From: an uncultured Bacteroidales bacterium
GTDB taxonomy: Bacteria; Bacteroidota; Bacteroidia; Bacteroidales; F082
Reading direction: 5' to 3'
Length of the DNA stretch: 64,000 bases
Assembly (NCBI GenBank): GCA_905234275.1
Contig: CAJOHD010000003.1
Location: 138,362 to 202,361 of the forward strand
The notes beneath the pieces were generated by a model that worked only from the letters and a program-made list of their open reading frames with translations, was not told the origin of the DNA and did not search any database. Below are positions 1 to 64,000 of this stretch, piece after piece. Position 1 is the stretch's first letter. The number at the start of each line of letters is the position of its first letter. A program made the translations under genes and the position numbers.

Positions 1-867
1 AGTCACTTTCAGCTTTCCGTTTTTATCTTCCTTCAGGTCGAAGCTCAGGATGCCATGGGCCGGCACATTCAGCTTGTTGCAGAGGTATTTGATGCAATCG
101 TCGCAGAACTTGTTGATATGGTCTTCGTTCAGGAAGCGGGCGAAGTGGGTGTTGCCAGTGACGTGGCTGGGGGCCGTGTTAGCCATCACATATTCGGCAC
201 ACTCCAAGGCGGCACCCTTCACATATTCGTTGTTGTAGTAAAGCATCTGGTTGGCCAGGTGACGACCTGTAAGGAACTCGCTCACGGTAAACTCCTCAAT
301 ACGGCTGTTGATGAAGAGCCACGACTTGTAGCTGTCCAAATTATCCAAGCGCAGCGAGCCCAATCCGCCAGTGCCCTCAGTGGCACGAATCCAGCATGGG
401 AAGCCTATCACATTGGCCACCTCGTCAAACTTCGGTTCCTTCTGCGTCACCTTGATGGTCTTGGGGATGAAGTCGGTGCCTTCGAGCAGCGAGGCCATAA
501 TGGCCTTGTCGCGCAATGACTCTGACAGGAGCTTGCAGCCCATAAACACCTCGCAGGGGAACTTGCCGTGCTTCTCGTAGTAGTCGCCCCACTCCACAAT
601 CTCAGCTTCTGGTTGCACAAAGGCGTAGTCCACGTGCTTCTCAGCAACTAAACGCTCAATGAACGGAAAATAGTCGGGGCTGTCGCAACGTGGGCAGACG
701 AAGTATTCGTCCACCAACTTCTTGCCTTTGGTGTACATGAAAAAGCCCATGGCTTTCTTGTCGGCATCGATGCCGATGACGTGGTAGTGCGGGTACTTCT
801 CGCGAATGACGGTGGCGATGCTTCTTGGAGTCAGACCACCGATGCCGGTAATCAATAAAGTTTTCAT
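1..867 (-). CDS. ATP-grasp / carbamoyl-phosphate-synthase-like protein, C-terminus beyond window
   Basis: The frame is open from an ATG at 867 to the left edge (289 codons, no stop). The product starts MKTLLITGIGGLTPRSIA, a glycine-rich nucleotide-binding N-terminus seen in carbamoyl-phosphate-synthase-like ATP-grasp proteins, and continues with a central part (SFDLKED near the edge) typical of the ATP-grasp fold. Such enzymes use ATP to join a carboxylate to an amine or thiol; in polysaccharide loci they are suspected of adding amino acids or other acids to sugars. The ATG overlaps the stop of the upstream gene (TAATG), so the two are probably co-translated. The substrate cannot be told, and the catalytic C-terminal residues lie outside the window. 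Confidence 0.75.
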   Translation of the reverse strand, partial: MKTLLITGIGGLTPRSIATVIREKYPHYHVIGIDADKKAMGFFMYTKGKKLVDEYFVCPRCDSPDYFPFIERLVAEKHVDYAFVQPEAEIVEWGDYYEKHGKFPCEVFMGCKLLSESLRDKAIMASLLEGTDFIPKTIKVTQKEPKFDEVANVIGFPCWIRATEGTGGLGSLRLDNLDSYKSWLFINSRIEEFTVSEFLTGRHLANQMLYYNNEYVKGAALECAEYVMANTAPSHVTGNTHFARFLNEDHINKFCDDCIKYLCNKLNVPAHGILSFDLKEDKNGKLKVT

Positions 868-1874
868 TATTGTATTGTTTCAATTATTCTTTGCATATCT
901 GTGATACCATACCGCTGATCGCAAATGAGCGACAGCTCAGTATCGAATATTTGGTTCACTCTCATTTCAGAAGTGATGAGCTTATTCTTAGGCCAATGTA
1001 TTGGGCAATAAATCTGGGCGTCAATTAGTTTCTTTCGGACAGCATTGCGTTGCTCAGCGGTCTCAAAAAAAACCGGCACAAACAATGGAACAGCTTTGTT
1101 TGTCAGTTTAGCCAAAGTGTTTTGTTTCACATGGTCGTGAAGACATTTGGCATTATCTCTTCTTTTGTCACGCATTTCCTCCATAACCTCTGATTGGTAG
1201 ATTGCCAGCGACAAACCATCCATTTCATAGTTTTGATAGTCTTCCACCAAATGATGACCAAACTCAGAATAGAGATTCAAGAACGTTTGCTTGTCAACAG
1301 TTTCATCACCTTCTATAAACGCCTTTTTCATCCGCATGGCTTGTTCCTTACAAGCCAAATGATGATATGGCTTCAAATGATAATCCTTCAACCCGCTTAC
1401 TACAGCACCTGTCACTACGCCCATCCATTTGCGAATGCTGGCAAAAGAGTAGTCTGCTTCAATATCATCATTCTCCATCAAGAAAGAATGGGTTCTATCG
1501 TAGATTATGGTTGCGCCATTTTCTTTGAACTGATGGATAATTTCTTTATCAATTGTGTTTTCATAACCAAAGTAGTTGCTTACATAGAAGATGTCGGTTT
1601 GCTTATCAGTATCAATGTGGTAATGCAACTCGCCGTCAAAACTAATGTCGTACAGCTCAACTTCGATGCCCCGCTTTAGAAACGGATCAACCATTGAGTC
1701 GCAACACCATGCTGGAAGATACGCCTTGTTAACCGGTTTTGACTTGACAATATCCTGAATTATCAAATCGATAGCCGTTCTGCCAGATAAGACATAGCAA
1801 CCGTTCCTATCGTTAGACAGTCCAAAGGGCTCTAGTTCCAACCAAAACTCACTGCCAATTTCTTTAGATATCAT
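867..1874 (-). CDS. PLP-dependent aminotransferase-fold protein (DegT-like)
   Basis: The product is 335 aa from the ATG at 1874; a longer GTG start at 1904 would overlap the upstream sugar transferase by 41 nt, so the ATG is preferred (11-nt overlap). The sequence has the layout of fold-type I PLP enzymes: an early glycine/serine segment (VLSGRTAIDLII), a middle aspartate (IIYDRTHSF) and a lysine in SFASIRKWMG that would form the Schiff base. It is divergent from ordinary DegT sugar transaminases. It lies between the initiating sugar transferase and an ATP-grasp gene, so it may make or handle an amino-containing substituent. The function is an inference from fold and neighbours. Confidence 0.65.
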   Translation of the reverse strand: MISKEIGSEFWLELEPFGLSNDRNGCYVLSGRTAIDLIIQDIVKSKPVNKAYLPAWCCDSMVDPFLKRGIEVELYDISFDGELHYHIDTDKQTDIFYVSNYFGYENTIDKEIIHQFKENGATIIYDRTHSFLMENDDIEADYSFASIRKWMGVVTGAVVSGLKDYHLKPYHHLACKEQAMRMKKAFIEGDETVDKQTFLNLYSEFGHHLVEDYQNYEMDGLSLAIYQSEVMEEMRDKRRDNAKCLHDHVKQNTLAKLTNKAVPLFVPVFFETAEQRNAVRKKLIDAQIYCPIHWPKNKLITSEMRVNQIFDTELSLICDQRYGITDMQRIIETIQ

Positions 1875-2565
1875 TGCGTTTCTGTTCTTTAATGAGGGCT
1901 TCACGTTGTGCCAAAGCTTTCACAACGAGGTCATGCTTGCCCTGTTCCTCCCACTCGGCAGCCCTATATTCATGGAAACTGATGATACCACTTGTTTCAA
2001 CCCCAACATTCTCTCTTTTGAATACCTTGTAAATGGTCAGGAAGAAAATCTTGATATCAAACCACATAGTCAATTTCTCCACATACTCTATATCGTATTT
2101 CAACTTTTGCCCCCATGTTATAGAAGTTCGGCCATTAATTTGTGCCAAACCCGAAATACCTGGTCTCACCTCATGCCTATGCTGCTCTTCTTCAGTAAAA
2201 AAGAACTGATAGGTTGTAGGCAACGCTCTAGGACCAATAAATGCCATATCACCCTTTAAAATGTTAAAAAGTTGAGGCAGTTCATCCATCGAAGTAGAAC
2301 GAACAAACCTACCCACCTTGGTAAGTCGCTGTTGATCTGGAAGCAGTATGCCATCCTCGCCACGCTCATCCGTCATAGTTTTATATTTGATAATCTTGAA
2401 AGGTTTACCATTTCTACCAATACGTTCTTGCAAGAAAAAGGCACCAGCTCTCTTGTTAGCAAAGTGTAGCCATATGGTAATCACAATAAACAACGGAGAT
2501 AAAAGAATGGCTGCTATAAAAGCTCCGAGAAAGCCTAATATACGTTTGAGAAAATGTGTGTACAT
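1864..2565 (-). CDS. Initiating sugar-phosphate transferase (bacterial sugar transferase, PglC/WcaJ family)
   Basis: This 233-aa protein would move a sugar-1-phosphate from its nucleotide to undecaprenyl phosphate at the inner membrane, the first step of repeat-unit assembly. A hydrophobic hairpin lies at about residues 8-32. Family motifs follow in order: RIGRNGKPFKIIKYKTM, then DELPQLFNILKGDMAFIGPR, then RPGISGLAQINGR. The length fits the short PglC-type class with a single membrane-embedded helix rather than the long WcaJ type. It follows the deacetylase gene by 8 nt. Two further members of the family lie at 55037-56994 in the other polysaccharide cluster. Sugar specificity cannot be read from sequence. 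Confidence 0.9.
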   Translation of the reverse strand: MYTHFLKRILGFLGAFIAAILLSPLFIVITIWLHFANKRAGAFFLQERIGRNGKPFKIIKYKTMTDERGEDGILLPDQQRLTKVGRFVRSTSMDELPQLFNILKGDMAFIGPRALPTTYQFFFTEEEQHRHEVRPGISGLAQINGRTSITWGQKLKYDIEYVEKLTMWFDIKIFFLTIYKVFKRENVGVETSGIISFHEYRAAEWEEQGKHDLVVKALAQREALIKEQKRNDI

Positions 2566-2573
2566 AAGTTAAT

Positions 2574-3449
2574 TTATAATTCAACAACAGGGACTCCTTC
2601 CCAATCTATATTATCATTAGCTTCGGATAAATTTACAAAATTCACTTGTTCTATCAAATTCAAGAGTTTTGACATGGCTTGCTTCTTCCCAATACTGGAT
2701 TTAAAGTATCTTACATATCTCGCTTTAATAGTTCCTTTTTCTCTAAATGCAGCTTCATATTTTTCTTTTGACATTACATGATGATTTTCAACAATCAAAT
2801 CCCTTATATGAAAATATGCCATTGAATACCCAGCCTTTGACATTGTTTTTTTTACAAAGCTTAACGGGAAAAATCTAAAATATCCGCCACCAGAATATGC
2901 CATTTTTTTGCCCAATATAGTCGTCATCGGAATTGGAAATTCTTTAATATTGACACCATTATGATGTATCACACAAGGGCTTTGTTGACCAAAATCAGGG
3001 AAACCTCCGAAATCACGAGCTGCTGGAAAGACCGACGAATCTCGCTCAATTCCACATTCTGCCAGAACATCAAACGCCCATTGATTTTTCTTACAAATAG
3101 AAAAAGCCGGAGCACGATAGCTGAGTACTTTTTCACCAATACATTGTTCAATAGCATCCATGGCATTTTTTGTATCATCCAAACATTCATTATAGCTCAT
3201 TTTGTTCAACCAATTGTGAACATTTGAATGACAACCTATTTCGTGCCCGTGTTGTTGTATTTTTTTCAAAACTTCGGGAAAATGTACGGCAAGTTGCCCA
3301 ACACAAAAGAAGGTGCCTTTTGTGCCTCTTTTATCCAAACTCTCTAATATTTGGGTAAGTTTTTCATCAAATAAGGCGTATTCCTCTGGGCGTTTTAATC
3401 CTTTAAATTCGGTATACCACTCTTCTGTGTCAAAAGTAAGGATATTCAT
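2574..3449 (-). CDS. Polysaccharide deacetylase (NodB-like)
   Basis: This 291-aa protein matches the NodB-type carbohydrate esterase fold. The start MNILTFDTEEWY carries the catalytic/metal aspartate pair region (TFDTEEW), and HGHEIGCHSNVH supplies the metal-binding histidines. The C-terminal part (GGGYFRFFPLSFV) resembles the DUF3473-containing deacetylases found in exopolysaccharide loci. It would remove N-acetyl (or O-acetyl) groups from a glycan or glycolipid precursor. No signal peptide is visible, so it may act on a cytoplasmic or lipid-linked intermediate. It sits 11 nt after the ATP-grasp gene. A free amine so produced could be the acceptor for the ATP-grasp enzymes; that link is inference. 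Confidence 0.88.
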   Translation of the reverse strand: MNILTFDTEEWYTEFKGLKRPEEYALFDEKLTQILESLDKRGTKGTFFCVGQLAVHFPEVLKKIQQHGHEIGCHSNVHNWLNKMSYNECLDDTKNAMDAIEQCIGEKVLSYRAPAFSICKKNQWAFDVLAECGIERDSSVFPAARDFGGFPDFGQQSPCVIHHNGVNIKEFPIPMTTILGKKMAYSGGGYFRFFPLSFVKKTMSKAGYSMAYFHIRDLIVENHHVMSKEKYEAAFREKGTIKARYVRYFKSSIGKKQAMSKLLNLIEQVNFVNLSEANDNIDWEGVPVVEL

Positions 3450-3460
3450 GATTATATATA

Positions 3461-4621
3461 TTATCCTATGGTATAGTTAACTTTCTTTTTTTCTTTATTT
3501 GAAAACACTTTTGCAATATTATGAGCTGTACCAACAATAAATGGAAACGGATCTGTCCAATCGCTCATATCCTGATAATGTATGTGCTTGCCGAACAGTT
3601 TGAACCAGTTCGGTTTTGTTTTAAATCTGTTCGGCGATTTTAAGAACCACAACACCTCAAAGCCTAAGTGCCTTAAAAATTCACCTTCGTAATAATCATA
3701 TTCTTTTTGAGGTAAATTTAAATAGCCGTTTGTTATAATTTCACCCCAATGCACTCCTGCCTCAATAGCACATTTTACACATGCTGGAACACGCGGATTT
3801 AACTCCATAATTAATAATTCTCCAGTATCTGGATCTTCAATAGTATCAAAATCAGCAAAACCAACCCAATTCAAATCTAACAATAAATGATATAAAACAT
3901 CCACAATCTTATTATTTCTTACTGATTTAGCGCAACAGCTACTTCCTCCTTTTTCTGGATACCAACGATATTTATATATCACAGAAGAATTCACTAATTT
4001 TTTATTCTCATCAACATAAAGTTGGACTTCAACCTGAGCACCGCCTTGTTTCACATACTTTTGTAAATGACAATCTCCATATTCTTTTTGAATGGTAGGA
4101 TACTTCTCCAGTAGTTCTTCATATGAATCGACAAACGTCATTCCTCTTGCCCCACATGTGATATTCGGTTTAATAAGCAGTGGAAATGGAATGTCTGACT
4201 TGTCAATTGATGTAATATCCTCTGTTGAATTGATGGTATAAGGATGTGGATAGCCTTTTTCTTTACACAATGCCATCAACTGATTTTTATCTATTGCCAC
4301 TTCAAATTCTTCATAGTTCGGCATTTTATATTTTATATATGGAAGAAGTTCTTGTTTATGAAAACTAAGAAAACCAGCCGCCACATCGCCCATAGGAATA
4401 ATTGTTTCGGCTTTATATTTCACTATACACTGTTTGACTTCTTCCAAATATTTTGAATCATTTGGTGTAAATCTACAAGAAACTATTACATCAACATATC
4501 TAGATGTGTCAGCATAATTATGCTTGCCACCAAACAATATAACTCTGTGACCACTCTTTTTTAAATCACGCACAATAGCAAGCCCTTGTGTTCCTGCACC
4601 TAATACTAAAACATTACACAT
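3461..4621 (-). CDS. ATP-grasp ligase
   Basis: The product is 386 aa. The N-terminus MCNVLVLGAGTQGLAIVRDL is a Rossmann-like preATP-grasp domain. The ATP-grasp body follows with FPLLIKPNITCGARGM (ATP-binding lysine and glycine loop) and MELNPRVPACVKCAIEAG, whose glutamate and asparagine bind metal in this family. Relatives link amino acids or other amines to carboxylates with ATP. The gene is in tight series with a GT4 transferase upstream (12 nt) and the deacetylase downstream. It is one of two ATP-grasp genes in this locus (the other is at 1-867), suggesting a non-sugar decoration on the glycan. The substrate is unknown. Confidence 0.85.
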   Translation of the reverse strand: MCNVLVLGAGTQGLAIVRDLKKSGHRVILFGGKHNYADTSRYVDVIVSCRFTPNDSKYLEEVKQCIVKYKAETIIPMGDVAAGFLSFHKQELLPYIKYKMPNYEEFEVAIDKNQLMALCKEKGYPHPYTINSTEDITSIDKSDIPFPLLIKPNITCGARGMTFVDSYEELLEKYPTIQKEYGDCHLQKYVKQGGAQVEVQLYVDENKKLVNSSVIYKYRWYPEKGGSSCCAKSVRNNKIVDVLYHLLLDLNWVGFADFDTIEDPDTGELLIMELNPRVPACVKCAIEAGVHWGEIITNGYLNLPQKEYDYYEGEFLRHLGFEVLWFLKSPNRFKTKPNWFKLFGKHIHYQDMSDWTDPFPFIVGTAHNIAKVFSNKEKKKVNYTIG

Positions 4622-4633
4622 ATCTCATCTTTT

Positions 4634-5881
4634 TTACAAAGTTTTGATAATATCCACCAATTGCATAGACAACAACTTATAATCAAACATACAAGCTGTC
4701 TTTTTGACCCGCTCACACATAGAACGGTAGTTCTCCTGTGGCATATCTACAAATGAAAGGATAGCTTCTGCATATTCTTTAGCAGACGAGAACACCTTTG
4801 AAACCCCCAAATTATATTTCTTTACATAATTATATGCAGGATCTATATTCCCACAAATGGGATTTCCTGCCGCCAAGTATTGAAAAAACTTCCCTAAAGA
4901 AATGCCGTATTTTCCAGTATCACTCTGATGGTGATTTAGTAATGATAAATTACAACTTCTTAACACATAAGGAACATTTGATAATGGGATTCGCTTCTGT
5001 TTAAATATTAAATTGTCTAGTCCATTTTTTATTTTCAGTTGTTCCAAGCGTTCTCTTTCTGAGCCATTACCATAGATTAAAATTTTTACACGATTATCTT
5101 CTTTAAGTATTTGTGCAGCTTCAACAAGTTTTTCAATATCATTGGCCTTCGAGATGGCACCCATATAAACCGCTTTAAAAGAAGACCGATTTTCTAAATC
5201 AGGATCTTCTATTCTATATTTAATAGCATTTTGTTCAAATTGTGACAAATCAACCCCACTGTTGATATAAAAAACTTTTGCAGGATTTATTTTCCCTCCA
5301 CTCTCTGTTGAAAATCCTCTGTCTCGAATATAGTCTCTTCCTCCTTCCATAGAAAAAACTATAGCGTCTGCTTTTTTTAATAACGAATATTCCGAATTAC
5401 GAATTAATCTGTCTATAACTCCGTTCCTTTTTACGAAACCATGATTTGCAAAAGAAATAGCCCACAAATCCCAATCATCTATAACATATTTTGCCCTCAA
5501 ACTTTTAGCGCACCATGATATAGGATAATCAAATGGTTCATGAATATTATGAATTATCACATCTGGTCTTTTAAATTGCTTTCTGTTGAGAAACATTCTA
5601 AATGCAAATTGAAATATGGAGAATGCTCTTTTTATTCCATTTCCCTTATAATGGGTGCTTTTAATATGGCAAAAATGGTGCTCTCCATAATCAATATATT
5701 GATATTTTTCCCCATTAGTAATAAAATCAACATCCTCTTGCATCCAATAACCATAGCTGGTTGTGAAAATGGTAACTTTATAACCTGATTCTTGCAAATA
5801 ATGAGAAAATTTCAAGTGACGCTCATGCGTCACATAATCAGGTGGTGTTGTATAGTAATTAACTATCCAAATATGTTTCAT
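4634..5881 (-). CDS. Glycosyltransferase, GT4 family
   Basis: The product is 415 aa from the ATG at 5881 (MKHIWIVNYYTTPPDY); a TTG ten codons upstream would overlap the preceding gene and is not chosen. The N-terminal half has the GT-B acceptor-domain look (ESGYKVTIFTTSYGYWMQEDV). The C-terminal half has KAVYMGAISKANDIEKLVEAA, then a GISLGKFFQYLAAGNPI segment carrying the conserved nucleotide-sugar binding glutamine/lysine region. Members such as WbuB add a hexosamine or deoxyaminosugar to the lipid-linked repeat unit. It follows another GT4 gene by 10 nt. Donor and linkage cannot be told. Confidence 0.88.
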   Translation of the reverse strand: MKHIWIVNYYTTPPDYVTHERHLKFSHYLQESGYKVTIFTTSYGYWMQEDVDFITNGEKYQYIDYGEHHFCHIKSTHYKGNGIKRAFSIFQFAFRMFLNRKQFKRPDVIIHNIHEPFDYPISWCAKSLRAKYVIDDWDLWAISFANHGFVKRNGVIDRLIRNSEYSLLKKADAIVFSMEGGRDYIRDRGFSTESGGKINPAKVFYINSGVDLSQFEQNAIKYRIEDPDLENRSSFKAVYMGAISKANDIEKLVEAAQILKEDNRVKILIYGNGSERERLEQLKIKNGLDNLIFKQKRIPLSNVPYVLRSCNLSLLNHHQSDTGKYGISLGKFFQYLAAGNPICGNIDPAYNYVKKYNLGVSKVFSSAKEYAEAILSFVDMPQENYRSMCERVKKTACMFDYKLLSMQLVDIIKTL

Positions 5882-5891
5882 GTCAATTTCA

Positions 5892-7004
5892 TTATTTGGT
5901 AATGCTTTCAATTATTTTATAATACTTTTCAAATTCGCGATCCCAACTATACTGTTCAATTATTGCCCTTCTACCTTCCTGTCCCATTTTGTATGCTTCC
6001 TCTTTGTGTGTTAACAAATAATACAAGGCATCAAAGATTGCCTGTTTATCATTAGGATTAACACATATACCGCACGGATAATTAGCTAACATTTTTCTGT
6101 ACAAAGGCGCATCTGGAAGCAGAACAGGTAGAGCAGCCTCCATACTTTCATAAATTTTCAATATGCCAAGTGATCCGTCCCTTCCACAAAGATCTCTTGT
6201 TGCATTGCTAATTGTTGACTTAGCAAAAATATCAGACAAATCATCGGGACTAAATTTTCCAATAAAATCAACACGAGACCAATATGGATGCTCCTTTATG
6301 TGTCCATTCTGATCCTCAATTACTCCAGCCATTAAATATGTTAACTGGGGTAATTTTTCCAATGCATCAAAAAAGTTTTCTTGACGACTGCTTTTGTATA
6401 TAGTTCCTTCATAGCACAATACATTATCTCTATTTAAATAATCCTGAAATGAAAGATAAAAGTTTTTTCTAATAATTGGAAAATTAGTTAATAGATGAAT
6501 ATGAGGAACATCATATTTGTTAAAAAAATCAATAATTGAATTATCTACAGCAAAAACAGCATCGCACTTCTTCAATGCTCTTACCATTTTTTTGTTAAAT
6601 ATTTTTGCAACCAAAGGACGAATCTTTGGTGGAATATAGTGTTTTCTTTGAATAGCGGTGTAATATAATTCTCGTATATTAAAAACGACTTTTTTCCCTC
6701 GTCGCTTTAAAGGTTTTACTATACCTATCAAGCCCGGATCTGATATCTGATATACATCGGCGTTCAATTCCAAAGCTTTTTTAAACACTTTTTTCCCTGT
6801 TTTAAAAAACTTCTCAATCCTATTAGATGGTTTGAAATCTGTCGAAGTCATAAAAACACCTTCTTTGTTTTCATCTGGTAAGCCATCACAAAGCACATAA
6901 GACACTTGATAGCCAGCTGCAGCCAAACTACGCCCTTGCCTATAATACATCAAAGCATCATCTCTCTGATAAGCACCGGTAAGAAAACAATAATGAATCG
7001 ACAT
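5892..7004 (-). CDS. Glycosyltransferase, GT4-like
   Basis: The product is 370 aa from the ATG at 7004 (MSIHYCFLTGAYQRDDALMY); the in-frame TTG further upstream is less likely. The sequence has a GT-B layout: an N-terminal Rossmann domain with GRSLAAAGYQVSYVLCDG and a C-terminal donor domain with DGSLGILKIYESMEAALPVLL, the E-x7-E-like region that binds the nucleotide sugar in retaining GT4 enzymes. It lies directly after the aminosugar transaminase gene, so its donor may be the modified dTDP-aminosugar, but that is only positional inference. Confidence 0.85.
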   Translation of the reverse strand: MSIHYCFLTGAYQRDDALMYYRQGRSLAAAGYQVSYVLCDGLPDENKEGVFMTSTDFKPSNRIEKFFKTGKKVFKKALELNADVYQISDPGLIGIVKPLKRRGKKVVFNIRELYYTAIQRKHYIPPKIRPLVAKIFNKKMVRALKKCDAVFAVDNSIIDFFNKYDVPHIHLLTNFPIIRKNFYLSFQDYLNRDNVLCYEGTIYKSSRQENFFDALEKLPQLTYLMAGVIEDQNGHIKEHPYWSRVDFIGKFSPDDLSDIFAKSTISNATRDLCGRDGSLGILKIYESMEAALPVLLPDAPLYRKMLANYPCGICVNPNDKQAIFDALYYLLTHKEEAYKMGQEGRRAIIEQYSWDREFEKYYKIIESITK

Positions 7005-7012
7005 AATTATAA

Positions 7013-8146
7013 TTAGCAAAATCTGTTAATCAAATCAACAACTATTGCCACATCATCCATTGTAATACTTGGACCTATTGGCAAGCTCAACTCATGATCC
7101 GCAATGTATTCCGTGATAGGCAGGCTCATGCCGTTCCACTCCTTATAGCACTCCTGCTTGTGAGGTGCAATAGGGTAATGAATCACAGTGCCAACTCCGT
7201 TCTGCTCCAAATAGTCGTGTAAAGCATCACGCTTGCCGTCGCCAACGAGGATTGGGAACAGGTGGTAGGCGTTCTGCTCATCGGGCAAGCGGTCGGGCAA
7301 AGTAATCAACGAATTGTTGATATGGTCGTAATAATAGTTGGCCACTTGCTTGCGGTGGGCATTGTTCTCAACCAAGTATTTCAGCTTCACATCCAGCACC
7401 GCAGCCTGAATCTCATCCAAACGGCTGTTACGGCCTGTGTACTTGAACACATATTTCTTCTGTGAGCCATAGTTAGCCAATGTGCGGACAGCCTCGGCCA
7501 GAGCATCGTCGCTGGTCGTAACAGCACCACCATCACCCAATGCACCAAGATTCTTGCCAGGATAGAAGCTATGCCCAGCTGCATCACCGATAGATCCTGT
7601 CATCATTTCTCTAACCTCTAACCCCTCACCTCTCACCTTTACCAGGCAACCATGGGCTTGGGCGTTATCTTCGATTAACTTTAAGCCATACTTCTTGCAC
7701 AAGTCACCAATCTTATCGGTGTAGGCATTGCGGCCATAGAGATGGACGATGCAGATGGCCTTAGTTATAGGGGTGATGGCAGCCTCAATCAGGTCATCAT
7801 CAATCTCTAAGGTGTTTAACTTGGGTTCCACCAACACAGGCTTCAAGCCATTCTCGGTAATGGAGAGGATAGTGGCAATATAGGTGTTGGCTGGAACTAT
7901 CACCTCGTCGCCAGGCTGCATCACGCCCAGCTCAATGTAGGCACGGAAAATCCAAATCAGGGCATCCAAGCCGTTGGCACAACCAATACAGTGCTTGGCA
8001 CCGATGAAGTTGGCATAGTTGGCTTCAAAGCGTTTGTTTTCCTCGCCCTGGAGGTACCAGCCACCATTCACCACACGGGTGACAGCCTCGTTGATTTCAG
8101 CTCCGTGAAGAGCCGTTACGTCTTTTAATGAAAGAAAGGGTATCAT
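7013..8146 (-). CDS. dTDP-3-amino-3,6-dideoxyhexose transaminase (FdtB/QdtB-type, DegT family)
   Basis: This 377-aa PLP enzyme would transfer an amino group from glutamate to C3 of a dTDP-3-keto-6-deoxyhexose. It starts at the ATG at 8146 ([18 protein letters not shown]); an upstream TTG is rejected. Motifs include [25 protein letters not shown] and the Schiff-base lysine in [18 protein letters not shown]. It pairs with rmlA, rmlB and the FdtA/QdtA-like isomerases at 19.2-22.1 kb to complete the pathway. An oddity is a 35-base array of 7-mers (about 7609-7643) read in frame as [12 protein letters not shown] near residues 168-180, in a loop between the aspartate and lysine motifs where family members normally have a shorter loop. 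Confidence 0.9.
7609..7643. repeat. In-frame 7-mer tandem array inside the transaminase gene
   Basis: On the minus strand the bases read as GGTGAGA, GGTGAGG, GGTTAGA, GGTTAGA followed by a broken unit: four imperfect heptamers in tandem. They fall inside the DegT-type coding sequence and stay in frame. The unit has the same GGT-plus-4 layout as the arrays at 28617, 29071, 38490, 38898 and 51259. Confidence 0.8.
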
Positions 8147-8184
8147 ACTATTATTTTTAATGTTCTTATTAAGTTTGTTGATTT

Positions 8185-8808
8185 TCAATTCTTATAGTTT
8201 TTCAAAAGAAAACTATCGCCATGGCCTGGGAATACAACAGTCTCTGGATTAAATGTTTCTATGACTTTTTTCGCACTTTCAAAAAATAGTTCTTTCGAGC
8301 CATTGCGTTTGTTGATATATGGTTTAGTTTGCATTATTGCATCACCTGTAAATAACATTCCATTAAGGAAAATACATACAGATCCCATACTATGACCTGG
8401 GGTTGGGAAAAAAGTGATGGTCTTATTTCTCCATTCCAAGAATCCTTTTAATTCTTCAACTGTATTATCAACCTTACAAACAGTATATTGATAATCGGGA
8501 TTATCGTAATAGAAAAGGAAATAGGCTTGAAACTCCTCGGCGAGGTTTTGTTTACAAATTTCTGAGCAAACAACCTTCACAGAGGGAAATCTCTCAATCA
8601 ATGCATTCACGCCCCATGTATGATCTGTGTGTTCATGCGTAAGAAAGATGTACTCGAGCGTCAAACCATTCTGCTCGATATATTCTATTTCTCGCTCCGA
8701 TTTTTCTGAAGCAGGGTCTATGCAGAAACAATGTTTCGATTCCTCATCAACTACAATATAGCAGTTGGAGGTCATCAATTGGTTAATAAAATGTTCAACA
8801 TGTAACAT
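8185..8808 (-). CDS. MBL-fold metallohydrolase
   Basis: The product is 207 aa, starting at the ATG at 8808, 2 nt after the upstream stop; a longer in-frame extension overlaps the upstream gene and is not family-like. The metal-binding motif [10 protein letters not shown], a later histidine in TPGHSMGSV, the aspartate in TGDAIM and the histidine in FPGHGD make a complete two-metal metallo-beta-lactamase site. Glyoxalase II and related thioester hydrolases share this layout. Next to two KASIII-like synthases and an ACP it may act as a thioesterase that edits or frees acyl groups, which is an inference from context. Confidence 0.85.
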
Positions 8809-8810
8809 AA

Positions 8811-9815
8811 TCAGAAGAACAAAACCATTCCACCCCAAGTATAACCCAAGCCTTGGGCTACAGACAATACCTTTGTGCCTTTGCTGATGCGACCTTCTTT
8901 CATGGCCTCGCACAGGGCAATGGGAATAGTGGATGAAACAGTGTTACCAAAATTCTCGATGTTACAATAATACTGTTCTTCAGAAATTCTCAACTTTCTG
9001 CGTTCCAGATTGGCAAGGAATGTGTTGGCTTGGTGATACACATGAAGGTCTATGTCATCCATCGTCACATGATTCTTCTCCAACACGTCTTCTACTAGTT
9101 GAGGAATACTATCCAAAGAGTAATTCAAAATTGCTGGACCATCCATATAAAGGTTGTCGGATGAGCGTGGGTTGCCAAAATCGTCGAACTTCAAGTCCCC
9201 GGCAGGTTGCGGATGACGAGCGCCACCCGTTTTCACAATCAGGTTTTCAGCACCTGTACCATCGGTTCCAATCACAAATTCTCCCACTTCGGCAATGCCT
9301 TCCGTACTCACCAATGTGGCAGCAGCACCATCACCAAATATGGTACGGTTGCTCTTGTCGCGCTCGTGCATGTACTTCGAATATGTTTCACCCGTCAGCA
9401 GCAGCACATTCTTTGCTTGACCCGCCACAATGACAGCTTTGGCCAACGACAATCCTGCCACAAAGCCATTGCAGCCCAAATTCACATCAATGGCAGTAAT
9501 GCGTTTCGACAAGCCCAAGCGAGTTTGGATAGTACAGGCCGTTGTTGGTAAATGATAATCGGGGCTCTGGGTTACAAAAATCAGATAGTCAATCTGCGAA
9601 CGGTCGTAACTGATATTGGCAAACAGCTTTTCGGCTGCTCCAATGGCAAGGTCACTTGCCGTTTCGCCATCAACCGTCACGTGACGTTGCTTAATGCCTA
9701 TCTTTTTGTCAATTTTTTCGACAGTCCACTCTGGAAATTCCTGTGCAATCATTTCATTGGTCAGGACTTTCTCGGGCAAATTATATGCTATAGCTTTGAT
9801 ATATACTTTCATCAT
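8811..9815 (-). CDS. 3-oxoacyl-ACP synthase III-like (FabH/KASIII family), copy 1
   Basis: The product is about 334 aa from the first codon of an ATGATG pair at 9815, overlapping the upstream stop. The thiolase-fold triad is intact: cysteine near residue 115 (VNLGCNGFVAG), histidine near 261 (YHQANTFLANL) and asparagine near 291 (NFGNTVSSTIP). The enzyme would condense an acyl-CoA with malonyl-ACP, or, like CerJ-type relatives, transfer an acyl group directly to another acceptor. It is translationally linked to a second KASIII-like gene and belongs to a complete small acyl-building set. The genuine housekeeping FabH is probably elsewhere, because this copy lies within a polysaccharide locus. 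Confidence 0.88.
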   Translation of the reverse strand: MMKVYIKAIAYNLPEKVLTNEMIAQEFPEWTVEKIDKKIGIKQRHVTVDGETASDLAIGAAEKLFANISYDRSQIDYLIFVTQSPDYHLPTTACTIQTRLGLSKRITAIDVNLGCNGFVAGLSLAKAVIVAGQAKNVLLLTGETYSKYMHERDKSNRTIFGDGAAATLVSTEGIAEVGEFVIGTDGTGAENLIVKTGGARHPQPAGDLKFDDFGNPRSSDNLYMDGPAILNYSLDSIPQLVEDVLEKNHVTMDDIDLHVYHQANTFLANLERRKLRISEEQYYCNIENFGNTVSSTIPIALCEAMKEGRISKGTKVLSVAQGLGYTWGGMVLFF

Positions 9816-10864
9816 AACTCTTGTAATTGTAAGATTTTGCAATCACCAATATTAATCAGCACAGTTCCGTAGGCAAATCCAGCTCCGATGGCGTTCATCA
9901 GGATGCTGTTGTTGGCCTTGATTTTTTCTCTATTTTCCACTAAACAAAGCGGTATGGAAGTGCCGGCTGTGTTACCGTATTTCTGAATGGAATGAAGAAT
10001 CTTGGCCGGGTCGGCCTTGGCTTTCTTGGCCACATAGTTCGACATGAAATTGTTGGCTTGATGGAAAGCACAAATATCCACCTCGTCGATGCTCTTACCC
10101 GCAAACTCAAGCAGACGCTTGATGTCGCGAGGCAAAACCGATATGGCAAAACTGAAAACATCGTCACCCACCATGATAATCTGTTCAAGATTTCGGATGC
10201 TGCCATCCTCCCACTCCTGCATTTTGAGTGTCTCAGGGGAACTTGGAATACGGGCACCACCAGCCTTCACGATAACCGTTTCAATGTTATCGCCTTCGGT
10301 ACACATCGAGAAGAAACTCTCGCCATACTGCGCACCCTTGCCAATCACCGAAACAGTACCGGCATCACCTAATAGTTTACCAGTTCCTTTGTCTTTCAAA
10401 GAAATCATTTTCGACAGCGTATCGCCCACCATAATCATCACATTGTTGATAGTTGGGATTTGCAGGAAAGAATAAGCCATTAACAAGCCATGGATGAAGC
10501 CAGAGCACGACATGTTAACATCGTAAACAATGGTGTCCTTGCGCAAACCAAGCTTGTCCTGCATAATGATGGATGTGCCTGGTATCTTATAGTCAGGCGT
10601 TTGACTGATGAAAAACAGGGCATCGATGTCCTCGCGCTTGATGTCGGTTTCGTCGAATATCTGACAGGCCGACTTATAGCAAAGGTCGGATGCACATTGG
10701 TCAGGCTCCACAAAGCGGCGTTCCTCAACGCCTGTTGCACTAACAAATTTTTCAATTTCTTCTTCCGAATAGTATTCGGTCATCTCGCGGGTTTTCACCA
10801 CGCGATGAGGCACCGTAGCACTGATGGCACGAATGCCGACGTTCTCAAATTTTATTAAAGCCAT
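9812..10864 (-). CDS. 3-oxoacyl-ACP synthase III-like (FabH/KASIII family), copy 2
   Basis: The product is 350 aa. Its triad is also complete: cysteine 120 (VNMSCSGFIHG), histidine 268 (FHQANNFMSN) and asparagine 298 (KYGNTAGTSIP). It differs strongly from the copy next to it, so the two probably act in succession or on different acyl chains rather than as a recent duplication. It starts 3 nt after the SDR stop. The retained cysteine in both argues against a KS/chain-length-factor pair, in which one partner lacks it. The condensation substrate is not evident. Confidence 0.88.
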   Translation of the reverse strand: MALIKFENVGIRAISATVPHRVVKTREMTEYYSEEEIEKFVSATGVEERRFVEPDQCASDLCYKSACQIFDETDIKREDIDALFFISQTPDYKIPGTSIIMQDKLGLRKDTIVYDVNMSCSGFIHGLLMAYSFLQIPTINNVMIMVGDTLSKMISLKDKGTGKLLGDAGTVSVIGKGAQYGESFFSMCTEGDNIETVIVKAGGARIPSSPETLKMQEWEDGSIRNLEQIIMVGDDVFSFAISVLPRDIKRLLEFAGKSIDEVDICAFHQANNFMSNYVAKKAKADPAKILHSIQKYGNTAGTSIPLCLVENREKIKANNSILMNAIGAGFAYGTVLINIGDCKILQLQEL

Positions 10865-10867
10865 AAT

Positions 10868-11626
10868 TTACGCTAAACAATAACCGCCGTCGATTAATAA
10901 GTTGATTCCTGTTACCCAACTTGACGCATCCGACAGCAGATAAATAGCGCCGTTGGCAATATCTTCAGGTGTTCCCACGCGCTTCAGCGGGTAACGTCCG
11001 TACATAGTCTCTTTCAGCTGATCTTCTGAGAACATTTCGTTTGAAAGACCGAGGATGCTGGTGGGCACCAAGCCCGGGCAGATGGTATTCACACGCGTTC
11101 CCTGGGCTGCCAACTCGAAAGCCGCACTCTTGGTGAAACCAGCCAACGCACCTTTTGTGGCATCGTAAGGTGCCTCGCCTGTGTTGGCAATAAACACGCC
11201 CGACATGGAAGCAATGAAAACAATTGAGGAGCGTTTCTGCAACTTCTTTTTCTTAAGCAAAGCAGAAGTCAGCAATATAGGAGCCACTTCATTGACATTT
11301 ACAATGTCCTCCAACAATTCCCTATTAATGTTTTTCACCGCACAAATCTTCGGAATACCCGCACTGTGAACCACACCATTGATTTCAGGACATTGTGCAA
11401 CCAAATTGTCAATCCCCTCTTGATTGGAAAGATCGGTGGCTATAGCAGTGTGACCTTCGCCTTCAAGCATGGAAATTGTCTCGTTAAGACGCTCCACGTT
11501 GCGGCCTGTGACGACCATCTTGGCTCCCATTTTGGAACACTCGACGGCGATGCCTCGTCCTATGCCGGACGAGGCTCCCGTTACGAGTATGGTCTTTCCT
11601 TCTAATGAAAAGGGATTGTAGGCCAT
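10868..11626 (-). CDS. Short-chain dehydrogenase, 3-oxoacyl-ACP reductase-like (FabG-type)
   Basis: This 252-aa SDR has the cofactor motif TGASSGIGRG at the N-terminus, an NVNEV segment, catalytic serine in FIASMSGV, the YDATKGAL Tyr-x-x-x-Lys pair near residue 150, and a C-terminus WVTGINLLIDGGY typical of the FabG branch. It would reduce a 3-oxoacyl-ACP to a 3-hydroxyacyl-ACP with NADPH. The start overlaps the stop of the ACP gene by one base. No dehydratase (FabZ) or enoyl reductase (FabI) gene is present in the set, so the chain would be left at the 3-hydroxy stage. Confidence 0.88.
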   Translation of the reverse strand: MAYNPFSLEGKTILVTGASSGIGRGIAVECSKMGAKMVVTGRNVERLNETISMLEGEGHTAIATDLSNQEGIDNLVAQCPEINGVVHSAGIPKICAVKNINRELLEDIVNVNEVAPILLTSALLKKKKLQKRSSIVFIASMSGVFIANTGEAPYDATKGALAGFTKSAAFELAAQGTRVNTICPGLVPTSILGLSNEMFSEDQLKETMYGRYPLKRVGTPEDIANGAIYLLSDASSWVTGINLLIDGGYCLA

Positions 11627-11853
11627 TATTTGTTCTGAATTAAGTTATACAATTCCTCCAGTGTGTTCACAGAACGGAGGTCGGCACCAGTGATGCGCTT
11701 CTCAAACTCTTCGTCAACCATGGCGATGATTGAAAGGGCTGTGAGCGAACCCCACTCGTCGAGTGATTTGAATACAGTGTCAGCCTTGAACTGTTCAGCG
11801 GGGGTTTCGTCAAACTCTTCGGCAAATCTTTCTACAAATTCTTTTAATTCCAT
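11626..11853 (-). CDS. Acyl carrier protein
   Basis: This 75-aa acidic protein has the ACP four-helix pattern. The phosphopantetheine serine lies in DEWGSLTALSI; the usual DSL is replaced by GSL, but the serine and following leucine are kept. It is preceded by the VOC/FabD genes and followed, with a one-base overlap, by the SDR. It is probably a dedicated carrier for the acyl group made by the adjacent FabD, KASIII-like and SDR enzymes, not the housekeeping AcpP, which normally has DSLD. Confidence 0.85.
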   Translation of the reverse strand: MELKEFVERFAEEFDETPAEQFKADTVFKSLDEWGSLTALSIIAMVDEEFEKRITGADLRSVNTLEELYNLIQNK

Positions 11854-11916
11854 AATTTTAAATTTTTAAATTGTTAAACTTGTTGTTATTAATGTTTCTT
11901 TGATAAGAAATTTCGT

Positions 11917-12321
11917 TTATTGTTCACAAAGCTCCGTAAGAACACCTTGTGTTGATTTAGGATTGAGGAAGGCTATATTCAATCCTTCCGCTCCCTTTCT
12001 TGGCTCGAAGTCAATCAAGCGAACTTTTTGACTTTTACATTCAGCCAAGGCATTTGCCACACCGTCTTCAACGGCGAAAGCAATATGATGGATACCAGTG
12101 CCTTGGTTTTCCAAGAATTTCGCAATAGGGCTTTCCTCTGATGTGGGTTCAAGAAGTTCAATCTTGGTTTCACCAACTTTTAAGAAAGCGGTCTTTACCA
12201 TTTGGTCTTTTACTTCTTCCACAGCATAGCACTTCAAGCCTAGCACATTTTCGTAATAAGGCAAGGCCTCTTCTATGCTCTTAACGGCTATGCCAATATG
12301 TTCAATGTGTGATATATTCAT
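11917..12321 (-). CDS. VOC-family protein, methylmalonyl-CoA epimerase-like
   Basis: This 134-aa protein matches methylmalonyl-CoA epimerase along its length: HIEHIGIAVKSIEEALPYY at the start, GTGIHHIAFAVEDG in the middle and a GVLTELCEQ end that supplies the metal-binding glutamate after the histidines. Epimerases of this family interconvert (R)- and (S)-methylmalonyl-CoA. Finding it between the ACP and FabD genes rather than beside a methylmalonyl-CoA mutase or decarboxylase is unusual, and raises the idea that the neighbouring synthases use a methyl-branched extender. Its stop-to-ACP gap is 63 nt and its start touches the FabD stop. Confidence 0.85.
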   Translation of the reverse strand: MNISHIEHIGIAVKSIEEALPYYENVLGLKCYAVEEVKDQMVKTAFLKVGETKIELLEPTSEESPIAKFLENQGTGIHHIAFAVEDGVANALAECKSQKVRLIDFEPRKGAEGLNIAFLNPKSTQGVLTELCEQ

Positions 12322-13272
12322 TTATGCCTCCTTTACTATCTTGTAATTCTTGATTTTTCCAGAATAAGTAGGCACATCAAGCAATGATTGCTGATGCAAG
12401 TTAGGGTACATGCGTCGGACAATCTTTTCCAAAGTGTCATCAGTACCTACCTCATAGAACTCTGTTACACCGTCCTTGGCCATATTGTGGGTCATGGTAG
12501 TCCACAACACGGGATGAGTGATATGCTGAATCAAGTTGGCACGAATTTCCTCTGGATTAGTGTGAGGCAGAGCATCCACGCACTGATAAACAGGAATGCT
12601 GGCTTTTTTGAAATTAATCTCATTGATAATAGCACCCAACTGCTCGCGAGCTTCATCCATAAAAGGAGTGTGAAACGAGCCACCTATGGCCAACGGCACC
12701 GCCTTTTTGGCACCTTCTTTCATGAACGCCTTGCAGGCTACACGCACCGACTTGCGGCTACCGCTGATAACCACTTGTCCTGGACCATTGTAGTTTGCAA
12801 AATAGAGCGGTTCACCAGTCTCTTCCCAAATCTCTTTGATACGTTTTTCAACATATTCATCAGGGAGTCCGATCACAGCTCCCATACCAGTTTTGACAGG
12901 GGCTTCATCGGAAGCTTTCTGTCCAATCAAAGCACGGTTGAGAACCAATTTCAACCCCTCTTCGAAGGTGATGGAACCTGCTATCACCAATGCAGCAAAC
13001 TCGCCCAGTGAGTGACCAGCAACAACATCGGGCTTCACATCGTCTTGACATAGGGCAAGAATGGTTTCATACACAAACACAGAAGGTTGGGTGTTTTTGG
13101 TTTCCATTAATTCTTCCTCGTTGCCATGGAACATTACATCGGTTATTTTGTAACCGAGAAAGTCGTTGGCACGCTCGAAAAGTTCTTTGGCTTTTGGGAA
13201 CTGTTCGTATAGGTCACTACCCATTCCCTCTTTCTGGCAGCCTTGACCAGGGAAAATGAAAGCTTTACTCAT
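12322..13272 (-). CDS. Malonyl-CoA:ACP transacylase (FabD family)
   Basis: The product is 316 aa from the ATG at 13272 (MSKAFIFPGQGCQKEGMG); an ATG four codons earlier overlaps the GNAT gene. The acyl-enzyme serine lies in VAGHSLGEFAAL, the substrate-carboxylate arginine in ALIGQKASD-like context, and the active-site histidine in GGSFHTPFM. It would load malonyl (or methylmalonyl) from CoA onto the adjacent ACP. Its presence makes the acyl set self-sufficient. It may be a second copy specialised for this locus; the housekeeping fabD is not in the window. Confidence 0.9.
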   Translation of the reverse strand: MSKAFIFPGQGCQKEGMGSDLYEQFPKAKELFERANDFLGYKITDVMFHGNEEELMETKNTQPSVFVYETILALCQDDVKPDVVAGHSLGEFAALVIAGSITFEEGLKLVLNRALIGQKASDEAPVKTGMGAVIGLPDEYVEKRIKEIWEETGEPLYFANYNGPGQVVISGSRKSVRVACKAFMKEGAKKAVPLAIGGSFHTPFMDEAREQLGAIINEINFKKASIPVYQCVDALPHTNPEEIRANLIQHITHPVLWTTMTHNMAKDGVTEFYEVGTDDTLEKIVRRMYPNLHQQSLLDVPTYSGKIKNYKIVKEA

Positions 13273-13276
13273 AATA

Positions 13277-13822
13277 TTATACATTTAACATTGACTCAAT
13301 TATGGGTTTTCTGGCATTGAATGCCTCTCGAGTGTAGATGTAGTATTGATTCAACTCGTCAGTATAGGTAAAATCAACTTTCAGTATTTTTTCATGATAT
13401 TTGATCACTTTATGGTTCCCCAAACGGATGTCGCCATGCGCCAACTTTTTGTCAAGCACATTGAAGCCCAAATCCAACTGGATCAAGGTAGCTAACACGG
13501 GTATCTCGAATGGGCATCCAGATTTGAAGACAAAACTACCACCAGTAAATTCGTCTTCGGTAATATCATAAAGGCGGTTTACGCCCATACGCACTCCGTT
13601 TATAGAATATATAAAATAATAGTCCAGTCCTTTAGCTTCTCGTTCTTTATATTTCCTAGTCCATAATATCTGGCTTTCTAATACGTCAGATGTTTCGCTA
13701 ATAAAACGGGCTAAACGCGAATCCTTTCGCAAACTAAGTATAAATTCAGCGTCAGTTTCATTAACCAATCTCATGTGAAGTCCATAACGCTCTAATTCAA
13801 AATTTTCTGGAAGTAATTTCAT
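13277..13822 (-). CDS. GNAT-like acyltransferase
   Basis: The 181-aa product resembles GNAT acetyltransferases: LERYGLHMRLVNETDAEFILSLR is a typical RimJ/RimL-like first strand and helix, and a later segment (LGFNVLDKKLAHGDIRLGNHKVIKYHEKI) has the family's helix-turn before the last strands. It lies directly upstream of FabD with 4 nt between. A plausible role is transfer of the acyl chain from the adjacent ACP onto the 3-amino group of the dTDP-sugar, replacing the hexapeptide FdtC/QdtC-type acetyltransferase that this locus lacks. That role is inference. Confidence 0.65.
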   Translation of the reverse strand: MKLLPENFELERYGLHMRLVNETDAEFILSLRKDSRLARFISETSDVLESQILWTRKYKEREAKGLDYYFIYSINGVRMGVNRLYDITEDEFTGGSFVFKSGCPFEIPVLATLIQLDLGFNVLDKKLAHGDIRLGNHKVIKYHEKILKVDFTYTDELNQYYIYTREAFNARKPIIESMLNV

Positions 13823-13823
13823 G

Positions 13824-15092
13824 TTACTGAATTGTTTTAAGATATAACTTTAATGATTTTGCATTAATTGTATAATTAGAATGCACATCTATTGTTTCTA
13901 TTGAATTATCAGAATAATAATATACCGCACAACCATTAAAATAGGCTGGAGTTGTAAAAACAGGAGCAACATATCCTTTAAAATTTTGATAAAGGCAGAT
14001 CACCCTACAACCTATGGAAGAAAAAAGCAGGTTTGTAAATGCAGCACCCGCACCAGAAACAATCCACTCTGCTCCATCAAACAAACTCATTTGTTCTTCA
14101 AAAGACAATATTTCTGGTGATACTTTCTGGAAACCCATTGGTTCAAGGACAGAAAAAACATCTTCCTCGTTAAAATTACGATGCTTAGTGCTTGCCCTTG
14201 TAATAAAAACCTTTTTAGGGAAAACCTTCGATGATTTGTTACTTAATAATCTGTCCCTCAGCTTTAAAGTATATTCTTTGTCAAAGACAAAATACTCTGG
14301 GCTACCATCACTGTTTGCTTTTATATGAAGAAAACTATTAACCGGGGTGATACACCATAAATTATCAAATAACAACCTCTCACCCTCTTTAATAATATGA
14401 ATGGATCTATTTATATTATTAGTTAATAATTCAAATGCCCTTTTTAATGATGGTATCTTTAAAATAGCTTCATCGACAACAATTGGCACATTAGATGGAA
14501 TTTTATTATCTATATCTTCCAAAACTAACAATCGGATAAGTATTTCATATAAACCATGGTAATAGTTATTTGCATATCTGTCACTAATCATTATTCCAGC
14601 TGGCAATAACTTATATCTATTTTTTCTTCCCAATTTTAACAATAGAACTTTTCGCTTGGTTGATTTTGTGATGATATCTTGATACGACTTGGTCTCATCC
14701 ATTTTAGCACAATAATCGTTAATTGCTAATCTTCTCTTGAAATCCAACACAATACCTGATCCTCCTTGAATAAAAACCGTTTTGTGATGACATAACAACA
14801 AGTCATCCATAATACAAGGTATCAACTTTTGAGAATCTTTACTTTTATTAGTTATGACATTACTTGAATAACCTACCCTGTTCCTTTTAATACAAATAAC
14901 ATCTGTGTTTTGTTGTCGGCAATACGCCTTATGACTTATTGCTTGATATGGTATCATACCAAACAAAAATTTCATAAAAAGATATATCATCCATCTTAAA
15001 ATACGGAACAATAAATATGTATCCCATCTAACTTCAAAATAATATGATAGGTTTATTAAAATTTTAACAATTTTTATTTTAATAGATAACAT
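13824..15092 (-). CDS. GT61-family (DUF563) glycosyltransferase, copy 1
   Basis: The 422-aa protein has the DUF563/GT61 pattern: the first third is variable, then ILIRLLVLEDI, and a conserved C-terminal block KVFITRASTKHRNFNEEDV with GAEWIVSGAGAAFTNLLF. The glycine-rich SGAGAAFTNLLF loop is characteristic. A hydrophobic segment lies near residues 25-45. A paralogue with the same block lies at 16320-17609, so the two probably add neighbouring sugars, with the polymerase gene between them. Codon use is AT-rich compared with the acyl-building genes to its left. Confidence 0.82.
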   Translation of the reverse strand: MLSIKIKIVKILINLSYYFEVRWDTYLLFRILRWMIYLFMKFLFGMIPYQAISHKAYCRQQNTDVICIKRNRVGYSSNVITNKSKDSQKLIPCIMDDLLLCHHKTVFIQGGSGIVLDFKRRLAINDYCAKMDETKSYQDIITKSTKRKVLLLKLGRKNRYKLLPAGIMISDRYANNYYHGLYEILIRLLVLEDIDNKIPSNVPIVVDEAILKIPSLKRAFELLTNNINRSIHIIKEGERLLFDNLWCITPVNSFLHIKANSDGSPEYFVFDKEYTLKLRDRLLSNKSSKVFPKKVFITRASTKHRNFNEEDVFSVLEPMGFQKVSPEILSFEEQMSLFDGAEWIVSGAGAAFTNLLFSSIGCRVICLYQNFKGYVAPVFTTPAYFNGCAVYYYSDNSIETIDVHSNYTINAKSLKLYLKTIQ

Positions 15093-15145
15093 GATTGTAT
15101 CATTAAATTTATCAGTTCAAATCTTTTTATACTTACACATACTAT

Positions 15146-16330
15146 TTAAGGATTATTAGAAACAAACAATGATGAATATTTCGTTGAATTAGCCATTATA
15201 GCCATATTAAACAATAAAATATAATGTATGGAAAAAAATCCCGGACGCTGATACAATGTAAGATACATAAATGCCATAAAAGCGCACCACATAAAGAACG
15301 ATTTTATATATTTCTTTGAATACAATGCATAAAAAATAAAAAACAACACCAAAACCACAAAGCCATGTCGTATAATTGCATTATTAATTGATGCTGCTCC
15401 CATAAATCTTGCCGATACTTGTGGATCTGCAACACCCCAATAATAGGCACTTGTTCCTTTTATGCTTTTTATATAATTATCGAACTCTTCCCCACTTCTA
15501 TTATTACCAACAATAGTATTGCGACTCGAGTCCCATTCAAGCCTATCCCATATCAATTCTTTAGTAACTGGATTGTTAAAACTATAACCTATTATCATAA
15601 ATAATAGGGCAAATAAAAATATTTTAGTCCTGATTTTGCTTTTATTGGAAACGATAGAATATAGCATAAATACAGATGTAGCCACATAGAAAAAGAGAGA
15701 AAAAGAAATTATACCTGATAATAGTAAAACTATATTATATCCTTTTTTCAAATCAAATTTCCCTATATATAACATCATTAACGAAACTGTACCCACAACG
15801 CCCGGTTCATCAAACAATCCCATAAATCTAATAGCATTGGACATATCATCTTCCAACGCAATACCATTTATTTTTACAAGGAACGGGTAAATGTTACATG
15901 TATATTCTTTGAGCGTATTTAAAGGTGGCACGGTCTTATATGGTATGTTTATACCCAATAACAATAACAACCACACCGTCATTGATAAAGCTATTAATAC
16001 TACGTATATTTTTCGAAATTTTAAAAATACTTCAATTAAAAATTCTTTTTTACAAAGAAACAATAGCATCAATGACGCACTTATAACTATTCCAAATATA
16101 TTATATCTAGCACATACAGCAGCTAAAAGCGCAATAAACAAGAATAAAACTTCATATATGGAAATTTTATTAAAATCACATTGTGTCAATAGAATTAAAA
16201 TAAATGGTATAGTATTATAATAAGTGATTAATGTATGAAGAGGCCATACAAAATACGGCTCAATTTGCAAGAATATCAGAACTGCCGCAAACCATTGAAC
16301 CCTTTTTTCCTTATTTAATTCACCCTTCAT
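15146..16330 (-). CDS. wzy: O-antigen/capsule polymerase-like membrane protein (Wzy-type)
   Basis: The 394-aa protein is almost wholly hydrophobic with about ten to eleven predicted membrane segments and a large periplasmic loop (about residues 255-310, with DNYIKSIKGTSAYYWG). Wzy polymerases join lipid-linked repeat units at the periplasmic face of the inner membrane and are too divergent for a motif call; topology and its position between the flippase/GT61 genes and a second GT61 gene are the evidence. It overlaps the start of that upstream GT61 gene by 11 nt. The region is notably AT-rich, as usual for wzy. Confidence 0.75.
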   Translation of the reverse strand: MKGELNKEKRVQWFAAVLIFLQIEPYFVWPLHTLITYYNTIPFILILLTQCDFNKISIYEVLFLFIALLAAVCARYNIFGIVISASLMLLFLCKKEFLIEVFLKFRKIYVVLIALSMTVWLLLLLGINIPYKTVPPLNTLKEYTCNIYPFLVKINGIALEDDMSNAIRFMGLFDEPGVVGTVSLMMLYIGKFDLKKGYNIVLLLSGIISFSLFFYVATSVFMLYSIVSNKSKIRTKIFLFALLFMIIGYSFNNPVTKELIWDRLEWDSSRNTIVGNNRSGEEFDNYIKSIKGTSAYYWGVADPQVSARFMGAASINNAIIRHGFVVLVLFFIFYALYSKKYIKSFFMWCAFMAFMYLTLYQRPGFFSIHYILLFNMAIMANSTKYSSLFVSNNP

Positions 16331-17609
16331 ATTCCAAAAAACATTTTACAACATAATCAAACCGACTCGGATTTACAAAATAATCAGAATGAATGCTTTT
16401 GCCATGCCGAATTTCATCTGAACGATAGTATAATAACTTACATCCATTCATACGAGCTAACACTGAAAATGCCGATGGCTCTCCGTCAACGTTTGGCGTT
16501 ATGATTATTATTTTGCTATTTTCTTTAACAAACAATAAATTTGTAAAAGCAGCTCCAGTACCTCCTATAATAATATCAGCATCATTAAATAAAAACATTT
16601 GTTGCTGAAAGGAATAATCTTCCGGTGCTATTGCCACAAATCCCAACGGTTCTAAAACCCTTATTATGTCTTTTTCGTTAAAATTACGATGCTTTGTATT
16701 CTTTCGAGTTAAAAAAATCTTTCTTGGTGTCTCATCACCACTTTTCCACGACAACAACTTTTCCCTTAATCTTCTCAATATATCAATATCAAAAATCATA
16801 TCCTCCTTCAATATAGATCGTCCAATTAGATGAGGCGTGATATGATTAATATTTGATATTACATATAAATCATTAACCAAACACAGCTCATTGTAATTTA
16901 TATATATAACTTTTCTAGGCTGTTTTAGTGTGAGTTTAGATAATATAAAGCCAAAAGCAGATACCTTTTTTACTGAAGAATCGATAATAATTGGAATGTC
17001 TGGTGATATCTCTAGATCACTTATTACAATCAATTTAATAAGATTTTCAAGTATTTCATGATAATAATTATTAGAAAATTTACCGTTTATCATTACACCT
17101 GACTGTATGATTTTACACGAACGCCGTAAATTGCTTCGAAGAATACATACATTCGATTTTATTTGATACAACAATCCATCAACAAACTTAACAAATCTAT
17201 CTAAATTGTAGCAAAAGTCGTTGATAACACAACCATTTTTTCTATCAACAACCATGTCTGAATTACCCTGTATAAAAACATTACTAAAATGGTATAAATT
17301 CAGATCCGGAAGTTTCTTTTCTTCAAGATAAGATAATGATTCTTTAATATCAAAAGCAGACGCTGTTACATATCCTTTCCTGTTTGTTTTGATGGGATGA
17401 ATAGTACATGTATTATATTTGTTATAATAACTTATCGTTGATTCAATTGGATAAAACGATATATTTAATACTCCCAAAACAATCTTATGACAATTACATA
17501 TTAATCTCCAACAAGCATTTTTTTCTGAGTGTTCTACTAAAAAAAATGTATAATTCATTAATAAAACACCTATGCGTATTTTTAATTTTGCATATATTTT
17601 ATTTATCAT
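16320..17609 (-). CDS. GT61-family (DUF563) glycosyltransferase, copy 2
   Basis: The 429-aa product shares its C-terminal block with the protein at 13824-15092: KIFLTRKNTKHRNFNEKDII and DADIIIGGTGAAFTNLLF. The shared unusual HRNFNE motif and spacing show the two are paralogues. The start overlaps the wzx stop by 4 nt. GT61-like enzymes use a GT-B fold and work with sugar nucleotides at the cytoplasmic face; donor and linkage cannot be assigned. Confidence 0.82.
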   Translation of the reverse strand: MINKIYAKLKIRIGVLLMNYTFFLVEHSEKNACWRLICNCHKIVLGVLNISFYPIESTISYYNKYNTCTIHPIKTNRKGYVTASAFDIKESLSYLEEKKLPDLNLYHFSNVFIQGNSDMVVDRKNGCVINDFCYNLDRFVKFVDGLLYQIKSNVCILRSNLRRSCKIIQSGVMINGKFSNNYYHEILENLIKLIVISDLEISPDIPIIIDSSVKKVSAFGFILSKLTLKQPRKVIYINYNELCLVNDLYVISNINHITPHLIGRSILKEDMIFDIDILRRLREKLLSWKSGDETPRKIFLTRKNTKHRNFNEKDIIRVLEPLGFVAIAPEDYSFQQQMFLFNDADIIIGGTGAAFTNLLFVKENSKIIIITPNVDGEPSAFSVLARMNGCKLLYYRSDEIRHGKSIHSDYFVNPSRFDYVVKCFLEYEG

Positions 17610-19087
17610 TTGCGTTTGATCTTACTTTGAATAAAAGTCGTCAATGACACACGTTTATCTAATTCCTTATAAGCAATATATGTTGTAATAGCTAATATAA
17701 CACTCCCTGATAAATAGCCCACCCAAACATTATCAAATATTTTTAATAACAATGCAATTATTATAAAAAGCGAAAATAATGAAAACATTTTTAATAATTC
17801 TCTATTCAATTGTACCCTAAAGAGAATTCTTGTAACTATTGCTAATTGTATAAAATACAAAACATATTTGATGAAATATGATATACCCATACCTGTAAGT
17901 CCATATAACTTATATCCCAAAACATTTAGCGCAAAACCATAAACCAACGTAACAAACTCGTTCCAAAAAAACACTTTTGAATTCCCTTTTGCCAATAATG
18001 CATAAGACATAGACCATGCCACCGCTTTTACTAATATAGCAGCAATTGCCCAATAGACCATACCTTCTATGATAAGAAATTTTTCTGAATAAAGAATGAC
18101 TATACCTAATTTTGCAAAAACGACAAACGCGACAACAATAGGTGCCAATAAAATAACTGCTATTTCTGCTTGATTATTTATCGCATCATTAAAAAAAGTA
18201 TTATCTCTGGCTACTTTAGATAGCCGTGGATAATAATCTGTTGCCATGGCAGCGAAAACTAATCCTACATAAGATTCAACCAAAGTAAAACCAGCGCCAT
18301 ACAACCCAACATCTGCAATATCGCCCGTTTTTCTTATGTATAAACGAATAACATAAGAAGCAAGCGTCCCTAAAAGGGTACTTAAACTAATCAAAATACC
18401 CATTTTTAACATACTAACTCCGTCTGTTTTTATATCTTGTTTTGTTATGTGTACTTTTTTTATTTTAATCTTATGTATATAAAACCATGTCAATAAAAAC
18501 GCCGTTAGTTCCACTAATATCAGAACAGGAACAATTGCATTTACACCCCAAATATAATATAAAGGCACACAAATTGCCAAACCTACTGCTTCTCCAATAA
18601 TACTAGCTACCGCAAGATATCGATACTTTTGCAAACCCTGAAGAACGGCTTGTTGACCTACTGTTAGTTGTAAAAACAATATTTTAACAGATAACAATAT
18701 GAATGCTATAGAATAATCCTTATTCCCAAAAGTAATCCGACTCCACCAAGAAGCCCCAAACGCACATATTAAAGTGCCAATGATACCTGTAATCCATATT
18801 AATCTACGCAAAACAGCTATGACTGTTGAAACTCTTTTTTCATCTTGTGTATTGGTTGCCTCAGCAATATTACGAACAGCACTTGAAGACAAACCACAAT
18901 TAGTGCATGATGATATCATACCAACAGTAGAGTTCAAAAGGCTCATAATACCCATACCTTCTGGCCCAAGTAAAACAGCAACAAATTTTGACCGTACAAT
19001 TTGTATAATTATTTTGTAAACCTGAACTCCGCCAAACAAAGAAGTCGCTTTCAAACTGTTCTTATATGAATTGTCCTCTTTTGACAT
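17606..19087 (-). CDS. wzx: Polysaccharide flippase (Wzx / MATE-like oligosaccharide transporter)
   Basis: The 493-aa protein has about twelve to fourteen membrane segments and the polysaccharide-biosynthesis family start, with YKIIIQIVRSKFVAVLLG followed by GPEGMGIMSLLNSTV. It would move lipid-linked repeat units from the cytoplasmic to the periplasmic leaflet for Wzy. Its start follows a 128-nt gap after the FdtA/QdtA-like genes, the largest gap in this part of the locus, so a minor internal promoter is possible: CAAAAGTA at 19197-19204 reads TACTTTTG on the coding strand, but no good upstream box is seen. A second flippase lies at 62340-63866. Confidence 0.9.
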   Translation of the reverse strand: MSKEDNSYKNSLKATSLFGGVQVYKIIIQIVRSKFVAVLLGPEGMGIMSLLNSTVGMISSCTNCGLSSSAVRNIAEATNTQDEKRVSTVIAVLRRLIWITGIIGTLICAFGASWWSRITFGNKDYSIAFILLSVKILFLQLTVGQQAVLQGLQKYRYLAVASIIGEAVGLAICVPLYYIWGVNAIVPVLILVELTAFLLTWFYIHKIKIKKVHITKQDIKTDGVSMLKMGILISLSTLLGTLASYVIRLYIRKTGDIADVGLYGAGFTLVESYVGLVFAAMATDYYPRLSKVARDNTFFNDAINNQAEIAVILLAPIVVAFVVFAKLGIVILYSEKFLIIEGMVYWAIAAILVKAVAWSMSYALLAKGNSKVFFWNEFVTLVYGFALNVLGYKLYGLTGMGISYFIKYVLYFIQLAIVTRILFRVQLNRELLKMFSLFSLFIIIALLLKIFDNVWVGYLSGSVILAITTYIAYKELDKRVSLTTFIQSKIKRK

Positions 19088-19215
19088 ATTAACATTATAA
19101 GTTTATGAAGCAATTTTTGTCTATCTATAAATCCATATTAAATAACAAAACTTACTTCTCTAACAATCAGTGATAATCACAATAATGATGCTTTTGCAAA
19201 AGTAATCTATTCGTT

Positions 19216-19638
19216 TTATAAATTGTTTCGAAATTTGATGAATTCCTGATAATCGCGAATATAATCCTCTTTTTTATACACATCAGAAGCAAGAACCATA
19301 CATACTGCACCCGATGAGAAATCTTCCAAATCACGCCACATACCCGGCTTTACATACAGTCCATGATATGGTCGATTTAAAAAGAACGAACGTTTACACT
19401 TGCCATCATCAAGCGTCACAGTAAAAGAGCCTGAAGCTGCTATGATTAATTGGCTGAGTTCTTTATGAGCATGAGCTCCACGATTTTCACCTCCGGGGAC
19501 GTCATAAAGATAATACACTCGCTTTACATCAAATGGTAATGTCAGACCATTTTCGACTACAGACAGATTACCTTTACGGTCACTATGGTGACGATCAAGT
19601 TCTACCATAGAACAATCGAAAACATTAAATTTTTCCAT
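19216..19638 (-). CDS. FdtA/QdtA-family cupin (dTDP-4-keto-6-deoxyglucose 3,4-ketoisomerase-like), copy 1
   Basis: The 140-aa single-domain cupin has the family pattern: RVYYLYDVPGGENRGAHAH, with the active-site histidines, then LIIAASGSFTVTLDDG and a C-terminal segment ending RDYQEFIKF. FdtA/QdtA moves the keto group of dTDP-4-keto-6-deoxyglucose from C4 to C3, the substrate for the FdtB/QdtB transaminase at 7013. Its start overlaps the stop of a paralogue by 14 nt. Tandem pairs of this kind recur in Bacteroidetes loci; one may have the opposite stereochemical outcome (galacto versus gluco) or a different role. Confidence 0.87.
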   Translation of the reverse strand: MEKFNVFDCSMVELDRHHSDRKGNLSVVENGLTLPFDVKRVYYLYDVPGGENRGAHAHKELSQLIIAASGSFTVTLDDGKCKRSFFLNRPYHGLYVKPGMWRDLEDFSSGAVCMVLASDVYKKEDYIRDYQEFIKFRNNL

Positions 19639-20044
19639 CTTTTTTTAATTTTATGAAATCATCATAGTTTCGAACATAATCACCTTTATAATAATGTTCC
19701 GAACCAAACTCTAAAGCGAGGGAATTGGTAGAGAAGTTATTCATCTCTCGCCATAGACCAGCAGGAACAAATAAGCCGTAATATGATCGATTTAATCTAA
19801 AAGTTTTCTTTTGCTCACCATCATCTACCACGACATCAAAAGCACCAGATAATGCTACAATAAATTCATGATTCTTGAAGAAGGCGTGACCTCCACGAGA
19901 TTCGCCTCCTGGGACATCATATATCCAATAAGTTCGCTTTATTTCAAATGGAATATGATTATTTTGTTCTGCGAATGACAAATTGCCACGAGCATCAAGG
20001 AATTTTGGCAATTCTATTATCTTAACATCGTTTATTGTAGCCAT
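19625..20044 (-). CDS. FdtA/QdtA-family cupin (sugar 3,4-ketoisomerase-like), copy 2
   Basis: The 139-aa protein is a diverged copy of its neighbour: KRTYWIYDVPGGESRGGHAF keeps the glycine-rich segment and the final histidine, but the first paralogue's HAH is here GHA-F, so one histidine is missing. The strand LSGAFDVVVDDGEQKKTF and the end YDDFIKL match the family. The changed histidine pattern suggests a different reaction or an inactive partner. It follows rmlA by 5 nt. Confidence 0.85.
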   Translation of the reverse strand: MATINDVKIIELPKFLDARGNLSFAEQNNHIPFEIKRTYWIYDVPGGESRGGHAFFKNHEFIVALSGAFDVVVDDGEQKKTFRLNRSYYGLFVPAGLWREMNNFSTNSLALEFGSEHYYKGDYVRNYDDFIKLKKDGKI

Positions 20045-20049
20045 ATACT

Positions 20050-20967
20050 TTATTTAATGTATGCTAATGTACCACTATTAACATCTTCTTTCATTTCATC
20101 AATGACCTTAAGAAGGTACTGACCATACTGATTCTTCAGCATTGGCTTAGCAAGTTCACGCATCTTTTCTTCAGAAATCCATCCATTGCGATAAGCTATG
20201 CCCTCCAAGCAAGCCACCTTAAGACCTTGGCGTTTCTCAATGACTTCCACAAATGTTGATGCTTCGGAGAGAGAATCATGAGTACCCGTATCCAACCAGG
20301 CAAAACCACGTCCAAATACTTGAACTTTCAGTTCGCCATCTTTCAAGAATTCCTGATTCACTGTAGTGATTTCCAATTCGCCACGTGCACTAGGTTTAAT
20401 GGTCTTTGCAACATTGACAACCTTGTTAGGATAGAAATAAAGACCCACAACAGCATAGTTACTCTTTGGCTCCTTTGGTTTTTCCTCAATACTCAAGCAA
20501 TTGCCTTGCTTATCAAATTCTGCTACACCATAGCGTTCAGGATCGCTAACCCAATAGCCAAACACTGTAGCCTTCTTGCTCTCTTCTGCATCCTTAACAG
20601 CATTACGAAGCAATGAGGTGAACCCACTACCGTAAAAGATATTGTCACCCAACACCAAGCATGTTGAATCGTTTCCGATGAATTTTTCACCTATGATGAA
20701 AGCCTGTGCAAGACCATCAGGCGAAGGTTGCTCGGCATATTCGAAATGCACACCATAGTCACTGCCATCACCGAGAAGACGTTTGAAGCCAGGCAGGTCG
20801 TAAGGAGTTGAAATAATAAGGATATCCTTAATCCCAGCCAGCATCAATGCGCTGATGGGATAATAGACCATCGGTTTGTCATAAATAGGGAGCAACTGTT
20901 TGCTAACACCCTTAGTAATTGGATAAAGACGGGTTCCTGAGCCGCCTGCTAAAACTATACCTTTCAT
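20050..20967 (-). CDS. rmlA: Glucose-1-phosphate thymidylyltransferase, copy 1
   Basis: The 305-aa enzyme makes dTDP-glucose from dTTP and glucose-1-phosphate. The signature [20 protein letters not shown] lies at the start, followed by [11 protein letters not shown] and [10 protein letters not shown]. It starts 2 nt after the rmlB stop, so the pair is co-translated. A second, nearly identical rmlA lies at 34767-35678. By eye the two proteins differ at about 28 of some 303 aligned positions, concentrated around residues 112-130. The product feeds rmlB next to it. Confidence 0.97.
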
Positions 20968-20969
20968 AA

Positions 20970-22103
20970 TTATCTGTTTTTATACATTTCTTCGTAATAC
21001 TTTTCATATTCACCACTTGTGATGTTGTCCATCCAAGCCTGGTTCTCAAGGTACCATTTCACGGTCTTTTCGATGCCTTCTTCAAACTGCAGGCTCGGCT
21101 CCCAACCCAGTTCGCGTTGCAGCTTGCTGCTATCGATGGCATAACGCATGTCGTGACCGGCACGGTCAGTAACATAAGTAATCAAATTCATATCTTCACC
21201 TTCTTTTCTGCCAAGAAGTCTATCGACTGTGTTGATGACAACCTTGATGATATCAATATTTTTCCACTCGTTGAAACCTCCGATGTTGTAGGTTTCGGCA
21301 ATTGTTCCTTTATGGAAAATCAAGTCGATTGCTCTTGCATGATCCTCAACATACAACCAGTCGCGCACGTTCTCTCCCTTGCCATAGACCGGCAATGGTT
21401 TTCTGTGACGAATGTTGTTGATAAACAACGGAATCAGCTTCTCCGGGAACTGGTAGGGGCCATAGTTGTTGCTGCAGTTGGTGACCACGGTGGGTAATCC
21501 GTAGGTGTCGTGGAAAGCACGCACAAAGTGGTCGGAAGAGGCCTTTGCTGCTGAATACGGACTGTGGGGCTGGTATTTTAGGTCCTCTGTAAAGAACTTC
21601 TCACCGTAGGCCAAATGATGTTCGCCACTGGAGGCCTTAGTAGTGAATGGTGGTTTGATGCCCTCGGGATGGGTCATCTCCAAAGCACCATACACCTCAT
21701 CGGTGCTGATATGATAGAAACGCTTGCCATCGAACTTCTCAGGCAGGTTTTCCCAATATAACTTTGCAGCCTGCAACAGGCTCAAAGTTCCCATAACATT
21801 CGTCTGTGCAAAGGTGAAGGGGTCTTTGATTGAGCGGTCTACATGACTTTCGGCAGCGAGGTGGATGATGCCATCAACCTTTTCGTCCTGCATCAGCTTA
21901 TAAACGCCGTCAAAGTAGCAGATGTCCATACGGACGAACTTATAGTTTGGTTTATTCTCGATGTCCTTGAGGTTGGCTAGGTTACCAGCGTAGGTTAACT
22001 TATCGAGGTTAATAATTTTGTACTGCGGATATTTATTTACAAATAAACGCACTACGTGACTTCCGATAAATCCGGCTCCGCCGGTAATAATGATATTTTG
22101 CAT
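20970..22103 (-). CDS. rmlB: dTDP-glucose 4,6-dehydratase
   Basis: The 377-aa extended SDR has the NAD motif [10 protein letters not shown], the HISTDEVYG loop and the catalytic [11 protein letters not shown] motif. It converts dTDP-glucose to dTDP-4-keto-6-deoxyglucose. No rmlC or rmlD is present in the window, so the product is not directed to rhamnose here; the FdtA/QdtA-like genes to its left take it toward a 3-amino-3,6-dideoxyhexose. It follows the NagB-LmbE gene by 27 nt. Confidence 0.97.
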
Positions 22104-22130
22104 ATTTGATAAATTTAATCCTTTAAAACA

Positions 22131-24326
22131 CTATTTCATCGCAGCCTTTGTGTCGAGCAATCTTTTCACTGGCTTCATATATTCCACAAACTCATCATAC
22201 CTCATATCTTTCAAGTATATCATACCATACGCTCGCTTGAGCATAGGGTCATTTCCCTGATAGAAATAGCCTTCGCCCAAAAGGTTGCACACATCATCAA
22301 ACTGCTCCACCCACACCTTCTGTGCCAATTCACTGAATGGCCCGTCGTGCTCATAGCTTGGAAACTCGGCTCCGCGTTGGCTAAGGTAGCAAGTGTCGAA
22401 CATATTGCGAATCACAGCAAAGCTGTTGAGCGAGACGGGAATCATGGTATTCATTTCTTGCATTTGCCAACGAGACCACACGTTGCGATAGCCCCACACG
22501 TGGAGGTCAATCTCAGGATGCGAGGCATGATATTGCTCAAGCGCGGCACTTAGTGCGATGAGCGTCTTGAAATGCGTATCGGGGCCACTGCCCTCGGGAT
22601 CAAGTGCCAAGGAAACAATGGTTGGTTTTACTCGCTCCAATAACTCGACAATAGGCTTCACATCATTTTCCGGGTCAGGATAGTGCGGGAAAATATCATC
22701 ACTATAAAACGGCAAGCGCAAGTGACTCACGTGATCACTGCCTATGCCAAAGTGAGCCCACACCAATTCTGCTTCCATCTCACGCAACCAACCTTTAGCA
22801 ATGTGAAAACTTTCAGGTTCACGTCGACCCACTTCAATAGTTTCCAACTGGAATATTTCATCAACAACAAACGACTTTAACTCATCAAGAGAATGGTATC
22901 CATTTTTCTCAATCCACTTTCGTGCCAAACGACGAGCCACAGCATAGTGCTGAATAGATGTATTCAAGCTCGCGATTCCACGGAGGTAATGTGTTAAATC
23001 ATCTTGATAGGTGGTAGTGAATACCGATGAGATGTTCTCCTGACGCAAAGCGGCCTCAACGGGATTTATTCTGCGTAAGAGACTTCTATAAACGCTCAGC
23101 AGATATTGACTCGTAACAGAGGTATAGCCACTCGTGCAATAAGCAAAATGGTTTTCTATGCGCTTTGAGCGAACCAAGTGATGCAGATATGGAAAGTAGG
23201 CCAATTCCACATCATCATGATGAGGCGAGGTGTGAAGTATGACAGCATTCTCCGGCATCTTCAAGCCTCGTTCAATCTTAGCCTTAATCTCGTCTATTGT
23301 TGCTGCGTTTTGTTTTTCCTTCACAGCGGGCAATTCAACAGAAGAAGCACGAGTGATAAAGAAACGGGCGTTAGGTAGACGTTGCAAGCAAGTGGCAGGA
23401 TATTGTTGTGTGGGTTCACTAAGTACTGAGCCAGCCACCATTTTGGCTTTCGATTGGCCTGCAGCAATGATAACCGCCACACAGTCTGGATTATAGGTAA
23501 TGGTTTCCAAACCCATAGTTACCACTGCTTTTTTCTTTACTGCCGTGATACCTCCCAGGTCGCCTGCAGCGGCCGCTTGGCTCTCATAGTTTAATGTAGT
23601 AAGTCGAGTATGCGAGAATGGGCTGCTACCTTTTACGTTAAAAGCGATATGTCCATCTGGACCAATACCTCCCAAAAAGAAACCAATGCCGCCAAGCTCG
23701 CGAATCTTGCTTTCGTAACGCATACACCATTCATCAAAAATCCGAATAGCACGTTGCTGGAGTTCTTCCTGCTTATTCTGAGCAATGCGTGTACGGAGTG
23801 ACAAATCCACTTTGTTGTTGGCAAAAACCTCACCCATATTCTTTGCACCCTCCAAAAGTGTTTGCTCATTATCATTAAGGAACCAGGTGTTAATAAGGTG
23901 CGTTTTGGCTGGATCAAAGCCAAGAACGTCAATATAATACTTCTTCACAAAGTAGCGGAACGAGCGCTCGTGTTCCGGGTTGATGGGGAAGAATTCATCA
24001 AGTTGGAAAAAGTGAAGGGAGCTGAAGTCAGGCTTCTGGATGCCCAGTTTACCAATCAGACCCTCTTTGCTTTCGCGTTCCCAATTGTCACGATAATACT
24101 CCAACCACTTGATGAAGAATTCAGGTGTTTTTCCCGTTGGCAATGCCACTACTCCACCTGGGTTGAGCGAAGCCCACTCAATGAAACGCAAAGCCGTTAA
24201 CTGACCAAGCACAATATAGTTATCCGCTACCAATGTACGGATACGACAATCGCGTTCATTCGACTCATAAAATGGGTCGAACGACTTAAAATATTCCTCT
24301 ACTCTACTCACGGTATTATATTGCAT
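22131..24326 (-). CDS. Glucosamine-6-phosphate deaminase-like protein fused to a LmbE/PIG-L deacetylase-like domain
   Basis: The 731-aa protein starts at the ATG at 24326 (a GTG two codons earlier is possible). Residues about 1-340 match NagB: VVALPTGKTPEFFIKW, QLDEFF and GGIGPDGHIAFNVKGS. Residues about 360-720 match the LmbE/PIG-L fold with HTSPHHDDVELAYFP and a late HFGIGSDHVSHLRLP metal-ligand region. This two-domain form is common in Bacteroidetes. It would link aminosugar deacetylation to amino-sugar catabolism. It may be a core gene that lies at the edge of the accessory block. Confidence 0.88.
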   Translation of the reverse strand: MQYNTVSRVEEYFKSFDPFYESNERDCRIRTLVADNYIVLGQLTALRFIEWASLNPGGVVALPTGKTPEFFIKWLEYYRDNWERESKEGLIGKLGIQKPDFSSLHFFQLDEFFPINPEHERSFRYFVKKYYIDVLGFDPAKTHLINTWFLNDNEQTLLEGAKNMGEVFANNKVDLSLRTRIAQNKQEELQQRAIRIFDEWCMRYESKIRELGGIGFFLGGIGPDGHIAFNVKGSSPFSHTRLTTLNYESQAAAAGDLGGITAVKKKAVVTMGLETITYNPDCVAVIIAAGQSKAKMVAGSVLSEPTQQYPATCLQRLPNARFFITRASSVELPAVKEKQNAATIDEIKAKIERGLKMPENAVILHTSPHHDDVELAYFPYLHHLVRSKRIENHFAYCTSGYTSVTSQYLLSVYRSLLRRINPVEAALRQENISSVFTTTYQDDLTHYLRGIASLNTSIQHYAVARRLARKWIEKNGYHSLDELKSFVVDEIFQLETIEVGRREPESFHIAKGWLREMEAELVWAHFGIGSDHVSHLRLPFYSDDIFPHYPDPENDVKPIVELLERVKPTIVSLALDPEGSGPDTHFKTLIALSAALEQYHASHPEIDLHVWGYRNVWSRWQMQEMNTMIPVSLNSFAVIRNMFDTCYLSQRGAEFPSYEHDGPFSELAQKVWVEQFDDVCNLLGEGYFYQGNDPMLKRAYGMIYLKDMRYDEFVEYMKPVKRLLDTKAAMK

Positions 24327-24335
24327 CGCCACGAA

Positions 24336-24620
24336 TTACCGTTCGCTAATATTGATTTGCATCACCAGAAAATGCACCCAATTGCCAGCAACGTTTGTTT
24401 CAGTGCTGACATTTTGGGTAATATTGTAATTAACCTCAACATGAGGGTCTATAGCGCTCAAATATCTACAAACTTCTTTAATCAGTTCTTGATCTGTACC
24501 CTTAAATGGCGTAACGCAATCTACCCGCAAAAGAGGTGATTCGCCAACATTAGAGTTCAAGAACGATGACAAAGTGTCAGGTCTGTTCAGATGTCCGTTT
24601 ATATAAACAAGTGTATACAT
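24336..24620 (-). CDS. Hypothetical protein, 94 aa
   Basis: This small soluble protein has no motif I recognise. It has mixed alpha/beta character, with strands around MYTLVYINGHLN and the closing NWVHFLVMQINIS, and a central acidic helix. No signal peptide or membrane segment is visible. It starts 31 nt after the preceding small gene and ends 9 nt before the NagB-LmbE gene. It groups with two other small genes and with the phosphoesterase-STAND gene upstream. Frame length, ATG start and spacing are the evidence that it is real. Confidence 0.6.
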   Translation of the reverse strand: MYTLVYINGHLNRPDTLSSFLNSNVGESPLLRVDCVTPFKGTDQELIKEVCRYLSAIDPHVEVNYNITQNVSTETNVAGNWVHFLVMQINISER

Positions 24621-24651
24621 TAATTGTGAGTTTTCTTTTGAGAAACTTCTA

Positions 24652-24912
24652 TTAAAAATTGGGCTGAGGTCTTATCTCTTTTATCTTACGTATTTCATCT
24701 TTGTACATATTGATGCGGAATAGTATATCTTCAAGTGTATCAGCTCTATTGATATCACCAATATGCACGTCTGCTTGGCCTTCTGCTACAAGGTGAGGAT
24801 TATAATCCCATTCATAGTATTTCGCGCCACCTTCTTCTATGCGATAAATCTTTAAGTCCACATCCATCCCACCCATAGTGGTTTTGCCTTCAAACAATAC
24901 TGTTTTCTTCAT
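24652..24912 (-). CDS. Hypothetical protein, 86 aa
   Basis: The protein MKKTVLFEGKTTMGGM... is small, soluble and beta-rich at the start, with a helical end (DILFRINMYKDEIRKIKEI). I do not recognise it. It is separated from the next gene upstream by the structured 140-nt region at 24945-25083 and so may be under the control of that RNA. It starts at an ATG with a purine-rich stretch (gaaat) a few bases upstream. Confidence 0.6.
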   Translation of the reverse strand: MKKTVLFEGKTTMGGMDVDLKIYRIEEGGAKYYEWDYNPHLVAEGQADVHIGDINRADTLEDILFRINMYKDEIRKIKEIRPQPNF

Positions 24913-24944
24913 TCCTATTTCTTGTTTTCAATAGTTTTAAGTGA

Positions 24945-25083
24945 GCAGGCCCGCTGGTTATTGAACCATTTTGAGAGACCAGCGGGAGTTCCTGCCACTT
25001 ATATTTGGGGGGCCGCAAGGCTGTGCGGAAGACCTATTAGCCCCCATAGTGGCATTGGCTGCGCGTAAAGACCAAGAGGCCAC
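24945..25083 (-). ncRNA. Possible structured RNA (three stem-loops) between two small genes
   Basis: Three inverted repeats lie in series in about 140 bases. The first is GCAGG plus CCCGCTGGT (24945-24958) pairing with ACCAGCGGG (24978-24986) and CCTGC (24991-24995). The second is GGGGG (25007-25011) pairing with CCCCC (25041-25045), with an inner hairpin CCGCA/TGCGG (25013-25017 and 25024-25028). The third is GTGGC (25049-25053) pairing with GCCAC (25079-25083), with an inner TTGG/CCAA. It is markedly more GC-rich than its flanks. It may be a small RNA, a leader element, or an intercistronic processing site. Strand is chosen to match the neighbouring genes and is not certain. Confidence 0.45.
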
Positions 25084-25376
25084 TAGTTCTTTAAATACCG
25101 TTTTTCGTTATTTGAAACTTTCTCTTCTATCCAATCTTCGCCAACAATCTTATCCAATATCACTCTTACCCTATCACAATCGGCAGCATCTAACTGGTTG
25201 CTTTCGTATAATCCTGTATTTGTGGTTCTCTCTTCTTCCATCGCTCGATAGAGGATATATGAGCAAACACCACTAAAGGTGAAGTCCGATTTTTGCATAG
25301 CAATGAATTCTTCAATGAGGATGCGAAGCTTAGAGTCGGTATATGTTACGGATATAGGGTTGGTATTTGTTGGCAT
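25083..25376 (-). CDS. Hypothetical protein, 97 aa, paired with the phosphoesterase-STAND gene
   Basis: The protein is mostly helical (LRILIEEFIAMQKSDFTFSGVCSYILYRAMEEE) with a charged C-terminus (GEDWIEEKVSNNEKRYLKN). I recognise no family. It starts 24 nt after the stop of the 1038-aa phosphoesterase-STAND gene, so it is probably in the same transcript and may be a partner or regulator of that protein. Its stop codon touches the last stem of the structured region. Confidence 0.6.
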   Translation of the reverse strand: MPTNTNPISVTYTDSKLRILIEEFIAMQKSDFTFSGVCSYILYRAMEEERTTNTGLYESNQLDAADCDRVRVILDKIVGEDWIEEKVSNNEKRYLKN

Positions 25377-25400
25377 AGTTTATTAGGACAACTTTAGTTA

Positions 25401-28400
25401 TTATTTTTCTTCTGAAGAGATAAAATCGCTTTCGCTAGCTTTTCTAACACTTAACTTTTTAATTCTATCTTGCTCGATTTGTTTTGCCAATGTGTTGATA
25501 AAATCATCCTTATCATCATCCTTCTTGTTGTACATCTCCAAATTTAACTTTACTGCAAGTTCCCTAAAGGGTTGAATCAGTTCGTCGGACTCTGAATTAC
25601 GCATTATGAGAATTAAGAGTTTTGTCAAAGAAGAGAAACGGAACAAGCCCTTAGGCATATAGCTATCAACATCACTCAATCGATTTTTATACTCTTTAAT
25701 GTCCAAATCAAGCAACGTAAATAGCACTATGAATATCTTGAACAAGTTTCCTTGAGGATTTCGCTCCAAAGAATCAAGTTTTTCCTCAAACACACGACCT
25801 AAATTAAACTGGCTTATGGCATCGAAAAAGAAGCTTTGTATAACTATTGGCAAAAAATTATAGAGCGTCTTCGCCATCTCTGTGAGTTCGTTTTCCTTTT
25901 CGATTTCTTTCTTTACCTCATCAACAAACACAAATGCCAACTTGCATGAAGCTGTCAACAAATAATCAAGCATTTTGACACCTGTTTTCGGGTCGTTGCA
26001 TATATCACTATTCCTGTAAACTCTACAAGCTATAAACACAGCTTTTTCAAAATCGGCCGGCGTAGGTTGGTTGATATCGTGCTTCTGTTTCAACTCAACA
26101 TGATGGCTATCGATAGCTGAAGGAGCCGTAAGCGCCATGCTCACTTCTTCCTTATCAGCAGCCGACATATTCATCACTTTCGCTGCAAGCTGTTTAGCTG
26201 CGTCAACCACTTTTGAAAGTTGGGTTATCTTATTGGCGAACTGGCCATCAATGTCATCATATTCAGGATTCTCCACCAGGGGTTTCAAGATAAACTCTGT
26301 TTTGCCAAGAATACTCTTTACAAAGTCGTAATCTTTTCGCTTAAATCCAGCATAAAGCTCTATTTCATTGCCAAATGAAAGATATAGTTGATTATCATTA
26401 AGAATGAGATTCTTAAACTCATCGTTTTCCGACATCCTTAAAGCCAAGAAAAACTCAAAAACGCCCTTCAGCCTAAATGAATAAAATCCACCTTCATTTA
26501 CGATAACCCGATTGGCTTGCAGCATATCGATAATCGGAGCATAATTGGTTGGAAACTTCTTGTTCTCTTGAGCATACTCATCTGTGAAATCTGTCAGTTG
26601 CTTGTATGTTAACCGATAAACACTTTCGGGATGATCATACATACATTTTGCCAACGAGCCTAAATAGGATTGTAAGTCCTTGTATTCAATTTTAAGATCT
26701 TTACCTCGACTTGCAATGATTTGCTTTTGGCCTAAGATTTCGTCAATATAAATACTAACAAGCTCGAAGTTGTTGCGTATTTTGTTGTTGTCGGTCTTTT
26801 CAAGAATCCAAAGGAATAACGAAGTAGTCCAATAATTATATGGGATATGCAATTGATTGAAAAGCGATATGATCTTTTCCTCTATTGACAATCGATTGCC
26901 TTTCAATTTAGGCCATTGCTTTGTGAGCTGATGTATTTCCTTTCTTGTAATCTCATGTATATACAGCTTTTCTAACTTGAAGTTCTTGAACTTGTCGGCT
27001 TCAAATCCTGCTGATATACTATCTTCTGCACAAATGATTACATTATAATTCGGGAACGGCTGCAGGCCTTCCTCCAAGTCATGGAAAAACAACTCATCGA
27101 AATAATTAATATCGTCAACCAAGAGAAGAAGCTTGTATTCTTTAAACAGACTCTCTACCTTACCCGTATTTACCTGCAACTTATTTCGGATTGAACGAAG
27201 TAAATCTATTTTCTTGCCAGTGCCATATTCCTTATAGCTCAGAAAGAAAGGAATGGTTTTCTTTAAGTTATACGATTTCTGAACATCAAGCAGAATCTTC
27301 CACAATAACGAGGTTTTGCCACTTTTGTTTTGGCCAAAAATGATAAAATTCTTATTGGCTTCAACTATATCATTTTCCGTGTATAAATTACCTTTCTTTC
27401 TTGTGGTAACCAATTCCGCTTCACTTATGTCCCTAACAATTGGTGTAACAAACAAGCTCTTGAATGTCATACCCTCAATATCAACATTAAGTTTGTCTGA
27501 AACAAACAAATCGTCAGCCTTTGACTCTGCCTCCGAATATAGCCGAGCCATTGCCTTTCTAAAATCGTTGAGTTCTTTTTTCTCAACAGGCATTGGCATT
27601 GGAATATCTTTGGCTGGATGAGCCAAGAACTCACCTCCTACAAAATGATAGGTGGTTTCCTGAGCCGATATTTCACCTCTCTCATCTTTTTCAATATCAA
27701 TGATGCGATAACCATATTCAGAAGTTGGATCATGCCTATTATAAATAGCTGGTGCCGAACTCAAAATAATTCCATCTTCTCCATAGCAATCGGTTCCTAT
27801 TTTGGCTTTATGATAGTGTCCTGTCAAAAGCAAATGACATCTTTCATAAACAATGTCTGCCAATTTAGATTCAACGAACTCCTTAAAATCGGAGAGTCTA
27901 TGATGCATTGTAACAAGAATGACATCACAATCTTTAAGTTTGTAAACCGCATCATTCACCGATGGAATATGCATCAGCAGGTTACCCCTGTCTTGTTCAG
28001 ACTTTTTACATCTCCAAGCGGAATTGACGCTCAATAATCCGATGTTAATGCCGTTTATGTTGTGCGTTCTATAATTACAGAACTCATTATTATCAACACT
28101 ACCAATTCCTTTGTAGAAGTCATTGACAAACTCATTGTAATGTTTTGAATTTTCAAAACTCAAGTCTATGTTTCGTTTATCATTACAGAAATCTTCCAAC
28201 GACTTCATAGTCGATATAGAATCAAGGTCCTTGGTAATTGATTTTACCTCAGTTCCCCTTTCCATATCATGATTGCCTTGCGTTATAACAATTCTACTTC
28301 TGTCAAGACCCGTTGCTTTCTGCAATTCATCGAACAACACCTTTGAAGCCTCTTGAAAAGTAGCAAGCTGTCCTCCCTCATAAACCAAGTCGCCAGAGAA

Positions 28401-28517
28401 AACTATCAGGTCAATCTTTTTACTAGAAACATCATCGCACAGTTTCTCCACTCTGGTCCGATAATCAGAGTCATTCTTTACCAAATAATGTAAATCTGAA
28501 ATGTGTAAGATGTTCAT
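25401..28517 (-). CDS. Metallophosphoesterase fused to a STAND-like P-loop ATPase (possible anti-phage sensor-effector)
   Basis: The protein has 1038 aa. Residues about 1-260 form a calcineurin-like phosphoesterase: D8 and H10 in ISDLHY, SGDLV at 41-45, GNHD at 81-84, HH at 205-206 and GHYH at 233-236, a complete metal site. Residues about 370-480 hold a P-loop ATPase: GQNKSGKTS at 395-403 and a Walker B strand LLLLVDDI at 463-470. The rest is helical and could be the winged-helix and sensor part of a STAND protein. Such multi-domain ATPases with a nuclease or phosphoesterase at one end are a recognised layout among immune proteins, but the exact family is not one I can name. It lies in an accessory block within the capsule locus. 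Confidence 0.85.
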   Translation of the reverse strand: MNILHISDLHYLVKNDSDYRTRVEKLCDDVSSKKIDLIVFSGDLVYEGGQLATFQEASKVLFDELQKATGLDRSRIVITQGNHDMERGTEVKSITKDLDSISTMKSLEDFCNDKRNIDLSFENSKHYNEFVNDFYKGIGSVDNNEFCNYRTHNINGINIGLLSVNSAWRCKKSEQDRGNLLMHIPSVNDAVYKLKDCDVILVTMHHRLSDFKEFVESKLADIVYERCHLLLTGHYHKAKIGTDCYGEDGIILSSAPAIYNRHDPTSEYGYRIIDIEKDERGEISAQETTYHFVGGEFLAHPAKDIPMPMPVEKKELNDFRKAMARLYSEAESKADDLFVSDKLNVDIEGMTFKSLFVTPIVRDISEAELVTTRKKGNLYTENDIVEANKNFIIFGQNKSGKTSLLWKILLDVQKSYNLKKTIPFFLSYKEYGTGKKIDLLRSIRNKLQVNTGKVESLFKEYKLLLLVDDINYFDELFFHDLEEGLQPFPNYNVIICAEDSISAGFEADKFKNFKLEKLYIHEITRKEIHQLTKQWPKLKGNRLSIEEKIISLFNQLHIPYNYWTTSLFLWILEKTDNNKIRNNFELVSIYIDEILGQKQIIASRGKDLKIEYKDLQSYLGSLAKCMYDHPESVYRLTYKQLTDFTDEYAQENKKFPTNYAPIIDMLQANRVIVNEGGFYSFRLKGVFEFFLALRMSENDEFKNLILNDNQLYLSFGNEIELYAGFKRKDYDFVKSILGKTEFILKPLVENPEYDDIDGQFANKITQLSKVVDAAKQLAAKVMNMSAADKEEVSMALTAPSAIDSHHVELKQKHDINQPTPADFEKAVFIACRVYRNSDICNDPKTGVKMLDYLLTASCKLAFVFVDEVKKEIEKENELTEMAKTLYNFLPIVIQSFFFDAISQFNLGRVFEEKLDSLERNPQGNLFKIFIVLFTLLDLDIKEYKNRLSDVDSYMPKGLFRFSSLTKLLILIMRNSESDELIQPFRELAVKLNLEMYNKKDDDKDDFINTLAKQIEQDRIKKLSVRKASESDFISSEEK

Positions 28518-28616
28518 AATAATTATTTGAAAATTGATTTCTTTTGTTATTTATACCGTGTCAGTTCGTCTCCTTGCAGTCTCCTATCAGCGTCCTTGCA
28601 GCGTCCTAGGTAGTTT

Positions 28617-28669
28617 GGTTCAAAGTTCAAGGTTCAAGGGTTCAAGGTTCAAGGTTCAAGGTTCAAGGT
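28617..28669. repeat. Tandem 7-mer array (GGTTCAA), left of four-helix-bundle gene
   Basis: About seven units of GGTTCAA run head to tail with two small imperfections (a GGTTCAAAGTTCAA start and one extra G). The array supplies the last codons and TGA of the four-helix-bundle gene, whose final residues HLEP are read through it from the minus strand. The preceding bases (28561-28610) hold a looser repeat of the form CTCCT-GCAG-CGTCC. Confidence 0.9.
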
Positions 28670-29051
28670 GCTTAGAACCGCGATAGTCACTTGTTCGAAG
28701 GCTTTTGATAAAGGCCGATATCGCTTTGCTAAGCGACAGACAGTCATTATAAAGTCGAGTCGCAGTGTCATTATCGATGAAGCCTACATCAGAAGCTCTG
28801 ATGATCTGGCTTCTGACCTCACCACATGAGCCCTTGGCAATATACAGGAAGTTCACGAATTCCTTGTTCCCTTCCCGTTCGAACCCCTCAGCTATATTGT
28901 CCATCACAGACCCTGACGAAGCATGTATCTGTTGCACAAACCTTGAGTCTTTGCTAAACTCCTTTTCCTTTGTTATTTTATATACCTCTTTACAGAGTTC
29001 TCTCGCCATCTGGAATATAGCTAACTCTTCAAACTTCTGCGCTTTCGCCAT
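28656..29051 (-). CDS. Four-helix-bundle protein (23S rRNA intervening-sequence / S23 family), copy 1
   Basis: The 131-aa all-helical protein matches the four-helix-bundle family first seen in 23S rRNA intervening sequences and related to the Avd accessory protein of diversity-generating retroelements. Family marks are FEELAIFQMARELCKEVYKITKE, the central SGSVMDNIAEGFEREGNKEFVNFLYIAKGS and an RTSDYRGS tail. Its biochemical role is not established; RNA or DNA binding is assumed from Avd. Its C-terminus is encoded by a heptamer array and its upstream side carries two more arrays. A diverged paralogue at 38513 has the same kind of setting. Confidence 0.88.
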   Translation of the reverse strand: MAKAQKFEELAIFQMARELCKEVYKITKEKEFSKDSRFVQQIHASSGSVMDNIAEGFEREGNKEFVNFLYIAKGSCGEVRSQIIRASDVGFIDNDTATRLYNDCLSLSKAISAFIKSLRTSDYRGSKHLEP

Positions 29052-29070
29052 ACTAAAAAACTTCGTTTTT

Positions 29071-29159
29071 GGTTCAAGGTTTAAGGTTCAAGGTGGCAGC
29101 AGAGCTGCAAGTTCAAGGTTCAAGGTTCAAGGTGGCTCGCCATACTTTGAACTTTGAAC
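29071..29159. repeat. 7-mer arrays (GGTTCAA and inverted TTGAAC) right of four-helix-bundle gene
   Basis: Two direct arrays lie at 29071-29096 and 29111-29135, both reading GGTTCAA and both ending in AAGGTGG. An inverted stretch TTTGAACTTTGAAC follows at 29146-29159, complementary to the GTTCAAAGTTCAA start of the left array at 28618. A 10-base direct repeat TCGCCATACT occurs at 29045-29054 (overlapping the start codon) and again at 29137-29146. GCAGC-AGA-GCTGC at 29096-29108 is a small hairpin. Confidence 0.85.
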
Positions 29160-29173
29160 TATTTTCTTACGAC

Positions 29174-29389
29174 TTACATCTCAAGTATCACCTCATCGGC
29201 CACATAGCGGTCGGAGCGGAGGTAGAGGCCTGAGCGCTCATCGTGGAGGCGACGGCATGTGTCGCTGGCATAGAAGATGTCGAAGGCGCGCTTGTAGCTG
29301 ACGCCGAGCTTGTGGGCCAAGGCCACCACAATGCAACCTATCTGCTGCCAAAGCAAGATTTGCCTCACGGCTCGTTTATCGTTGTTCAT
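29174..29389 (-). CDS. DUF3791-like protein, 71 aa
   Basis: The small helical protein has the DUF3791 look (LLWQQIGCIVVALAHKLGVSYKRAFDIF... ending SDRYVADEVILEM). DUF3791 genes commonly accompany DUF3990 genes in gut Bacteroidetes and Firmicutes, and the pairing suggests an antitoxin-like partner. Its ATG overlaps the stop of the DUF3990 gene by 4 nt. A second DUF3791-like gene lies on the other side of DUF3990. Confidence 0.75.
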   Translation of the reverse strand: MNNDKRAVRQILLWQQIGCIVVALAHKLGVSYKRAFDIFYASDTCRRLHDERSGLYLRSDRYVADEVILEM

Positions 29390-29676
29390 ATTTTGATGCT
29401 CTCTACAAAGGTTAAATGCTTATCCACCAGTTCCTGCTTAAGGAAGGTCATCTGGTGGTTTGGGCGGTGTTCGGCCAGTGCTGAGTCCTTGTCGAACTCG
29501 TAGACGTTAACCACCGGCGTGTTGGTGCGGTTATTGAAGGCCACCTGCCGTGCCCATCCCTCGGCATGCTCGCGAAGGAGGGTGGTGTAGAATCCCTTGC
29601 CGAAGTCGAGGTCGTCGCGCCCAGCTTGGCAATCGGGGTGTATGATGCGTTTATCGGTGCCGTGAAACAGCCTCAT
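29386..29676 (-). CDS. DUF3990-like protein (ADP-ribosyltransferase-fold toxin candidate), probably internally shortened
   Basis: The 96-aa product begins MRLFHGTDKRIIHPDC and continues DLDFGKGFYTTLLREHAEGWA and VVNVYEFD, which are the first strands of the DUF3990 family, thought to adopt an ADP-ribosyltransferase fold. After VYEFD the normal middle part appears to be missing and the sequence goes straight to QMTFLKQELVDKHLTFVESI, which matches the family's C-terminal end. Family members are usually longer, about 150-170 aa, so an internal deletion of roughly 50 residues is likely. It overlaps both neighbours by 4 nt. Confidence 0.72.
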   Translation of the reverse strand: MRLFHGTDKRIIHPDCQAGRDDLDFGKGFYTTLLREHAEGWARQVAFNNRTNTPVVNVYEFDKDSALAEHRPNHQMTFLKQELVDKHLTFVESIKI

Positions 29677-29915
29677 TTGCGTTCCTCCTCCCAGCGTGTG
29701 AGCGATTCTATCAGGCTGTCGGTCAGGTTCTCGCGACTTTCGGTGTGTAGCGTCTCGTAGAACGGGATGAGGTACTGGTCGATCATGCCCACGGCGTCCA
29801 TACGGCGATACATTGTGCCTGGGTCGACACCGAGGCGGTTGGCCACATCCTCGACGCAGGAGGCGACGAATCCCATCACCACCTGATCTTTCGACAAGTC
29901 CTGATATTCAGTCAT
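29673..29915 (-). CDS. DUF3791-like protein, 80 aa
   Basis: The product starts at the ATG at 29915 (MTEYQDLSKDQVVMGF); a TTG further upstream lies in repeat sequence. It is helical, with CVEDVANRLGVDPGTMYRRMDAVGMID and YETLHTESRENLTDSLIESL, which fits DUF3791. Together with the DUF3990-like and second DUF3791-like genes it forms a tight trio with 4-nt overlaps, the usual layout of a toxin-antitoxin set. Confidence 0.78.
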   Translation of the reverse strand: MTEYQDLSKDQVVMGFVASCVEDVANRLGVDPGTMYRRMDAVGMIDQYLIPFYETLHTESRENLTDSLIESLTRWEEERK

Positions 29916-29958
29916 ATTATCACTTGGTTTATTATCTCTTTTTGCGGCCTGCGGCCTT

Positions 29959-30010
29959 GGGTTCAAAGTTCAAGGGTTATAGGCTATTATCGAGACAATA
30001 ACCTATAACC
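29959..30010. repeat. Heptamer remnant and inverted repeat (GGTTCAA / GGTTATA types)
   Basis: GGGTTCAAAGTTCAAGG (29959-29975) is followed by GGTTATAGGCTATT (29975-29988) and, after eight bases, its near-complement AATAACCTATAACC (29997-30010). The two heptamer types seen at the two four-helix-bundle cassettes meet here without a gene between them. The hairpin lies downstream of the fimbrillin-like lipoprotein and could also stop transcription, though no clear T-tract follows. Confidence 0.75.
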
Positions 30011-30023
30011 GTTAAAGCTTCAG

Positions 30024-30896
30024 TTAGAAGGGTATCACTGTTTCATCGAGCCAGTCGGTACTGACCGTGAAGTTGGTTGAGCCTCCTGCGGTGTAAACCG
30101 AACCGGTGAGCTTGGTACAGCGGTTGCGCTGGAGCGGCACGTTGGTTACCACCTTGTGCGAGATGGACTCTTCGGAGGAGTCAAGGACATCGATGGTTAC
30201 CGTCATTGTCTGTTCGTCGGTGGCGAGAAACAGATAGGTGGTTGATGTTGAATGAGCTCCTACTGCGGCTCCGATGTTCACCGTGTTAACAATGCCGCTG
30301 TTGTCGGTTGCCAATCCTGTTGTTGGACTGAAACTACGACTACCACCTGAGAATGTCATCTGCATTCGGCTTGCGTTGGCTGTCTTTCCATCGGTGGAAA
30401 TAACCTGCAACTTTGAGACGATTCGGTTGAGGGTGGCACTGATGTTGACATCGTCGGTAGTGACCACGTTAACCGTTTGGGTTGCCGCAAAGGTTTCAGA
30501 AGCATGACCTCCTGTGAATGTGGCAGCGATCGGACTAGTGAGTACCAATTCGCAACCTTCAATTGTACCATAACCCAAGACTACCATGGTGTAACTGCCC
30601 ATCGGGAGGGAGAGGTTGAACTCTCCGAAGGTGGTGTAGGTACTGGCGTCGTTTTTGAATTGGGTTTGTTTGTACTGCTCGGTTCCGTCGTCGGTATTGT
30701 AGAAAGCCAGCGTGATAGCTTTTACTACCGTGGGGATTTCGTCCCTGTTGGGGATGGTATCGACCGAGATTGAAAACTCGTCAACGTGAACGTTGACATT
30801 TGCTGAACCCTGTGGTTGAACCGAAGTCAACCCTTCTTTTTTGCTGCAGCTTGCCAATAGCAGGCTGGCAGCCATCACTAAAAATAGCTTTTTCAT
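30024..30896 (-). CDS. Fimbrillin-like surface lipoprotein
   Basis: The 290-aa protein has a signal peptide with lipobox MKKLFLVMAASLLLASCSKK, so it is exported and lipidated at cysteine 17. The body is beta-rich with repeated threonine/valine strands and ends FTVSTDWLDETVIPF, in keeping with the FimA/Mfa1-FimB/Mfa2 fimbrillin superfamily of Bacteroidales. It may be a fimbrial anchor or tip protein; no partner fimbrial genes are adjacent. A -7-like TATCTTTG (minus strand, 30929-30936) lies upstream, but no clear -33 box. Confidence 0.72.
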   Translation of the reverse strand: MKKLFLVMAASLLLASCSKKEGLTSVQPQGSANVNVHVDEFSISVDTIPNRDEIPTVVKAITLAFYNTDDGTEQYKQTQFKNDASTYTTFGEFNLSLPMGSYTMVVLGYGTIEGCELVLTSPIAATFTGGHASETFAATQTVNVVTTDDVNISATLNRIVSKLQVISTDGKTANASRMQMTFSGGSRSFSPTTGLATDNSGIVNTVNIGAAVGAHSTSTTYLFLATDEQTMTVTIDVLDSSEESISHKVVTNVPLQRNRCTKLTGSVYTAGGSTNFTVSTDWLDETVIPF

Positions 30897-30928
30897 AAAT
30901 TTGAATTTTATAGTTACTTAACGTTCGG

Positions 30929-30936
30929 CAAAGATA
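30929..30936 (-). promoter_or_regulatory. Candidate -7 box of lipoprotein promoter
   Basis: On the minus strand the bases read TATCTTTG, which fits the Bacteroidetes -7 consensus TAnnTTTG, 33 nt upstream of the lipoprotein start. No TTTG is seen at the 19-22 nt spacing expected for the -33 box, so this is weak. Confidence 0.4.
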
Positions 30937-30988
30937 CTATAAAAATTCAAATGAGGGGCTATCTTTTATATTTTTTTTATCGTTTGGG

Positions 30989-31495
30989 TTATTCCTGTTC
31001 CACCCAAATCAACTTCTGCACATCATATCCTCTTCTCGTTGCCTCATTCAAGATCGTCTCTTTAATTTCATCTGAAATCTTTGGTGTTCTTGCTAATATC
31101 CACAGATAACTTTCATCACTGCCGCCAACCAAAACCCATTGATAATCCTCATCTAAAAGCATTATTCTGTAGTCACCATAAAATGGTCCAAAGAACGAAA
31201 CTCTCAATATTCTTGGGTTATCAGTAAACTTCGCTTTGCCATTAGCCTCGCTCGGTTTGCCGTTTTTAATACCAGTATTCTTAACAGCCACCTTACCATC
31301 TTCACGTAAAGAGTAATTTGCTTTACAGAATTGAATTCCGCGCTCGAATTTATGATCGAAACGGGCAATTTCATACCAATCACCGAGATATTTGTCGAGC
31401 TGTAAATTGCCTGACACTGAATTATCAACCTTGGTTTGGGCGTTGCAGCCAGTGAAAAAGCAGAGACACATAATTAGTATTAATAAGTTTTTCAT
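30989..31495 (-). CDS. blc: Bacterial lipocalin (Blc-like lipoprotein)
   Basis: The 168-aa protein has a lipoprotein signal (FFTGCNAQ) and the lipocalin signature LDKYLGDWYEIARFDHKFERG just after it, where GxWYEIAR is the diagnostic motif. The second conserved region FGPFYGDYRIMLLDEDYQWVLVGG follows. Outer-membrane lipocalins bind lysophospholipids or other small lipids. It is followed within 3 nt by the zeta-toxin-like gene in the downstream-to-upstream sense and shares its strand, but its role in this accessory block is unclear. Confidence 0.93.
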   Translation of the reverse strand: MKNLLILIMCLCFFTGCNAQTKVDNSVSGNLQLDKYLGDWYEIARFDHKFERGIQFCKANYSLREDGKVAVKNTGIKNGKPSEANGKAKFTDNPRILRVSFFGPFYGDYRIMLLDEDYQWVLVGGSDESYLWILARTPKISDEIKETILNEATRRGYDVQKLIWVEQE

Positions 31496-31497
31496 GA

Positions 31498-32241
31498 TTA
31501 TTTTTGCTTGTTTCCAGTAATTGTATTCAGATAATAATCTTCAAACCATTTCGGATAATAATCAACCATAATTGTCAATTTTTTATCAATTAATTGTGCG
31601 ATCATTTTATGTTGACCAATACTATTATCAAATATAAAAGCACTATCAGCCACATTCATGGCTTGATATAGTTGTTCTAATGATTTATAATAACGTTCAA
31701 TGATTTTTTCTTCAGGAACATCATGACCACCTTCTGCAACACGATTTTTAACTCTTAAAACGTTCAATTCTGGATTTCTAAGTGCAATGAAATACAAATA
31801 AACTTTATATCCAGCATCCTTGGCTTTCCGCATAAAATCCACCTTGGAAGAATGTGACATCACAGTCTCACAAGAAAATTTCTCACCATTCAATAGCAAT
31901 TCATTGCGCAAATAATCTGCTATAAACGATACAAAATAGCCGTCAGCACTATTACCTTCTTTAAGAAAAAGACAATTCTCTTTAATATAAAAAGTTTTAC
32001 CTAAGTCCTTATTGTTTGATTTCTCGACTATTGAAGATGATGATAAAGCTTCCAAAAAAGCTTTTTCGTCTATATTTACCTTATATCCAGTAAAATCAAT
32101 CTTTTTATCAATGTCTAATCTCTTCTTGATTTCATCAGCATTAACATATACTCCCAAATCACAATAACGTTTAACAATTTCTGTTATTGTTGATTTTCCA
32201 GAACCATTAGGTCCCGCAAAAACACGAAGTCTTTTCTTCAT
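31498..32241 (-). CDS. Zeta-toxin-like P-loop kinase
   Basis: The 247-aa protein starts MKKRLRVFAGPNGSGKSTI, a Walker A motif in the form common to zeta-toxin-like AAA kinases, with NADEIKKRLD shortly after and a later LRNPELNVLRVKNRVAEGGHDVPEEKI segment that matches the zeta family's C-terminal part. Zeta toxins phosphorylate UDP-N-acetylglucosamine and block wall synthesis. The small gene next to it (66 aa) would then be the antitoxin, although it does not resemble epsilon. It could instead be a nucleic-acid or sugar kinase without toxicity. Confidence 0.78.
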   Translation of the reverse strand: MKKRLRVFAGPNGSGKSTITEIVKRYCDLGVYVNADEIKKRLDIDKKIDFTGYKVNIDEKAFLEALSSSSIVEKSNNKDLGKTFYIKENCLFLKEGNSADGYFVSFIADYLRNELLLNGEKFSCETVMSHSSKVDFMRKAKDAGYKVYLYFIALRNPELNVLRVKNRVAEGGHDVPEEKIIERYYKSLEQLYQAMNVADSAFIFDNSIGQHKMIAQLIDKKLTIMVDYYPKWFEDYYLNTITGNKQK

Positions 32242-32243
32242 GC

Positions 32244-32444
32244 TTATTTAACAATGAATGTTTTCGTTTTAGCTTTTACCAAACCTTCACTCACACTTGC
32301 AATAGCAATCCGTGATCCATCGGCTGCAACTTTAACAATTGTATTGCCTTTCATAATATAGGCACGTCCAGCTGCTTTGGCAGCACGATAAGCACTGCGA
32401 TTGTCTTTTGCAATAGCTTTGTTTATTGTCAATGCATCATTCAT
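32244..32444 (-). CDS. Small protein, likely partner of the zeta-like kinase, 66 aa
   Basis: The 66-aa basic protein (MNDALTINKAIAKDNRSAYRAAKAAGRAYIMKGN...) lies 2 nt upstream of the zeta-like gene. Such short alanine/lysine-rich proteins are frequently coupled to zeta-type kinases in Bacteroidetes. It does not resemble the epsilon antitoxin of streptococcal plasmids. It may be an antitoxin; the assignment rests on position. Confidence 0.6.
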   Translation of the reverse strand: MNDALTINKAIAKDNRSAYRAAKAAGRAYIMKGNTIVKVAADGSRIAIASVSEGLVKAKTKTFIVK

Positions 32445-32445
32445 A

Positions 32446-32724
32446 TTATTTATTGTCTTTATTATTTATAAAATCCCAAGTTTCTTTTGTTAGGAAACCC
32501 TGACTATTCTCGTTTATTTGAACAATTAAAAAACGTTTGTCTTTATTCTCAAATTTTGTCTCTAATATTTCGACAAGTTGATCTGCCGAACATGTTGATT
32601 GTAAATAAAAACTATTCGGGATATCATATCGCCAGCTTGAAATTTCAGGAATTGAATCTATTATATTTTTCATTTCCTCTCTTTCACACATGGTATTACT
32701 ATATATCATTAAATAGGTGTTCAT
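32446..32724 (-). CDS. Small protein with Cas2/SinR-like ferredoxin-fold pattern, 92 aa
   Basis: The sequence MNTYLMIYSNTMCE... followed by RYDIPNSFYLQSTCSADQLVEIL and KRFLIVQINENSQGFL has the beta-alpha-beta pattern and length of Cas2/VapD/SinR-type ferredoxin folds, with first-strand aliphatic residues and a mid-strand around FLIVQIN. No Cas1 or CRISPR array is nearby. The resemblance is by pattern only and the call is tentative. It lies 1 nt from the 66-aa gene and its start overlaps the stop of the 148-aa gene by 4 nt. Confidence 0.45.
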   Translation of the reverse strand: MNTYLMIYSNTMCEREEMKNIIDSIPEISSWRYDIPNSFYLQSTCSADQLVEILETKFENKDKRFLIVQINENSQGFLTKETWDFINNKDNK

Positions 32725-33167
32725 ATGTTTTTGTATAATAAAAATATTACGTTTGCTATATTAACGTTAACATCTTGAATTAATTGTGTTTTTGGTTTTT
32801 TTTCCCATAACTGCTGGTATAATATTTTCGTACCCTCAGGCATATCTACCTTTTGTAATGGCTGATATGATAGAAGAAGTTCCTTTAATGTATCTGCATA
32901 ATTCTGGCATGATTTTAAACATTCTTCGTCTTCTGTAGATGCTAAATATATTATATTTAAGATGACCTTATGTAATTTCTGTTCTGTCTCTTGAGACAAC
33001 TTTTGCGGATTTGTATCTTTATCTTTTTTAATACTCTCCGCAACATCTGGAAAAGATTTTAATACTTTTTCTTTTTCCTTCCCAATATGTATCATGTTTT
33101 CCAGCATCAACCCGAGAAGCGTATTATTGGTTTCCACCATCCTTTGTAATTGTGATATATCTATCAT
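32721..33167 (-). CDS. Hypothetical helical protein, 148 aa
   Basis: I do not recognise a family. The product is helical and charged throughout (MIDISQLQRMVETNNTLLGLMLENMIHIGKEKEKVLKSFPDVAESIKKD...), with no signal or membrane segment. Its ATG overlaps the stop of the membrane coiled-coil gene by 4 nt, so the two are translationally coupled and may form a complex. Confidence 0.55.
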   Translation of the reverse strand: MIDISQLQRMVETNNTLLGLMLENMIHIGKEKEKVLKSFPDVAESIKKDKDTNPQKLSQETEQKLHKVILNIIYLASTEDEECLKSCQNYADTLKELLLSYQPLQKVDMPEGTKILYQQLWEKKPKTQLIQDVNVNIANVIFLLYKNI

Positions 33168-33976
33168 TTCGCTTCTCCTTTCTCATCTTTTATTTCGGTC
33201 TTTTTCTCTTCAGCTTGGTTACTCCCTATTGCTTTTATAATAAGATTCATTAAATTCTCATTAGTTTCAGTACTTTGTTTTAAGCGTTCTACATATTCCT
33301 TATAAATATTTTGGAATTCCTTTGTCTTTTCGTCAACAACTCCTTTAAACCTGTCTTTTTCTTCTGCAACTTGATTTTCTATATCATTGATGAAATCTAA
33401 ATATTTTTTAGACATATCATCTGTATTCTTTTTGACTTCATTTGACACTTTTGTCATTTCTCCACTAACATGGTCATCTATTTCTTTTATATGTTCATTT
33501 ACTTTTTCTCGTGCATTCTCAATAACATCCAAGCCTATTTTTGCTTGTTTTATAATTTCATCTGTTTTGAACATTGAATAAATCGAAAAGACCAAAAAAA
33601 CAATCATCAGTATACCTGCCCATACAGATAATATGGTAAAATCTGATTGTATTTTTTGACTTTGAATCTGTAATAAAGTTTGTGTGCTCTGCATATGCTC
33701 TTGCATACTTAAAGCCAATTGGTCATTTACATATATACAACTATCGCTCGCTATTTCAACGGGTTTCATAACATTCATCAGGTATTCATTATAGTTTTCA
33801 TGAATACTGACTATTTTACTAAGCGATTTATTATAAAAATGAGATATTAGTGCAAACAAAAGCGCAACAGCTATTGTAGCAATAACTATTATCCAAATAA
33901 ACTTATTATGATAATGACTAAAACTATCTTTGTCTATAAAATGAGCACACTGCTCTTTATTACAATTGTTTTCCAT
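33164..33976 (-). CDS. Membrane protein with two TM segments and a long coiled coil, 270 aa
   Basis: Starting at the ATG at 33976 (MENNCNKEQCAHFIDKD), the protein has a first membrane segment around residues 24-46 (IWIIVIATIAVALLFALI), a periplasmic-sized loop, a second around 120-140 (LSVWAGILMIVFLVFSIYSMF), and then about 120 residues of charged heptad-like helix (DVIENAREKVNEHIKEIDDHV...VEEKDRF...). The coiled coil would be cytoplasmic. No catalytic motif is seen. It is flanked by small genes in a 4-nt overlap series and could be a membrane-anchored sensor, or a toxin immunity or defence component. I do not know its family. Confidence 0.6.
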   Translation of the reverse strand: MENNCNKEQCAHFIDKDSFSHYHNKFIWIIVIATIAVALLFALISHFYNKSLSKIVSIHENYNEYLMNVMKPVEIASDSCIYVNDQLALSMQEHMQSTQTLLQIQSQKIQSDFTILSVWAGILMIVFLVFSIYSMFKTDEIIKQAKIGLDVIENAREKVNEHIKEIDDHVSGEMTKVSNEVKKNTDDMSKKYLDFINDIENQVAEEKDRFKGVVDEKTKEFQNIYKEYVERLKQSTETNENLMNLIIKAIGSNQAEEKKTEIKDEKGEAK

Positions 33977-33980
33977 GATA

Positions 33981-34208
33981 TTATTCTGCAAAATCAAATA
34001 TAACACTCCCCTGTGTCCCACTTAAAACAATATTTTTACAAGCTAAAGTAGTTAATTTGTGAGCGTTTTTAATATAAATTTTACCTCCAGTTATTCTAGT
34101 GCTCGATGCCAAATATTTTAATTCTAGTGGCATATAATCCTGTGCATTAATAACTATACTGCCACCAGCTGATATTATTGACTTTAATTCCAACACTGAC
34201 TTTTTCAT
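33981..34208 (-). CDS. Hypothetical protein, 75 aa, beta-repeat-like
   Basis: The product MKKSVLELKSIISAGGSIVINAQDYMPLELKYLASST has a strand-turn rhythm (GGSIVI, GGKIYI, QGSVIF) that suggests a short beta-solenoid. No signal peptide. It starts the small operon, 4 nt before the membrane coiled-coil gene. No family is recognised. Confidence 0.5.
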   Translation of the reverse strand: MKKSVLELKSIISAGGSIVINAQDYMPLELKYLASSTRITGGKIYIKNAHKLTTLACKNIVLSGTQGSVIFDFAE

Positions 34209-34294
34209 AAATACAATATGTTATTATATTTCAGCAACAAAAGCAATATCGCAAAGATTTAAATATTGCTGTCATATAAAACTAATACTTGAAA

Positions 34295-34762
34295 TTATTT
34301 CGGCATATCTCCACTCCATCCATGTCCCAAATCCCAATGAGAATCGTAAACAAACTCAAAATATGGTAATGAAAACTCTTTCTCAAGCAGCTCTGTCAAT
34401 TCGTCTTGAATCGGTTCAGCCCATTTGCCAACAAGAACGATAAACTTATTAACTGACCATGCTACACGTCCACGAGGTATCTGTGTATAATCACCTCTAA
34501 ACTTTGTCTCAGAATTATTGGCTAATGCACGAAAATATTCCTTCGCCCAAACTTGACGGTGTAAGTGCGGATAATTGATAAAAGGTTTACCTTTTTCAGC
34601 CGCATCTTCAACCATCTTCGGAGTCAACTCTTTCTTACGAACACCAAAGAACGAGTGATCTACTGGATCATACCAGAAGATTCCAACACATGGCATCTGC
34701 TCGTCAAACTCACGCATGCTCGCCATCTGCGCATCATGTTCTTTTGGTGTAAGCTCGGTCAT
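34295..34762 (-). CDS. Hypothetical protein, 155 aa, between capsule and accessory block
   Basis: The product starts at the ATG at 34762 (MTELTPKEHDAQMASMREF); an upstream TTG is less likely. Recognisable features are a tryptophan- and aromatic-rich body (FWYDPVDHSFFGVRKKEL, HLHRQVWAKEYF, YDSHWDLGHGW) with no signal or membrane segment. It lies 4 nt after rmlA copy 2 on the same strand. Proteins of this type are common next to rmlA in Bacteroides-like genomes but have no established function that I can state. Confidence 0.65.
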   Translation of the reverse strand: MTELTPKEHDAQMASMREFDEQMPCVGIFWYDPVDHSFFGVRKKELTPKMVEDAAEKGKPFINYPHLHRQVWAKEYFRALANNSETKFRGDYTQIPRGRVAWSVNKFIVLVGKWAEPIQDELTELLEKEFSLPYFEFVYDSHWDLGHGWSGDMPK

Positions 34763-34766
34763 AATA

Positions 34767-35678
34767 TTATTTTGCAAATGTCTCCGAATTGATTTGCTCT
34801 TTCATCTCATCAATAACCTTCAACAAATACTGTCCGTATTGGTTTTTCAGCATCGGTTGCGCCAACTTACGCATTTTTTCTTCAGAAATCCATCCGTTGC
34901 GGTATGCAATGCCCTCGAGACAAGCTATTTTGAGACCTTGACGCTTCTCGATAACCTCAACAAATGTTGAAGCTTCAGAAAGGCTATCATGAGTTCCAGT
35001 ATCAAGCCAAGCGAAACCTCTTCCAAATACCTGTACTTTCAACTCGCCATCGTCTAAAAAACGCTGGTTAACTGTTGTAATTTCAAGTTCACCGCGAGCT
35101 GATGGCTTTATATTTTTAGCAACTTCAACAACCTTGTTTGGATAGAAATATAATCCCACAACGGCATAGTTGCTCTTTGGATTCTTTGGTTTTTCCTCAA
35201 TTGAAAGGCAGTTGCCGTTAATGTCGAATTCAGCAACGCCATATCTTTCCGGGTCTGATACCCAATAACCGAAAACAGTGGCTTTCTTATTCTGTTCAGC
35301 CTCTTTCACCGCTTCTTTGAGCATCTTAGTGAGACCACTTCCATGGAAGATATTATCGCCTAAAACCAAGCAAGCACTGTCATTTCCGATAAATTTCTCA
35401 CCTATGATAAACGCCTGCGCCAAACCATCAGGTGAAGGCTGCTCAGCATACTCAAAATGCACACCGTAGTCGCTACCATCACCTAGTAAACGCTTAAAGC
35501 CAGGAAGGTCGAAAGGTGTAGAAATAATCAGGATATCTCTAATACCAGCCAACATTAACACACTAATTGGGTAATATACCATCGGTTTGTCGTAAATCGG
35601 CAAGAGCTGCTTGCTCACCCCCTTCGTTATGGGGTAGAGGCGAGTGCCGGAGCCGCCGGCGAGAACGATACCCTTCAT
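34767..35678 (-). CDS. rmlA: Glucose-1-phosphate thymidylyltransferase, copy 2
   Basis: This 303-aa enzyme has the same signature [20 protein letters not shown] as copy 1 at 20050, with [10 protein letters not shown] (copy 1 has Y for H). The two are about nine-tenths identical by eye, so they share substrate and product (dTDP-glucose). It has no rmlB beside it. The space between the two copies (20968-34766) holds rmlB, NagB-LmbE and the whole accessory block, which suggests that recombination between rmlA copies or insertion beside one of them shaped the locus. Confidence 0.97.
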
Positions 35679-35680
35679 TT

Positions 35681-35710
35681 AGCTTAATAGTTTAGTAGCT
35701 TAATAGCTTA
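35681..35710. repeat. Tandem 8-mer repeat (AGCTTAAT / AGTTTAGT)
   Basis: Between the rubrerythrin gene and rmlA the bases read AGCTTAAT, AGTTTAGT, AGCTTAAT, AGCTTA: an 8-base unit repeated almost four times, 2 nt upstream of the rmlA start. It differs from the heptamer arrays in unit length. Confidence 0.75.
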
Positions 35711-35734
35711 TATGTCGAAGATTGATTCGCAATC

Positions 35735-36274
35735 TTAATAATTCTCCGCATTCAATTCAAAATAGGCCTGCGGATGGTTGCAAACAGGGCAGATTTGCGG
35801 AGCTTTCTTACCGATGACGATGTGACCGCAGTTGGAACACTTCCAGATTCTGTCGCCATCGCGCGAGAAGACTATACCTTCCTCGATGTTATTCAAAAGT
35901 TTGCGGTAACGTTCCTCATGCTCTTTCTCGATAGCTGCCACCATCTCAAACTTACGGGCGATTTCTGTGAAACCTTCCTCGCGAGCCTCTTTTGCCATGC
36001 GGGCGTACATATCGGTCCACTCGAAGTTCTCGCCTTCAGCGGCATCCTTCAAATTGGCCTCTGTACCAGGTACTTCGCCGTCATGCAAATATTTAAACCA
36101 AATCTTGGCATGCTCCTGCTCGTTGGCTGCGGTCTCCTCAAAAATCTTGGAAATCTGGACATAGCCGTCTTTCTTGGCCTTTGAGGCATAATAAGTGTAT
36201 TTGTTGCGTGCCATTGATTCGCCAGCGAAGGCTTCCATGAGATTCTTTTCTGTTTTAGTTCCTTTAAGATTCAT
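35735..36274 (-). CDS. rbr: Rubrerythrin
   Basis: The 179-aa protein starts at the ATG at 36274 ([20 protein letters not shown]). The N-terminal diiron four-helix domain has [12 protein letters not shown] and AANEQEHAK and the second iron helix [11 protein letters not shown]. The C-terminal rubredoxin-like domain has [12 protein letters not shown] and [12 protein letters not shown], both CxxC pairs. Rubrerythrins reduce peroxide in anaerobes. It is an odd neighbour for capsule genes and is probably a core gene trapped in the series. A 20-nt gap follows the UDP-sugar dehydrogenase. Confidence 0.97.
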
Positions 36275-36302
36275 AGTCTTATTGTTTTTTAATGTTAATA
36301 AT

Positions 36303-37058
36303 TTATATATGTTCTTCAACTCCTCTGAAATGAACATTCAGTTCATGTAAATGCTCTAAAAGTATTCCTAAAGGCGTACCTTCGGTCATCTTTGCAAAGG
36401 CATTCACATCCTTCGGGAAGCACTTGCCACCGTAGCCGAACTTGCCATCGGGACCGGGAACAAATGTATGAGTATCATTGATATAGCCCGAAAGAAGCAC
36501 TCCGGTGTGCACCTTGCGCCAGTCGGCACCCATCTTTTCACAGTATTCGCGACAAGCATTGAAGTAAGTAACTTTGTAGGCGCCAAACACGTTGTGCATA
36601 TATTTTGTGAGCTCGGCCTCCAATGGTGACATGATGGTGAACTTCTTGCCCACGAAAATTTTGGATAGCAAGTCGTAGGCACCTGTAAACACCATTGTCT
36701 GCTTTTCGAAATCCTCAATATATGTGCGCTCTGAGAGGAACTCAGGCATGTAGCACACCTGATGACCTGTCTCCTTGGTAAGCATTTCGCTGGAACCTGG
36801 GAGAATAGTGGTGCGGACGAACACTGGCACATCTGGAAGCTTGGTGATAAGCTCTTTCATGAGAGTGAGGTCCTGAGTGCCATCGTCTTCGGTAGGAACG
36901 TGAATCTGCACGAAGGCGATGTCGATGTTGCTCAAATCGTCGTTATATCCCTTTGGTGGGTCGCTGATGAAGAGCTTGCACTCTGGATTGTTATGCTCCA
37001 GCCAGTGCTTGAGAGCTCCGCCAACGAAGCCGCAACCGATGATACCGATGTTAATCAT
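36303..37058 (-). CDS. Short UDP-glucose/GDP-mannose dehydrogenase-like protein
   Basis: The 251-aa product has the N-terminal Rossmann domain ([16 protein letters not shown]) and the central domain with the active-site cysteine in [15 protein letters not shown], but it lacks the C-terminal substrate-binding domain of about 150 residues present in full-size family members such as the one at 37182. It may work as a compact dehydrogenase or be a truncated copy; the catalytic cysteine, PEF motif and lysine-containing segment are intact, which argues for activity. REP-like units follow within about 20 nt upstream. Confidence 0.87.
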
Positions 37059-37078
37059 AATGTTTTAATCATTCAATT

Positions 37079-37180
37079 CGTCATTTCGAGCGAAGTCGAG
37101 AAATCTACACCTAACAATTGATACATATCTTTCATATATCGAAGATTTCTCCATTCCGCTTCGCTTCAGTCGAAATGACG
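37079..37180. repeat. REP-like inverted pair (102 bp)
   Basis: The left unit at 37079-37106 reads CGTCATTTCGAGCGAAGTCG then AGAAATCT. The right unit at 37143-37180 is the reverse: AGATTTCT ... CGAAATGACG. The intervening 36 bases have no gene. The right unit ends one base before the TAG stop of the dehydrogenase gene at 37182, so the repeat abuts the coding end. Confidence 0.92.
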
Positions 37181-37181
37181 A

Positions 37182-38483
37182 CTAATCGCGTTTGAAAATG
37201 TCACGAGTGTATACCTTATTTATAACGTCATCAAGACAACTATCATAACGATTTGCGATGATGGCTTGAGATTGCTCTTTGAATTTCTTTAAATCATTAA
37301 CCACTAAGCTGCCAAAGAAGGTGCTGCCGTCTTCGAGTGTAGGCTCATAAATAATCACCTGGGCACCTTTGGCCTTGATACGTTTCATCACACCTTGGAT
37401 GGCCGATTGACGGAAATTGTCGGAATTCGACTTCATCGTCAAGCGGTAAACTCCTATTGTTATTTGATGCTCCTTAGCGACATCAAAAGCACTCGATTCG
37501 GTGTAGTAACCAGCTTTTCTCAACACTTGGTCGGCGATGAAATCCTTACGGGTTCTGTTGGATTCAACGATAGCTGTCATCATATTCTGAGGCACGTCCT
37601 CATAGTTGGCGAGCAGCTGCTTGGTGTCTTTCGGGAGGCAATAACCGCCATAACCGAAAGAAGGGTTGTTATAATGAGAGCCGATGCGCGGGTCGAGACC
37701 GATACCGTCGATAATAGCCTGAGTGTCAAGACCTTTCATCTCTGCGTATGTGTCAAGTTCATTGAAGTATGAAACACGCAGAGCGAGATATGTGTTTGCA
37801 AACAGCTTCACAGCCTCGGCTTCCTTCATGCCAACAAACAAGACAGGCACGTCTTCCTTGATAGCCGCCTCCTGAAGAAGCTTGGCAAAGACATGAGCCT
37901 TCTCGGTGAGCCAGTCGATATCAGTCAAAGCCTTGATGGCCTCGTTTTCCTCCTGATACTCTTCGCCTTTCATCATCTTAGGCACGCCGACGATGATACG
38001 GCTCGGGTAGAGGTTATCGTAGAGAGCCTTCGATTCGCGAAGGAACTCAGGACTGAAAAGAAGGTTGAACTTCTTCACGCCTTTCTTCTGGTATTTTACG
38101 TAAAGACTGCGAGTATATCCCACCGGAATAGTGGATTTAATCACCATCACGGCATCAGGATTCACTTTCAAAACGGCATCGATAACGGCTTCTACAGCGC
38201 TGGTATCGAAGAAGTTCTTCTGTGAGTCATAGTTGGTCGGGGCAGCGATGACCACGAACTCGGCATCTTTGTATCCGGCTTCCTGGTCGAGGGTCGCTTT
38301 AAGGCTTAATGGCTTGTTTGCCAAGTAATCCTCGATATAATCGTCCTGAATCGGAGACTTTTTGTTATTGACAAGGTCAACGCGAGCTGGGACGACATCG
38401 ACAGCTGTGACATCGTTGTGCTGCGCCAACAGAGTAGCTATTGATAAACCTACATAACCGGTACCGGCAACTGATATTTTCAT
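37182..38483 (-). CDS. ugd: UDP-glucose 6-dehydrogenase family enzyme
   Basis: The 433-aa protein begins [20 protein letters not shown], contains [20 protein letters not shown] and the catalytic cysteine in [16 protein letters not shown], and has a full C-terminal domain. It would oxidise UDP-glucose to UDP-glucuronate (or a related UDP-sugar). It is the second gene after upxY, with the four-helix-bundle cassette between. The repeat units at 37079-37180 lie just beyond its stop. Confidence 0.95.
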
Positions 38484-38489
38484 TGTAAT

Positions 38490-38520
38490 GGTTATTGTTT
38501 ATTGGTTATTGGTTATTGAT
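38490..38520. repeat. Tandem 7-mer array (GGTTATT), left of second four-helix-bundle gene
   Basis: The array reads GGTTATT, GTTTATT, GGTTATT, GGTTATT and a broken unit. It lies between the ugd start (38483) and the four-helix-bundle stop, and supplies the TAA stop of that gene at 38513-38515. Confidence 0.88.
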
Positions 38521-38887
38521 TTGTTTTTTCAAGTGATTTGCGGAGACCAGATAACATTTTGGCAATGTCTGTAAATTTTGGTCTCAAAGTGTTAAACTGT
38601 TCGTCAGTCATATATCCTAAATCACAAGCAGTTTGCAATTCACAGAAAACTTCCATCAATGAACCGTATGATATTTCAATAAAATGTATTTTTTCTTTTG
38701 TTGACTGTCGACCACTACCTTCTGCCAAATTAGCAGTTATTGATACTGCTGCACGACGCACTTGATCACCTAAACCGTAAATCTCCTCCTTAGGAAAATT
38801 CCTCTGTATACGATAAACATCAGAAACTAAAGAACGAGCCTTCCCGTAAACCTCAAGATTTTCAAACGAAAACTTCCTAACCACCAT
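38513..38887 (-). CDS. Four-helix-bundle protein (23S rRNA intervening-sequence / S23 family), copy 2
   Basis: The 124-aa protein starts at the ATG at 38887 (MVVRKFSFENLEVYGKARSL); a TTG upstream is not used. Family features are QVRRAAVSITANLAEGSGRQS and HFIEISYGSLMEVFCEL. It is distant from copy 1 at 28656, so the two are not a recent duplication, yet both are set in heptamer arrays that reach into the coding ends. It lies between upxY and ugd, interrupting the usual series at the start of the capsule operon. Confidence 0.9.
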   Translation of the reverse strand: MVVRKFSFENLEVYGKARSLVSDVYRIQRNFPKEEIYGLGDQVRRAAVSITANLAEGSGRQSTKEKIHFIEISYGSLMEVFCELQTACDLGYMTDEQFNTLRPKFTDIAKMLSGLRKSLEKTNQ

Positions 38888-38897
38888 AATCCACTTC

Positions 38898-38925
38898 AAT
38901 AACCAATAACCTATAACCTATAAAC
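38898..38925. repeat. Tandem 7-mer array (AATAACC / TATAACC), right of second four-helix-bundle gene
   Basis: Four 7-mers read AATAACC, AATAACC, TATAACC, TATAAAC. They are the inverse of the GGTTATT array on the other side of the gene, so the cassette is bounded by inverted repeats. The array also forms the last codons (VYRL) and TAG stop of upxY at 38911-38913. Confidence 0.88.
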
Positions 38926-39498
38926 TTTAATCTTCTTTTCTTTTATCGGCTCTAGCTTTTCAACGTCTGCTGCATTTAATGCGACGGTTGCAACTGCGGC
39001 GATGCCTTCGATCTTGATTACCACGCGTTTCTCGTGGCGGTTTGGCATTCTCACGTAAATACCTTCAACTCCTTCGAACGGACCTGTCAGGATCCTTACC
39101 CTGTCGCCTTGGCGGAGGTCGATGTTCGGGTCGACCGGCTTGGAGCCCATGGTGCGGACCACCTTCATGAAATCCGCCATCTGCTTGTCGGGCACATATT
39201 GTGGCACGTTGGCGACGCCGCAGTCGTCCTTGCCCATCACGAAGCGCAGATAATCGATTTTATATTGTTTTATGGCAAGCAGGTTGTTGTAACTGTCGCG
39301 TATGAAGATGTAGTTGTGAATGAGCGGCTCGGTCTTCCAACCGATGGCGAGACCTTTCTCGTTGCGGATTTTCGCCCTCACCGTAGGGATATAATGCTCA
39401 ATGCCCAGCTCTTCCAGCTGTTTCGCAGCCGTCAGTTCGCGCTGATAAGTTACGCGAAACACATACCAAGCAACAACATTTTTCTCTACTTTATTCAT
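38911..39498 (-). CDS. upxY: UpxY-family transcription antiterminator (NusG-like)
   Basis: The 195-aa product has the NusG N-terminal domain with AWYVFRVTYQRELTAAKQLEELGIEHYIPTVRA and the C-terminal KOW motif in LRQGDRVRILTGPFEGVEGIY. UpxY proteins bind RNA polymerase on their own capsule operon and prevent early termination, giving specific expression of that operon. The gene is the first of the leftward locus. Its last codons are encoded by a heptamer array. A usual partner UpxZ, which represses other operons' UpxY, is not seen here. The 5-prime leader of about 150 nt contains an inverted repeat (39596-39644). Confidence 0.93.
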   Translation of the reverse strand: MNKVEKNVVAWYVFRVTYQRELTAAKQLEELGIEHYIPTVRAKIRNEKGLAIGWKTEPLIHNYIFIRDSYNNLLAIKQYKIDYLRFVMGKDDCGVANVPQYVPDKQMADFMKVVRTMGSKPVDPNIDLRQGDRVRILTGPFEGVEGIYVRMPNRHEKRVVIKIEGIAAVATVALNAADVEKLEPIKEKKIKVYRL

Positions 39499-39595
39499 TT
39501 AAACAAAGGGCACAGCTACCGTACCGGGTATATCTCGGGGACATCGAAATCGCTTAATCTATTGGATTTCAATCATTTACAAAATCATACTGGGA

Positions 39596-39644
39596 TTTTT
39601 CGCTCATTTCGACTCATCTTCTACCGCCTACAACAAGCGAAAAA
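39596..39644 (-). promoter_or_regulatory. Inverted repeat in the upxY leader
   Basis: TTTTTCGCT at 39596-39604 is complementary to AGCGAAAAA at 39636-39644, forming a 9-bp stem with a 31-nt loop in the RNA leader of the capsule operon. A leader hairpin is where UpxY-type antitermination would act, or the stem could be a decayed repeat. It lies about 100 nt upstream of the upxY start. Confidence 0.45.
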
Positions 39645-39654
39645 TAGTCAACTG

Positions 39655-39688
39655 CAAATTTAATGATTATTTAAATAGGTTCGACAAA
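39655..39688 (-). promoter_or_regulatory. Capsule operon (upxY) promoter
   Basis: On the minus strand TTTG (39685-39688) is followed after 22 nt by TAAATTTG (39655-39662), fitting the Bacteroidetes -33/-7 consensus TTTG and TAnnTTTG. The same 22-nt spacing is present upstream of tRNA-Gln and tRNA-Asn. Transcription would start near 39648, giving a leader of about 150 nt before upxY. No inverted repeat of invertible-promoter type was seen around it. Confidence 0.65.
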
Positions 39689-39694
39689 AATTAT

Positions 39695-39730
39695 AAAAAA
39701 AATGAGATATTTTTCAATATCTCATTTTTT
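39695..39730 (-). terminator. Rho-independent terminator after tRNA-Gln
   Basis: AAAAAATGAGATAT (39697-39710) pairs with ATATCTCATTTTTT (39717-39730) around a six-base loop; flanking A- and T-tracts make it a good terminator for the leftward tRNA-Gln transcript. It lies just upstream of the upxY promoter, so it also separates the two units. In the other direction it would work almost as well. Confidence 0.8.
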
Positions 39731-39738
39731 CAGTTTGT

Positions 39739-39810
39739 TGCCCAACCAGGGTTCGAACCTAGACTTTACTGATCCAGAGTCAGTCGTGTTGCCAATTACA
39801 CCATTGGGCA
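39739..39810 (-). tRNA. tRNA-Gln (anticodon CTG)
   Basis: On the minus strand the 72 bases fold into a cloverleaf: acceptor stem TGCCCAA/TTGGGCA, anticodon stem ACTGA/TCAGT around the loop CTCTGGA with anticodon CTG (reads CAG), and T-arm CTAGG-TTCGAAC-CCTGG. No CCA is encoded. Confidence 0.95.
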
Positions 39811-39820
39811 TTTCCGACCG

Positions 39821-39854
39821 CAAAATTACACATATTTTTTATTCGTGCGACAAA
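39821..39854 (-). promoter_or_regulatory. tRNA-Gln promoter
   Basis: On the minus strand TTTG (39851-39854) precedes TAATTTTG (39821-39828) by 22 nt, the same spacing as the upxY and tRNA-Asn promoters. It begins inside the last codons of the sulfatase-like gene. Transcription would start around 39814, a few bases before the tRNA. Confidence 0.65.
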
Positions 39855-41866
39855 AATTTAGTTTTTTTCTTATCTTGTTGATATTCACTGACTTGCCAAG
39901 CTGATTCGGCATATTTTTGCATCTCATTTGCCAGTTCAGGATAGTCAGAAATGTAGTTTTTCTTCTCTTTTTCCTGATATTTATACAACCCGATCTGCTC
40001 CTCGGCTGGTTTGTTGATCAAAAGCCACTCGTGATTGAGCACTCCATATTTGTCGTCACCCATGAAATATGCATACTTCCTAACCTCTCTCTGCAAATCG
40101 ATTCCGAAAGTATTATTGACATAATTCTTGCCTAAAATTCCCATCACCGTAGGGAAGATGTCCATCTGGCTGGCGATGGCTTCGTTGGCTTGCGGCTGCA
40201 GATGCTTTGGCATGTAAAAAATGAGAGGCGAGTGGAAATAGCTCAGCGGGATGGAATAGTCGGTGTCGAGAGCGGCGCCGTGATCGGCAACGAAGACGAA
40301 TAAAGTGTTGTCGAACCAAGGCTTTTCTTGCGCCATCTCGATGAAACGCTGGAGCGACCAGTCGGCATATTCCGTGATTTGGTACTTCTGCTCGGTGTTT
40401 TTCGGCTCAAAATAGTCGGGGATGTAGTACGGACCGTGGTCGGAGGCGGTCATCATAGCTGCGAAGAATGGCTTGTTGTTGCTAGCCATCTCGTCGAAAA
40501 TAGGCATGGCAAAACGGAACATATAGTCATCAGGCACACCGAGCGTCGTCTTGACCTCGCCGACAGGATAATCGGCCTGCGAGATGATACGCTCAACGCC
40601 ATTTTGGCTCAAAAAACCTGCCACATTGTCGAACTCCTTGTCGTGAGTGGTGAAATAAGCCGTCTGGTAGCCGTTTTGTTGCAAAGTGGCGGCCATGCAG
40701 TCGTATTGCAGCATAGGAATACGCTTGAGGGCATGGTTGCGGAATATCACCGGATAAGACGTGAAGGTGGTGTAGATGCCGCAATAGGTGTGAGTGCCGC
40801 TGGTGTAACAATTATTGAAACTCAGCGACTTATCCATCAAAGCATCGAGGAAAGGTGTAAGGTTGTGGGTGTTGCCACCATGAGCGGTTTTGTTGTAGCT
40901 CATGCCCTCCATGATGATGACGATGACGTTGTAAGATACACGGTCGGTTGCAGGAGATTTCTCCGCTACGCCTAACGGCTCCGGTCGAAATGACGACACT
41001 GTCCCCTCGTCATTTCGAGCGAAACGAAGTGGAGTCGAGAAATCTCTGACTCGAGCGATAGGATAATCTTTGTCAGGATTTTCAATCCCGAGATTCTGCT
41101 GCACTAAAGCGATCGCCGCCTCATCTGACATAAATCTAACTTTCTGATTATCAGGGTCTTTGCTGTCGAGCCAGCTTCTTACCAATGTGAAATTCGGGTT
41201 CAATCCGAGCTGGTTAAGCATGGCGTTATTGCAGAAATATGCGGTACCGACCATGATAGGAGATTTCTCGTTGAGTCTTCCCCTCATTCCTATAAAAACA
41301 AGTCCCCAGAGCAGCACTGTGTAAATGCCATATTGAGCATAATACACTGATTCCCAACCAGTTGAGCGCTTCATAATTCTATTTGCGAAGAACCAGAAAA
41401 TGCATCCTGAGGCGAGCACCGGCAGCATCATGAGGATGTAAGTGGGCTCCTCGAAAATCATCTTGAAGACGAAGGCGCTGTCGCCCGTTGCCATCCACTC
41501 GAAAGCGGTAATATTGAACCTATCGAAGAATTGGTCGAAGTAAGGGATATCAGCGGCACAGATGCCGAAAGTTATTGTAAAACAAACAGTTAGAACCCAA
41601 GTGTAAATCAGTTCAAATATGCGGCTTTTCTTGCCAAAGAATGAAAAAATTGTCAGTATTATCGTTGGAATCGCAATCACAAATCCAATAGTCACAATAT
41701 CGAAGCGAACACCCATGATGAAGGCTTGGATCACCTCCCAAGTGGTAGTTGAGCCTACGCGATCCAAATTCAGCAAAAGCAGTGCCACTCTGAAAGCAGT
41801 ATATATTGCTATTAGAAGCAGATATAGTTTGAGTGTTATTTTGACAAATACTGGAATACGTTTCAT
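39839..41866 (-). CDS. LTA synthase-like membrane sulfatase-fold protein with an in-frame repeat insertion
   Basis: The protein is 675 aa from the ATG at 41866 (MKRIPVFVKITLKLYLLLI); an ATG four codons earlier lies inside a REP-like unit and is probably accidental. Five membrane segments occupy residues about 10-205. A periplasmic alkaline-phosphatase/sulfatase-type domain follows (NVIVIIMEGMSYNKTA with the nucleophile threonine near 321, and FVADHGAALDT). Such enzymes transfer phosphoglycerol or phosphoethanolamine. Residues about 274-305 (RVRDFSTPLRFARNDE then FRPEPLGVAEKSPATD) are the translation of two REP-like units at 40954-41047, placed in the linker before the catalytic domain. Confidence 0.9.
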   Translation of the reverse strand: MKRIPVFVKITLKLYLLLIAIYTAFRVALLLLNLDRVGSTTTWEVIQAFIMGVRFDIVTIGFVIAIPTIILTIFSFFGKKSRIFELIYTWVLTVCFTITFGICAADIPYFDQFFDRFNITAFEWMATGDSAFVFKMIFEEPTYILMMLPVLASGCIFWFFANRIMKRSTGWESVYYAQYGIYTVLLWGLVFIGMRGRLNEKSPIMVGTAYFCNNAMLNQLGLNPNFTLVRSWLDSKDPDNQKVRFMSDEAAIALVQQNLGIENPDKDYPIARVRDFSTPLRFARNDEGTVSSFRPEPLGVAEKSPATDRVSYNVIVIIMEGMSYNKTAHGGNTHNLTPFLDALMDKSLSFNNCYTSGTHTYCGIYTTFTSYPVIFRNHALKRIPMLQYDCMAATLQQNGYQTAYFTTHDKEFDNVAGFLSQNGVERIISQADYPVGEVKTTLGVPDDYMFRFAMPIFDEMASNNKPFFAAMMTASDHGPYYIPDYFEPKNTEQKYQITEYADWSLQRFIEMAQEKPWFDNTLFVFVADHGAALDTDYSIPLSYFHSPLIFYMPKHLQPQANEAIASQMDIFPTVMGILGKNYVNNTFGIDLQREVRKYAYFMGDDKYGVLNHEWLLINKPAEEQIGLYKYQEKEKKNYISDYPELANEMQKYAESAWQVSEYQQDKKKTKFLSHE
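40954..41047. repeat. REP-like pair inside a coding sequence, opposite arrangement (94 bp)
   Basis: The reverse unit comes first (GAGATTTCT...CGAAATGACGA, 40954-40996) and the forward unit second (TCGTCATTTCGAGC...GAGAAATCTC, 41007-41047), so the outer ends here are GAGATTTC/GAAATCTC rather than the GTCATTTCG ends of the intergenic pairs. The 94 bases keep the frame of the sulfatase-like gene open. Confidence 0.92.
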
Positions 41867-41872
41867 TTTATC

Positions 41873-42305
41873 CGTCATTTCGACCGACCGCAGGGAGCGG
41901 AGAAATCTCCACCTTTCAAGTCAAATCATCTATATTTAATATTTCATTATCATTAACTAATTCAATCCAATTAGGATTTTTAGAATTTATCAGATTTTTC
42001 TTTTTTAATCTATTCCATTTTTTTAATTGGGTCTCTCTATCAATTGCTTGGTTTATGTCATTATATTTTTCATAATAAACACAAATTTCACAATTATAAT
42101 TATCTGAAAAAGAACCCTTTATTTCATGATTCTTATGTTCGTAAACTCTTCTGATCAAATCATTTGTTACACCTATATATAAAGTTGTTTTGTTTTTATT
42201 AGTCATTATATAGATGTAACTTTCTTTCATTTCTATTATTTATTTTCGTTATTTATATTGTCGGAGATTTCTCCATTCCGCCTATCGGCTCCAGTCGAAA
42301 TGACG
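41873..42305. mobile_element. 433-bp REP-bounded element carrying a GIY-YIG nuclease gene (copy 1)
   Basis: The element is bounded by REP-like units in inverted arrangement, 41873-41908 (CGTCATTTCGACCGACCG... ending GAGAAATCT) and 42265-42305 (AGATTTCT... ending CGAAATGACG), with a leftward GIY-YIG gene between. Its length matches the 432-bp element at 48204-48635. The right unit ends one base before the TAG stop of trkA. No target duplication is evident. Confidence 0.8.
41916..42230 (-). CDS. Small GIY-YIG endonuclease, copy 1
   Basis: The 104-aa single-domain protein has the GIY-YIG core MKESYIYIMTN with LYIGVTNDLIRRVYEHK; the second tyrosine of the YIG, arginine 27, tyrosine 30 and histidine 32 are conserved, and glutamate 66 in RETQLKKW is the metal ligand. 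Small UvrC-like family proteins of this type are widespread in Bacteroidetes without assigned function. It has a close paralogue at 48268, also enclosed in REP-like units. With terminal inverted repeats around each copy the nuclease could drive movement or copying of the repeats; that is inference. Confidence 0.9.
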   Translation of the reverse strand: MKESYIYIMTNKNKTTLYIGVTNDLIRRVYEHKNHEIKGSFSDNYNCEICVYYEKYNDINQAIDRETQLKKWNRLKKKNLINSKNPNWIELVNDNEILNIDDLT

Positions 42306-42306
42306 G

Positions 42307-43647
42307 CTAGCGGAATAGTTTTTCAACCTCCCTAATTGCATTCGGTAACGCCAGCACCACTACTCTGTCTTCGGCTTCAATTTGGAAGTCACCGGTGGCG
42401 ATGTAGCTTACCTCACCGCGGATTATACCTCCGATGATGGCACCTTCAGGGACGTGGAGGCGGTTGATCGGGCGCATGGTGGCGAGACAACCGTCTGGAA
42501 CCACAAACTCCATGATGTCGGCATCGATGCCGCTGAGGCACTTCAAGGTTGAGACGTTGTCGCCCAAAGTGTAGCGCACAATGTAACTGGCAGCAATGAG
42601 TTTCTTATTGATAATCGTATCAATACCAATACTTTGCGAGATGTCGATATAATCGATGTTATCGACAAGGGCGATGGTCTTCTTCACACCATAAGCCTTA
42701 GCCTGCAAGCAAGTGAGGATGTTAGTCTCGGTGTTTTCAGTGACTGCGATGAAAGCATCGACACTCTTGATACCTTCTTCCTCAAGCATATCCACATCAC
42801 GGGCATCAGCATTGACTACCAATGTGTTAGACAATGCGTTGGTAAGCTCTATGCAGCGGGTCTTATCAATCTCAACGATCTTGATATCCATATCATTCTC
42901 GAGGCGCTTGGCAGTGATACGACCCACACGACCTCCACCTATGATCATCACGTTGCGGATGTTGTAACGCTCCTTGCCGCTCATCTGCATGAGCTCTCTG
43001 ACAGCACTCGGCTTGGTGATGACATAGACCATATCGCCAGCTTTCATGGTATCGCCATCATGCGGGATGAAAGTGTTTTGGCGACGATGTATCGCAACGA
43101 GCTTGAAATCGAGGTGTTTGAAACGCTCGGCTATCACCTCGATAGGCTTGTCGAGAACGGTGGCTTTATCGTCGAGCTTCATCATGTACATCTCGAGTTT
43201 GCCACCTGCGAAGTCGTAAGCCTCGGTAGCTGCCGTCTGCTTCAGCAAGGTGATAATCTCCTGAGCAGCAATGTCTTCAGGCGAGATGATGCCGTCAATG
43301 CCGAGGTCTTGGTAGATACGCCACGACTCGGGACTTAGGTTTTCCATGGTGTTGACACGCACGATGACACGTTTGGCACCGAGTTTCTTCGCCAGGATAC
43401 CCGTCAGCAGGTTGATATGCTCGTCGTGAAGCACGGCGATGACCATGTCGGCCTTCTTCACGTTGGCTTTCTGCAAAGTGCTTATAGTAGTGGAGTCTCC
43501 GGCTATTGTCATGAGGTCGGAGTGCGACTCCATCATCTTGAGCAGCTCCTCGTGCGGGTCCACGATGGTGATGTTATGGTCGCTACGCTCCAAGGCTTCC
43601 GCCAAGTGCATGCCCACCTCACCGTCTCCAGCAATGATTATGTCCAT
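42307..43647 (-). CDS. trkA: Trk-type K+ uptake NAD-binding protein TrkA
   Basis: The 446-aa protein has two RCK units in tandem: DIIIAGDGEVGMHLAEAL at the start and MIIGGGRVGRITAKRLE in the second half, each a Rossmann NAD site followed by a TrkA-C ligand domain. It gates a Trk/Ktr potassium channel, whose membrane partner is not in the window. Its stop TAG lies one base after the REP-like unit at 42265-42305, and another REP-like pair lies just upstream of its start. Confidence 0.95.
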   Translation of the reverse strand: MDIIIAGDGEVGMHLAEALERSDHNITIVDPHEELLKMMESHSDLMTIAGDSTTISTLQKANVKKADMVIAVLHDEHINLLTGILAKKLGAKRVIVRVNTMENLSPESWRIYQDLGIDGIISPEDIAAQEIITLLKQTAATEAYDFAGGKLEMYMMKLDDKATVLDKPIEVIAERFKHLDFKLVAIHRRQNTFIPHDGDTMKAGDMVYVITKPSAVRELMQMSGKERYNIRNVMIIGGGRVGRITAKRLENDMDIKIVEIDKTRCIELTNALSNTLVVNADARDVDMLEEEGIKSVDAFIAVTENTETNILTCLQAKAYGVKKTIALVDNIDYIDISQSIGIDTIINKKLIAASYIVRYTLGDNVSTLKCLSGIDADIMEFVVPDGCLATMRPINRLHVPEGAIIGGIIRGEVSYIATGDFQIEAEDRVVVLALPNAIREVEKLFR

Positions 43648-43663
43648 ATTCTATGTTTTTGTT

Positions 43664-43771
43664 CGTCATTTCGAGCGACCGCAGGGAGTCGAGAAATCTC
43701 CGACAATTTTGCAGTTTCTCTGTTTGCAGGAGATTTCTCCACTACGCCTTAAGGCTCCGGTCGAAATGACG
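43664..43771. repeat. REP-like inverted pair (108 bp)
   Basis: The left unit at 43664-43699 (CGTCATTTCGAGCGACCGCA... ending AGAAATCT) and the right unit at 43731-43771 (AGATTTCT... ending CGAAATGACG) enclose 31 bases without a gene. The pair lies between trkA and the omega-amidase. Confidence 0.92.
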
Positions 43772-43780
43772 GGCTCATTA

Positions 43781-44542
43781 TTAATCCCAGTCTTTTGAAA
43801 CAACGAAGTATTGGCGAAATGCCTCCAACTCAAATTCGCTCAACTCTGCCGTGAACACACTTTCGCCTGGGGCGGCTTGCTCCACCACGCGACCTTTCAC
43901 GTTGAGGACCATGCTCTCGCCTTTGTATTCAATGTTGCTATCGTCAATTCCGACTCTGTTCACACCCACCACAAACGCCTGATTTTCAATGGCTCGCGCT
44001 CTTAAAAGCGTATTCCACACCTCCGATTTCTTCTTCGGCCATTCAGCCGTGAAGATGGCGATGTCGTACTCGAACTTGCCATCACGGAAGCTGTTGCGGT
44101 CCCACACTGGAAAACGCAGGTCGTAGCACACAAAAGGACGGATTCGCCAACCTTTGTATTCAATAGTAATGCGTTCCTGTCCGGGGTTGAGTCCGAGCTC
44201 GCCTCCCATGGTGAACAGATGTCTCTTATTATATATAAGGTGTCGGCCATCGGGCTCCATCCAGATGAAGCTGTTGTAGAAGCCATTGTTTTTCAACACT
44301 ATAGTGCCGCACACCGCACAATTTTTCTCCTTCGCCTTAGCATGCATCCATTGCATAGTAACACCTCCCACCTCCTCGGCAAACTCGTTCGGGTCGGCAG
44401 GGAAGCCAGTGGTGAACGTCTCCGGAAACACGATAACGTCAGTGTTATCAACGTTTTTCAGCATCTCGTCAAGATGTTGGCGATTCGCCTCGGGGTTTCG
44501 CGCGATGACGTCACTTTGGATGCAAGTCACTCTCAAATTCAT
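43781..44542 (-). CDS. Carbon-nitrogen hydrolase, omega-amidase-like (nitrilase superfamily)
   Basis: The 253-aa protein has the nitrilase triad: glutamate in VFPETFTTGF, lysine in YNKRHLF and cysteine in FVCYDLRFP. The closest pattern is omega-amidase (YafV/Nit2-type), which hydrolyses alpha-ketoglutaramate or alpha-ketosuccinamate. A -7-like TATTTTTG (minus strand of 44565-44572) lies upstream. It is transcribed away from the outer-membrane barrel gene. Confidence 0.92.
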   Translation of the reverse strand: MNLRVTCIQSDVIARNPEANRQHLDEMLKNVDNTDVIVFPETFTTGFPADPNEFAEEVGGVTMQWMHAKAKEKNCAVCGTIVLKNNGFYNSFIWMEPDGRHLIYNKRHLFTMGGELGLNPGQERITIEYKGWRIRPFVCYDLRFPVWDRNSFRDGKFEYDIAIFTAEWPKKKSEVWNTLLRARAIENQAFVVGVNRVGIDDSNIEYKGESMVLNVKGRVVEQAAPGESVFTAELSEFELEAFRQYFVVSKDWD

Positions 44543-44593
44543 ATTATTTCAGTAAAAAATCTCACAAAAATACTACTTTTATTATTTTTTTAC

Positions 44594-44601
44594 TACTTTT
44601 G
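44594..44601 (+). promoter_or_regulatory. Candidate -7 box for the barrel gene
   Basis: TACTTTTG fits the Bacteroidetes -7 consensus TAnnTTTG and lies 19 bases before the ATG of the outer-membrane barrel gene. It is in a divergent intergenic region; no clear -33 box is found at the usual spacing. Confidence 0.4.
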
Positions 44602-44619
44602 TAAAAAATTTTTTGAAAA

Positions 44620-45405
44620 ATGAAGAAGAAAATAGCCTTTATAATCTTATTGATGACGGTTTTCAGTCTGACAATGTCGGCACAAACCAAGAGATACGGT
44701 CTGTTTGTCGGTGGAAGCATCAACATGATGAATATCGACAAGTCGATGTATTACGATGATAGTGAGCCATATACGGTAATGGGGTATAACCATTATACAC
44801 AGGACACTAATTATACCGTGTCGTATCTGCCTGTTGACGGTGCGACGGTAAAGCCTAACGGTAGCATACTTTTCGGAGGATTTTTCGAGTATATGGCGAG
44901 CGATATGGTTGGGCTGCAGTTTGAGCTGCTTTACAACCAGTACGGCTATAAGCTGAAGGGCACGGTCGACCAGAAAAACATTGCCGATGATCAGGTGAAC
45001 ACTTACGATTACGAGTCGAACCTGAAGATGAGCAATTTTACTGCGGCTGTTTTGGTGAAGATTCAGCCAGTGAGATACTTCTCGATAGACCTCGGTGTGC
45101 AGCCAAGTTATTGTTTCAAGATGACTAAAGAGACGCAGAAGGGACCGTTCCACAAGAACCACGTGTATGACAGCAAGAACGAGTACAACACTCTGAACGT
45201 AGGTGCGACAGGCGGTTTCACTGCCTATTGGGGCGATGTTTTCTTTGCCGCCCGCTACACCTTGGGATTGGTTGATGTGCTGCAGAAAAAGACGCCTTAT
45301 AATGATACTTCAGAGGGAGGCGACGGAGTGATTAAGTATACTTATGATGATGTGAAGTCGAAAACAAGCTCAGTGCAACTCACTGTGGGATACAGGATTA
45401 GATGA
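44620..45405 (+). CDS. Outer-membrane beta-barrel protein (PorT-like)
   Basis: The 261-aa protein has a signal peptide (IAFIILLMTVFSLTMSAQT, with cleavage after SAQ) and alternating hydrophobic strands ending SVQLTVGYRIR, whose closing aromatic/arginine residue pattern is that of outer-membrane barrels. It resembles the outer-membrane beta-barrel domain proteins of Bacteroidetes. The function is unknown; it precedes the exosortase-family gene on the same strand with a single REP-like unit in between. Confidence 0.82.
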   Translation: MKKKIAFIILLMTVFSLTMSAQTKRYGLFVGGSINMMNIDKSMYYDDSEPYTVMGYNHYTQDTNYTVSYLPVDGATVKPNGSILFGGFFEYMASDMVGLQFELLYNQYGYKLKGTVDQKNIADDQVNTYDYESNLKMSNFTAAVLVKIQPVRYFSIDLGVQPSYCFKMTKETQKGPFHKNHVYDSKNEYNTLNVGATGGFTAYWGDVFFAARYTLGLVDVLQKKTPYNDTSEGGDGVIKYTYDDVKSKTSSVQLTVGYRIR

Positions 45406-45414
45406 CATTCCTCC

Positions 45415-45455
45415 CGTCATTTCGACCGGAGCCGATAGGCGGAGTGGAGAAATCT
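45415..45455. repeat. Single REP-like unit
   Basis: CGTCATTTCGACCGGAGCCG... ending GAGAAATCT, forward orientation. No partner is found within the next 100 bases, so it is a solitary unit. It lies between the barrel gene and the exosortase-family gene. Confidence 0.9.
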
Positions 45456-45478
45456 TCGACAAGCTCGGACATACAATT

Positions 45479-46087
45479 ATGACAATAAATAAAGAAAAAA
45501 TAAGGGAACTTTATGCTGACAAGCGGTACCAGACGTATTTTGATGTCGGGCTGTTTTTCGTGCTGATTTTCAGTTTCCATTTGCTTTATTTGCTTTGGGA
45601 GGGGGCGATGGACTTTTGGCCGATAAAGGGCACCATCGACAAGCTTTTTGTGTGGGCTTCGAAGCTGCTTTTCAACCAGAGCACATGGGTGCTGGAGCAC
45701 ATCTTCGGCATGGATTTCTTCACCAAAGGGCAGACCATAATGTTTGAAAACTATCACGACTCATATTCCGCGGTGACGGTAGCGCCAGAATGCACCAGCT
45801 TGAAACAATGGATGCACTGGCTCTTCCTCATGCTCATTTTCCCCGGTCCGTGGAAGCACAAAGCATGGTATATCCCGCTCGGCCTGGTCATAGTGGAGTT
45901 CACCAATGTGGTGAGAATAGTCGGAATCGCCTTGTTTTTAAGACCATTCCCAGATTCATTCGCCTTAGCGCATGATGTTATCTTTAAGATAATGTTTTAT
46001 GTAGTTATCTTCCTGATGTGGGCTATTTGGAATGATAATTTTCACCATAAAAAGGCCGTCATTTCGAGCGAACATCGAACAAAGTGA
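45479..46087 (+). CDS. Exosortase/archaeosortase-family membrane protein
   Basis: The 202-aa protein has about five to six membrane segments and the exosortase catalytic layout: cysteine 105 in VAPECTSLKQ, arginine 146 in FTNVVRIVGIA and histidine 165 in FALAHDVIFK. Exosortases process the C-terminal sorting signals of exported proteins at the cell surface, usually for exopolysaccharide- or biofilm-linked targets. No target protein with a PEP-CTERM-like tail was seen here. The last eight or so residues (VISSEHRTK) come from the REP-like unit at 46057, so the normal C-terminus may have been replaced. Confidence 0.85.
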   Translation: MTINKEKIRELYADKRYQTYFDVGLFFVLIFSFHLLYLLWEGAMDFWPIKGTIDKLFVWASKLLFNQSTWVLEHIFGMDFFTKGQTIMFENYHDSYSAVTVAPECTSLKQWMHWLFLMLIFPGPWKHKAWYIPLGLVIVEFTNVVRIVGIALFLRPFPDSFALAHDVIFKIMFYVVIFLMWAIWNDNFHHKKAVISSEHRTK

Positions 46088-46203
46088 GATGGTAGTCGAG
46101 AAATCCTCTTTTCGTATAAACATTATAAGAAAAACGGCTTTTAAAAAGATTTTTCGGATGGAGGATTTCTCCGCTACGCCTAACGGCTCCGGTCGAAATG
46201 ACG
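46057..46203. repeat. REP-like inverted pair overlapping the exosortase end (147 bp)
   Basis: Forward unit 46057-46106 (CGTCATTTCGAGCGAACA... ending AGAAATCC) and reverse unit 46163-46203 (GGATTTCT... ending CGAAATGACG). The forward unit contains the last codons and stop of the exosortase-family gene; the reverse unit ends four bases before the TAA of the CLC channel gene. Confidence 0.92.
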
Positions 46204-46207
46204 ATTA

Positions 46208-48001
46208 TTATTCAGCGGAAATCTCCTTCAGCGTAGCCTGATAAGCAGTAAACACATTAGCTCGCGAGATGTAGCCAAGATATTTGCCGTGGTCGACTAT
46301 CACGATATTGTATTTGTGTGATTCCTCGAATTTCTGGACAATGCTTTCTATCGTTTCATCATAATTGATGATGTAGTCAGGATAAACCATGATTTTCTCG
46401 ACCGAAGTGCCGTAAAGGCTGGTGTCGAACATGAAGGAGCGCACGTCATCGAAGAGGATATGACCTTTGAAATCGCCTTTTTCATCAACCACAGGGAAGA
46501 TGTTTCTTGAAGAAGACGCTATGACTTTGACCAAGTCGCCAAGGGTTTGATTAGGACGGACGGTAGTGAAGTTAGTCTCGATGAGGTTGTCGGAAGTCAT
46601 CATGCTGAGGATGGTTTCGTTTTTGTTGAACGAGACCTTCACTCCTTTTTCAGCGATACTTCTAGTGTAGATTGACTCTTTGAAGAACATGCGGTTCACT
46701 GCGAGCGAGAGTGCCGACACTATCATCAGCGGCACCATCAGCGAGTAGCCATTGGTGATTTCAGCGATGAGGAAGATGCCGGTCAATGGGGCGTGCAGCA
46801 TACCCGCTATGACACCACTCATTCCCACAAGGGCGAACTTCGACACATCGAGATTGCCGATACCTAAGTTGTTGATAACCAAGGCATAAACCAAGCCTGT
46901 CATCGCACCGAGGAACAAAGCCGGAGCGAAGGTGCCTCCTACTCCACCTGCTGCAAAAGTGAGCGATGTGGCAAAGGCTTTGCACAAGATTATTGCCACG
47001 AAAATAAGGATGACGAGCCAGATATTATCGCTAAACGGCTCGAAAATAGTGTTGAACAGGATGTATTCCGACTTACCGTTGAGTGCCGCATTGATGGTTT
47101 CGTAGCCCTCACCATAGAGCGACGGGAACACGAAGATCAAGGCACCGAGGCCGAAGCCAGCGATGATGAAACGCACCCAAGGGTTTTGGAACTTGCTGAA
47201 CTGCTTTCCGACACTAAAATAAACCCTCATGAAGTAAGCCGAGACGAGTCCCACCACGAGTCCTAATCCCACGTAATACAATGAGTTAGCTGGGATAAAC
47301 GACTCTGCGATGATGATTTCGTATTCAACGGCTTTTCCTAGGAAATAATATGAAGTGAGGATTGCACAAAATGCTGAAATCAGGATAGGGACGAGTGCAG
47401 TCATGGAGATGTCGATCATGAAGACCTCCATGGCGAAAATGACGCCTGTGATAGGTGCCTGGAAGATGGCTGCCAATGCCGAGGCACCGCCCATACCTAT
47501 CAACACGTTGATTTGCTTTTGGTTAAGCTTCAAAAACTGTCCGATAACCGAGCCTATGGAGCCGCCTGTCGAGACCGAAGGACCTTCCAATCCGACAGAT
47601 CCACCAAAACCGACTGTCAACGCGCTGGTGATGATGGAGGCGAAGGTGGTGTAAGGCTTCACTATGCCTTTGTTTCGCGAAAGAGCATAGAGCAACCCCG
47701 GGATTCCGTGTCCCACCTCGCGCCTGATGACATAGCGTATCACTATGATTGTCAACAAGATACCTATTGCCGGTAAGACAAAAAACATCAGGTCGAAATG
47801 CGTTTCGAGAGTGCGGAGGTAGAAGAAGAAATCTCGAATGGAATGAGTTAAGAATTTGATGATGACGGCTGCCAAACCAGCTAAAAAGCCGGTCGGAATT
47901 GCCAAAAGCATCATGCTCTGACGGTCGGATAGCTTAGCTAACCGCCATTCGTTCAATGACTTAAGGGATTTTTTAATTCGTTCTTTCAAATTCGTACTCA
48001 C
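46208..48001 (-). CDS. CLC-family chloride channel with CBS domains
   Basis: The 597-aa protein starts at a GTG at 48001 (STNLKERIKKSL); no earlier ATG is available. The channel core spans residues about 30-430 with FGGSVGLEGPSVSTGGSIG (the GxEGP selectivity motif) and later FAAGGVGGTFAPALFLG. Two CBS domains form the C-terminus (about 460-590). The glutamate in GLEGP suggests a Cl-/H+ exchanger rather than a pure channel. The promoter at 48007-48039 would start transcription almost at this GTG, so the true start may be slightly downstream. Confidence 0.9.
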   Translation of the reverse strand: MSTNLKERIKKSLKSLNEWRLAKLSDRQSMMLLAIPTGFLAGLAAVIIKFLTHSIRDFFFYLRTLETHFDLMFFVLPAIGILLTIIVIRYVIRREVGHGIPGLLYALSRNKGIVKPYTTFASIITSALTVGFGGSVGLEGPSVSTGGSIGSVIGQFLKLNQKQINVLIGMGGASALAAIFQAPITGVIFAMEVFMIDISMTALVPILISAFCAILTSYYFLGKAVEYEIIIAESFIPANSLYYVGLGLVVGLVSAYFMRVYFSVGKQFSKFQNPWVRFIIAGFGLGALIFVFPSLYGEGYETINAALNGKSEYILFNTIFEPFSDNIWLVILIFVAIILCKAFATSLTFAAGGVGGTFAPALFLGAMTGLVYALVINNLGIGNLDVSKFALVGMSGVIAGMLHAPLTGIFLIAEITNGYSLMVPLMIVSALSLAVNRMFFKESIYTRSIAEKGVKVSFNKNETILSMMTSDNLIETNFTTVRPNQTLGDLVKVIASSSRNIFPVVDEKGDFKGHILFDDVRSFMFDTSLYGTSVEKIMVYPDYIINYDETIESIVQKFEESHKYNIVIVDHGKYLGYISRANVFTAYQATLKEISAE

Positions 48002-48006
48002 GAACG

Positions 48007-48039
48007 CAAAAATAAAAACTTTTTTAGTACTTTTGCAAA
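48007..48039 (-). promoter_or_regulatory. CLC channel promoter
   Basis: On the minus strand TTTG (48036-48039) precedes TATTTTTG (48007-48014) with a 21-nt spacer, fitting the Bacteroidetes consensus. The expected start is near 48000, which coincides with the annotated GTG and raises the possibility of a leaderless mRNA or a later start codon. Confidence 0.5.
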
Positions 48040-48053
48040 AAAAATATACTCTT

Positions 48054-48193
48054 CGTCATTTCGACCGGAGCGGAATGAAATGGAGCGAAGTGGAGAAATC
48101 CTCATTTAACGGGAACAATATGAAAAAGGTTATAAAACAATAATAAGGCATAACAAGGATTTCTCGACTCCACTACGTTTCGCTCGAAATGAC
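48054..48193. mobile_element. 140-bp gene-less relative of the GIY-YIG element
   Basis: Inverted REP-like units (left to about 48103, right 48157-48193) enclose about 50 bases. Its inner left part reads GAGAAATCCTC then ATTTAACGGGAACAAT, then ATGAAAAAGGTTAT, which matches the start of the neighbouring element's inner part (GAGAAATCCTC, GATTAACGGGAACAAT, GAAAGAAAGTTAT). It therefore looks like a deleted, non-autonomous version placed in tandem with the full one, 10 bases before it. Confidence 0.8.
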
Positions 48194-48203
48194 AAGGAGC
48201 GTT

Positions 48204-48635
48204 CGTCATTTCGACCGAAGCGAAATGAAATGGAGCGAAGTGGAGAAATCCTCGATTAACGGGAACAATGAAAGAAAGTTATATATACATAGTAACTAAT
48301 TTTGACAGAACAGTATTATATATCGGAGTTACAAATGATCTGATAAGAAGAGTCTATGAACACAAAAATCATTTGTTTGAGAATTCATTTACTGATAAGT
48401 ATAATTGTGGAACATGTATATATTATGAAAAGTATAATGATATTAATCAGGCCATTGAAAGAGAGACACAATTAAAGAAATGGAGTAGAAAGAAAAAAGA
48501 AAACCTGATTACTTCTAAGAATCCAGGTTGGGTTAGTTTAGTAAATGATAATGAAATAATTAATATAGATAATACATTGGAAGAAAGCGGGTATAGAGGA
48601 TTTCTCGATTCCGCTCCGCTTCACTCGAAATGACG
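48204..48635. mobile_element. 432-bp REP-bounded element carrying a GIY-YIG nuclease gene (copy 2)
   Basis: Forward unit 48204-48253 and reverse unit 48598-48635 enclose a rightward GIY-YIG gene. Ends are CGTCATTTCGACC and CGAAATGACG. The length is within one base of the element at 41873-42305, in the opposite orientation. The C-terminus of the nuclease and the first codons of the next frame are drawn from the right unit. Confidence 0.8.
48268..48633 (+). CDS. Small GIY-YIG endonuclease, copy 2
   Basis: The 121-aa protein is close to copy 1: MKESYIYIVTNFDRT, LYIGVTNDLIRRVYEHKN, YYEKYNDINQAIERETQLKKW. The catalytic tyrosines, arginine and glutamate are kept. It is about 17 residues longer because its end (YRGFLDSAPLHSK) is read from the right REP-like unit. 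The start ATG follows the AACGGGAACA leader shared with the shortened element at 48054. Its stop TGA overlaps the beginning of the exonuclease frame. Confidence 0.9.
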   Translation: MKESYIYIVTNFDRTVLYIGVTNDLIRRVYEHKNHLFENSFTDKYNCGTCIYYEKYNDINQAIERETQLKKWSRKKKENLITSKNPGWVSLVNDNEIINIDNTLEESGYRGFLDSAPLHSK

Positions 48636-48641
48636 GCAAGT

Positions 48642-49406
48642 ATGAAGATAATCAGTTATAATGTAAATGGTATCAGAGCGGCGATATCAAAAGGCCTGCT
48701 CGAATGGCTTGATGGAGTTAAGCCCGATGTGGTGTGTTTTCAGGAGCTGAAGGCGACTCCTGACCAGATCCCGGTGATGGAGATCGAGGCGATGGGCTAT
48801 CACAGCTACTGGTTCCCGGCACAGAAGAAAGGCTACAGCGGCGTGGGAATCCTCACGAAGCAGGAGCCTGACAACGTAGTCTACGGCATGAACAACAAGA
48901 AATACGACGACGAAGGCCGTTTTCTGCGTGCTGACTTCGGTGACTTGTCGGTGGTGAGCGTGTATCATCCTTCGGGTACCACAGGCGAAGAACGCCAGGA
49001 TTTTAAGATGGAATGGCTCGATTTCTTCAGAGGATATGTCAACAACCTGCGTAAAGAACGCCCGAACCTTGTGCTTTCAGGCGATTACAACATCTGCCAT
49101 GAGGCGATAGACATCCACGACCCTGTGAGAAACGCCACAAACTCAGGCTTCTTGCCGGAAGAACGCCAGTGGTTCACCGACTTCCTGAGCGACGGCTACA
49201 TCGACAGCTTCAGGCATCTCTGCAAGGAGCCGCACCACTATTCCTGGTGGAGCTATCGTGCCAACGCGAGAGCCAACAACAAAGGCTGGCGTATTGATTA
49301 TCATATAGTTACAGACACTTTAAAAGACAATATCGTCAATGCGTCGATATTTCCGGAAGCGAAACACTCCGACCATTGCCCGATTTTTGTCGAACTAAAT
49401 AAATAA
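48642..49406 (+). CDS. xth: Exodeoxyribonuclease III
   Basis: The 254-aa product starts at the ATG at 48642 (MKIISYNVNGIRAAISKG); an ATG four codons earlier lies inside a REP-like unit and is likely accidental. Motifs are CFQELKATPDQ, YHPSGTTGEERQ, GDYNICHEAIDIHDPV and the C-terminal SDHCPIFVEL. It repairs AP sites and acts 3-prime to 5-prime on double-stranded DNA. The element before it may have displaced its original promoter region. Confidence 0.95.
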   Translation: MKIISYNVNGIRAAISKGLLEWLDGVKPDVVCFQELKATPDQIPVMEIEAMGYHSYWFPAQKKGYSGVGILTKQEPDNVVYGMNNKKYDDEGRFLRADFGDLSVVSVYHPSGTTGEERQDFKMEWLDFFRGYVNNLRKERPNLVLSGDYNICHEAIDIHDPVRNATNSGFLPEERQWFTDFLSDGYIDSFRHLCKEPHHYSWWSYRANARANNKGWRIDYHIVTDTLKDNIVNASIFPEAKHSDHCPIFVELNK

Positions 49407-49409
49407 GGT

Positions 49410-50471
49410 ATGAATGTTGCAGCGTTAGTATCGGGCGGTGTCGACAGCTCAGTGATAGTGCCTCTCCTCAAGGAGCAAGGCATTGACCCTCATATCTTTT
49501 ACATAAAGATAGGACTCGAGGGCAAAGAGGATCTGATGGACTGCCCTTCGGAGGAAGACATCGAGATAACCACTTATATTGCTAAGAAATACGGCTGCAA
49601 GTTCGATATCGTGGACCTGCAGAAGGAGTATTACGACCGCGTTGCCGCCTACACCATGGACTCGGTACGCAAAGGTCTCACCCCCAACCCCGACGTGATG
49701 TGCAACCGCTTCATCAAGTTCGGTGCCTTCGAGGAGAAGGCAGGCTATCAGTTCGACCGCATCGCCACAGGTCACTACGCTCAGCAATGGATTGATAATG
49801 ATGGAGTTGCATGGCTCGGCACGGCCGTCGACACCTTCAAAGACCAGACCGACTTCTTGGCAAGAATCACCTATCCGCAGCTGAAAAAGGCGATGTTTCC
49901 TGTTGGAGGCATCCCGAAGAGCGAGGTGCGTCAATTAGCAGAGAAATATGGTCTCCCAAGCGCTCAACGCCATGATTCTCAGGGCATCTGCTTCTTGGGA
50001 AAGATAAACTACAACGACTATATCCGTGAATATGTCGGCGAGAAGGAAGGCGACATCATAGAGCTCGAGACAGGCAAGAAACTCGGCAAACACAAAGGCT
50101 TCTGGTTCCACACCATAGGTCAGCGCAAGGGCTTGGGCTTAGGCGGAGGTCCGTGGTTCGTGGTGAAGAAAGACACCGAAAACAATATCGTTTACGTCTC
50201 TCAAGGTTATGATCCTGAGGCGCAATACACCAACATCATCGAATTGGTCGACGTTCAGGCGATGAACCCTGTTATAAAATTCATTGATGGTCAAAAGGTT
50301 AGATATAAAATCCGTCATCAGCCGGAGTTCCGCACCGGAACGCTCAGCATCACAGAAAAAGGCTTGAAAATCAACAGTGACGTGATGATTTCAGGTGTCG
50401 CCAGCGGACAGTTCGGAACGATATATCATGAAACCGAGCCTGTGGTGCTTGGTTCGGGCGTGATAGAGTGA
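49410..50471 (+). CDS. mnmA: tRNA 2-thiouridine synthase MnmA
   Basis: The 353-aa product starts MNVAALVSGGVDSSVIVPLL (PP-loop SGGVDSS). Conserved cysteines lie in NPDVMCNRFIKFGAF and QGICFLGKINYNDYI, and the C-terminal barrel has GFWFHTIGQRKGLGLGGGPWFV. It installs 2-thiouridine at U34 in lysine, glutamate and glutamine tRNAs. An aaggt purine run precedes the ATG. It is convergent with the next membrane protein gene across a repeat. Confidence 0.95.
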   Translation: MNVAALVSGGVDSSVIVPLLKEQGIDPHIFYIKIGLEGKEDLMDCPSEEDIEITTYIAKKYGCKFDIVDLQKEYYDRVAAYTMDSVRKGLTPNPDVMCNRFIKFGAFEEKAGYQFDRIATGHYAQQWIDNDGVAWLGTAVDTFKDQTDFLARITYPQLKKAMFPVGGIPKSEVRQLAEKYGLPSAQRHDSQGICFLGKINYNDYIREYVGEKEGDIIELETGKKLGKHKGFWFHTIGQRKGLGLGGGPWFVVKKDTENNIVYVSQGYDPEAQYTNIIELVDVQAMNPVIKFIDGQKVRYKIRHQPEFRTGTLSITEKGLKINSDVMISGVASGQFGTIYHETEPVVLGSGVIE

Positions 50472-50485
50472 TTGCTCTTTTGGGT

Positions 50486-50556
50486 TTCTCGCAGATTTCG
50501 CAGATGACGCTGATATTCTATTGCTAAAATCTGCGTAATCTGCGTAATCTGCGAGA
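50486..50556. repeat. TCTGCG-type repeats between convergent genes
   Basis: TCTCGCAGATTTCGCAGATGA on the left and AATCTGCGTAATCTGCG, repeated and ending TGCGAGA, on the right can pair as a hairpin. They lie between mnmA and a leftward membrane protein gene and may double as a bidirectional terminator. The same core appears at 54587-54762. Confidence 0.75.
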
Positions 50557-50562
50557 GATAAA

Positions 50563-51117
50563 CTATTCAGCGACAGTTTCCGCTACCTTTTTCCAGCCAA
50601 GGAGCACCATGACGAATTCAACGATGAAGCAGATTCCTGCGAGAATCGTACCAACAACAGGGATGATGCTGAAAACACCTCCTGCTATACCGATAATCAT
50701 GGCTATGAACAACATCTTCATGCCTTCTTTGCCAACGAATGTCTCCGACTTCTTAAGGCCGTTGTAGCCCATAAGCATGAATACACATGACACTATGACT
50801 GCGAGTGGTCCGAGAATCCATCCAACGGCCGGCACAAATCTGAGCATGATTGCCAGAATATGAAGCAAGACGCCATTGCACAAATACTTGGCAAACGGGA
50901 CATCGGCCGGTTCAACCAAAGATTCCATGTCTTTAAGTCTGATGAAGAATGCTATGTAACCTGAAGCGACGCACACATTAGCAATATTGACAATCCAGCC
51001 CAACAGCGGGATAAAGCTGAACAATGCTGACGCCATGCCTGCAATTGCGAACAACATGACGTTTTTGTAAATCGCCTCAGTGGTGCGATTCCATAACTGA
51101 ATTTTACTCGTTTCCAT
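50563..51117 (-). CDS. Membrane protein, 184 aa
   Basis: The product has four hydrophobic segments (MLFAIAGMASALFSFIPLLGW; IVNIANVCVASGYIAFFI; LLHILAIMLRFVPAVGWILG with LAVIVSCVFMLMGY; and MLFIAMIIGIAGGVFSIIPVV with GTILAGICFIVEFVMVLLG). No family is assigned. Glycines repeat around positions that look like internally duplicated halves. Confidence 0.7.
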   Translation of the reverse strand: METSKIQLWNRTTEAIYKNVMLFAIAGMASALFSFIPLLGWIVNIANVCVASGYIAFFIRLKDMESLVEPADVPFAKYLCNGVLLHILAIMLRFVPAVGWILGPLAVIVSCVFMLMGYNGLKKSETFVGKEGMKMLFIAMIIGIAGGVFSIIPVVGTILAGICFIVEFVMVLLGWKKVAETVAE

Positions 51118-51225
51118 AATGTAATTTTTTAGTTAATAATGAGTTAATTGCGCAACAAAATTAAACACAATAATTTACAATTCCAAATTTTTTTGGATTT
51201 TTTAATATTTTTTTGCAAAAAAAAA

Positions 51226-51254
51226 TGTAGGGACGGATGCGATCCGTCCCTACA
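51226..51254 (-). terminator. Rho-independent terminator of the EF-G2-like gene
   Basis: TGTAGGGACGGAT (51226-51238) and ATCCGTCCCTACA (51242-51254) pair perfectly around a three-base loop. On the minus strand the hairpin is followed by a T-rich run, so it would end transcription of the EF-G2-like gene. The stem sequence TAGGGACGGAT is also a common intergenic repeat in related genomes. Confidence 0.8.
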
Positions 51255-51258
51255 ATAT

Positions 51259-51282
51259 ACCGTAAACCGTAAACGGTAAACC
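51259..51282. repeat. Short heptamer array (ACCGTAA / GGTTTAC)
   Basis: Three units read ACCGTAA, ACCGTAA, ACGGTAA, then ACC. On the minus strand the unit is GGTTTAC, the same GGTT-plus-three layout as the larger arrays. It lies 4 bases from the EF-G2-like stop. Confidence 0.7.
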
Positions 51283-51285
51283 AAA

Positions 51286-53421
51286 TTAATCTTCATCCTT
51301 CTTTGACTCCTCGTAAGCCTTCAACAGCTTGGTCTGGACGTCGGCTGGGACCTGTGCGTACTCAGCGTAAGCCATTGTGAATGAGCCACGGCCTGAGGTG
51401 AGTGAGCTGAGTGATGTTGAATAACGATCCATCTCTGCGAGCGGCACTCTTGCGCGGATAATCTGGTAATTTCTGTCTGAATCCATACCCATGATGATAG
51501 CGCGACGGCCCTGGAGGTCGGTGTTGACAGCACCCATCATATCTTCTGGCATGCGGACTGTGAGATCGTAGATAGGTTCCATGATCTTAGGACCTGCTGC
51601 CTTGAATGCGATTGAGAATGCCATACGGCCAGCGATCTTAAATGCCATTTCGTTTGAATCGACTGGGTGCATCTTACCATCATAGACGTAGACGATGATA
51701 TCACGTGCGTATGAACCTGTAAGAGGACCTTCTTCGAGACGTTCGTTGATACCTTTCAAGATAGCCGGCATGAAACGTGCGTCGATAGCACCACCGACGA
51801 TGCAGTTCTTGAAGATGAGCTTGCCGCCCCATGGGAGGTCGTACTCCTGAGTGTCACGGACCTGGAGGTCTGTTGGGTCGGTGTAGCCTTCATAATAAGG
51901 AGCCAGTCTCATATGAACCTCACCGAACTGACCTGAACCACCTGACTGTTTCTTGTGACGATAGTCGCCATTAGCAGCCTTTGTGATGGTCTCTCTGTAA
52001 GGGATCTTAGGTGATGCGAACTCAACAGCGATCTTGTGGACGTTGTCGAGGTACCATTTGATTGTATTGAGGTGATATTCACCCTGGCACTGGAGGATGT
52101 TCTGTTTCAACTCGCGTGACATACCTGTGATGATTGTTGGGTCTGTCTTGTGCATATCGTTGAGGATACCGCCGAGTTTCTCATCTTCCTGTGAGTTGAC
52201 TGCCTTGATAGCGACTGAGAAGATAGGTGTTGGGAACTGGATTGCCGGGAATGCAGCTTCAGCGACCTTAGCGTCGACGAGGCTATCGCAAACGCGGACA
52301 TCTTTCAACTTGATTGTTGAGATGATATCGCCAGCGCAAGCTTTCTCGACTCTCTCGCGGTTCTTACCGTTAGAAACGAGGATCTGTGAGATACGCTCTT
52401 TGTTGCCTGTACGTGGGTTGACGAGGTCCTGAGCCTCTGTCACTGTACCGCCGTAGATACGTGCCATAGCGACGTCACCGACGTTCTGTTCGTTAGAGAT
52501 CTTGAAGAAGAACATTGCTGTTGGCTCGTTCACGTCGTTGTGGAACTCTGTGCCGTTTTCAGCTTTGATAGGAGCAACGTGTGCCGGTGATGGGCAAGCG
52601 TTGACGATGAATTCGAGGAGACGTGAAACGCCTGCACCGCTCTTTGCTGCGCCGCAGATGACAGGGAAGATCTCACGCTTTGCGATACCCATACGGATAC
52701 CGGCTTCCATATCTTCTTCTGAGAGTGTGCCTTCGTCGAAGAATTTCTCCATGAGGGCGTCGTCACCTTCTGCAGCGTGCTCGATGAGCTCGTTGTGGAG
52801 TTCTTCAGCCTTGTCAGCAAGGTTAGCAGGGATGTCCTGAACCTCAGGAGCGCCGTTGCCGTTCTTGAAGACGAGCATCTTCTTCATGATGAGGTCGATG
52901 ACAGCGTTGAAGCCTTCACCAGCGTTCACTGGGAACTGGATTGGAGTGACCTTATCACCGAAGTATTCTTTCAACTGATGAATTGTATCATCGAAGTTAG
53001 CGTTGTTGTGGTCGAGCTGGTTCATGAAGAACACCACTGGCTTGTTTGTGTTAGCAGCGTGTTTCCATGCGTTTTCTGTTGTAGCCTCAACACCTGACTG
53101 TGAGTTGACTGTGAACACAGCTGTGTCAGCAGCGGTCAGACAAGCGACGATATCGCCAGAAAAATCGCTAAAGCCAGGAGTATCCAAGATATTGATTTTC
53201 TTGTCGTTAAAGATTGTGTAGCATAAGCTGGCGTTAACAGAGATACCGCGCTCCATCTCGATTGGGCGGTAGTCTGACACTGTGTTCTTGCTGGTAGTGT
53301 CGCCTTTTCTGTTGATGAGCTTGCCTTCGAAAATCATGTTTTCTGCAAGCGTGGTCTTTCCGGATTTAGCAGCTCCAATGAGAGCGATGTTCCGAATGTC
53401 GTCTGTCTGAAATACCTTCAT
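51286..53421 (-). CDS. Elongation factor G paralogue, EF-G2-like (altered GTPase motif)
   Basis: The 711-aa protein has EF-G domain order but diverges in the GTPase part. P-loop GAAKSGKTT (16-24) replaces the GHIDAGKTT form; DTPGF (80-84) has phenylalanine where translation GTPases have the catalytic histidine of DTPGH; NQLD (134-137) replaces NKxD. Domain IV and V regions (KQSGGSGQFGEVHMRL, GRGSFTMAYAEY) are intact. An EF-G paralogue (EF-G2) that does not hydrolyse GTP is known in Bacteroides thetaiotaomicron and helps in the gut. A -7 box (53469-53476 on the minus strand) lies upstream. Confidence 0.9.
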   Translation of the reverse strand: MKVFQTDDIRNIALIGAAKSGKTTLAENMIFEGKLINRKGDTTSKNTVSDYRPIEMERGISVNASLCYTIFNDKKINILDTPGFSDFSGDIVACLTAADTAVFTVNSQSGVEATTENAWKHAANTNKPVVFFMNQLDHNNANFDDTIHQLKEYFGDKVTPIQFPVNAGEGFNAVIDLIMKKMLVFKNGNGAPEVQDIPANLADKAEELHNELIEHAAEGDDALMEKFFDEGTLSEEDMEAGIRMGIAKREIFPVICGAAKSGAGVSRLLEFIVNACPSPAHVAPIKAENGTEFHNDVNEPTAMFFFKISNEQNVGDVAMARIYGGTVTEAQDLVNPRTGNKERISQILVSNGKNRERVEKACAGDIISTIKLKDVRVCDSLVDAKVAEAAFPAIQFPTPIFSVAIKAVNSQEDEKLGGILNDMHKTDPTIITGMSRELKQNILQCQGEYHLNTIKWYLDNVHKIAVEFASPKIPYRETITKAANGDYRHKKQSGGSGQFGEVHMRLAPYYEGYTDPTDLQVRDTQEYDLPWGGKLIFKNCIVGGAIDARFMPAILKGINERLEEGPLTGSYARDIIVYVYDGKMHPVDSNEMAFKIAGRMAFSIAFKAAGPKIMEPIYDLTVRMPEDMMGAVNTDLQGRRAIIMGMDSDRNYQIIRARVPLAEMDRYSTSLSSLTSGRGSFTMAYAEYAQVPADVQTKLLKAYEESKKDED

Positions 53422-53468
53422 TTTAATCTAAATTCTATATTTTTATTAATTAATTTCCAATGTGGGCG

Positions 53469-53476
53469 CAAAAATA
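53469..53476 (-). promoter_or_regulatory. Candidate -7 box of the EF-G2-like promoter
   Basis: On the minus strand TATTTTTG, 48 nt before the ATG. The -33 box is not clear at 19-22 nt spacing, so this is a partial match. Confidence 0.4.
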
Positions 53477-53524
53477 CAAAAAAAAACCATACCTATTAAA
53501 TAAATAGGAAATTATTTTTAAACC

Positions 53525-53610
53525 CGTCATTTCGAGCGACCGCAGGGAGTCGAGAAATCTCCGACATGCATGAGATTTCTCCATTCCGCTTCGCTACAGT
53601 CGAAATGACG
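53525..53610. repeat. REP-like inverted pair overlapping the PfkB gene end (86 bp)
   Basis: Forward unit 53525-53560 (CGTCATTTCGAGCGACCGCA... ending AGAAATCT) and reverse unit 53573-53610 (AGATTTCT... ending CGAAATGACG). The reverse unit contains the TAG and last codons of the PfkB-family gene (residues KTSFRL). Confidence 0.92.
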
Positions 53611-54562
53611 TTTTGATTGATTGCCATTGCTCCTCTTTAAGTTTCGCTCCCAGGTTCTGTATCACATTTTCCGCTAAACAGTTACCAAGTTCACCAGATT
53701 TTTTGAGGTCGTAGCCCTTGATGATTCCGGCGAGGAATCCTGCGGCATACATATCGCCAGCGCCGGTGGTGTCGATGACTTTCACCTTGTTGCATCCGAC
53801 ATTCACTTTCTCGTTGCCCCTCTTGATGAATGAGCCTTTGCTTCCGACTTTAACCACTGCTATTTCACAGTTCTTGGCGATGAACTCAAGGGCATCTTCA
53901 GGTGTGCTGTGAGTCAATGCTTTAGCCTCTTCCTCGTTGGCGAAGACGATATCGATCTGAGGCAGAAGTTCAACTAAAAAGTCGCGATTTTCCTCGACAA
54001 CATTGTATGAAGCGAGGTCGAGAACCACCTTGCAGCCTGCTTGTTTTGCGAGCTCGATAGCCTTCTTGAAAAGCGGACGGTTTGCGATGAGATAACCTTC
54101 GACATAACAATAATCCCAGCCCTTGAAAATGTCCAACGACAAATGGTTTTCGCTCAGCAAGACAGCTGCTCCGAGGTGTGTCGCGAATGTTCTTTCGCCG
54201 TCAGGAGAGATGATTGCCTGGGCAATGCCAGAAGGCACGTCGCCATGGAACATGATAGGCTTCACTCCCACCGATTTCATGGCATCGTCAAAGAACTTAC
54301 CGACTTTGTCATTGCCAGTAAAACCTATAAATCCAGTCTCTACACCGCACTTTGCCAATCCATGGATTGTGTTTGCTGCCGAACCGCCTGGAGCCATCGA
54401 GTTGTCTAACTTCTCAAGAGTCTTTGCAACGTTTGCTGCAACTTTTTCATCAACGAGCTGCATGGAGCCCTTTGGGAGCCCGAGATCGTTCAAAATATTG
54501 TCATTGTCGATTCTTGTAAGAATGTCAACTAATGCATTGCCTATGCCTAATACTTTTTTCAT
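53594..54562 (-). CDS. PfkB-family carbohydrate/nucleoside kinase
   Basis: The 322-aa product has PfkB marks: GIGNALVDILTRID at the start, GGSAANTIHGLAKCG and the catalytic VIDTTGAGDMYAAGFLAGI. The pattern fits adenosine kinase or a ribokinase-like sugar kinase of Bacteroidetes; substrate is undecided. The C-terminal six residues are repeat-encoded, so the natural end may have been lost. Confidence 0.92.
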   Translation of the reverse strand: MKKVLGIGNALVDILTRIDNDNILNDLGLPKGSMQLVDEKVAANVAKTLEKLDNSMAPGGSAANTIHGLAKCGVETGFIGFTGNDKVGKFFDDAMKSVGVKPIMFHGDVPSGIAQAIISPDGERTFATHLGAAVLLSENHLSLDIFKGWDYCYVEGYLIANRPLFKKAIELAKQAGCKVVLDLASYNVVEENRDFLVELLPQIDIVFANEEEAKALTHSTPEDALEFIAKNCEIAVVKVGSKGSFIKRGNEKVNVGCNKVKVIDTTGAGDMYAAGFLAGIIKGYDLKKSGELGNCLAENVIQNLGAKLKEEQWQSIKTSFRL

Positions 54563-54586
54563 ATTGATATTTTTTTCTAGTTTTTG

Positions 54587-54762
54587 TCTCTCGCTGATTA
54601 CGCAGATTACACAGATCTTTTTTCCACAATTTATTTCTCAGATAGCTCGCTAAAGCGAGCTGCAGATTTCGCTGATAATCTGCGGGATCTGTGAGTGTCA
54701 ACGAACTAAATCCCTGTGGAAGAACTACATAATTCTGCGTTTTCTGCGGGATCTGCGAGATA
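54587..54762. repeat. TCTGCG-type repeats, three clusters
   Basis: TCTCTCGCTGATTACGCAGA (54587-54606) with ACACAGATC after it, GCTCGC-TAAA-GCGAGC (54645-54660) as a small hairpin followed by TGCAGATTTCGCTGATAATC, and TCTGCGTTTTCTGCGGG at 54733-54749 with a closing TCTGCGAGA. The core is the same as at 50486. The stretch from 54563 to 54847 (285 bases) holds these repeats and no gene. Confidence 0.7.
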
Positions 54763-54847
54763 CTAAAAAAAGAATGAACGCCTGTTGGTATCCATTCTCT
54801 CAATTAATAACATGAAACATAAAAAATTACACTTTGTAATCTCTCTG

Positions 54848-54921
54848 CGCCCCCTTCAGGACTTGAACCTGAGACCCCCTGATTAACAGTCAGATGCTCT
54901 AACCAACTGAGCTAAGGAGGC
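54848..54921 (-). tRNA. tRNA-Asn (anticodon GTT)
   Basis: On the minus strand a 73-74-base cloverleaf: acceptor GCCTCCT/AGGGGGC, D-arm AGCTCAGTTGGTTAGAGC, anticodon loop with GTT (CTGTTAA), T-arm CTCAGG-TTCAAGT-CCTGA. No CCA is encoded. Confidence 0.95.
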
Positions 54922-54950
54922 TAACAACGGTTTTTCTCCGTTTGCGGTTG

Positions 54951-54984
54951 CAAAAGTACAACGTTTTTTGATACGTGCAACAAA
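54951..54984 (-). promoter_or_regulatory. tRNA-Asn promoter
   Basis: On the minus strand TTTG (54981-54984) precedes TACTTTTG (54951-54958) by 22 nt, as at the tRNA-Gln and upxY promoters. Confidence 0.65.
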
Positions 54985-55036
54985 TTTTTAAAATATTTTT
55001 GAAAAATTTTATATCTTGTTGAGTATCAATATGGTT

Positions 55037-55621
55037 TTAACCAAATATCGTCTTCCACAATATCGTTATATCAAGCCAAACCGACCAATTATTATAGTAT
55101 TCTTTGTTGATTTTCACCTTATCGGGCCAGATGACCTCGTCGTTATACCTCTGCGGATCGGCTTGTTGGGCTAAAATTTTGTCTTCGTGACGGTATTTTA
55201 TAGAAGCGGGACCTGTCAATCCGGGACGCATTTTGAGGATTACTCTGTCATCGCCTTCGAGTTTGTCGGCATAGCCCGGCACATCGGGACGCGGACCCAC
55301 GAAGCTCATGTCACCTATTAATATATTAATGAGCTCTAAAAACGTGTCGACCTTGCTCTCGCGAAGCCATTTGCCAAACGGCAGTATACGCTCATCATCG
55401 GCAATAGTGACAGAACCTGCATCTTCAGAGTTATCTCTCAAAGTTCGTATCTTATAGATTCTGAATAACTTACCGTCTTTTCCAACCCTTTCCTGCCGAT
55501 AAATAAACGCCCCTTTCGGCATCTTTATCTTATGCAAAACAAAAACAACCAAAAGAAACGGTGATATGACTATCAACCCGATTAAGGAAAAAATTCGATC
55601 AAAAAGATATTTTAAAATCAT
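55037..55621 (-). CDS. Sugar-phosphate transferase (bacterial sugar transferase family), short
   Basis: The 194-aa protein has an N-terminal membrane segment (IFSLIGLIVISPFLLVVFVL), then RQERVGKDGKLFRIYKIRT, FLELINILIGDMSFVGPRPD and MRPGLTGPASIKYR, the family motifs. It is the short PglC-like form. Its start lies 2 nt after the long WcaJ-like gene, so the cluster has two different initiating enzymes together, which is unusual; one may set the alternative first sugar. Confidence 0.9.
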   Translation of the reverse strand: MILKYLFDRIFSLIGLIVISPFLLVVFVLHKIKMPKGAFIYRQERVGKDGKLFRIYKIRTLRDNSEDAGSVTIADDERILPFGKWLRESKVDTFLELINILIGDMSFVGPRPDVPGYADKLEGDDRVILKMRPGLTGPASIKYRHEDKILAQQADPQRYNDEVIWPDKVKINKEYYNNWSVWLDITILWKTIFG

Positions 55622-55623
55622 GA

Positions 55624-56994
55624 TTATTTCTTGTTCGATGCTGTAATTTGTCCTTCCTCCAAGCCTTCGGTGCTTTCTTTCATGAAAATGACCTTCAACG
55701 TCAATAACAAAAGCTTCAAATCCATCAAAAGCGAGCAGTTTTCGACGTAAATCATGTCGAGTTTGAGCTTGTCGTATGAGGTGGTGTTGTATTTTCCGAA
55801 GATCTGCGCGTAGCCAGTCAGACCTGCCTTCACCCTGAGGCGGAAAGCGAACTCAGGTAGCTCTTTTTCGTATTCGTCAGCAATTTCTGGGCGTTCCGGA
55901 CGCGGGCCGACGAAGCTCATGTCACCGCTCAAGATATTGAAAAACTGCGGAAGCTCGTCAAGTCTTGTTGCACGGATAAACTTACCGACAGGCGTGATTC
56001 TGTCGTCTTTCTCGGCAGCCAAGCGCGCCACACCATCCTTCTCGGCATTAGGTATCATGCTACGGAACTTCAAGATTTTAAAGGTCTTTCCGTTCTTTGT
56101 ATAACGCGTCTGACGGTAGAAAACCGGACCTCTGTCATAGAGGAAAATCGCCAGTGAGATCAGGATCATCAGCGGAGAAAGGATTATCAGACCAAAAGCC
56201 GACAAAAAGATGTCGAATGCGCGTTTGATAACTCTCTCGGTTATGGTTAAAGTGCTGTTGTTTGCCAAAAGCAGTGGCGTGTCGAAAACTGCCAGCGTTT
56301 CGGCACTTCTGATGATGATATCTGAGATTTTAGGAGTGATGTAAACCCTCTTTCCTTTAGCAAAACACGCCTTCAGTATGCGGTTGCGCTTCTCGCTCGG
56401 CACATCGTTGATCAAAATGGCATCATAATCGTCGAGAATCTTATCAATTTCTTCAATATCTGCATCAAAACTTATCTCGCTTGTAACATTGTATTTATCA
56501 TTTCTGGAATCAAACTTATAAGCCAGATTGTTTTCATGATTTCCTTTGATAGTCAACACTTTATAAGGCGAGAAGACCTTATAGAACAACGTCATGAACA
56601 GATATGAGGCGATGGTCACCAAGACTGCCTGTACGATAAAGGTGAGGCCATAATAGACCAGGAATTTCGGGATATAGCTCATATAGCCCGCCATCATCAC
56701 GGTGACAACAAAATAAACGCCATTGGAGATCAAGAGTCCGATTATCTGCGAGATGATGACGTTGGATTTTTTGTTCACCCCTATCTTGAAACCCCCGAAA
56801 AAGCTGATGAAATATGTGATTATGAGGGCATAGACACCTATCACGAGGAAGTTACCCTTCATGATGTAGACTTTGTCGAGCATCACGTTCACATAGTTGA
56901 ACCATACATAAATATAGCACAACAACGCCATCAAAACCAATATGGTGTTGGCGAAAAAGCGGTACCAGTTTTTATATAACTTCATGTGTTTCAT
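55624..56994 (-). CDS. Undecaprenyl-phosphate glycosyl-1-phosphate transferase (WcaJ-like)
   Basis: The 456-aa product has four to five N-terminal membrane segments (about residues 10-150), a CoA-binding-like soluble middle region, and the C-terminal catalytic part with RQTRYTKNGKTFKILKFRSM, DELPQFFNILSGDMSFVGPR and RVKAGLTGYAQIFGKYN. It would start a repeat unit by moving a sugar-1-phosphate to the lipid carrier. It is preceded by GT2 with 4 nt between. Confidence 0.93.
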   Translation of the reverse strand: MKHMKLYKNWYRFFANTILVLMALLCYIYVWFNYVNVMLDKVYIMKGNFLVIGVYALIITYFISFFGGFKIGVNKKSNVIISQIIGLLISNGVYFVVTVMMAGYMSYIPKFLVYYGLTFIVQAVLVTIASYLFMTLFYKVFSPYKVLTIKGNHENNLAYKFDSRNDKYNVTSEISFDADIEEIDKILDDYDAILINDVPSEKRNRILKACFAKGKRVYITPKISDIIIRSAETLAVFDTPLLLANNSTLTITERVIKRAFDIFLSAFGLIILSPLMILISLAIFLYDRGPVFYRQTRYTKNGKTFKILKFRSMIPNAEKDGVARLAAEKDDRITPVGKFIRATRLDELPQFFNILSGDMSFVGPRPERPEIADEYEKELPEFAFRLRVKAGLTGYAQIFGKYNTTSYDKLKLDMIYVENCSLLMDLKLLLLTLKVIFMKESTEGLEEGQITASNKK

Positions 56995-56998
56995 AATA

Positions 56999-57760
56999 TT
57001 ATTTTCTTAAAAGGCTGAATATTTTCTCAAAATAACGTGAGGTCTGCTTGAAGAAATTGCTTGGCATGTTGTGTTCGCGCACGCAACGCATTCTCTCGCG
57101 CATGATTTTTCGGTGGACTTTTATCCCGTTGGACGAAGTGCCGCCGCTGCGCATATTCACAAATACCTCGTTGATATACAATGTGTTGATGTTTCCCAAC
57201 CATATCATTTTCACAAACATGTCGTAGTCGGCGCAGATTGGGTAGTCGAGGCTGTAAAGGCCGAATTTGTCGTAGCATTCGCGTTTCACATAAAACGAAG
57301 GATGCGGCGGCATCTTGCCCCAGCAGAGTTTCTCGCGTTTGAAATCCTTGCCTGAAAACATGCGTACGGTCTTGCTTGTGTCATGCCAGTCGACATAACG
57401 TACATCAGCGTAAACACCATCAATTGCTGGGTTTTCAGTGAAAGCGGCATTCACTTTTTCGAGCACATCGTTGGATGCGAAGAAGTCGTCACTATTCAGG
57501 ATGCCCACGACATCGCCTTGCGCCATCTTCACGCCTTTGTTCATGGCGTCGTAGATGCCTTTGTCGGGTTCGGATACCCAACGCAGACGACCTTCAAACT
57601 TCGGTTCGAATTCCTTGATGATATCCATGGTGCCGTCCTTCGAATTACCGTCAACGATGATATAGTCGATATCCTTAAACGTCTGATTCAGAACGCTTTG
57701 CATGGTATCGCGCAAGGTCTCTGCGCTGTTATATGTCGCTGTAATTAAAGAGATTTTCAT
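56999..57760 (-). CDS. Glycosyltransferase family 2
   Basis: The 253-aa GT-A protein has MKISLITATYNSAETL, YIIVDGNSKDGTMD and GILNSDDFFAS, where the DD is part of the DxD metal motif, and a later YPICADYDMFVKM with the general base. The family adds a single sugar from a nucleotide donor. Sequence is similar to colanic-acid-type WcaA/WcaE enzymes. It follows the LicD-like gene by 5 nt. Confidence 0.92.
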   Translation of the reverse strand: MKISLITATYNSAETLRDTMQSVLNQTFKDIDYIIVDGNSKDGTMDIIKEFEPKFEGRLRWVSEPDKGIYDAMNKGVKMAQGDVVGILNSDDFFASNDVLEKVNAAFTENPAIDGVYADVRYVDWHDTSKTVRMFSGKDFKREKLCWGKMPPHPSFYVKRECYDKFGLYSLDYPICADYDMFVKMIWLGNINTLYINEVFVNMRSGGTSSNGIKVHRKIMRERMRCVREHNMPSNFFKQTSRYFEKIFSLLRK

Positions 57761-57765
57761 CGTTT

Positions 57766-58461
57766 TTAATCTAAATATTCGTCAAGGACGCCTCTTTTGA
57801 GGTATTTGTTGAACATTTCCTGTTCTTTCTTTTTAAATAAATTCTTAATCAAGCACTTAGGTATGAAAAGTTTCACCCACTGCATGACTTTAAACACCCA
57901 TATTCTCCATTTAGGTGCTTGATAGTCAAGCCATTGCGCAGGTGTACGCCAGTCTTTGCCATACCAGTATTCCAACACGCCATCGATGTCGGCCGGAGCG
58001 CTGAACTCCACGCCTTTAAACTCGATATTCGCTTGATTGTCAAAGAATTTGCGGGGAAGCGGCTCACCGCAGTTTATCAGAAGCTTGTCGTTATAGTCAG
58101 TAAAGAAATAGACATCGATATACTCGTTGTTTCTGATGACTGAAATCAGTCCGCGGTCGTCCCAACGAGCCACCTCGAAGCCATGCTCGCGAAACTCGAA
58201 AAGCATCGACAGAAAGAGGTTGACATCTTTAAAATCAGCGCCCAAGTCGATGTCCTCGTCATGAGCTATGAAATCTTTTTCACGAGCGGCGCCGAGCAAA
58301 GTGCCGTATGCCAGGAAGAATTTGAAGCCGTTTCTGTCGGCAATCTCCTTGAAAAGACAGAGGTTTTCGAAAGCTTTCTCTTTGTCGATAGGTTTCCAGC
58401 CCAAATAGATTTGGACGAGCTTGTATTTATATGTACCTTTCGGTGTCTTAATTCTCGGCAT
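57766..58461 (-). CDS. LicD-family phosphotransferase
   Basis: The 231-aa protein has the LicD core FFLAYGTLLGAAREKDFIAHDEDIDLG. LicD proteins transfer phosphocholine or related phospho-amino-alcohols from CDP carriers to glycans. The first ORF partner is the nucleotidyltransferase-PLP fusion, which may make the activated donor. It follows that gene by 2 nt. No separate LicA kinase or LicB transporter is visible, so choline uptake is not indicated. Confidence 0.85.
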   Translation of the reverse strand: MPRIKTPKGTYKYKLVQIYLGWKPIDKEKAFENLCLFKEIADRNGFKFFLAYGTLLGAAREKDFIAHDEDIDLGADFKDVNLFLSMLFEFREHGFEVARWDDRGLISVIRNNEYIDVYFFTDYNDKLLINCGEPLPRKFFDNQANIEFKGVEFSAPADIDGVLEYWYGKDWRTPAQWLDYQAPKWRIWVFKVMQWVKLFIPKCLIKNLFKKKEQEMFNKYLKRGVLDEYLD

Positions 58462-58463
58462 GA

Positions 58464-60275
58464 CTATAGTTTCTTTAATGTTTCAACAAGTTTGCTGTTG
58501 TCTTTACGGTCGCGAATCGCAATGCGGATGTAGTTTTTACCTCCGAATGCCGATTTTGTTGAGCAATCTTTTATCAAGATATCGGCTTTTTTCAACAAAA
58601 TGCGGGTTAATTCGGTCGAAGTGTACTTGTTTTTCACCTCGCAGAGGAAATAGTTGGCTTGTGAATCGACCACTCTCAAGAAAGGAATCTGTCTCAACTC
58701 ATTGATAAACAATTGCCTTTCTTCGATAAACTTATCGCAAGCCTCTTGATAATCTTTCTCGTATTTTGCGAAAATCTGCATGTAATACTCGGCAAACGAG
58801 TTGATGTTCCAAATAGCCACGTCTTTCTTCATCTTTGCGATGATCTCCTTGTCGGAAGTGGCAAAAACACCCAATCTCAATCCCGGCACACCATACGATT
58901 TGCTTATCGACTTCATCACCATCAGGTTAGGATTCGACTCGAGTATATCATTGTGCAACAATGAGTTATCTTTATGATTATCGGTAAAATCAACGAAGCT
59001 TTCATCGACAATCATGCGAATTTTACGCTCAGCAGCCCACTTCACTAGACTTAAAACGTCATTTTTCGGAATGTAATTACCTGAAGGGTTGTCAGGATTG
59101 ACCAAAAGCAGCATATTCACTCCTTTACCATCGAAAAACGTCATCAAATCGTCGGCTTTATAAGCGAAATCAGCGTTTTGCGGGATATATTGAACCACAT
59201 TTTCTTTCAGAAGTCGATTTGGATATTCCTCGAAAGTCGGGTAAATCACACCGATTTTCTTATCGGCAAAGCTCTCCATCGCGCTCTTGATGAGCTCAGC
59301 GGCACCGTTACCAACGCAGACGTATTCCTGCCTGATATTGAAGTACTTACCAGCCAGCAACGAGTTGACAAACATACCCGAAGGGTACTCCTGCAGCAAC
59401 ACGTCGAAGTTGGCGCGAAGCTCGTCTTTCATCTTAGGCGTCGGGAAATACGGATTCACGAGGTAGCAGAAGTCGAGAAGCTTCGGGAAGCGCCAGTATC
59501 CGCCATAGCGTTTCATGTATTTTTTAAGCTTCAAATCGCCCTCGGCAAAGATGGTCTCAGCGATGTCAAGGTCTTGAATATCATCGATTTCGTACCATTT
59601 CTCGTCGCCAATAGGCAAAGCCTTCAAACTCGATTTGTCGATCATCGTGAGCACCCGCAGCACCTCTTCGTAGTACTCGTTGTTGCCTTTCATCTGGCAA
59701 TAAGCCTCAAGCAGCGGCAGATACTGGTTGTTGATATAGCTCTTGCTGAATTTATAGATGTTGACGGTTTTGTAATATTTCTCGGCTTCCGTCTGCTTAA
59801 ACTCCTTTTTCGATATGAAATTCAATATGTTGCAGTCGTCGTCGATGGTCACCATGGTGCCGTCCATCCATTTCTCGTATTTTGCCACGAGAGCAAGGTC
59901 AGGTTGTTGATTATCAACGAGAAGATGCAGCATCGACTCTTCGTAAATCAGGTCGGATTCAAGCAGAAGAGTGTCGTCTTCCTTGAACTTATCTTTAGCC
60001 AAAGCAAGCGAATAGATGTTGTTTGTCTTATCGTAGATAGGGTTTTCGACAAACTCAACATTCAAGTTACCATATTGATTTTCAATATAGTTTACAAGAT
60101 TTTCTGCTTTATAGCCCACCACTATCACTATTCGTTTCAGGTCGAGATGCGAGAGGTAGGTCAACACGCGGTCGATGAGTTTCACACCATTGACTTCAAC
60201 CATGCATTTGGTGTTGTTTTTTGTGAGCTCACCGAGACGCTTGCCCATGCCCGCTGCTAAGATAATCGCTTGCAT
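58464..60275 (-). CDS. Fusion of a LicC/PntC-like nucleotidyltransferase and a class I aminotransferase/decarboxylase-fold PLP domain
   Basis: The 603-aa protein has an N-terminal nucleotidyltransferase (about 1-245) with ILAAGMGKRLGELTKNNTKC and a C-terminal PLP domain (about 265-600) with NPDNPSGN (393-400), VDESFVDF and the PLP lysine near 459 in MKSISKSYGVPGLRLG. Related cytidylyltransferases charge phosphocholine (LicC) or aminoethylphosphonate (PntC). HisC/CobD-type PLP domains can transaminate or decarboxylate phospho-amino-acids. The fusion could turn phosphoserine-type precursors into a CDP-amino-alcohol for the LicD partner; which reaction is made is not visible. Confidence 0.85.
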   Translation of the reverse strand: MQAIILAAGMGKRLGELTKNNTKCMVEVNGVKLIDRVLTYLSHLDLKRIVIVVGYKAENLVNYIENQYGNLNVEFVENPIYDKTNNIYSLALAKDKFKEDDTLLLESDLIYEESMLHLLVDNQQPDLALVAKYEKWMDGTMVTIDDDCNILNFISKKEFKQTEAEKYYKTVNIYKFSKSYINNQYLPLLEAYCQMKGNNEYYEEVLRVLTMIDKSSLKALPIGDEKWYEIDDIQDLDIAETIFAEGDLKLKKYMKRYGGYWRFPKLLDFCYLVNPYFPTPKMKDELRANFDVLLQEYPSGMFVNSLLAGKYFNIRQEYVCVGNGAAELIKSAMESFADKKIGVIYPTFEEYPNRLLKENVVQYIPQNADFAYKADDLMTFFDGKGVNMLLLVNPDNPSGNYIPKNDVLSLVKWAAERKIRMIVDESFVDFTDNHKDNSLLHNDILESNPNLMVMKSISKSYGVPGLRLGVFATSDKEIIAKMKKDVAIWNINSFAEYYMQIFAKYEKDYQEACDKFIEERQLFINELRQIPFLRVVDSQANYFLCEVKNKYTSTELTRILLKKADILIKDCSTKSAFGGKNYIRIAIRDRKDNSKLVETLKKL

Positions 60276-60281
60276 ATTTTT

Positions 60282-60316
60282 CAGTTTACAGTTTATCAGT
60301 TACCAGTTATCAGTTT
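60282..60316. repeat. Tandem 7-mer array (CAGTTTA / TCAGTTA)
   Basis: Five 7-mers read CAGTTTA, CAGTTTA, TCAGTTA, CCAGTTA, TCAGTTT. The array lies between the start of the fusion gene (60275) and the end of the GT gene, and encodes the last residues (KLITGN) and stop of the latter. The unit is unlike the GGTTNNN type but the length and location are the same. Confidence 0.82.
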
Positions 60317-61225
60317 TTTAATCTTTCTCTTAATGCCAAACGGTATCAATTGATTTATTCTATTGTATAAAGTGTTGTTGTTTCGGTAGAAACATTTGTC
60401 GAAACCGTAGTCAGGGACCACATATTTCGGATGTTGGAGAGGGAACTCGAGTTCCTGTTGTGCCAAGTAATCCTTGGCATCGGTGCTGAACGAGGTGTGG
60501 GTGGCGCCTTCACCGAATCCGATATTCGAAATCAGGCTCACTTTAGGGAATATCGAGAGCTGGTTTTGTGCCGAAAGTGTCAGGTACCATTGCCAGTCCC
60601 AAGCGCTCACATGGTTAGCGTCGACAGCTTTCAGGCGGTATCTCCAATAGTGAACGTCCCAAGCGCAATAGCCGATATTCTTGATGATAGAGTCCTCATA
60701 ATGCGAGCCGCGCCATGTCATGTTCAAGTCCATGTTTTTCCACGATCTGCGCCAGGTGCCCCAGCCGTTTGTCGACTTATATTTCGAGAAACAATAACTG
60801 TCTTTGATCTTGTATTTCTTGATGTAGTTGGCTCCGTCGACCATCCCGATACGGTCGTCGTCCTTGTATAGCTCAAGCATCTCCGCCATAAACGGGAAGA
60901 ACGACTTCTGTGGGAGGCAGTCATCCTCAAGTATGATACCGACCTCCTCATTCTCGAACAGCCAGTCGATGGCAGTGCTCACACCAAGCGAGCAGCCGAC
61001 GTTTTTGTCCAAGAAACGCGTCTTCACCTCACAGTCCCAGTCGACCTGCTTTAGCAGCTTATCTCTCAGATTGTCAACGACTTCCTTCTCTCCTTCGCGG
61101 TCTTCACGGGCACCGTCACAAGCCAGATACAACTTCTTCGGCTGAGCCTCACGAATCCTCTCAAACGTTCTCAAAGCCGTGTTTTCACGGGTAAAAAACA
61201 CCAATAATATAGGAATATTATACAT
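60296..61225 (-). CDS. Glycosyltransferase, GT-A fold
   Basis: The 309-aa product has MYNIPILLVFFTRENTALRTF, and the metal motif GIILEDDCLPQKSFFPFM (EDD), followed by the FSKYKSTNGWGTWRRSW acceptor region. It resembles glycosyltransferases annotated as sugar-nucleotide transferases near LicD genes. It is followed by the fusion gene across the heptamer array that encodes its C-terminus. Donor unknown. Confidence 0.85.
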   Translation of the reverse strand: MYNIPILLVFFTRENTALRTFERIREAQPKKLYLACDGAREDREGEKEVVDNLRDKLLKQVDWDCEVKTRFLDKNVGCSLGVSTAIDWLFENEEVGIILEDDCLPQKSFFPFMAEMLELYKDDDRIGMVDGANYIKKYKIKDSYCFSKYKSTNGWGTWRRSWKNMDLNMTWRGSHYEDSIIKNIGYCAWDVHYWRYRLKAVDANHVSAWDWQWYLTLSAQNQLSIFPKVSLISNIGFGEGATHTSFSTDAKDYLAQQELEFPLQHPKYVVPDYGFDKCFYRNNNTLYNRINQLIPFGIKRKIKKLITGN

Positions 61226-61231
61226 AACCTA

Positions 61232-62338
61232 TCAACTTAAATTCTTAAAAACATCATCGATAAAAGCCCCAACAGTATGGCTATCACAATAATTACAATC
61301 GTTTATATCAATGTCTTCCAAATCATTCAAACTATTGAATTTCTCCACCGCCCTACCAATGTGATAATCTTCCACAAGTTTACCTATCAATCCCTTCGCC
61401 GGCACATATACCGGAGTCTTAAACTGCGCGCAATATCCGATGATTCCGCTACTTGCATTGACGATTCTGTATGGCAAGACAACCTTGTCAGCAGTGTAAA
61501 CCAAACTCCCCATATAATCGTATGGCAGAAACTCTATCTTCGTTATTATTTGAATTTTATCTTTCAATAATTCCATTCTATTGAAAAACTGCTCTTTAAT
61601 ATCATTATCAATGCGACCTGCGAATACAATACAGTATTTCCGACACTCATCATCCGGCGTATTCTCAATCATATCAGTCACTTCCAGCGTTCCTTTGCGC
61701 TCCTCCAGATAGCCCAGATGCAAGATTATCTGTTTGTCTTCAGCAACATCCAACTCATCTCGCAAATCCTTAATTTCCTCAATTTTAAAAGGAATATACG
61801 GATCCGTCAAATATTTGAACTTGTTGGTCTTCCAAATCTCATTCAGCTTCAAAACAGAATCATTATCATTCAAAATAAACACATTTTCTATGCTTTTCTT
61901 GCGTGATAACAGTCTGTATTTCAATTTGTTAGATAATTTATTCAAAAACGAGGCCGTAGCCAGGTCATGCAGATAAATCGAGTAAATTATGCCCGAGACC
62001 TTGCTTTCCCCCACGGAATAAGGCAAAAACGGCATGAAATTCATCAAAGTGTTGAGGAAAATCTTGTCGGGCTTAACCTCCTTCACCACTTTTTTCAACT
62101 GCCTGTTCATCCGCCATGATTTCTTCAGTATCCCACCTTCTCCCTCTTCATTTTCAAGGTAAATGAAACTTATATTATCAGCTTTATCCCATTGAAAATC
62201 AACGCTTCGCTTTTCAAAATCTTTGCCGACGGCGAAAACAAACTTGTCTTTTGACTCAAGGGCACCCTGATACAGATGATGAAGGTACTCGATATGATGT
62301 CCTTCGGTCTTCAAGTCATATATCAAAATCTTCGCCAT
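61232..62338 (-). CDS. Glycosyltransferase, GT4-like
   Basis: The 368-aa protein has a GT-B layout with MAKILIYDLKTEGHHIEYLHHLYQ and a donor domain with LEERKGTLEVTDMI and VLPYRIVNASSGIIGYCAQFKTPVYV, matching the E-containing donor-binding stretch of GT4. It lies 6 nt after the neighbouring GT and 1 nt before the flippase stop. Confidence 0.82.
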   Translation of the reverse strand: MAKILIYDLKTEGHHIEYLHHLYQGALESKDKFVFAVGKDFEKRSVDFQWDKADNISFIYLENEEGEGGILKKSWRMNRQLKKVVKEVKPDKIFLNTLMNFMPFLPYSVGESKVSGIIYSIYLHDLATASFLNKLSNKLKYRLLSRKKSIENVFILNDNDSVLKLNEIWKTNKFKYLTDPYIPFKIEEIKDLRDELDVAEDKQIILHLGYLEERKGTLEVTDMIENTPDDECRKYCIVFAGRIDNDIKEQFFNRMELLKDKIQIITKIEFLPYDYMGSLVYTADKVVLPYRIVNASSGIIGYCAQFKTPVYVPAKGLIGKLVEDYHIGRAVEKFNSLNDLEDIDINDCNYCDSHTVGAFIDDVFKNLS

Positions 62339-62339
62339 C

Positions 62340-63866
62340 TCAATGAATTATTTTCGCTTTAATTTTACTCATATATCCCAGCACCACACCGCGTTCGTCT
62401 TTGTTCATCAGGAGGTAAAGACTGCTTAACGAAAGCAGACCCGACAACACAAGATTCACGCAAAGCCGCAGCCAGCCTTCATCCATGAAGCGGTTAAGCA
62501 ACACGAAACAGCCCACCATTATCGCGCAGAAAAGTACACTTTGAAGCATGACTTTCACCACAAATTCCATCACTCGGAAGCTAAAAGTCCTTTTTGCATA
62601 AAACAATGTTATCAGTATGTCGACTCCAGCTAAAACTATTGAAACATACATCGTTGTGTAGAAATTGTAACCCGATCTCAACATCAGATAAACCACTCCT
62701 AGCAACAAAATATAACTGAAACTTGTCATTATTGAATGCCCGGCCACCCTTCCTGTTGCCTGAATAGCCTGTATCACAAAGAAACTGAATGAGTTAAGCA
62801 CACTGATAGCAAAGCCCAACTGCACAAATCGCGTCGTGAACTCCGGCGGCGTCTTAAGCCATACCTTCAAGATGAAGTCTGTCTCGAAAATCACCGGCAC
62901 CGCTATCAGCAGCGACAACACAAAGGTTATTTTCGTCGCGGCATATATCAACTTGTATAGTCTCTCGTCATTACCAGCGGCCTGACTCTCCATCAGCTGC
63001 GGCACTATCGACTGCTTGAAGTTGGCCAAAAACCTGTCGACAGCGGTTTTTATCTGGTTTCCGATACCGTAAGCGGCATTGATTGCCACCCCGAAGAAGA
63101 TGTTAATCATCATCACAAGACCCTGCCAGTAAACCATCGACGAGGCAATGGAAAACAGCAACAGCAGGGAGAACGAAAGCATCTTTAAAAACAGCTGTTT
63201 CTCGTAATACACATACGGTTTCGTGACTTCCCGATAAAGATTGTTTGCCATCAGCCACACCACCAGGTTATACAGCACCGTGACCACAAAAGTGAGAAAT
63301 GCCAGAGTCCACAGCTTGTCAACCGGACTGACATACAAAAGGTACAGAATTCCCAACCTGCAGAAAGCCTCAGCGATATCAAGCACCGCAAGCTTTGAGA
63401 ACTCTTCCTTCGCTCTCAGATACGCGAACGGCGGCACCGTGATGATTCCCAAAATCAGGTTGACCGAAGTGAATTGGAACACCCACTGCGCCACATTCAT
63501 CCTCTCTTCCGGGATGTTTAGCCTGTGCAGGAAAAATATCGCAAAAACCTCCAAAAGTATCAACGTCACCGCGCTTATCGCGATATGTATCAGCATGGCG
63601 CTGCCGAAAATCTTCTTGGCACTCTCTCCACCCTCCTTGGCTTCCTCCACATTGTAGAATCGCTGCACCGCAGTGCCCATCGACATGTTCAAAAAGTTGA
63701 ACATCGTCACCACGCCGCTGATGAGGTTGTTCAAGCCGTAATCGTCCACGCCGAGCTGCTGCAGCATCACCCGCGCCGTGATAAAACTGATAACCATCAC
63801 GATAAACGTACGGATGTACAACGCGATGGTGTTAAAAGCTATCCTCGAATTACGGTCTTTAATCAT
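62340..63866 (-). CDS. wzx: Polysaccharide flippase (Wzx-like), second copy in the window
   Basis: The 508-aa protein has about twelve to fourteen membrane segments, starting MIKDRNSRIAFNTIALYIRTFIVMVISF, with VMLQQLGVDDYGLNNLISG typical of the polysaccharide-biosynthesis family. It differs from the flippase at 17606. Its start overlaps the stop of the partial upstream gene (ATGA). Confidence 0.9.
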   Translation of the reverse strand: MIKDRNSRIAFNTIALYIRTFIVMVISFITARVMLQQLGVDDYGLNNLISGVVTMFNFLNMSMGTAVQRFYNVEEAKEGGESAKKIFGSAMLIHIAISAVTLILLEVFAIFFLHRLNIPEERMNVAQWVFQFTSVNLILGIITVPPFAYLRAKEEFSKLAVLDIAEAFCRLGILYLLYVSPVDKLWTLAFLTFVVTVLYNLVVWLMANNLYREVTKPYVYYEKQLFLKMLSFSLLLLFSIASSMVYWQGLVMMINIFFGVAINAAYGIGNQIKTAVDRFLANFKQSIVPQLMESQAAGNDERLYKLIYAATKITFVLSLLIAVPVIFETDFILKVWLKTPPEFTTRFVQLGFAISVLNSFSFFVIQAIQATGRVAGHSIMTSFSYILLLGVVYLMLRSGYNFYTTMYVSIVLAGVDILITLFYAKRTFSFRVMEFVVKVMLQSVLFCAIMVGCFVLLNRFMDEGWLRLCVNLVLSGLLSLSSLYLLMNKDERGVVLGYMSKIKAKIIH

Positions 63867-64000
63867 TTTTTGTTGTAAACGTTAAACAAATCCCAATACA
63901 CTTCTCTTAATTTCAGTGCCATTCCTTTATTTCCAAACAACTCATCATTAGTTTCCAAAGCATTGTTTACCAATGTGTTAGCCAGCTCTTTCGATTCCAT
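63863..64000 (-). CDS. C-terminal end of a gene beyond the window, probably a glycosyltransferase
   Basis: The frame is open from the right edge and ends TGA at 63863-63865, giving residues MESKELANTLVNNALETNDE... and NVYNKK. A short helix with alternating charged and hydrophobic residues at the end of a GT4 domain has this look (ELANTLVNNA-type). The true start is outside the window; the ATG at the edge may be internal. Confidence 0.5.
   Translation of the reverse strand: MESKELANTLVNNALETNDELFGNKGMALKLREVYWDLFNVYNKK

Follow-up and report, generated by a model that had tools for sequence, protein, structure and literature searches.

Two small nuclease genes between inverted tagged repeats

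The 64,000-nt stretch of DNA analysed here (the window) carries two gene-bearing units in opposite orientation, each with a single small GIY-YIG gene enclosed by inverted GTCATTTCGA arms (Table 1). Both units start with CGTCATTTCGA and end with TCGAAATGACG, and they are 78% identical over 307 bp in inverse orientation. The stop codon of gene 2, TGA (48631–48633), falls inside the right repeat tag, and the last residues of the protein are encoded by the right arm. The 2.58-Mb draft genome (27 contigs) contains only one other GIY-YIG match, a long UvrC-type frame. The coordinates and the Pfam PF01541 matches confirm the original prediction of two 432–433 bp blocks, oppositely oriented, with a GIY-YIG gene inside each. 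The same units had been said to occur without the gene elsewhere in the window, where five gene-less pairs were indeed located.

Table 1. Position of the units, genes, arms and gene-less copies in the window
Feature	Position	Strand	Description or basis
Two arms, tags face-to-face	40948–41046		Absent in G067, G054, G041 and others
Gene-bearing unit 1	41873–42305	−	433 bp; tags CGTC (41873)...GACG (42305)
Unit 1 outer arm, 3' side of gene 1	41873–41913	+	Sequence CGTCATTTCGACCGACCGCAGGGAGCGGAGAAATCTCC
GIY-YIG nuclease gene 1, T clade	41916–42230	−	104 aa; PF01541, E 1.9e-15
Unit 1 outer arm, 5' side of gene 1	42262–42305	−	Sequence comparison of units
Gene-bearing unit 2	48204–48635	+	432 bp; tags CGTC (48204)...GACG (48635)
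Unit 2 left arm	48204–48253	+	Sequence comparison of units
GIY-YIG nuclease gene 2	48268–48633	+	121 aa; Pfam PF01541, E 1.3e-14
Unit 2 right arm	48593–48635	−	Sequence comparison of units
Gene-less unit directly upstream of unit 2	48054–48194	+	Leader and start-codon region in common with unit 2; internal-deletion derivative
Gene-less inverted pair	37079–37180		Repeat search, site comparison, pair folding
Gene-less inverted pair	43664–43771		Empty in G041, G061; hybrid GTCATTCCGA/GTCATTTCGA pair in G058, G069
Gene-less inverted pair	46057–46203		Empty in G041, G058, G069, G014
Gene-less inverted pair	53525–53610		Empty in G014, G047; same right arm and different left arm in G067
Single arm	45415–45462	+	Repeat search, site comparison

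Another small gene with mirror-image ends lies at 38486–38929 of the window, where a 128-aa four-helix-bundle gene, by appearance of the rRNA intervening-sequence type, stands between inverted AT-rich repeats (TAATGGTTATTGTTTATTGG...). Other palindromic families share these intergenic hot spots, in the window (50487–50556) and at orthologous sites in relatives (G067, G054, G016, G041); these families are CTCGCAGATTTCGCAGAT..., AT-rich AATTGACAATTG pairs and ATTAAACGTCAAACGACATAAATC.

The nuclease is modelled with confidence as a small GIY-YIG fold (pLDDT 95.9), and the motif residues Y7, Y18, G20, R28, H32 and E66 are invariant. With a single GIY-YIG domain and conserved motif residues, the protein is of the UPF0213/YhbQ type, and its top match among solved structures is 1zg2. 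Its relatives by fold and sequence are UPF0213 proteins (1zg2, 1ywl) and SLX1, a branched-DNA nuclease. GIY-YIG enzymes are hydrolytic nucleases, for which strand joining is not expected, and they form a classical homing-nuclease family.

Properties of the repeat

Among bacterial repeats, few are as common as short tagged palindromes. The whole 2.58-Mb genome holds 189 copies of CGTCATTTCGA, compared with 1 for the reversed control, and the window has 17 copies of GTCATTTCG where 0.63 are expected, a number that none of 100 shuffles attained. Among 72 repeat pairs collected from this and related genomes, the gene-less ones measure 49–145 bp and the gene-bearing ones 386–436 bp, with none of intermediate size. 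The 144 ends of these pairs are sharp, with GTCA invariably preceded by C (76%) or T (24%). No excess of direct repeats that would mark a target-site duplication was found at the unit ends (offset 0) of the 72 pairs, for which several offsets were tried; the few small excesses at offsets 1–3 are not consistent, and the AATTAAA that seems to be duplicated at a single site in G058 is not a general feature. The signature of classical transposition is therefore missing from these units.

A single arm of the window type is weakly self-palindromic at best (DNA fold z −2.3 to +1.7), whereas the two arms of one pair fold onto each other strongly (z −3.9 to −6.5). A single-arm hairpin is a weak candidate for the defining structure of the window repeat, and the term 'inverted tagged unit' thus fits better than 'REP hairpin'. 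To this extent the original description of the units as REP-like is corrected.

Clear internal deletions of the adjacent gene unit are represented by gene-less units in G005 (L078) and by the tandem units at the site of unit 2; in relatives G067 and G054, the unit type found at 48054–48194 is repeated three times in tandem. The idea that every gene-less pair is a deletion derivative of a gene unit was rejected, since only a minority are and most interiors are unrelated to the gene unit, several of the matches in this interior comparison reflecting arms longer than the part that was trimmed.

Gene and repeat are linked across phyla

Homologues of the nuclease in related genomes lie almost all between inverted repeats, the sequence of which differs among genomes. 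For a wider comparison, 80 named loci were chosen from a genome collection by protein sequence alone, in which the closest named match to the nuclease family is an uncultured Prevotellaceae contig. The 80 loci span Bacteroidota, Alpha-, Beta- and Gammaproteobacteria, Planctomycetes, Elusimicrobia, Parcubacteria and others; several of the 80 are closely related to each other, so that they do not all count as independent. Of these loci, 78 were scored.

The inverted-repeat score between the 250-bp flanks exceeds 95% of the null, for which 3120 positions were drawn at random within these loci, at 57 of the 78 loci, and 99% of it at 48, where 0.8 would be expected. In a relaxed test for tagged hairpins (GTCA with a stem of at least 5 bp, the tag pointing away from the gene), outward hairpins were found on both sides of the gene at 42 of 78 loci (54%), compared with 0.17% of 2340 positions picked at random there; the stricter 7-bp test gives 26% versus 0.04%. 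Per side, the tag is directed outward at 71% and 68% and inward at 33% of the 78 loci, and strict 7-bp AT-starting hairpins are found in 41% of the upstream and 37% of the downstream cross-phylum flanks. Repeats are common in the genome of the window, and small genes in repeat-rich intergenic space could be expected to meet them by chance, but the random-position control refutes this explanation, the tag orientation is biased and the repeat types follow the protein clades. Chance can practically be dismissed.

Each host group has a repeat of its own. The flanks are CGTCATTCCCGCG..CGGGAATC in Neisseria gonorrhoeae, Methylomonas and Methylophilaceae, GTCATTGCGAGGAGCG..GCAATCT in Chryseobacterium and CGTCATCCTCGGGCTTGACCCGAGGATCCA in rhizobia, and the GIY-YIG gene of Novosphingobium aromaticivorans DSM 12444 lies between CGTCGCCCCGTGCTTGACACGGGGC units; ATCCA tails are present at several other loci (e.g., L096, L110). 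Approximately 30–45% of the cross-phylum homologues have no clear ends on both sides. The homologue on Rhizobium tumorigenes plasmids, which has no clear ends (L181), is an exception, and a fragment match in G016 was discarded as a different protein with no repeat ends (L074). Gene and repeat are strongly linked, and not only in Bacteroidota. As had been anticipated, the majority of homologues have inverted tagged repeats on their flanks, and the restriction of the system to Bacteroidetes, which had been part of the same proposal, is contradicted by the pairing in Alpha-, Beta- and Gammaproteobacteria, Planctomycetes, Elusimicrobia and others.

In contigs of Brocadiaceae, Dehalococcoidia and Deltaproteobacteria (L107, L117, L137 and others), the flanking repeats of the gene are GTCATTGCGAGC..GCAATC, and the pairing thus extends to repeats that are common in environmental genomes.

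Nuclease clades match repeat types in the host genus

In the host genus, from which 62 proteins were compared, seven repeat types correspond one to one to seven single protein clades, with the types called by fixed flank patterns that were written after the flanks had been viewed, and with type G merging several related sequences. On the protein tree, a quick one built from 105 columns with four rows unlabelled, the repeat type changes six times, which is the minimum; the shuffled mean is 38.3, and none of 200 shuffles was as low. Genome G018 contains clades I, V and P together, each gene beside its own repeat type, and host identity is therefore not the cause of the pairing.

Some units have further repeats. 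The C-clade units of G014, G061 and G047 (L006, L048, L049) have an extra GCGCGGC...GCCGCGC palindrome pair beside the tagged ends, and I-clade units have extra GCGGCGGC...GCCGCCGC pairs. In G035, a draft genome of the same order, two tandem GIY-YIG genes are each preceded by a CTGAATACCTGCCTGCCGGCAGGCAGGGTGCATCTGACAAGG repeat (L029, 1489–2080).

Copy number was compared across 60 genomes of the genus, with 20 or more copies taken as abundant and GTCATTTCGA as the T repeat. Without correction for shared ancestry, the T repeat is abundant in all seven genomes with a T-clade gene versus 9 of 53 without (Fisher 3e-5), and the P repeat in all seven with a P-clade gene versus 16 of 53 without (Fisher 6e-4). 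Repeat-rich genomes that have the gene also hold more copies than those that do not (p 0.004 for T and 0.0025 for P, again uncorrected for shared ancestry). The specificity is reciprocal: genomes with the T gene have 0–3 P repeats, and T matches number 3–16 in genomes with the P gene versus 50–265 in those with the T gene. No T-clade or P-clade gene without its cognate repeat was found in the 60 genomes. Nine genomes rich in the T repeat are without a T-clade gene, several of them being incomplete drafts; hence, either the repeats persist longer than the gene or the drafts fail to include it. The expected excess of cognate repeats in gene-bearing genomes was thus observed, together with persistence of repeats where the gene is lacking. 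Neither of the outcomes named beforehand as refuting, a majority of homologues without repeat ends or equal repeat abundance in genomes lacking the gene, was seen.

It is very improbable that a tyrosine transposase (RAYT/IS200) or another transposase moves the repeats in trans, with the nuclease as a passenger. One or two Y1_Tnp genes are present in 4 of 12 repeat-rich genomes, but none of the five such genes lies within 1.5 kb of this repeat, and 8 of the 12, including G054 (99% complete, 235 repeats), have no Y1/RAYT-type gene. A RAYT-type transposase was rejected as the mover of this repeat on both counts, and a transposase acting in trans would leave the clade-by-clade pairing unexplained.

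Orthologous sites are empty, gene-less or gene-bearing

At the site of unit 1 (site A), G058, G064 and G014 are empty, with 4–5 bp between the conserved edges of the neighbour genes. The gene unit is present in G000 and G050, a gene-less pair of the same type in G005 and a pair of another type (GTCATTCCGA) in G047. The site of unit 2 (site B) bears gene units of different subclades in G000, G067, G054 and G050, a decayed gene unit in G056, a gene-less pair in G016, G005, G058 and G014, and no unit in G041, G061, G064 and G047. Most of six further sites compared across relatives are likewise polymorphic. At a plasmid locus of Sphingobium, the gene is found in TomMM7A, TomMM15 and TomTYG46, a gene-less repeat with identical outer edges in TomTYG64 and TomTYG74, and no repeat in TomTYG72 and TomTYG65. 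Empty and filled orthologous loci, the comparison suggested with the original prediction, thus exist both in the host genus and on Sphingobium plasmids.

The 1.7-Mb draft genome G050 contains five T-clade gene units (L060–L064), of which one has an in-frame stop; this accords with recent multiplication.

A role in host maintenance, in which a YhbQ/SLX1-like enzyme resolves cruciforms at the repeats and is kept beside its substrate with no mobility, is improbable. The kinship with SLX1 and UPF0213 proteins would suit such a role, as would the ability of repeat pairs to fold into long hairpins, but the genes are present or absent at polymorphic sites, number up to five in one draft genome, are broken in some cases and differ in clade within one genome. 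Genes that are polymorphic, multiplied, broken and mixed in clade point to the behaviour of a selfish element.

The main rival is a homing nuclease landing only in pre-existing repeats. The repeats would spread by other means, the GIY-YIG endonuclease would cut gene-less pairs and be copied into them, and the pairing would reflect target specificity instead of the making of repeats. Such a parasite is conceivable, although we consider it unlikely. Apart from the homing tradition of the family, it would account for the gene units of different subclades at the same site in different species, for the gene-less repeat of Sphingobium TomTYG64 and TomTYG74 exactly where others carry the gene, and for the persistence of repeats without the gene. 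However, it leaves the mover of the repeats unexplained, no RAYT-type transposase having been found near the repeat, and most relatives show no shared gene-less precursor at site A. The higher repeat copy number in the presence of the gene also speaks against it, though homing likewise predicts genes only where targets are common.

A cut-and-repair model for the spread of the repeats

The nuclease subtype is matched to its own repeat type, and the gene lies between mirror copies of that repeat; the enzyme therefore probably spreads the repeats, a large class for which no mover has been known. In the model that we favour, cognate repeats spread through the action of their nuclease, by cutting and host repair and not by classical transposition. 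The nuclease would recognise its own arms, probably as a hairpin or cruciform formed by the repeat pair during replication, and would cut at or near the GTCA tag. Host repair or recombination might then place a copy of the unit at a new site or within another repeat. Cutting and repair could serve the unit that carries the gene as well as, in trans, gene-less pairs, which would amount to a RAYT/REP-like working with a nuclease in place of the tyrosine transposase. The absence of target-site duplications, the exchange of arms, the tandem arrays and the replacement of units at one site would all fit such a process.

The units are likely to form a family of minimal selfish elements, in which one small GIY-YIG gene lies between inverted tagged repeats with the outer end (C/T)GTCAT, and there is reasonable ground to regard the gene-less repeat pairs of the same type as their non-autonomous majority. 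The original prediction that the nuclease moves or copies the repeats, as an analogue of RAYT, agrees with the pairing, the specificity, the copy number and the polymorphic sites; the mover role itself is one that we infer, and a homing nuclease would give some of the same patterns. Whether this is a mechanism not yet described, in which a clade-matched GIY-YIG nuclease of ~100 aa cuts repeat hairpins and host repair copies the units, bacteria-wide, with the nuclease as the missing enzyme of CGTC-type REPs, appears to us an evenly balanced question.

Comparison with known systems

IS elements (DDE type) with MITEs resemble the present system in combining an autonomous unit with terminal inverted repeats and internally deleted copies, which here are a minority of the gene-less pairs; they differ in that no transposase and no target-site duplication are found here. 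GIY-YIG homing endonucleases have the nuclease domain and the location of the gene inside a mobile unit in common with it. In contrast to them, the protein described here has 104 aa and no separate DNA-binding domain, the gene has no intron, intein or phage gene context, and its ends exist in many dispersed copies. The small GIY-YIG proteins UPF0213/YhbQ/YazA and SLX1 share the single small domain (1zg2, 1ywl), YhbQ and YazA having been grouped with Slx1 (PMC7017083). E. coli yhbQ differs in having no flanking tagged repeats, and hence not every small member of the GIY-YIG family is bound to a repeat.

CGTC-tagged REPs were apparently without a dedicated transposase in a 2013 survey that left their mover open (Di Nocera et al. 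2013, PMC3733652). They agree with the present repeats in the CGTC tag, the AT-starting stems, the head-to-head pairs and the high copy number, and several units found here look like them. Their hosts include Neisseria and Novosphingobium aromaticivorans, and the GIY-YIG genes of N. aromaticivorans and N. gonorrhoeae lie between such units. They differ in having been described without a link to any enzyme gene, and the window arms are weakly palindromic with a CTC/CCT tail instead of CCA. No report linking GIY-YIG to REP, REPIN, dRS3, MITE or CGTC repeats was found in open-access full text. A matched nuclease makes the mover of CGTC-class repeats directly testable with a small protein and a short repeat. 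If the model is correct, a hydrolytic nuclease and not a transposase can maintain repeats in hundreds of copies per genome across phyla, and one genus would offer seven natural enzyme/repeat pairs for studies of specificity.

A functional parallel is the REP/RAYT system (REPtrons, REPINs; PMC2817692, PMC3116915), in which an enzyme gene likewise lies between inverted copies of a short tagged repeat, gene-less pairs are abundant elsewhere and the enzyme clades are specific to repeat types. The two differ in their tag, GTAG in REP/RAYT and (C/T)GTC here, and in their enzyme, which is a Y1 (HUH) tyrosine transposase in the former and a PF01541 GIY-YIG nuclease between the repeats in the latter.
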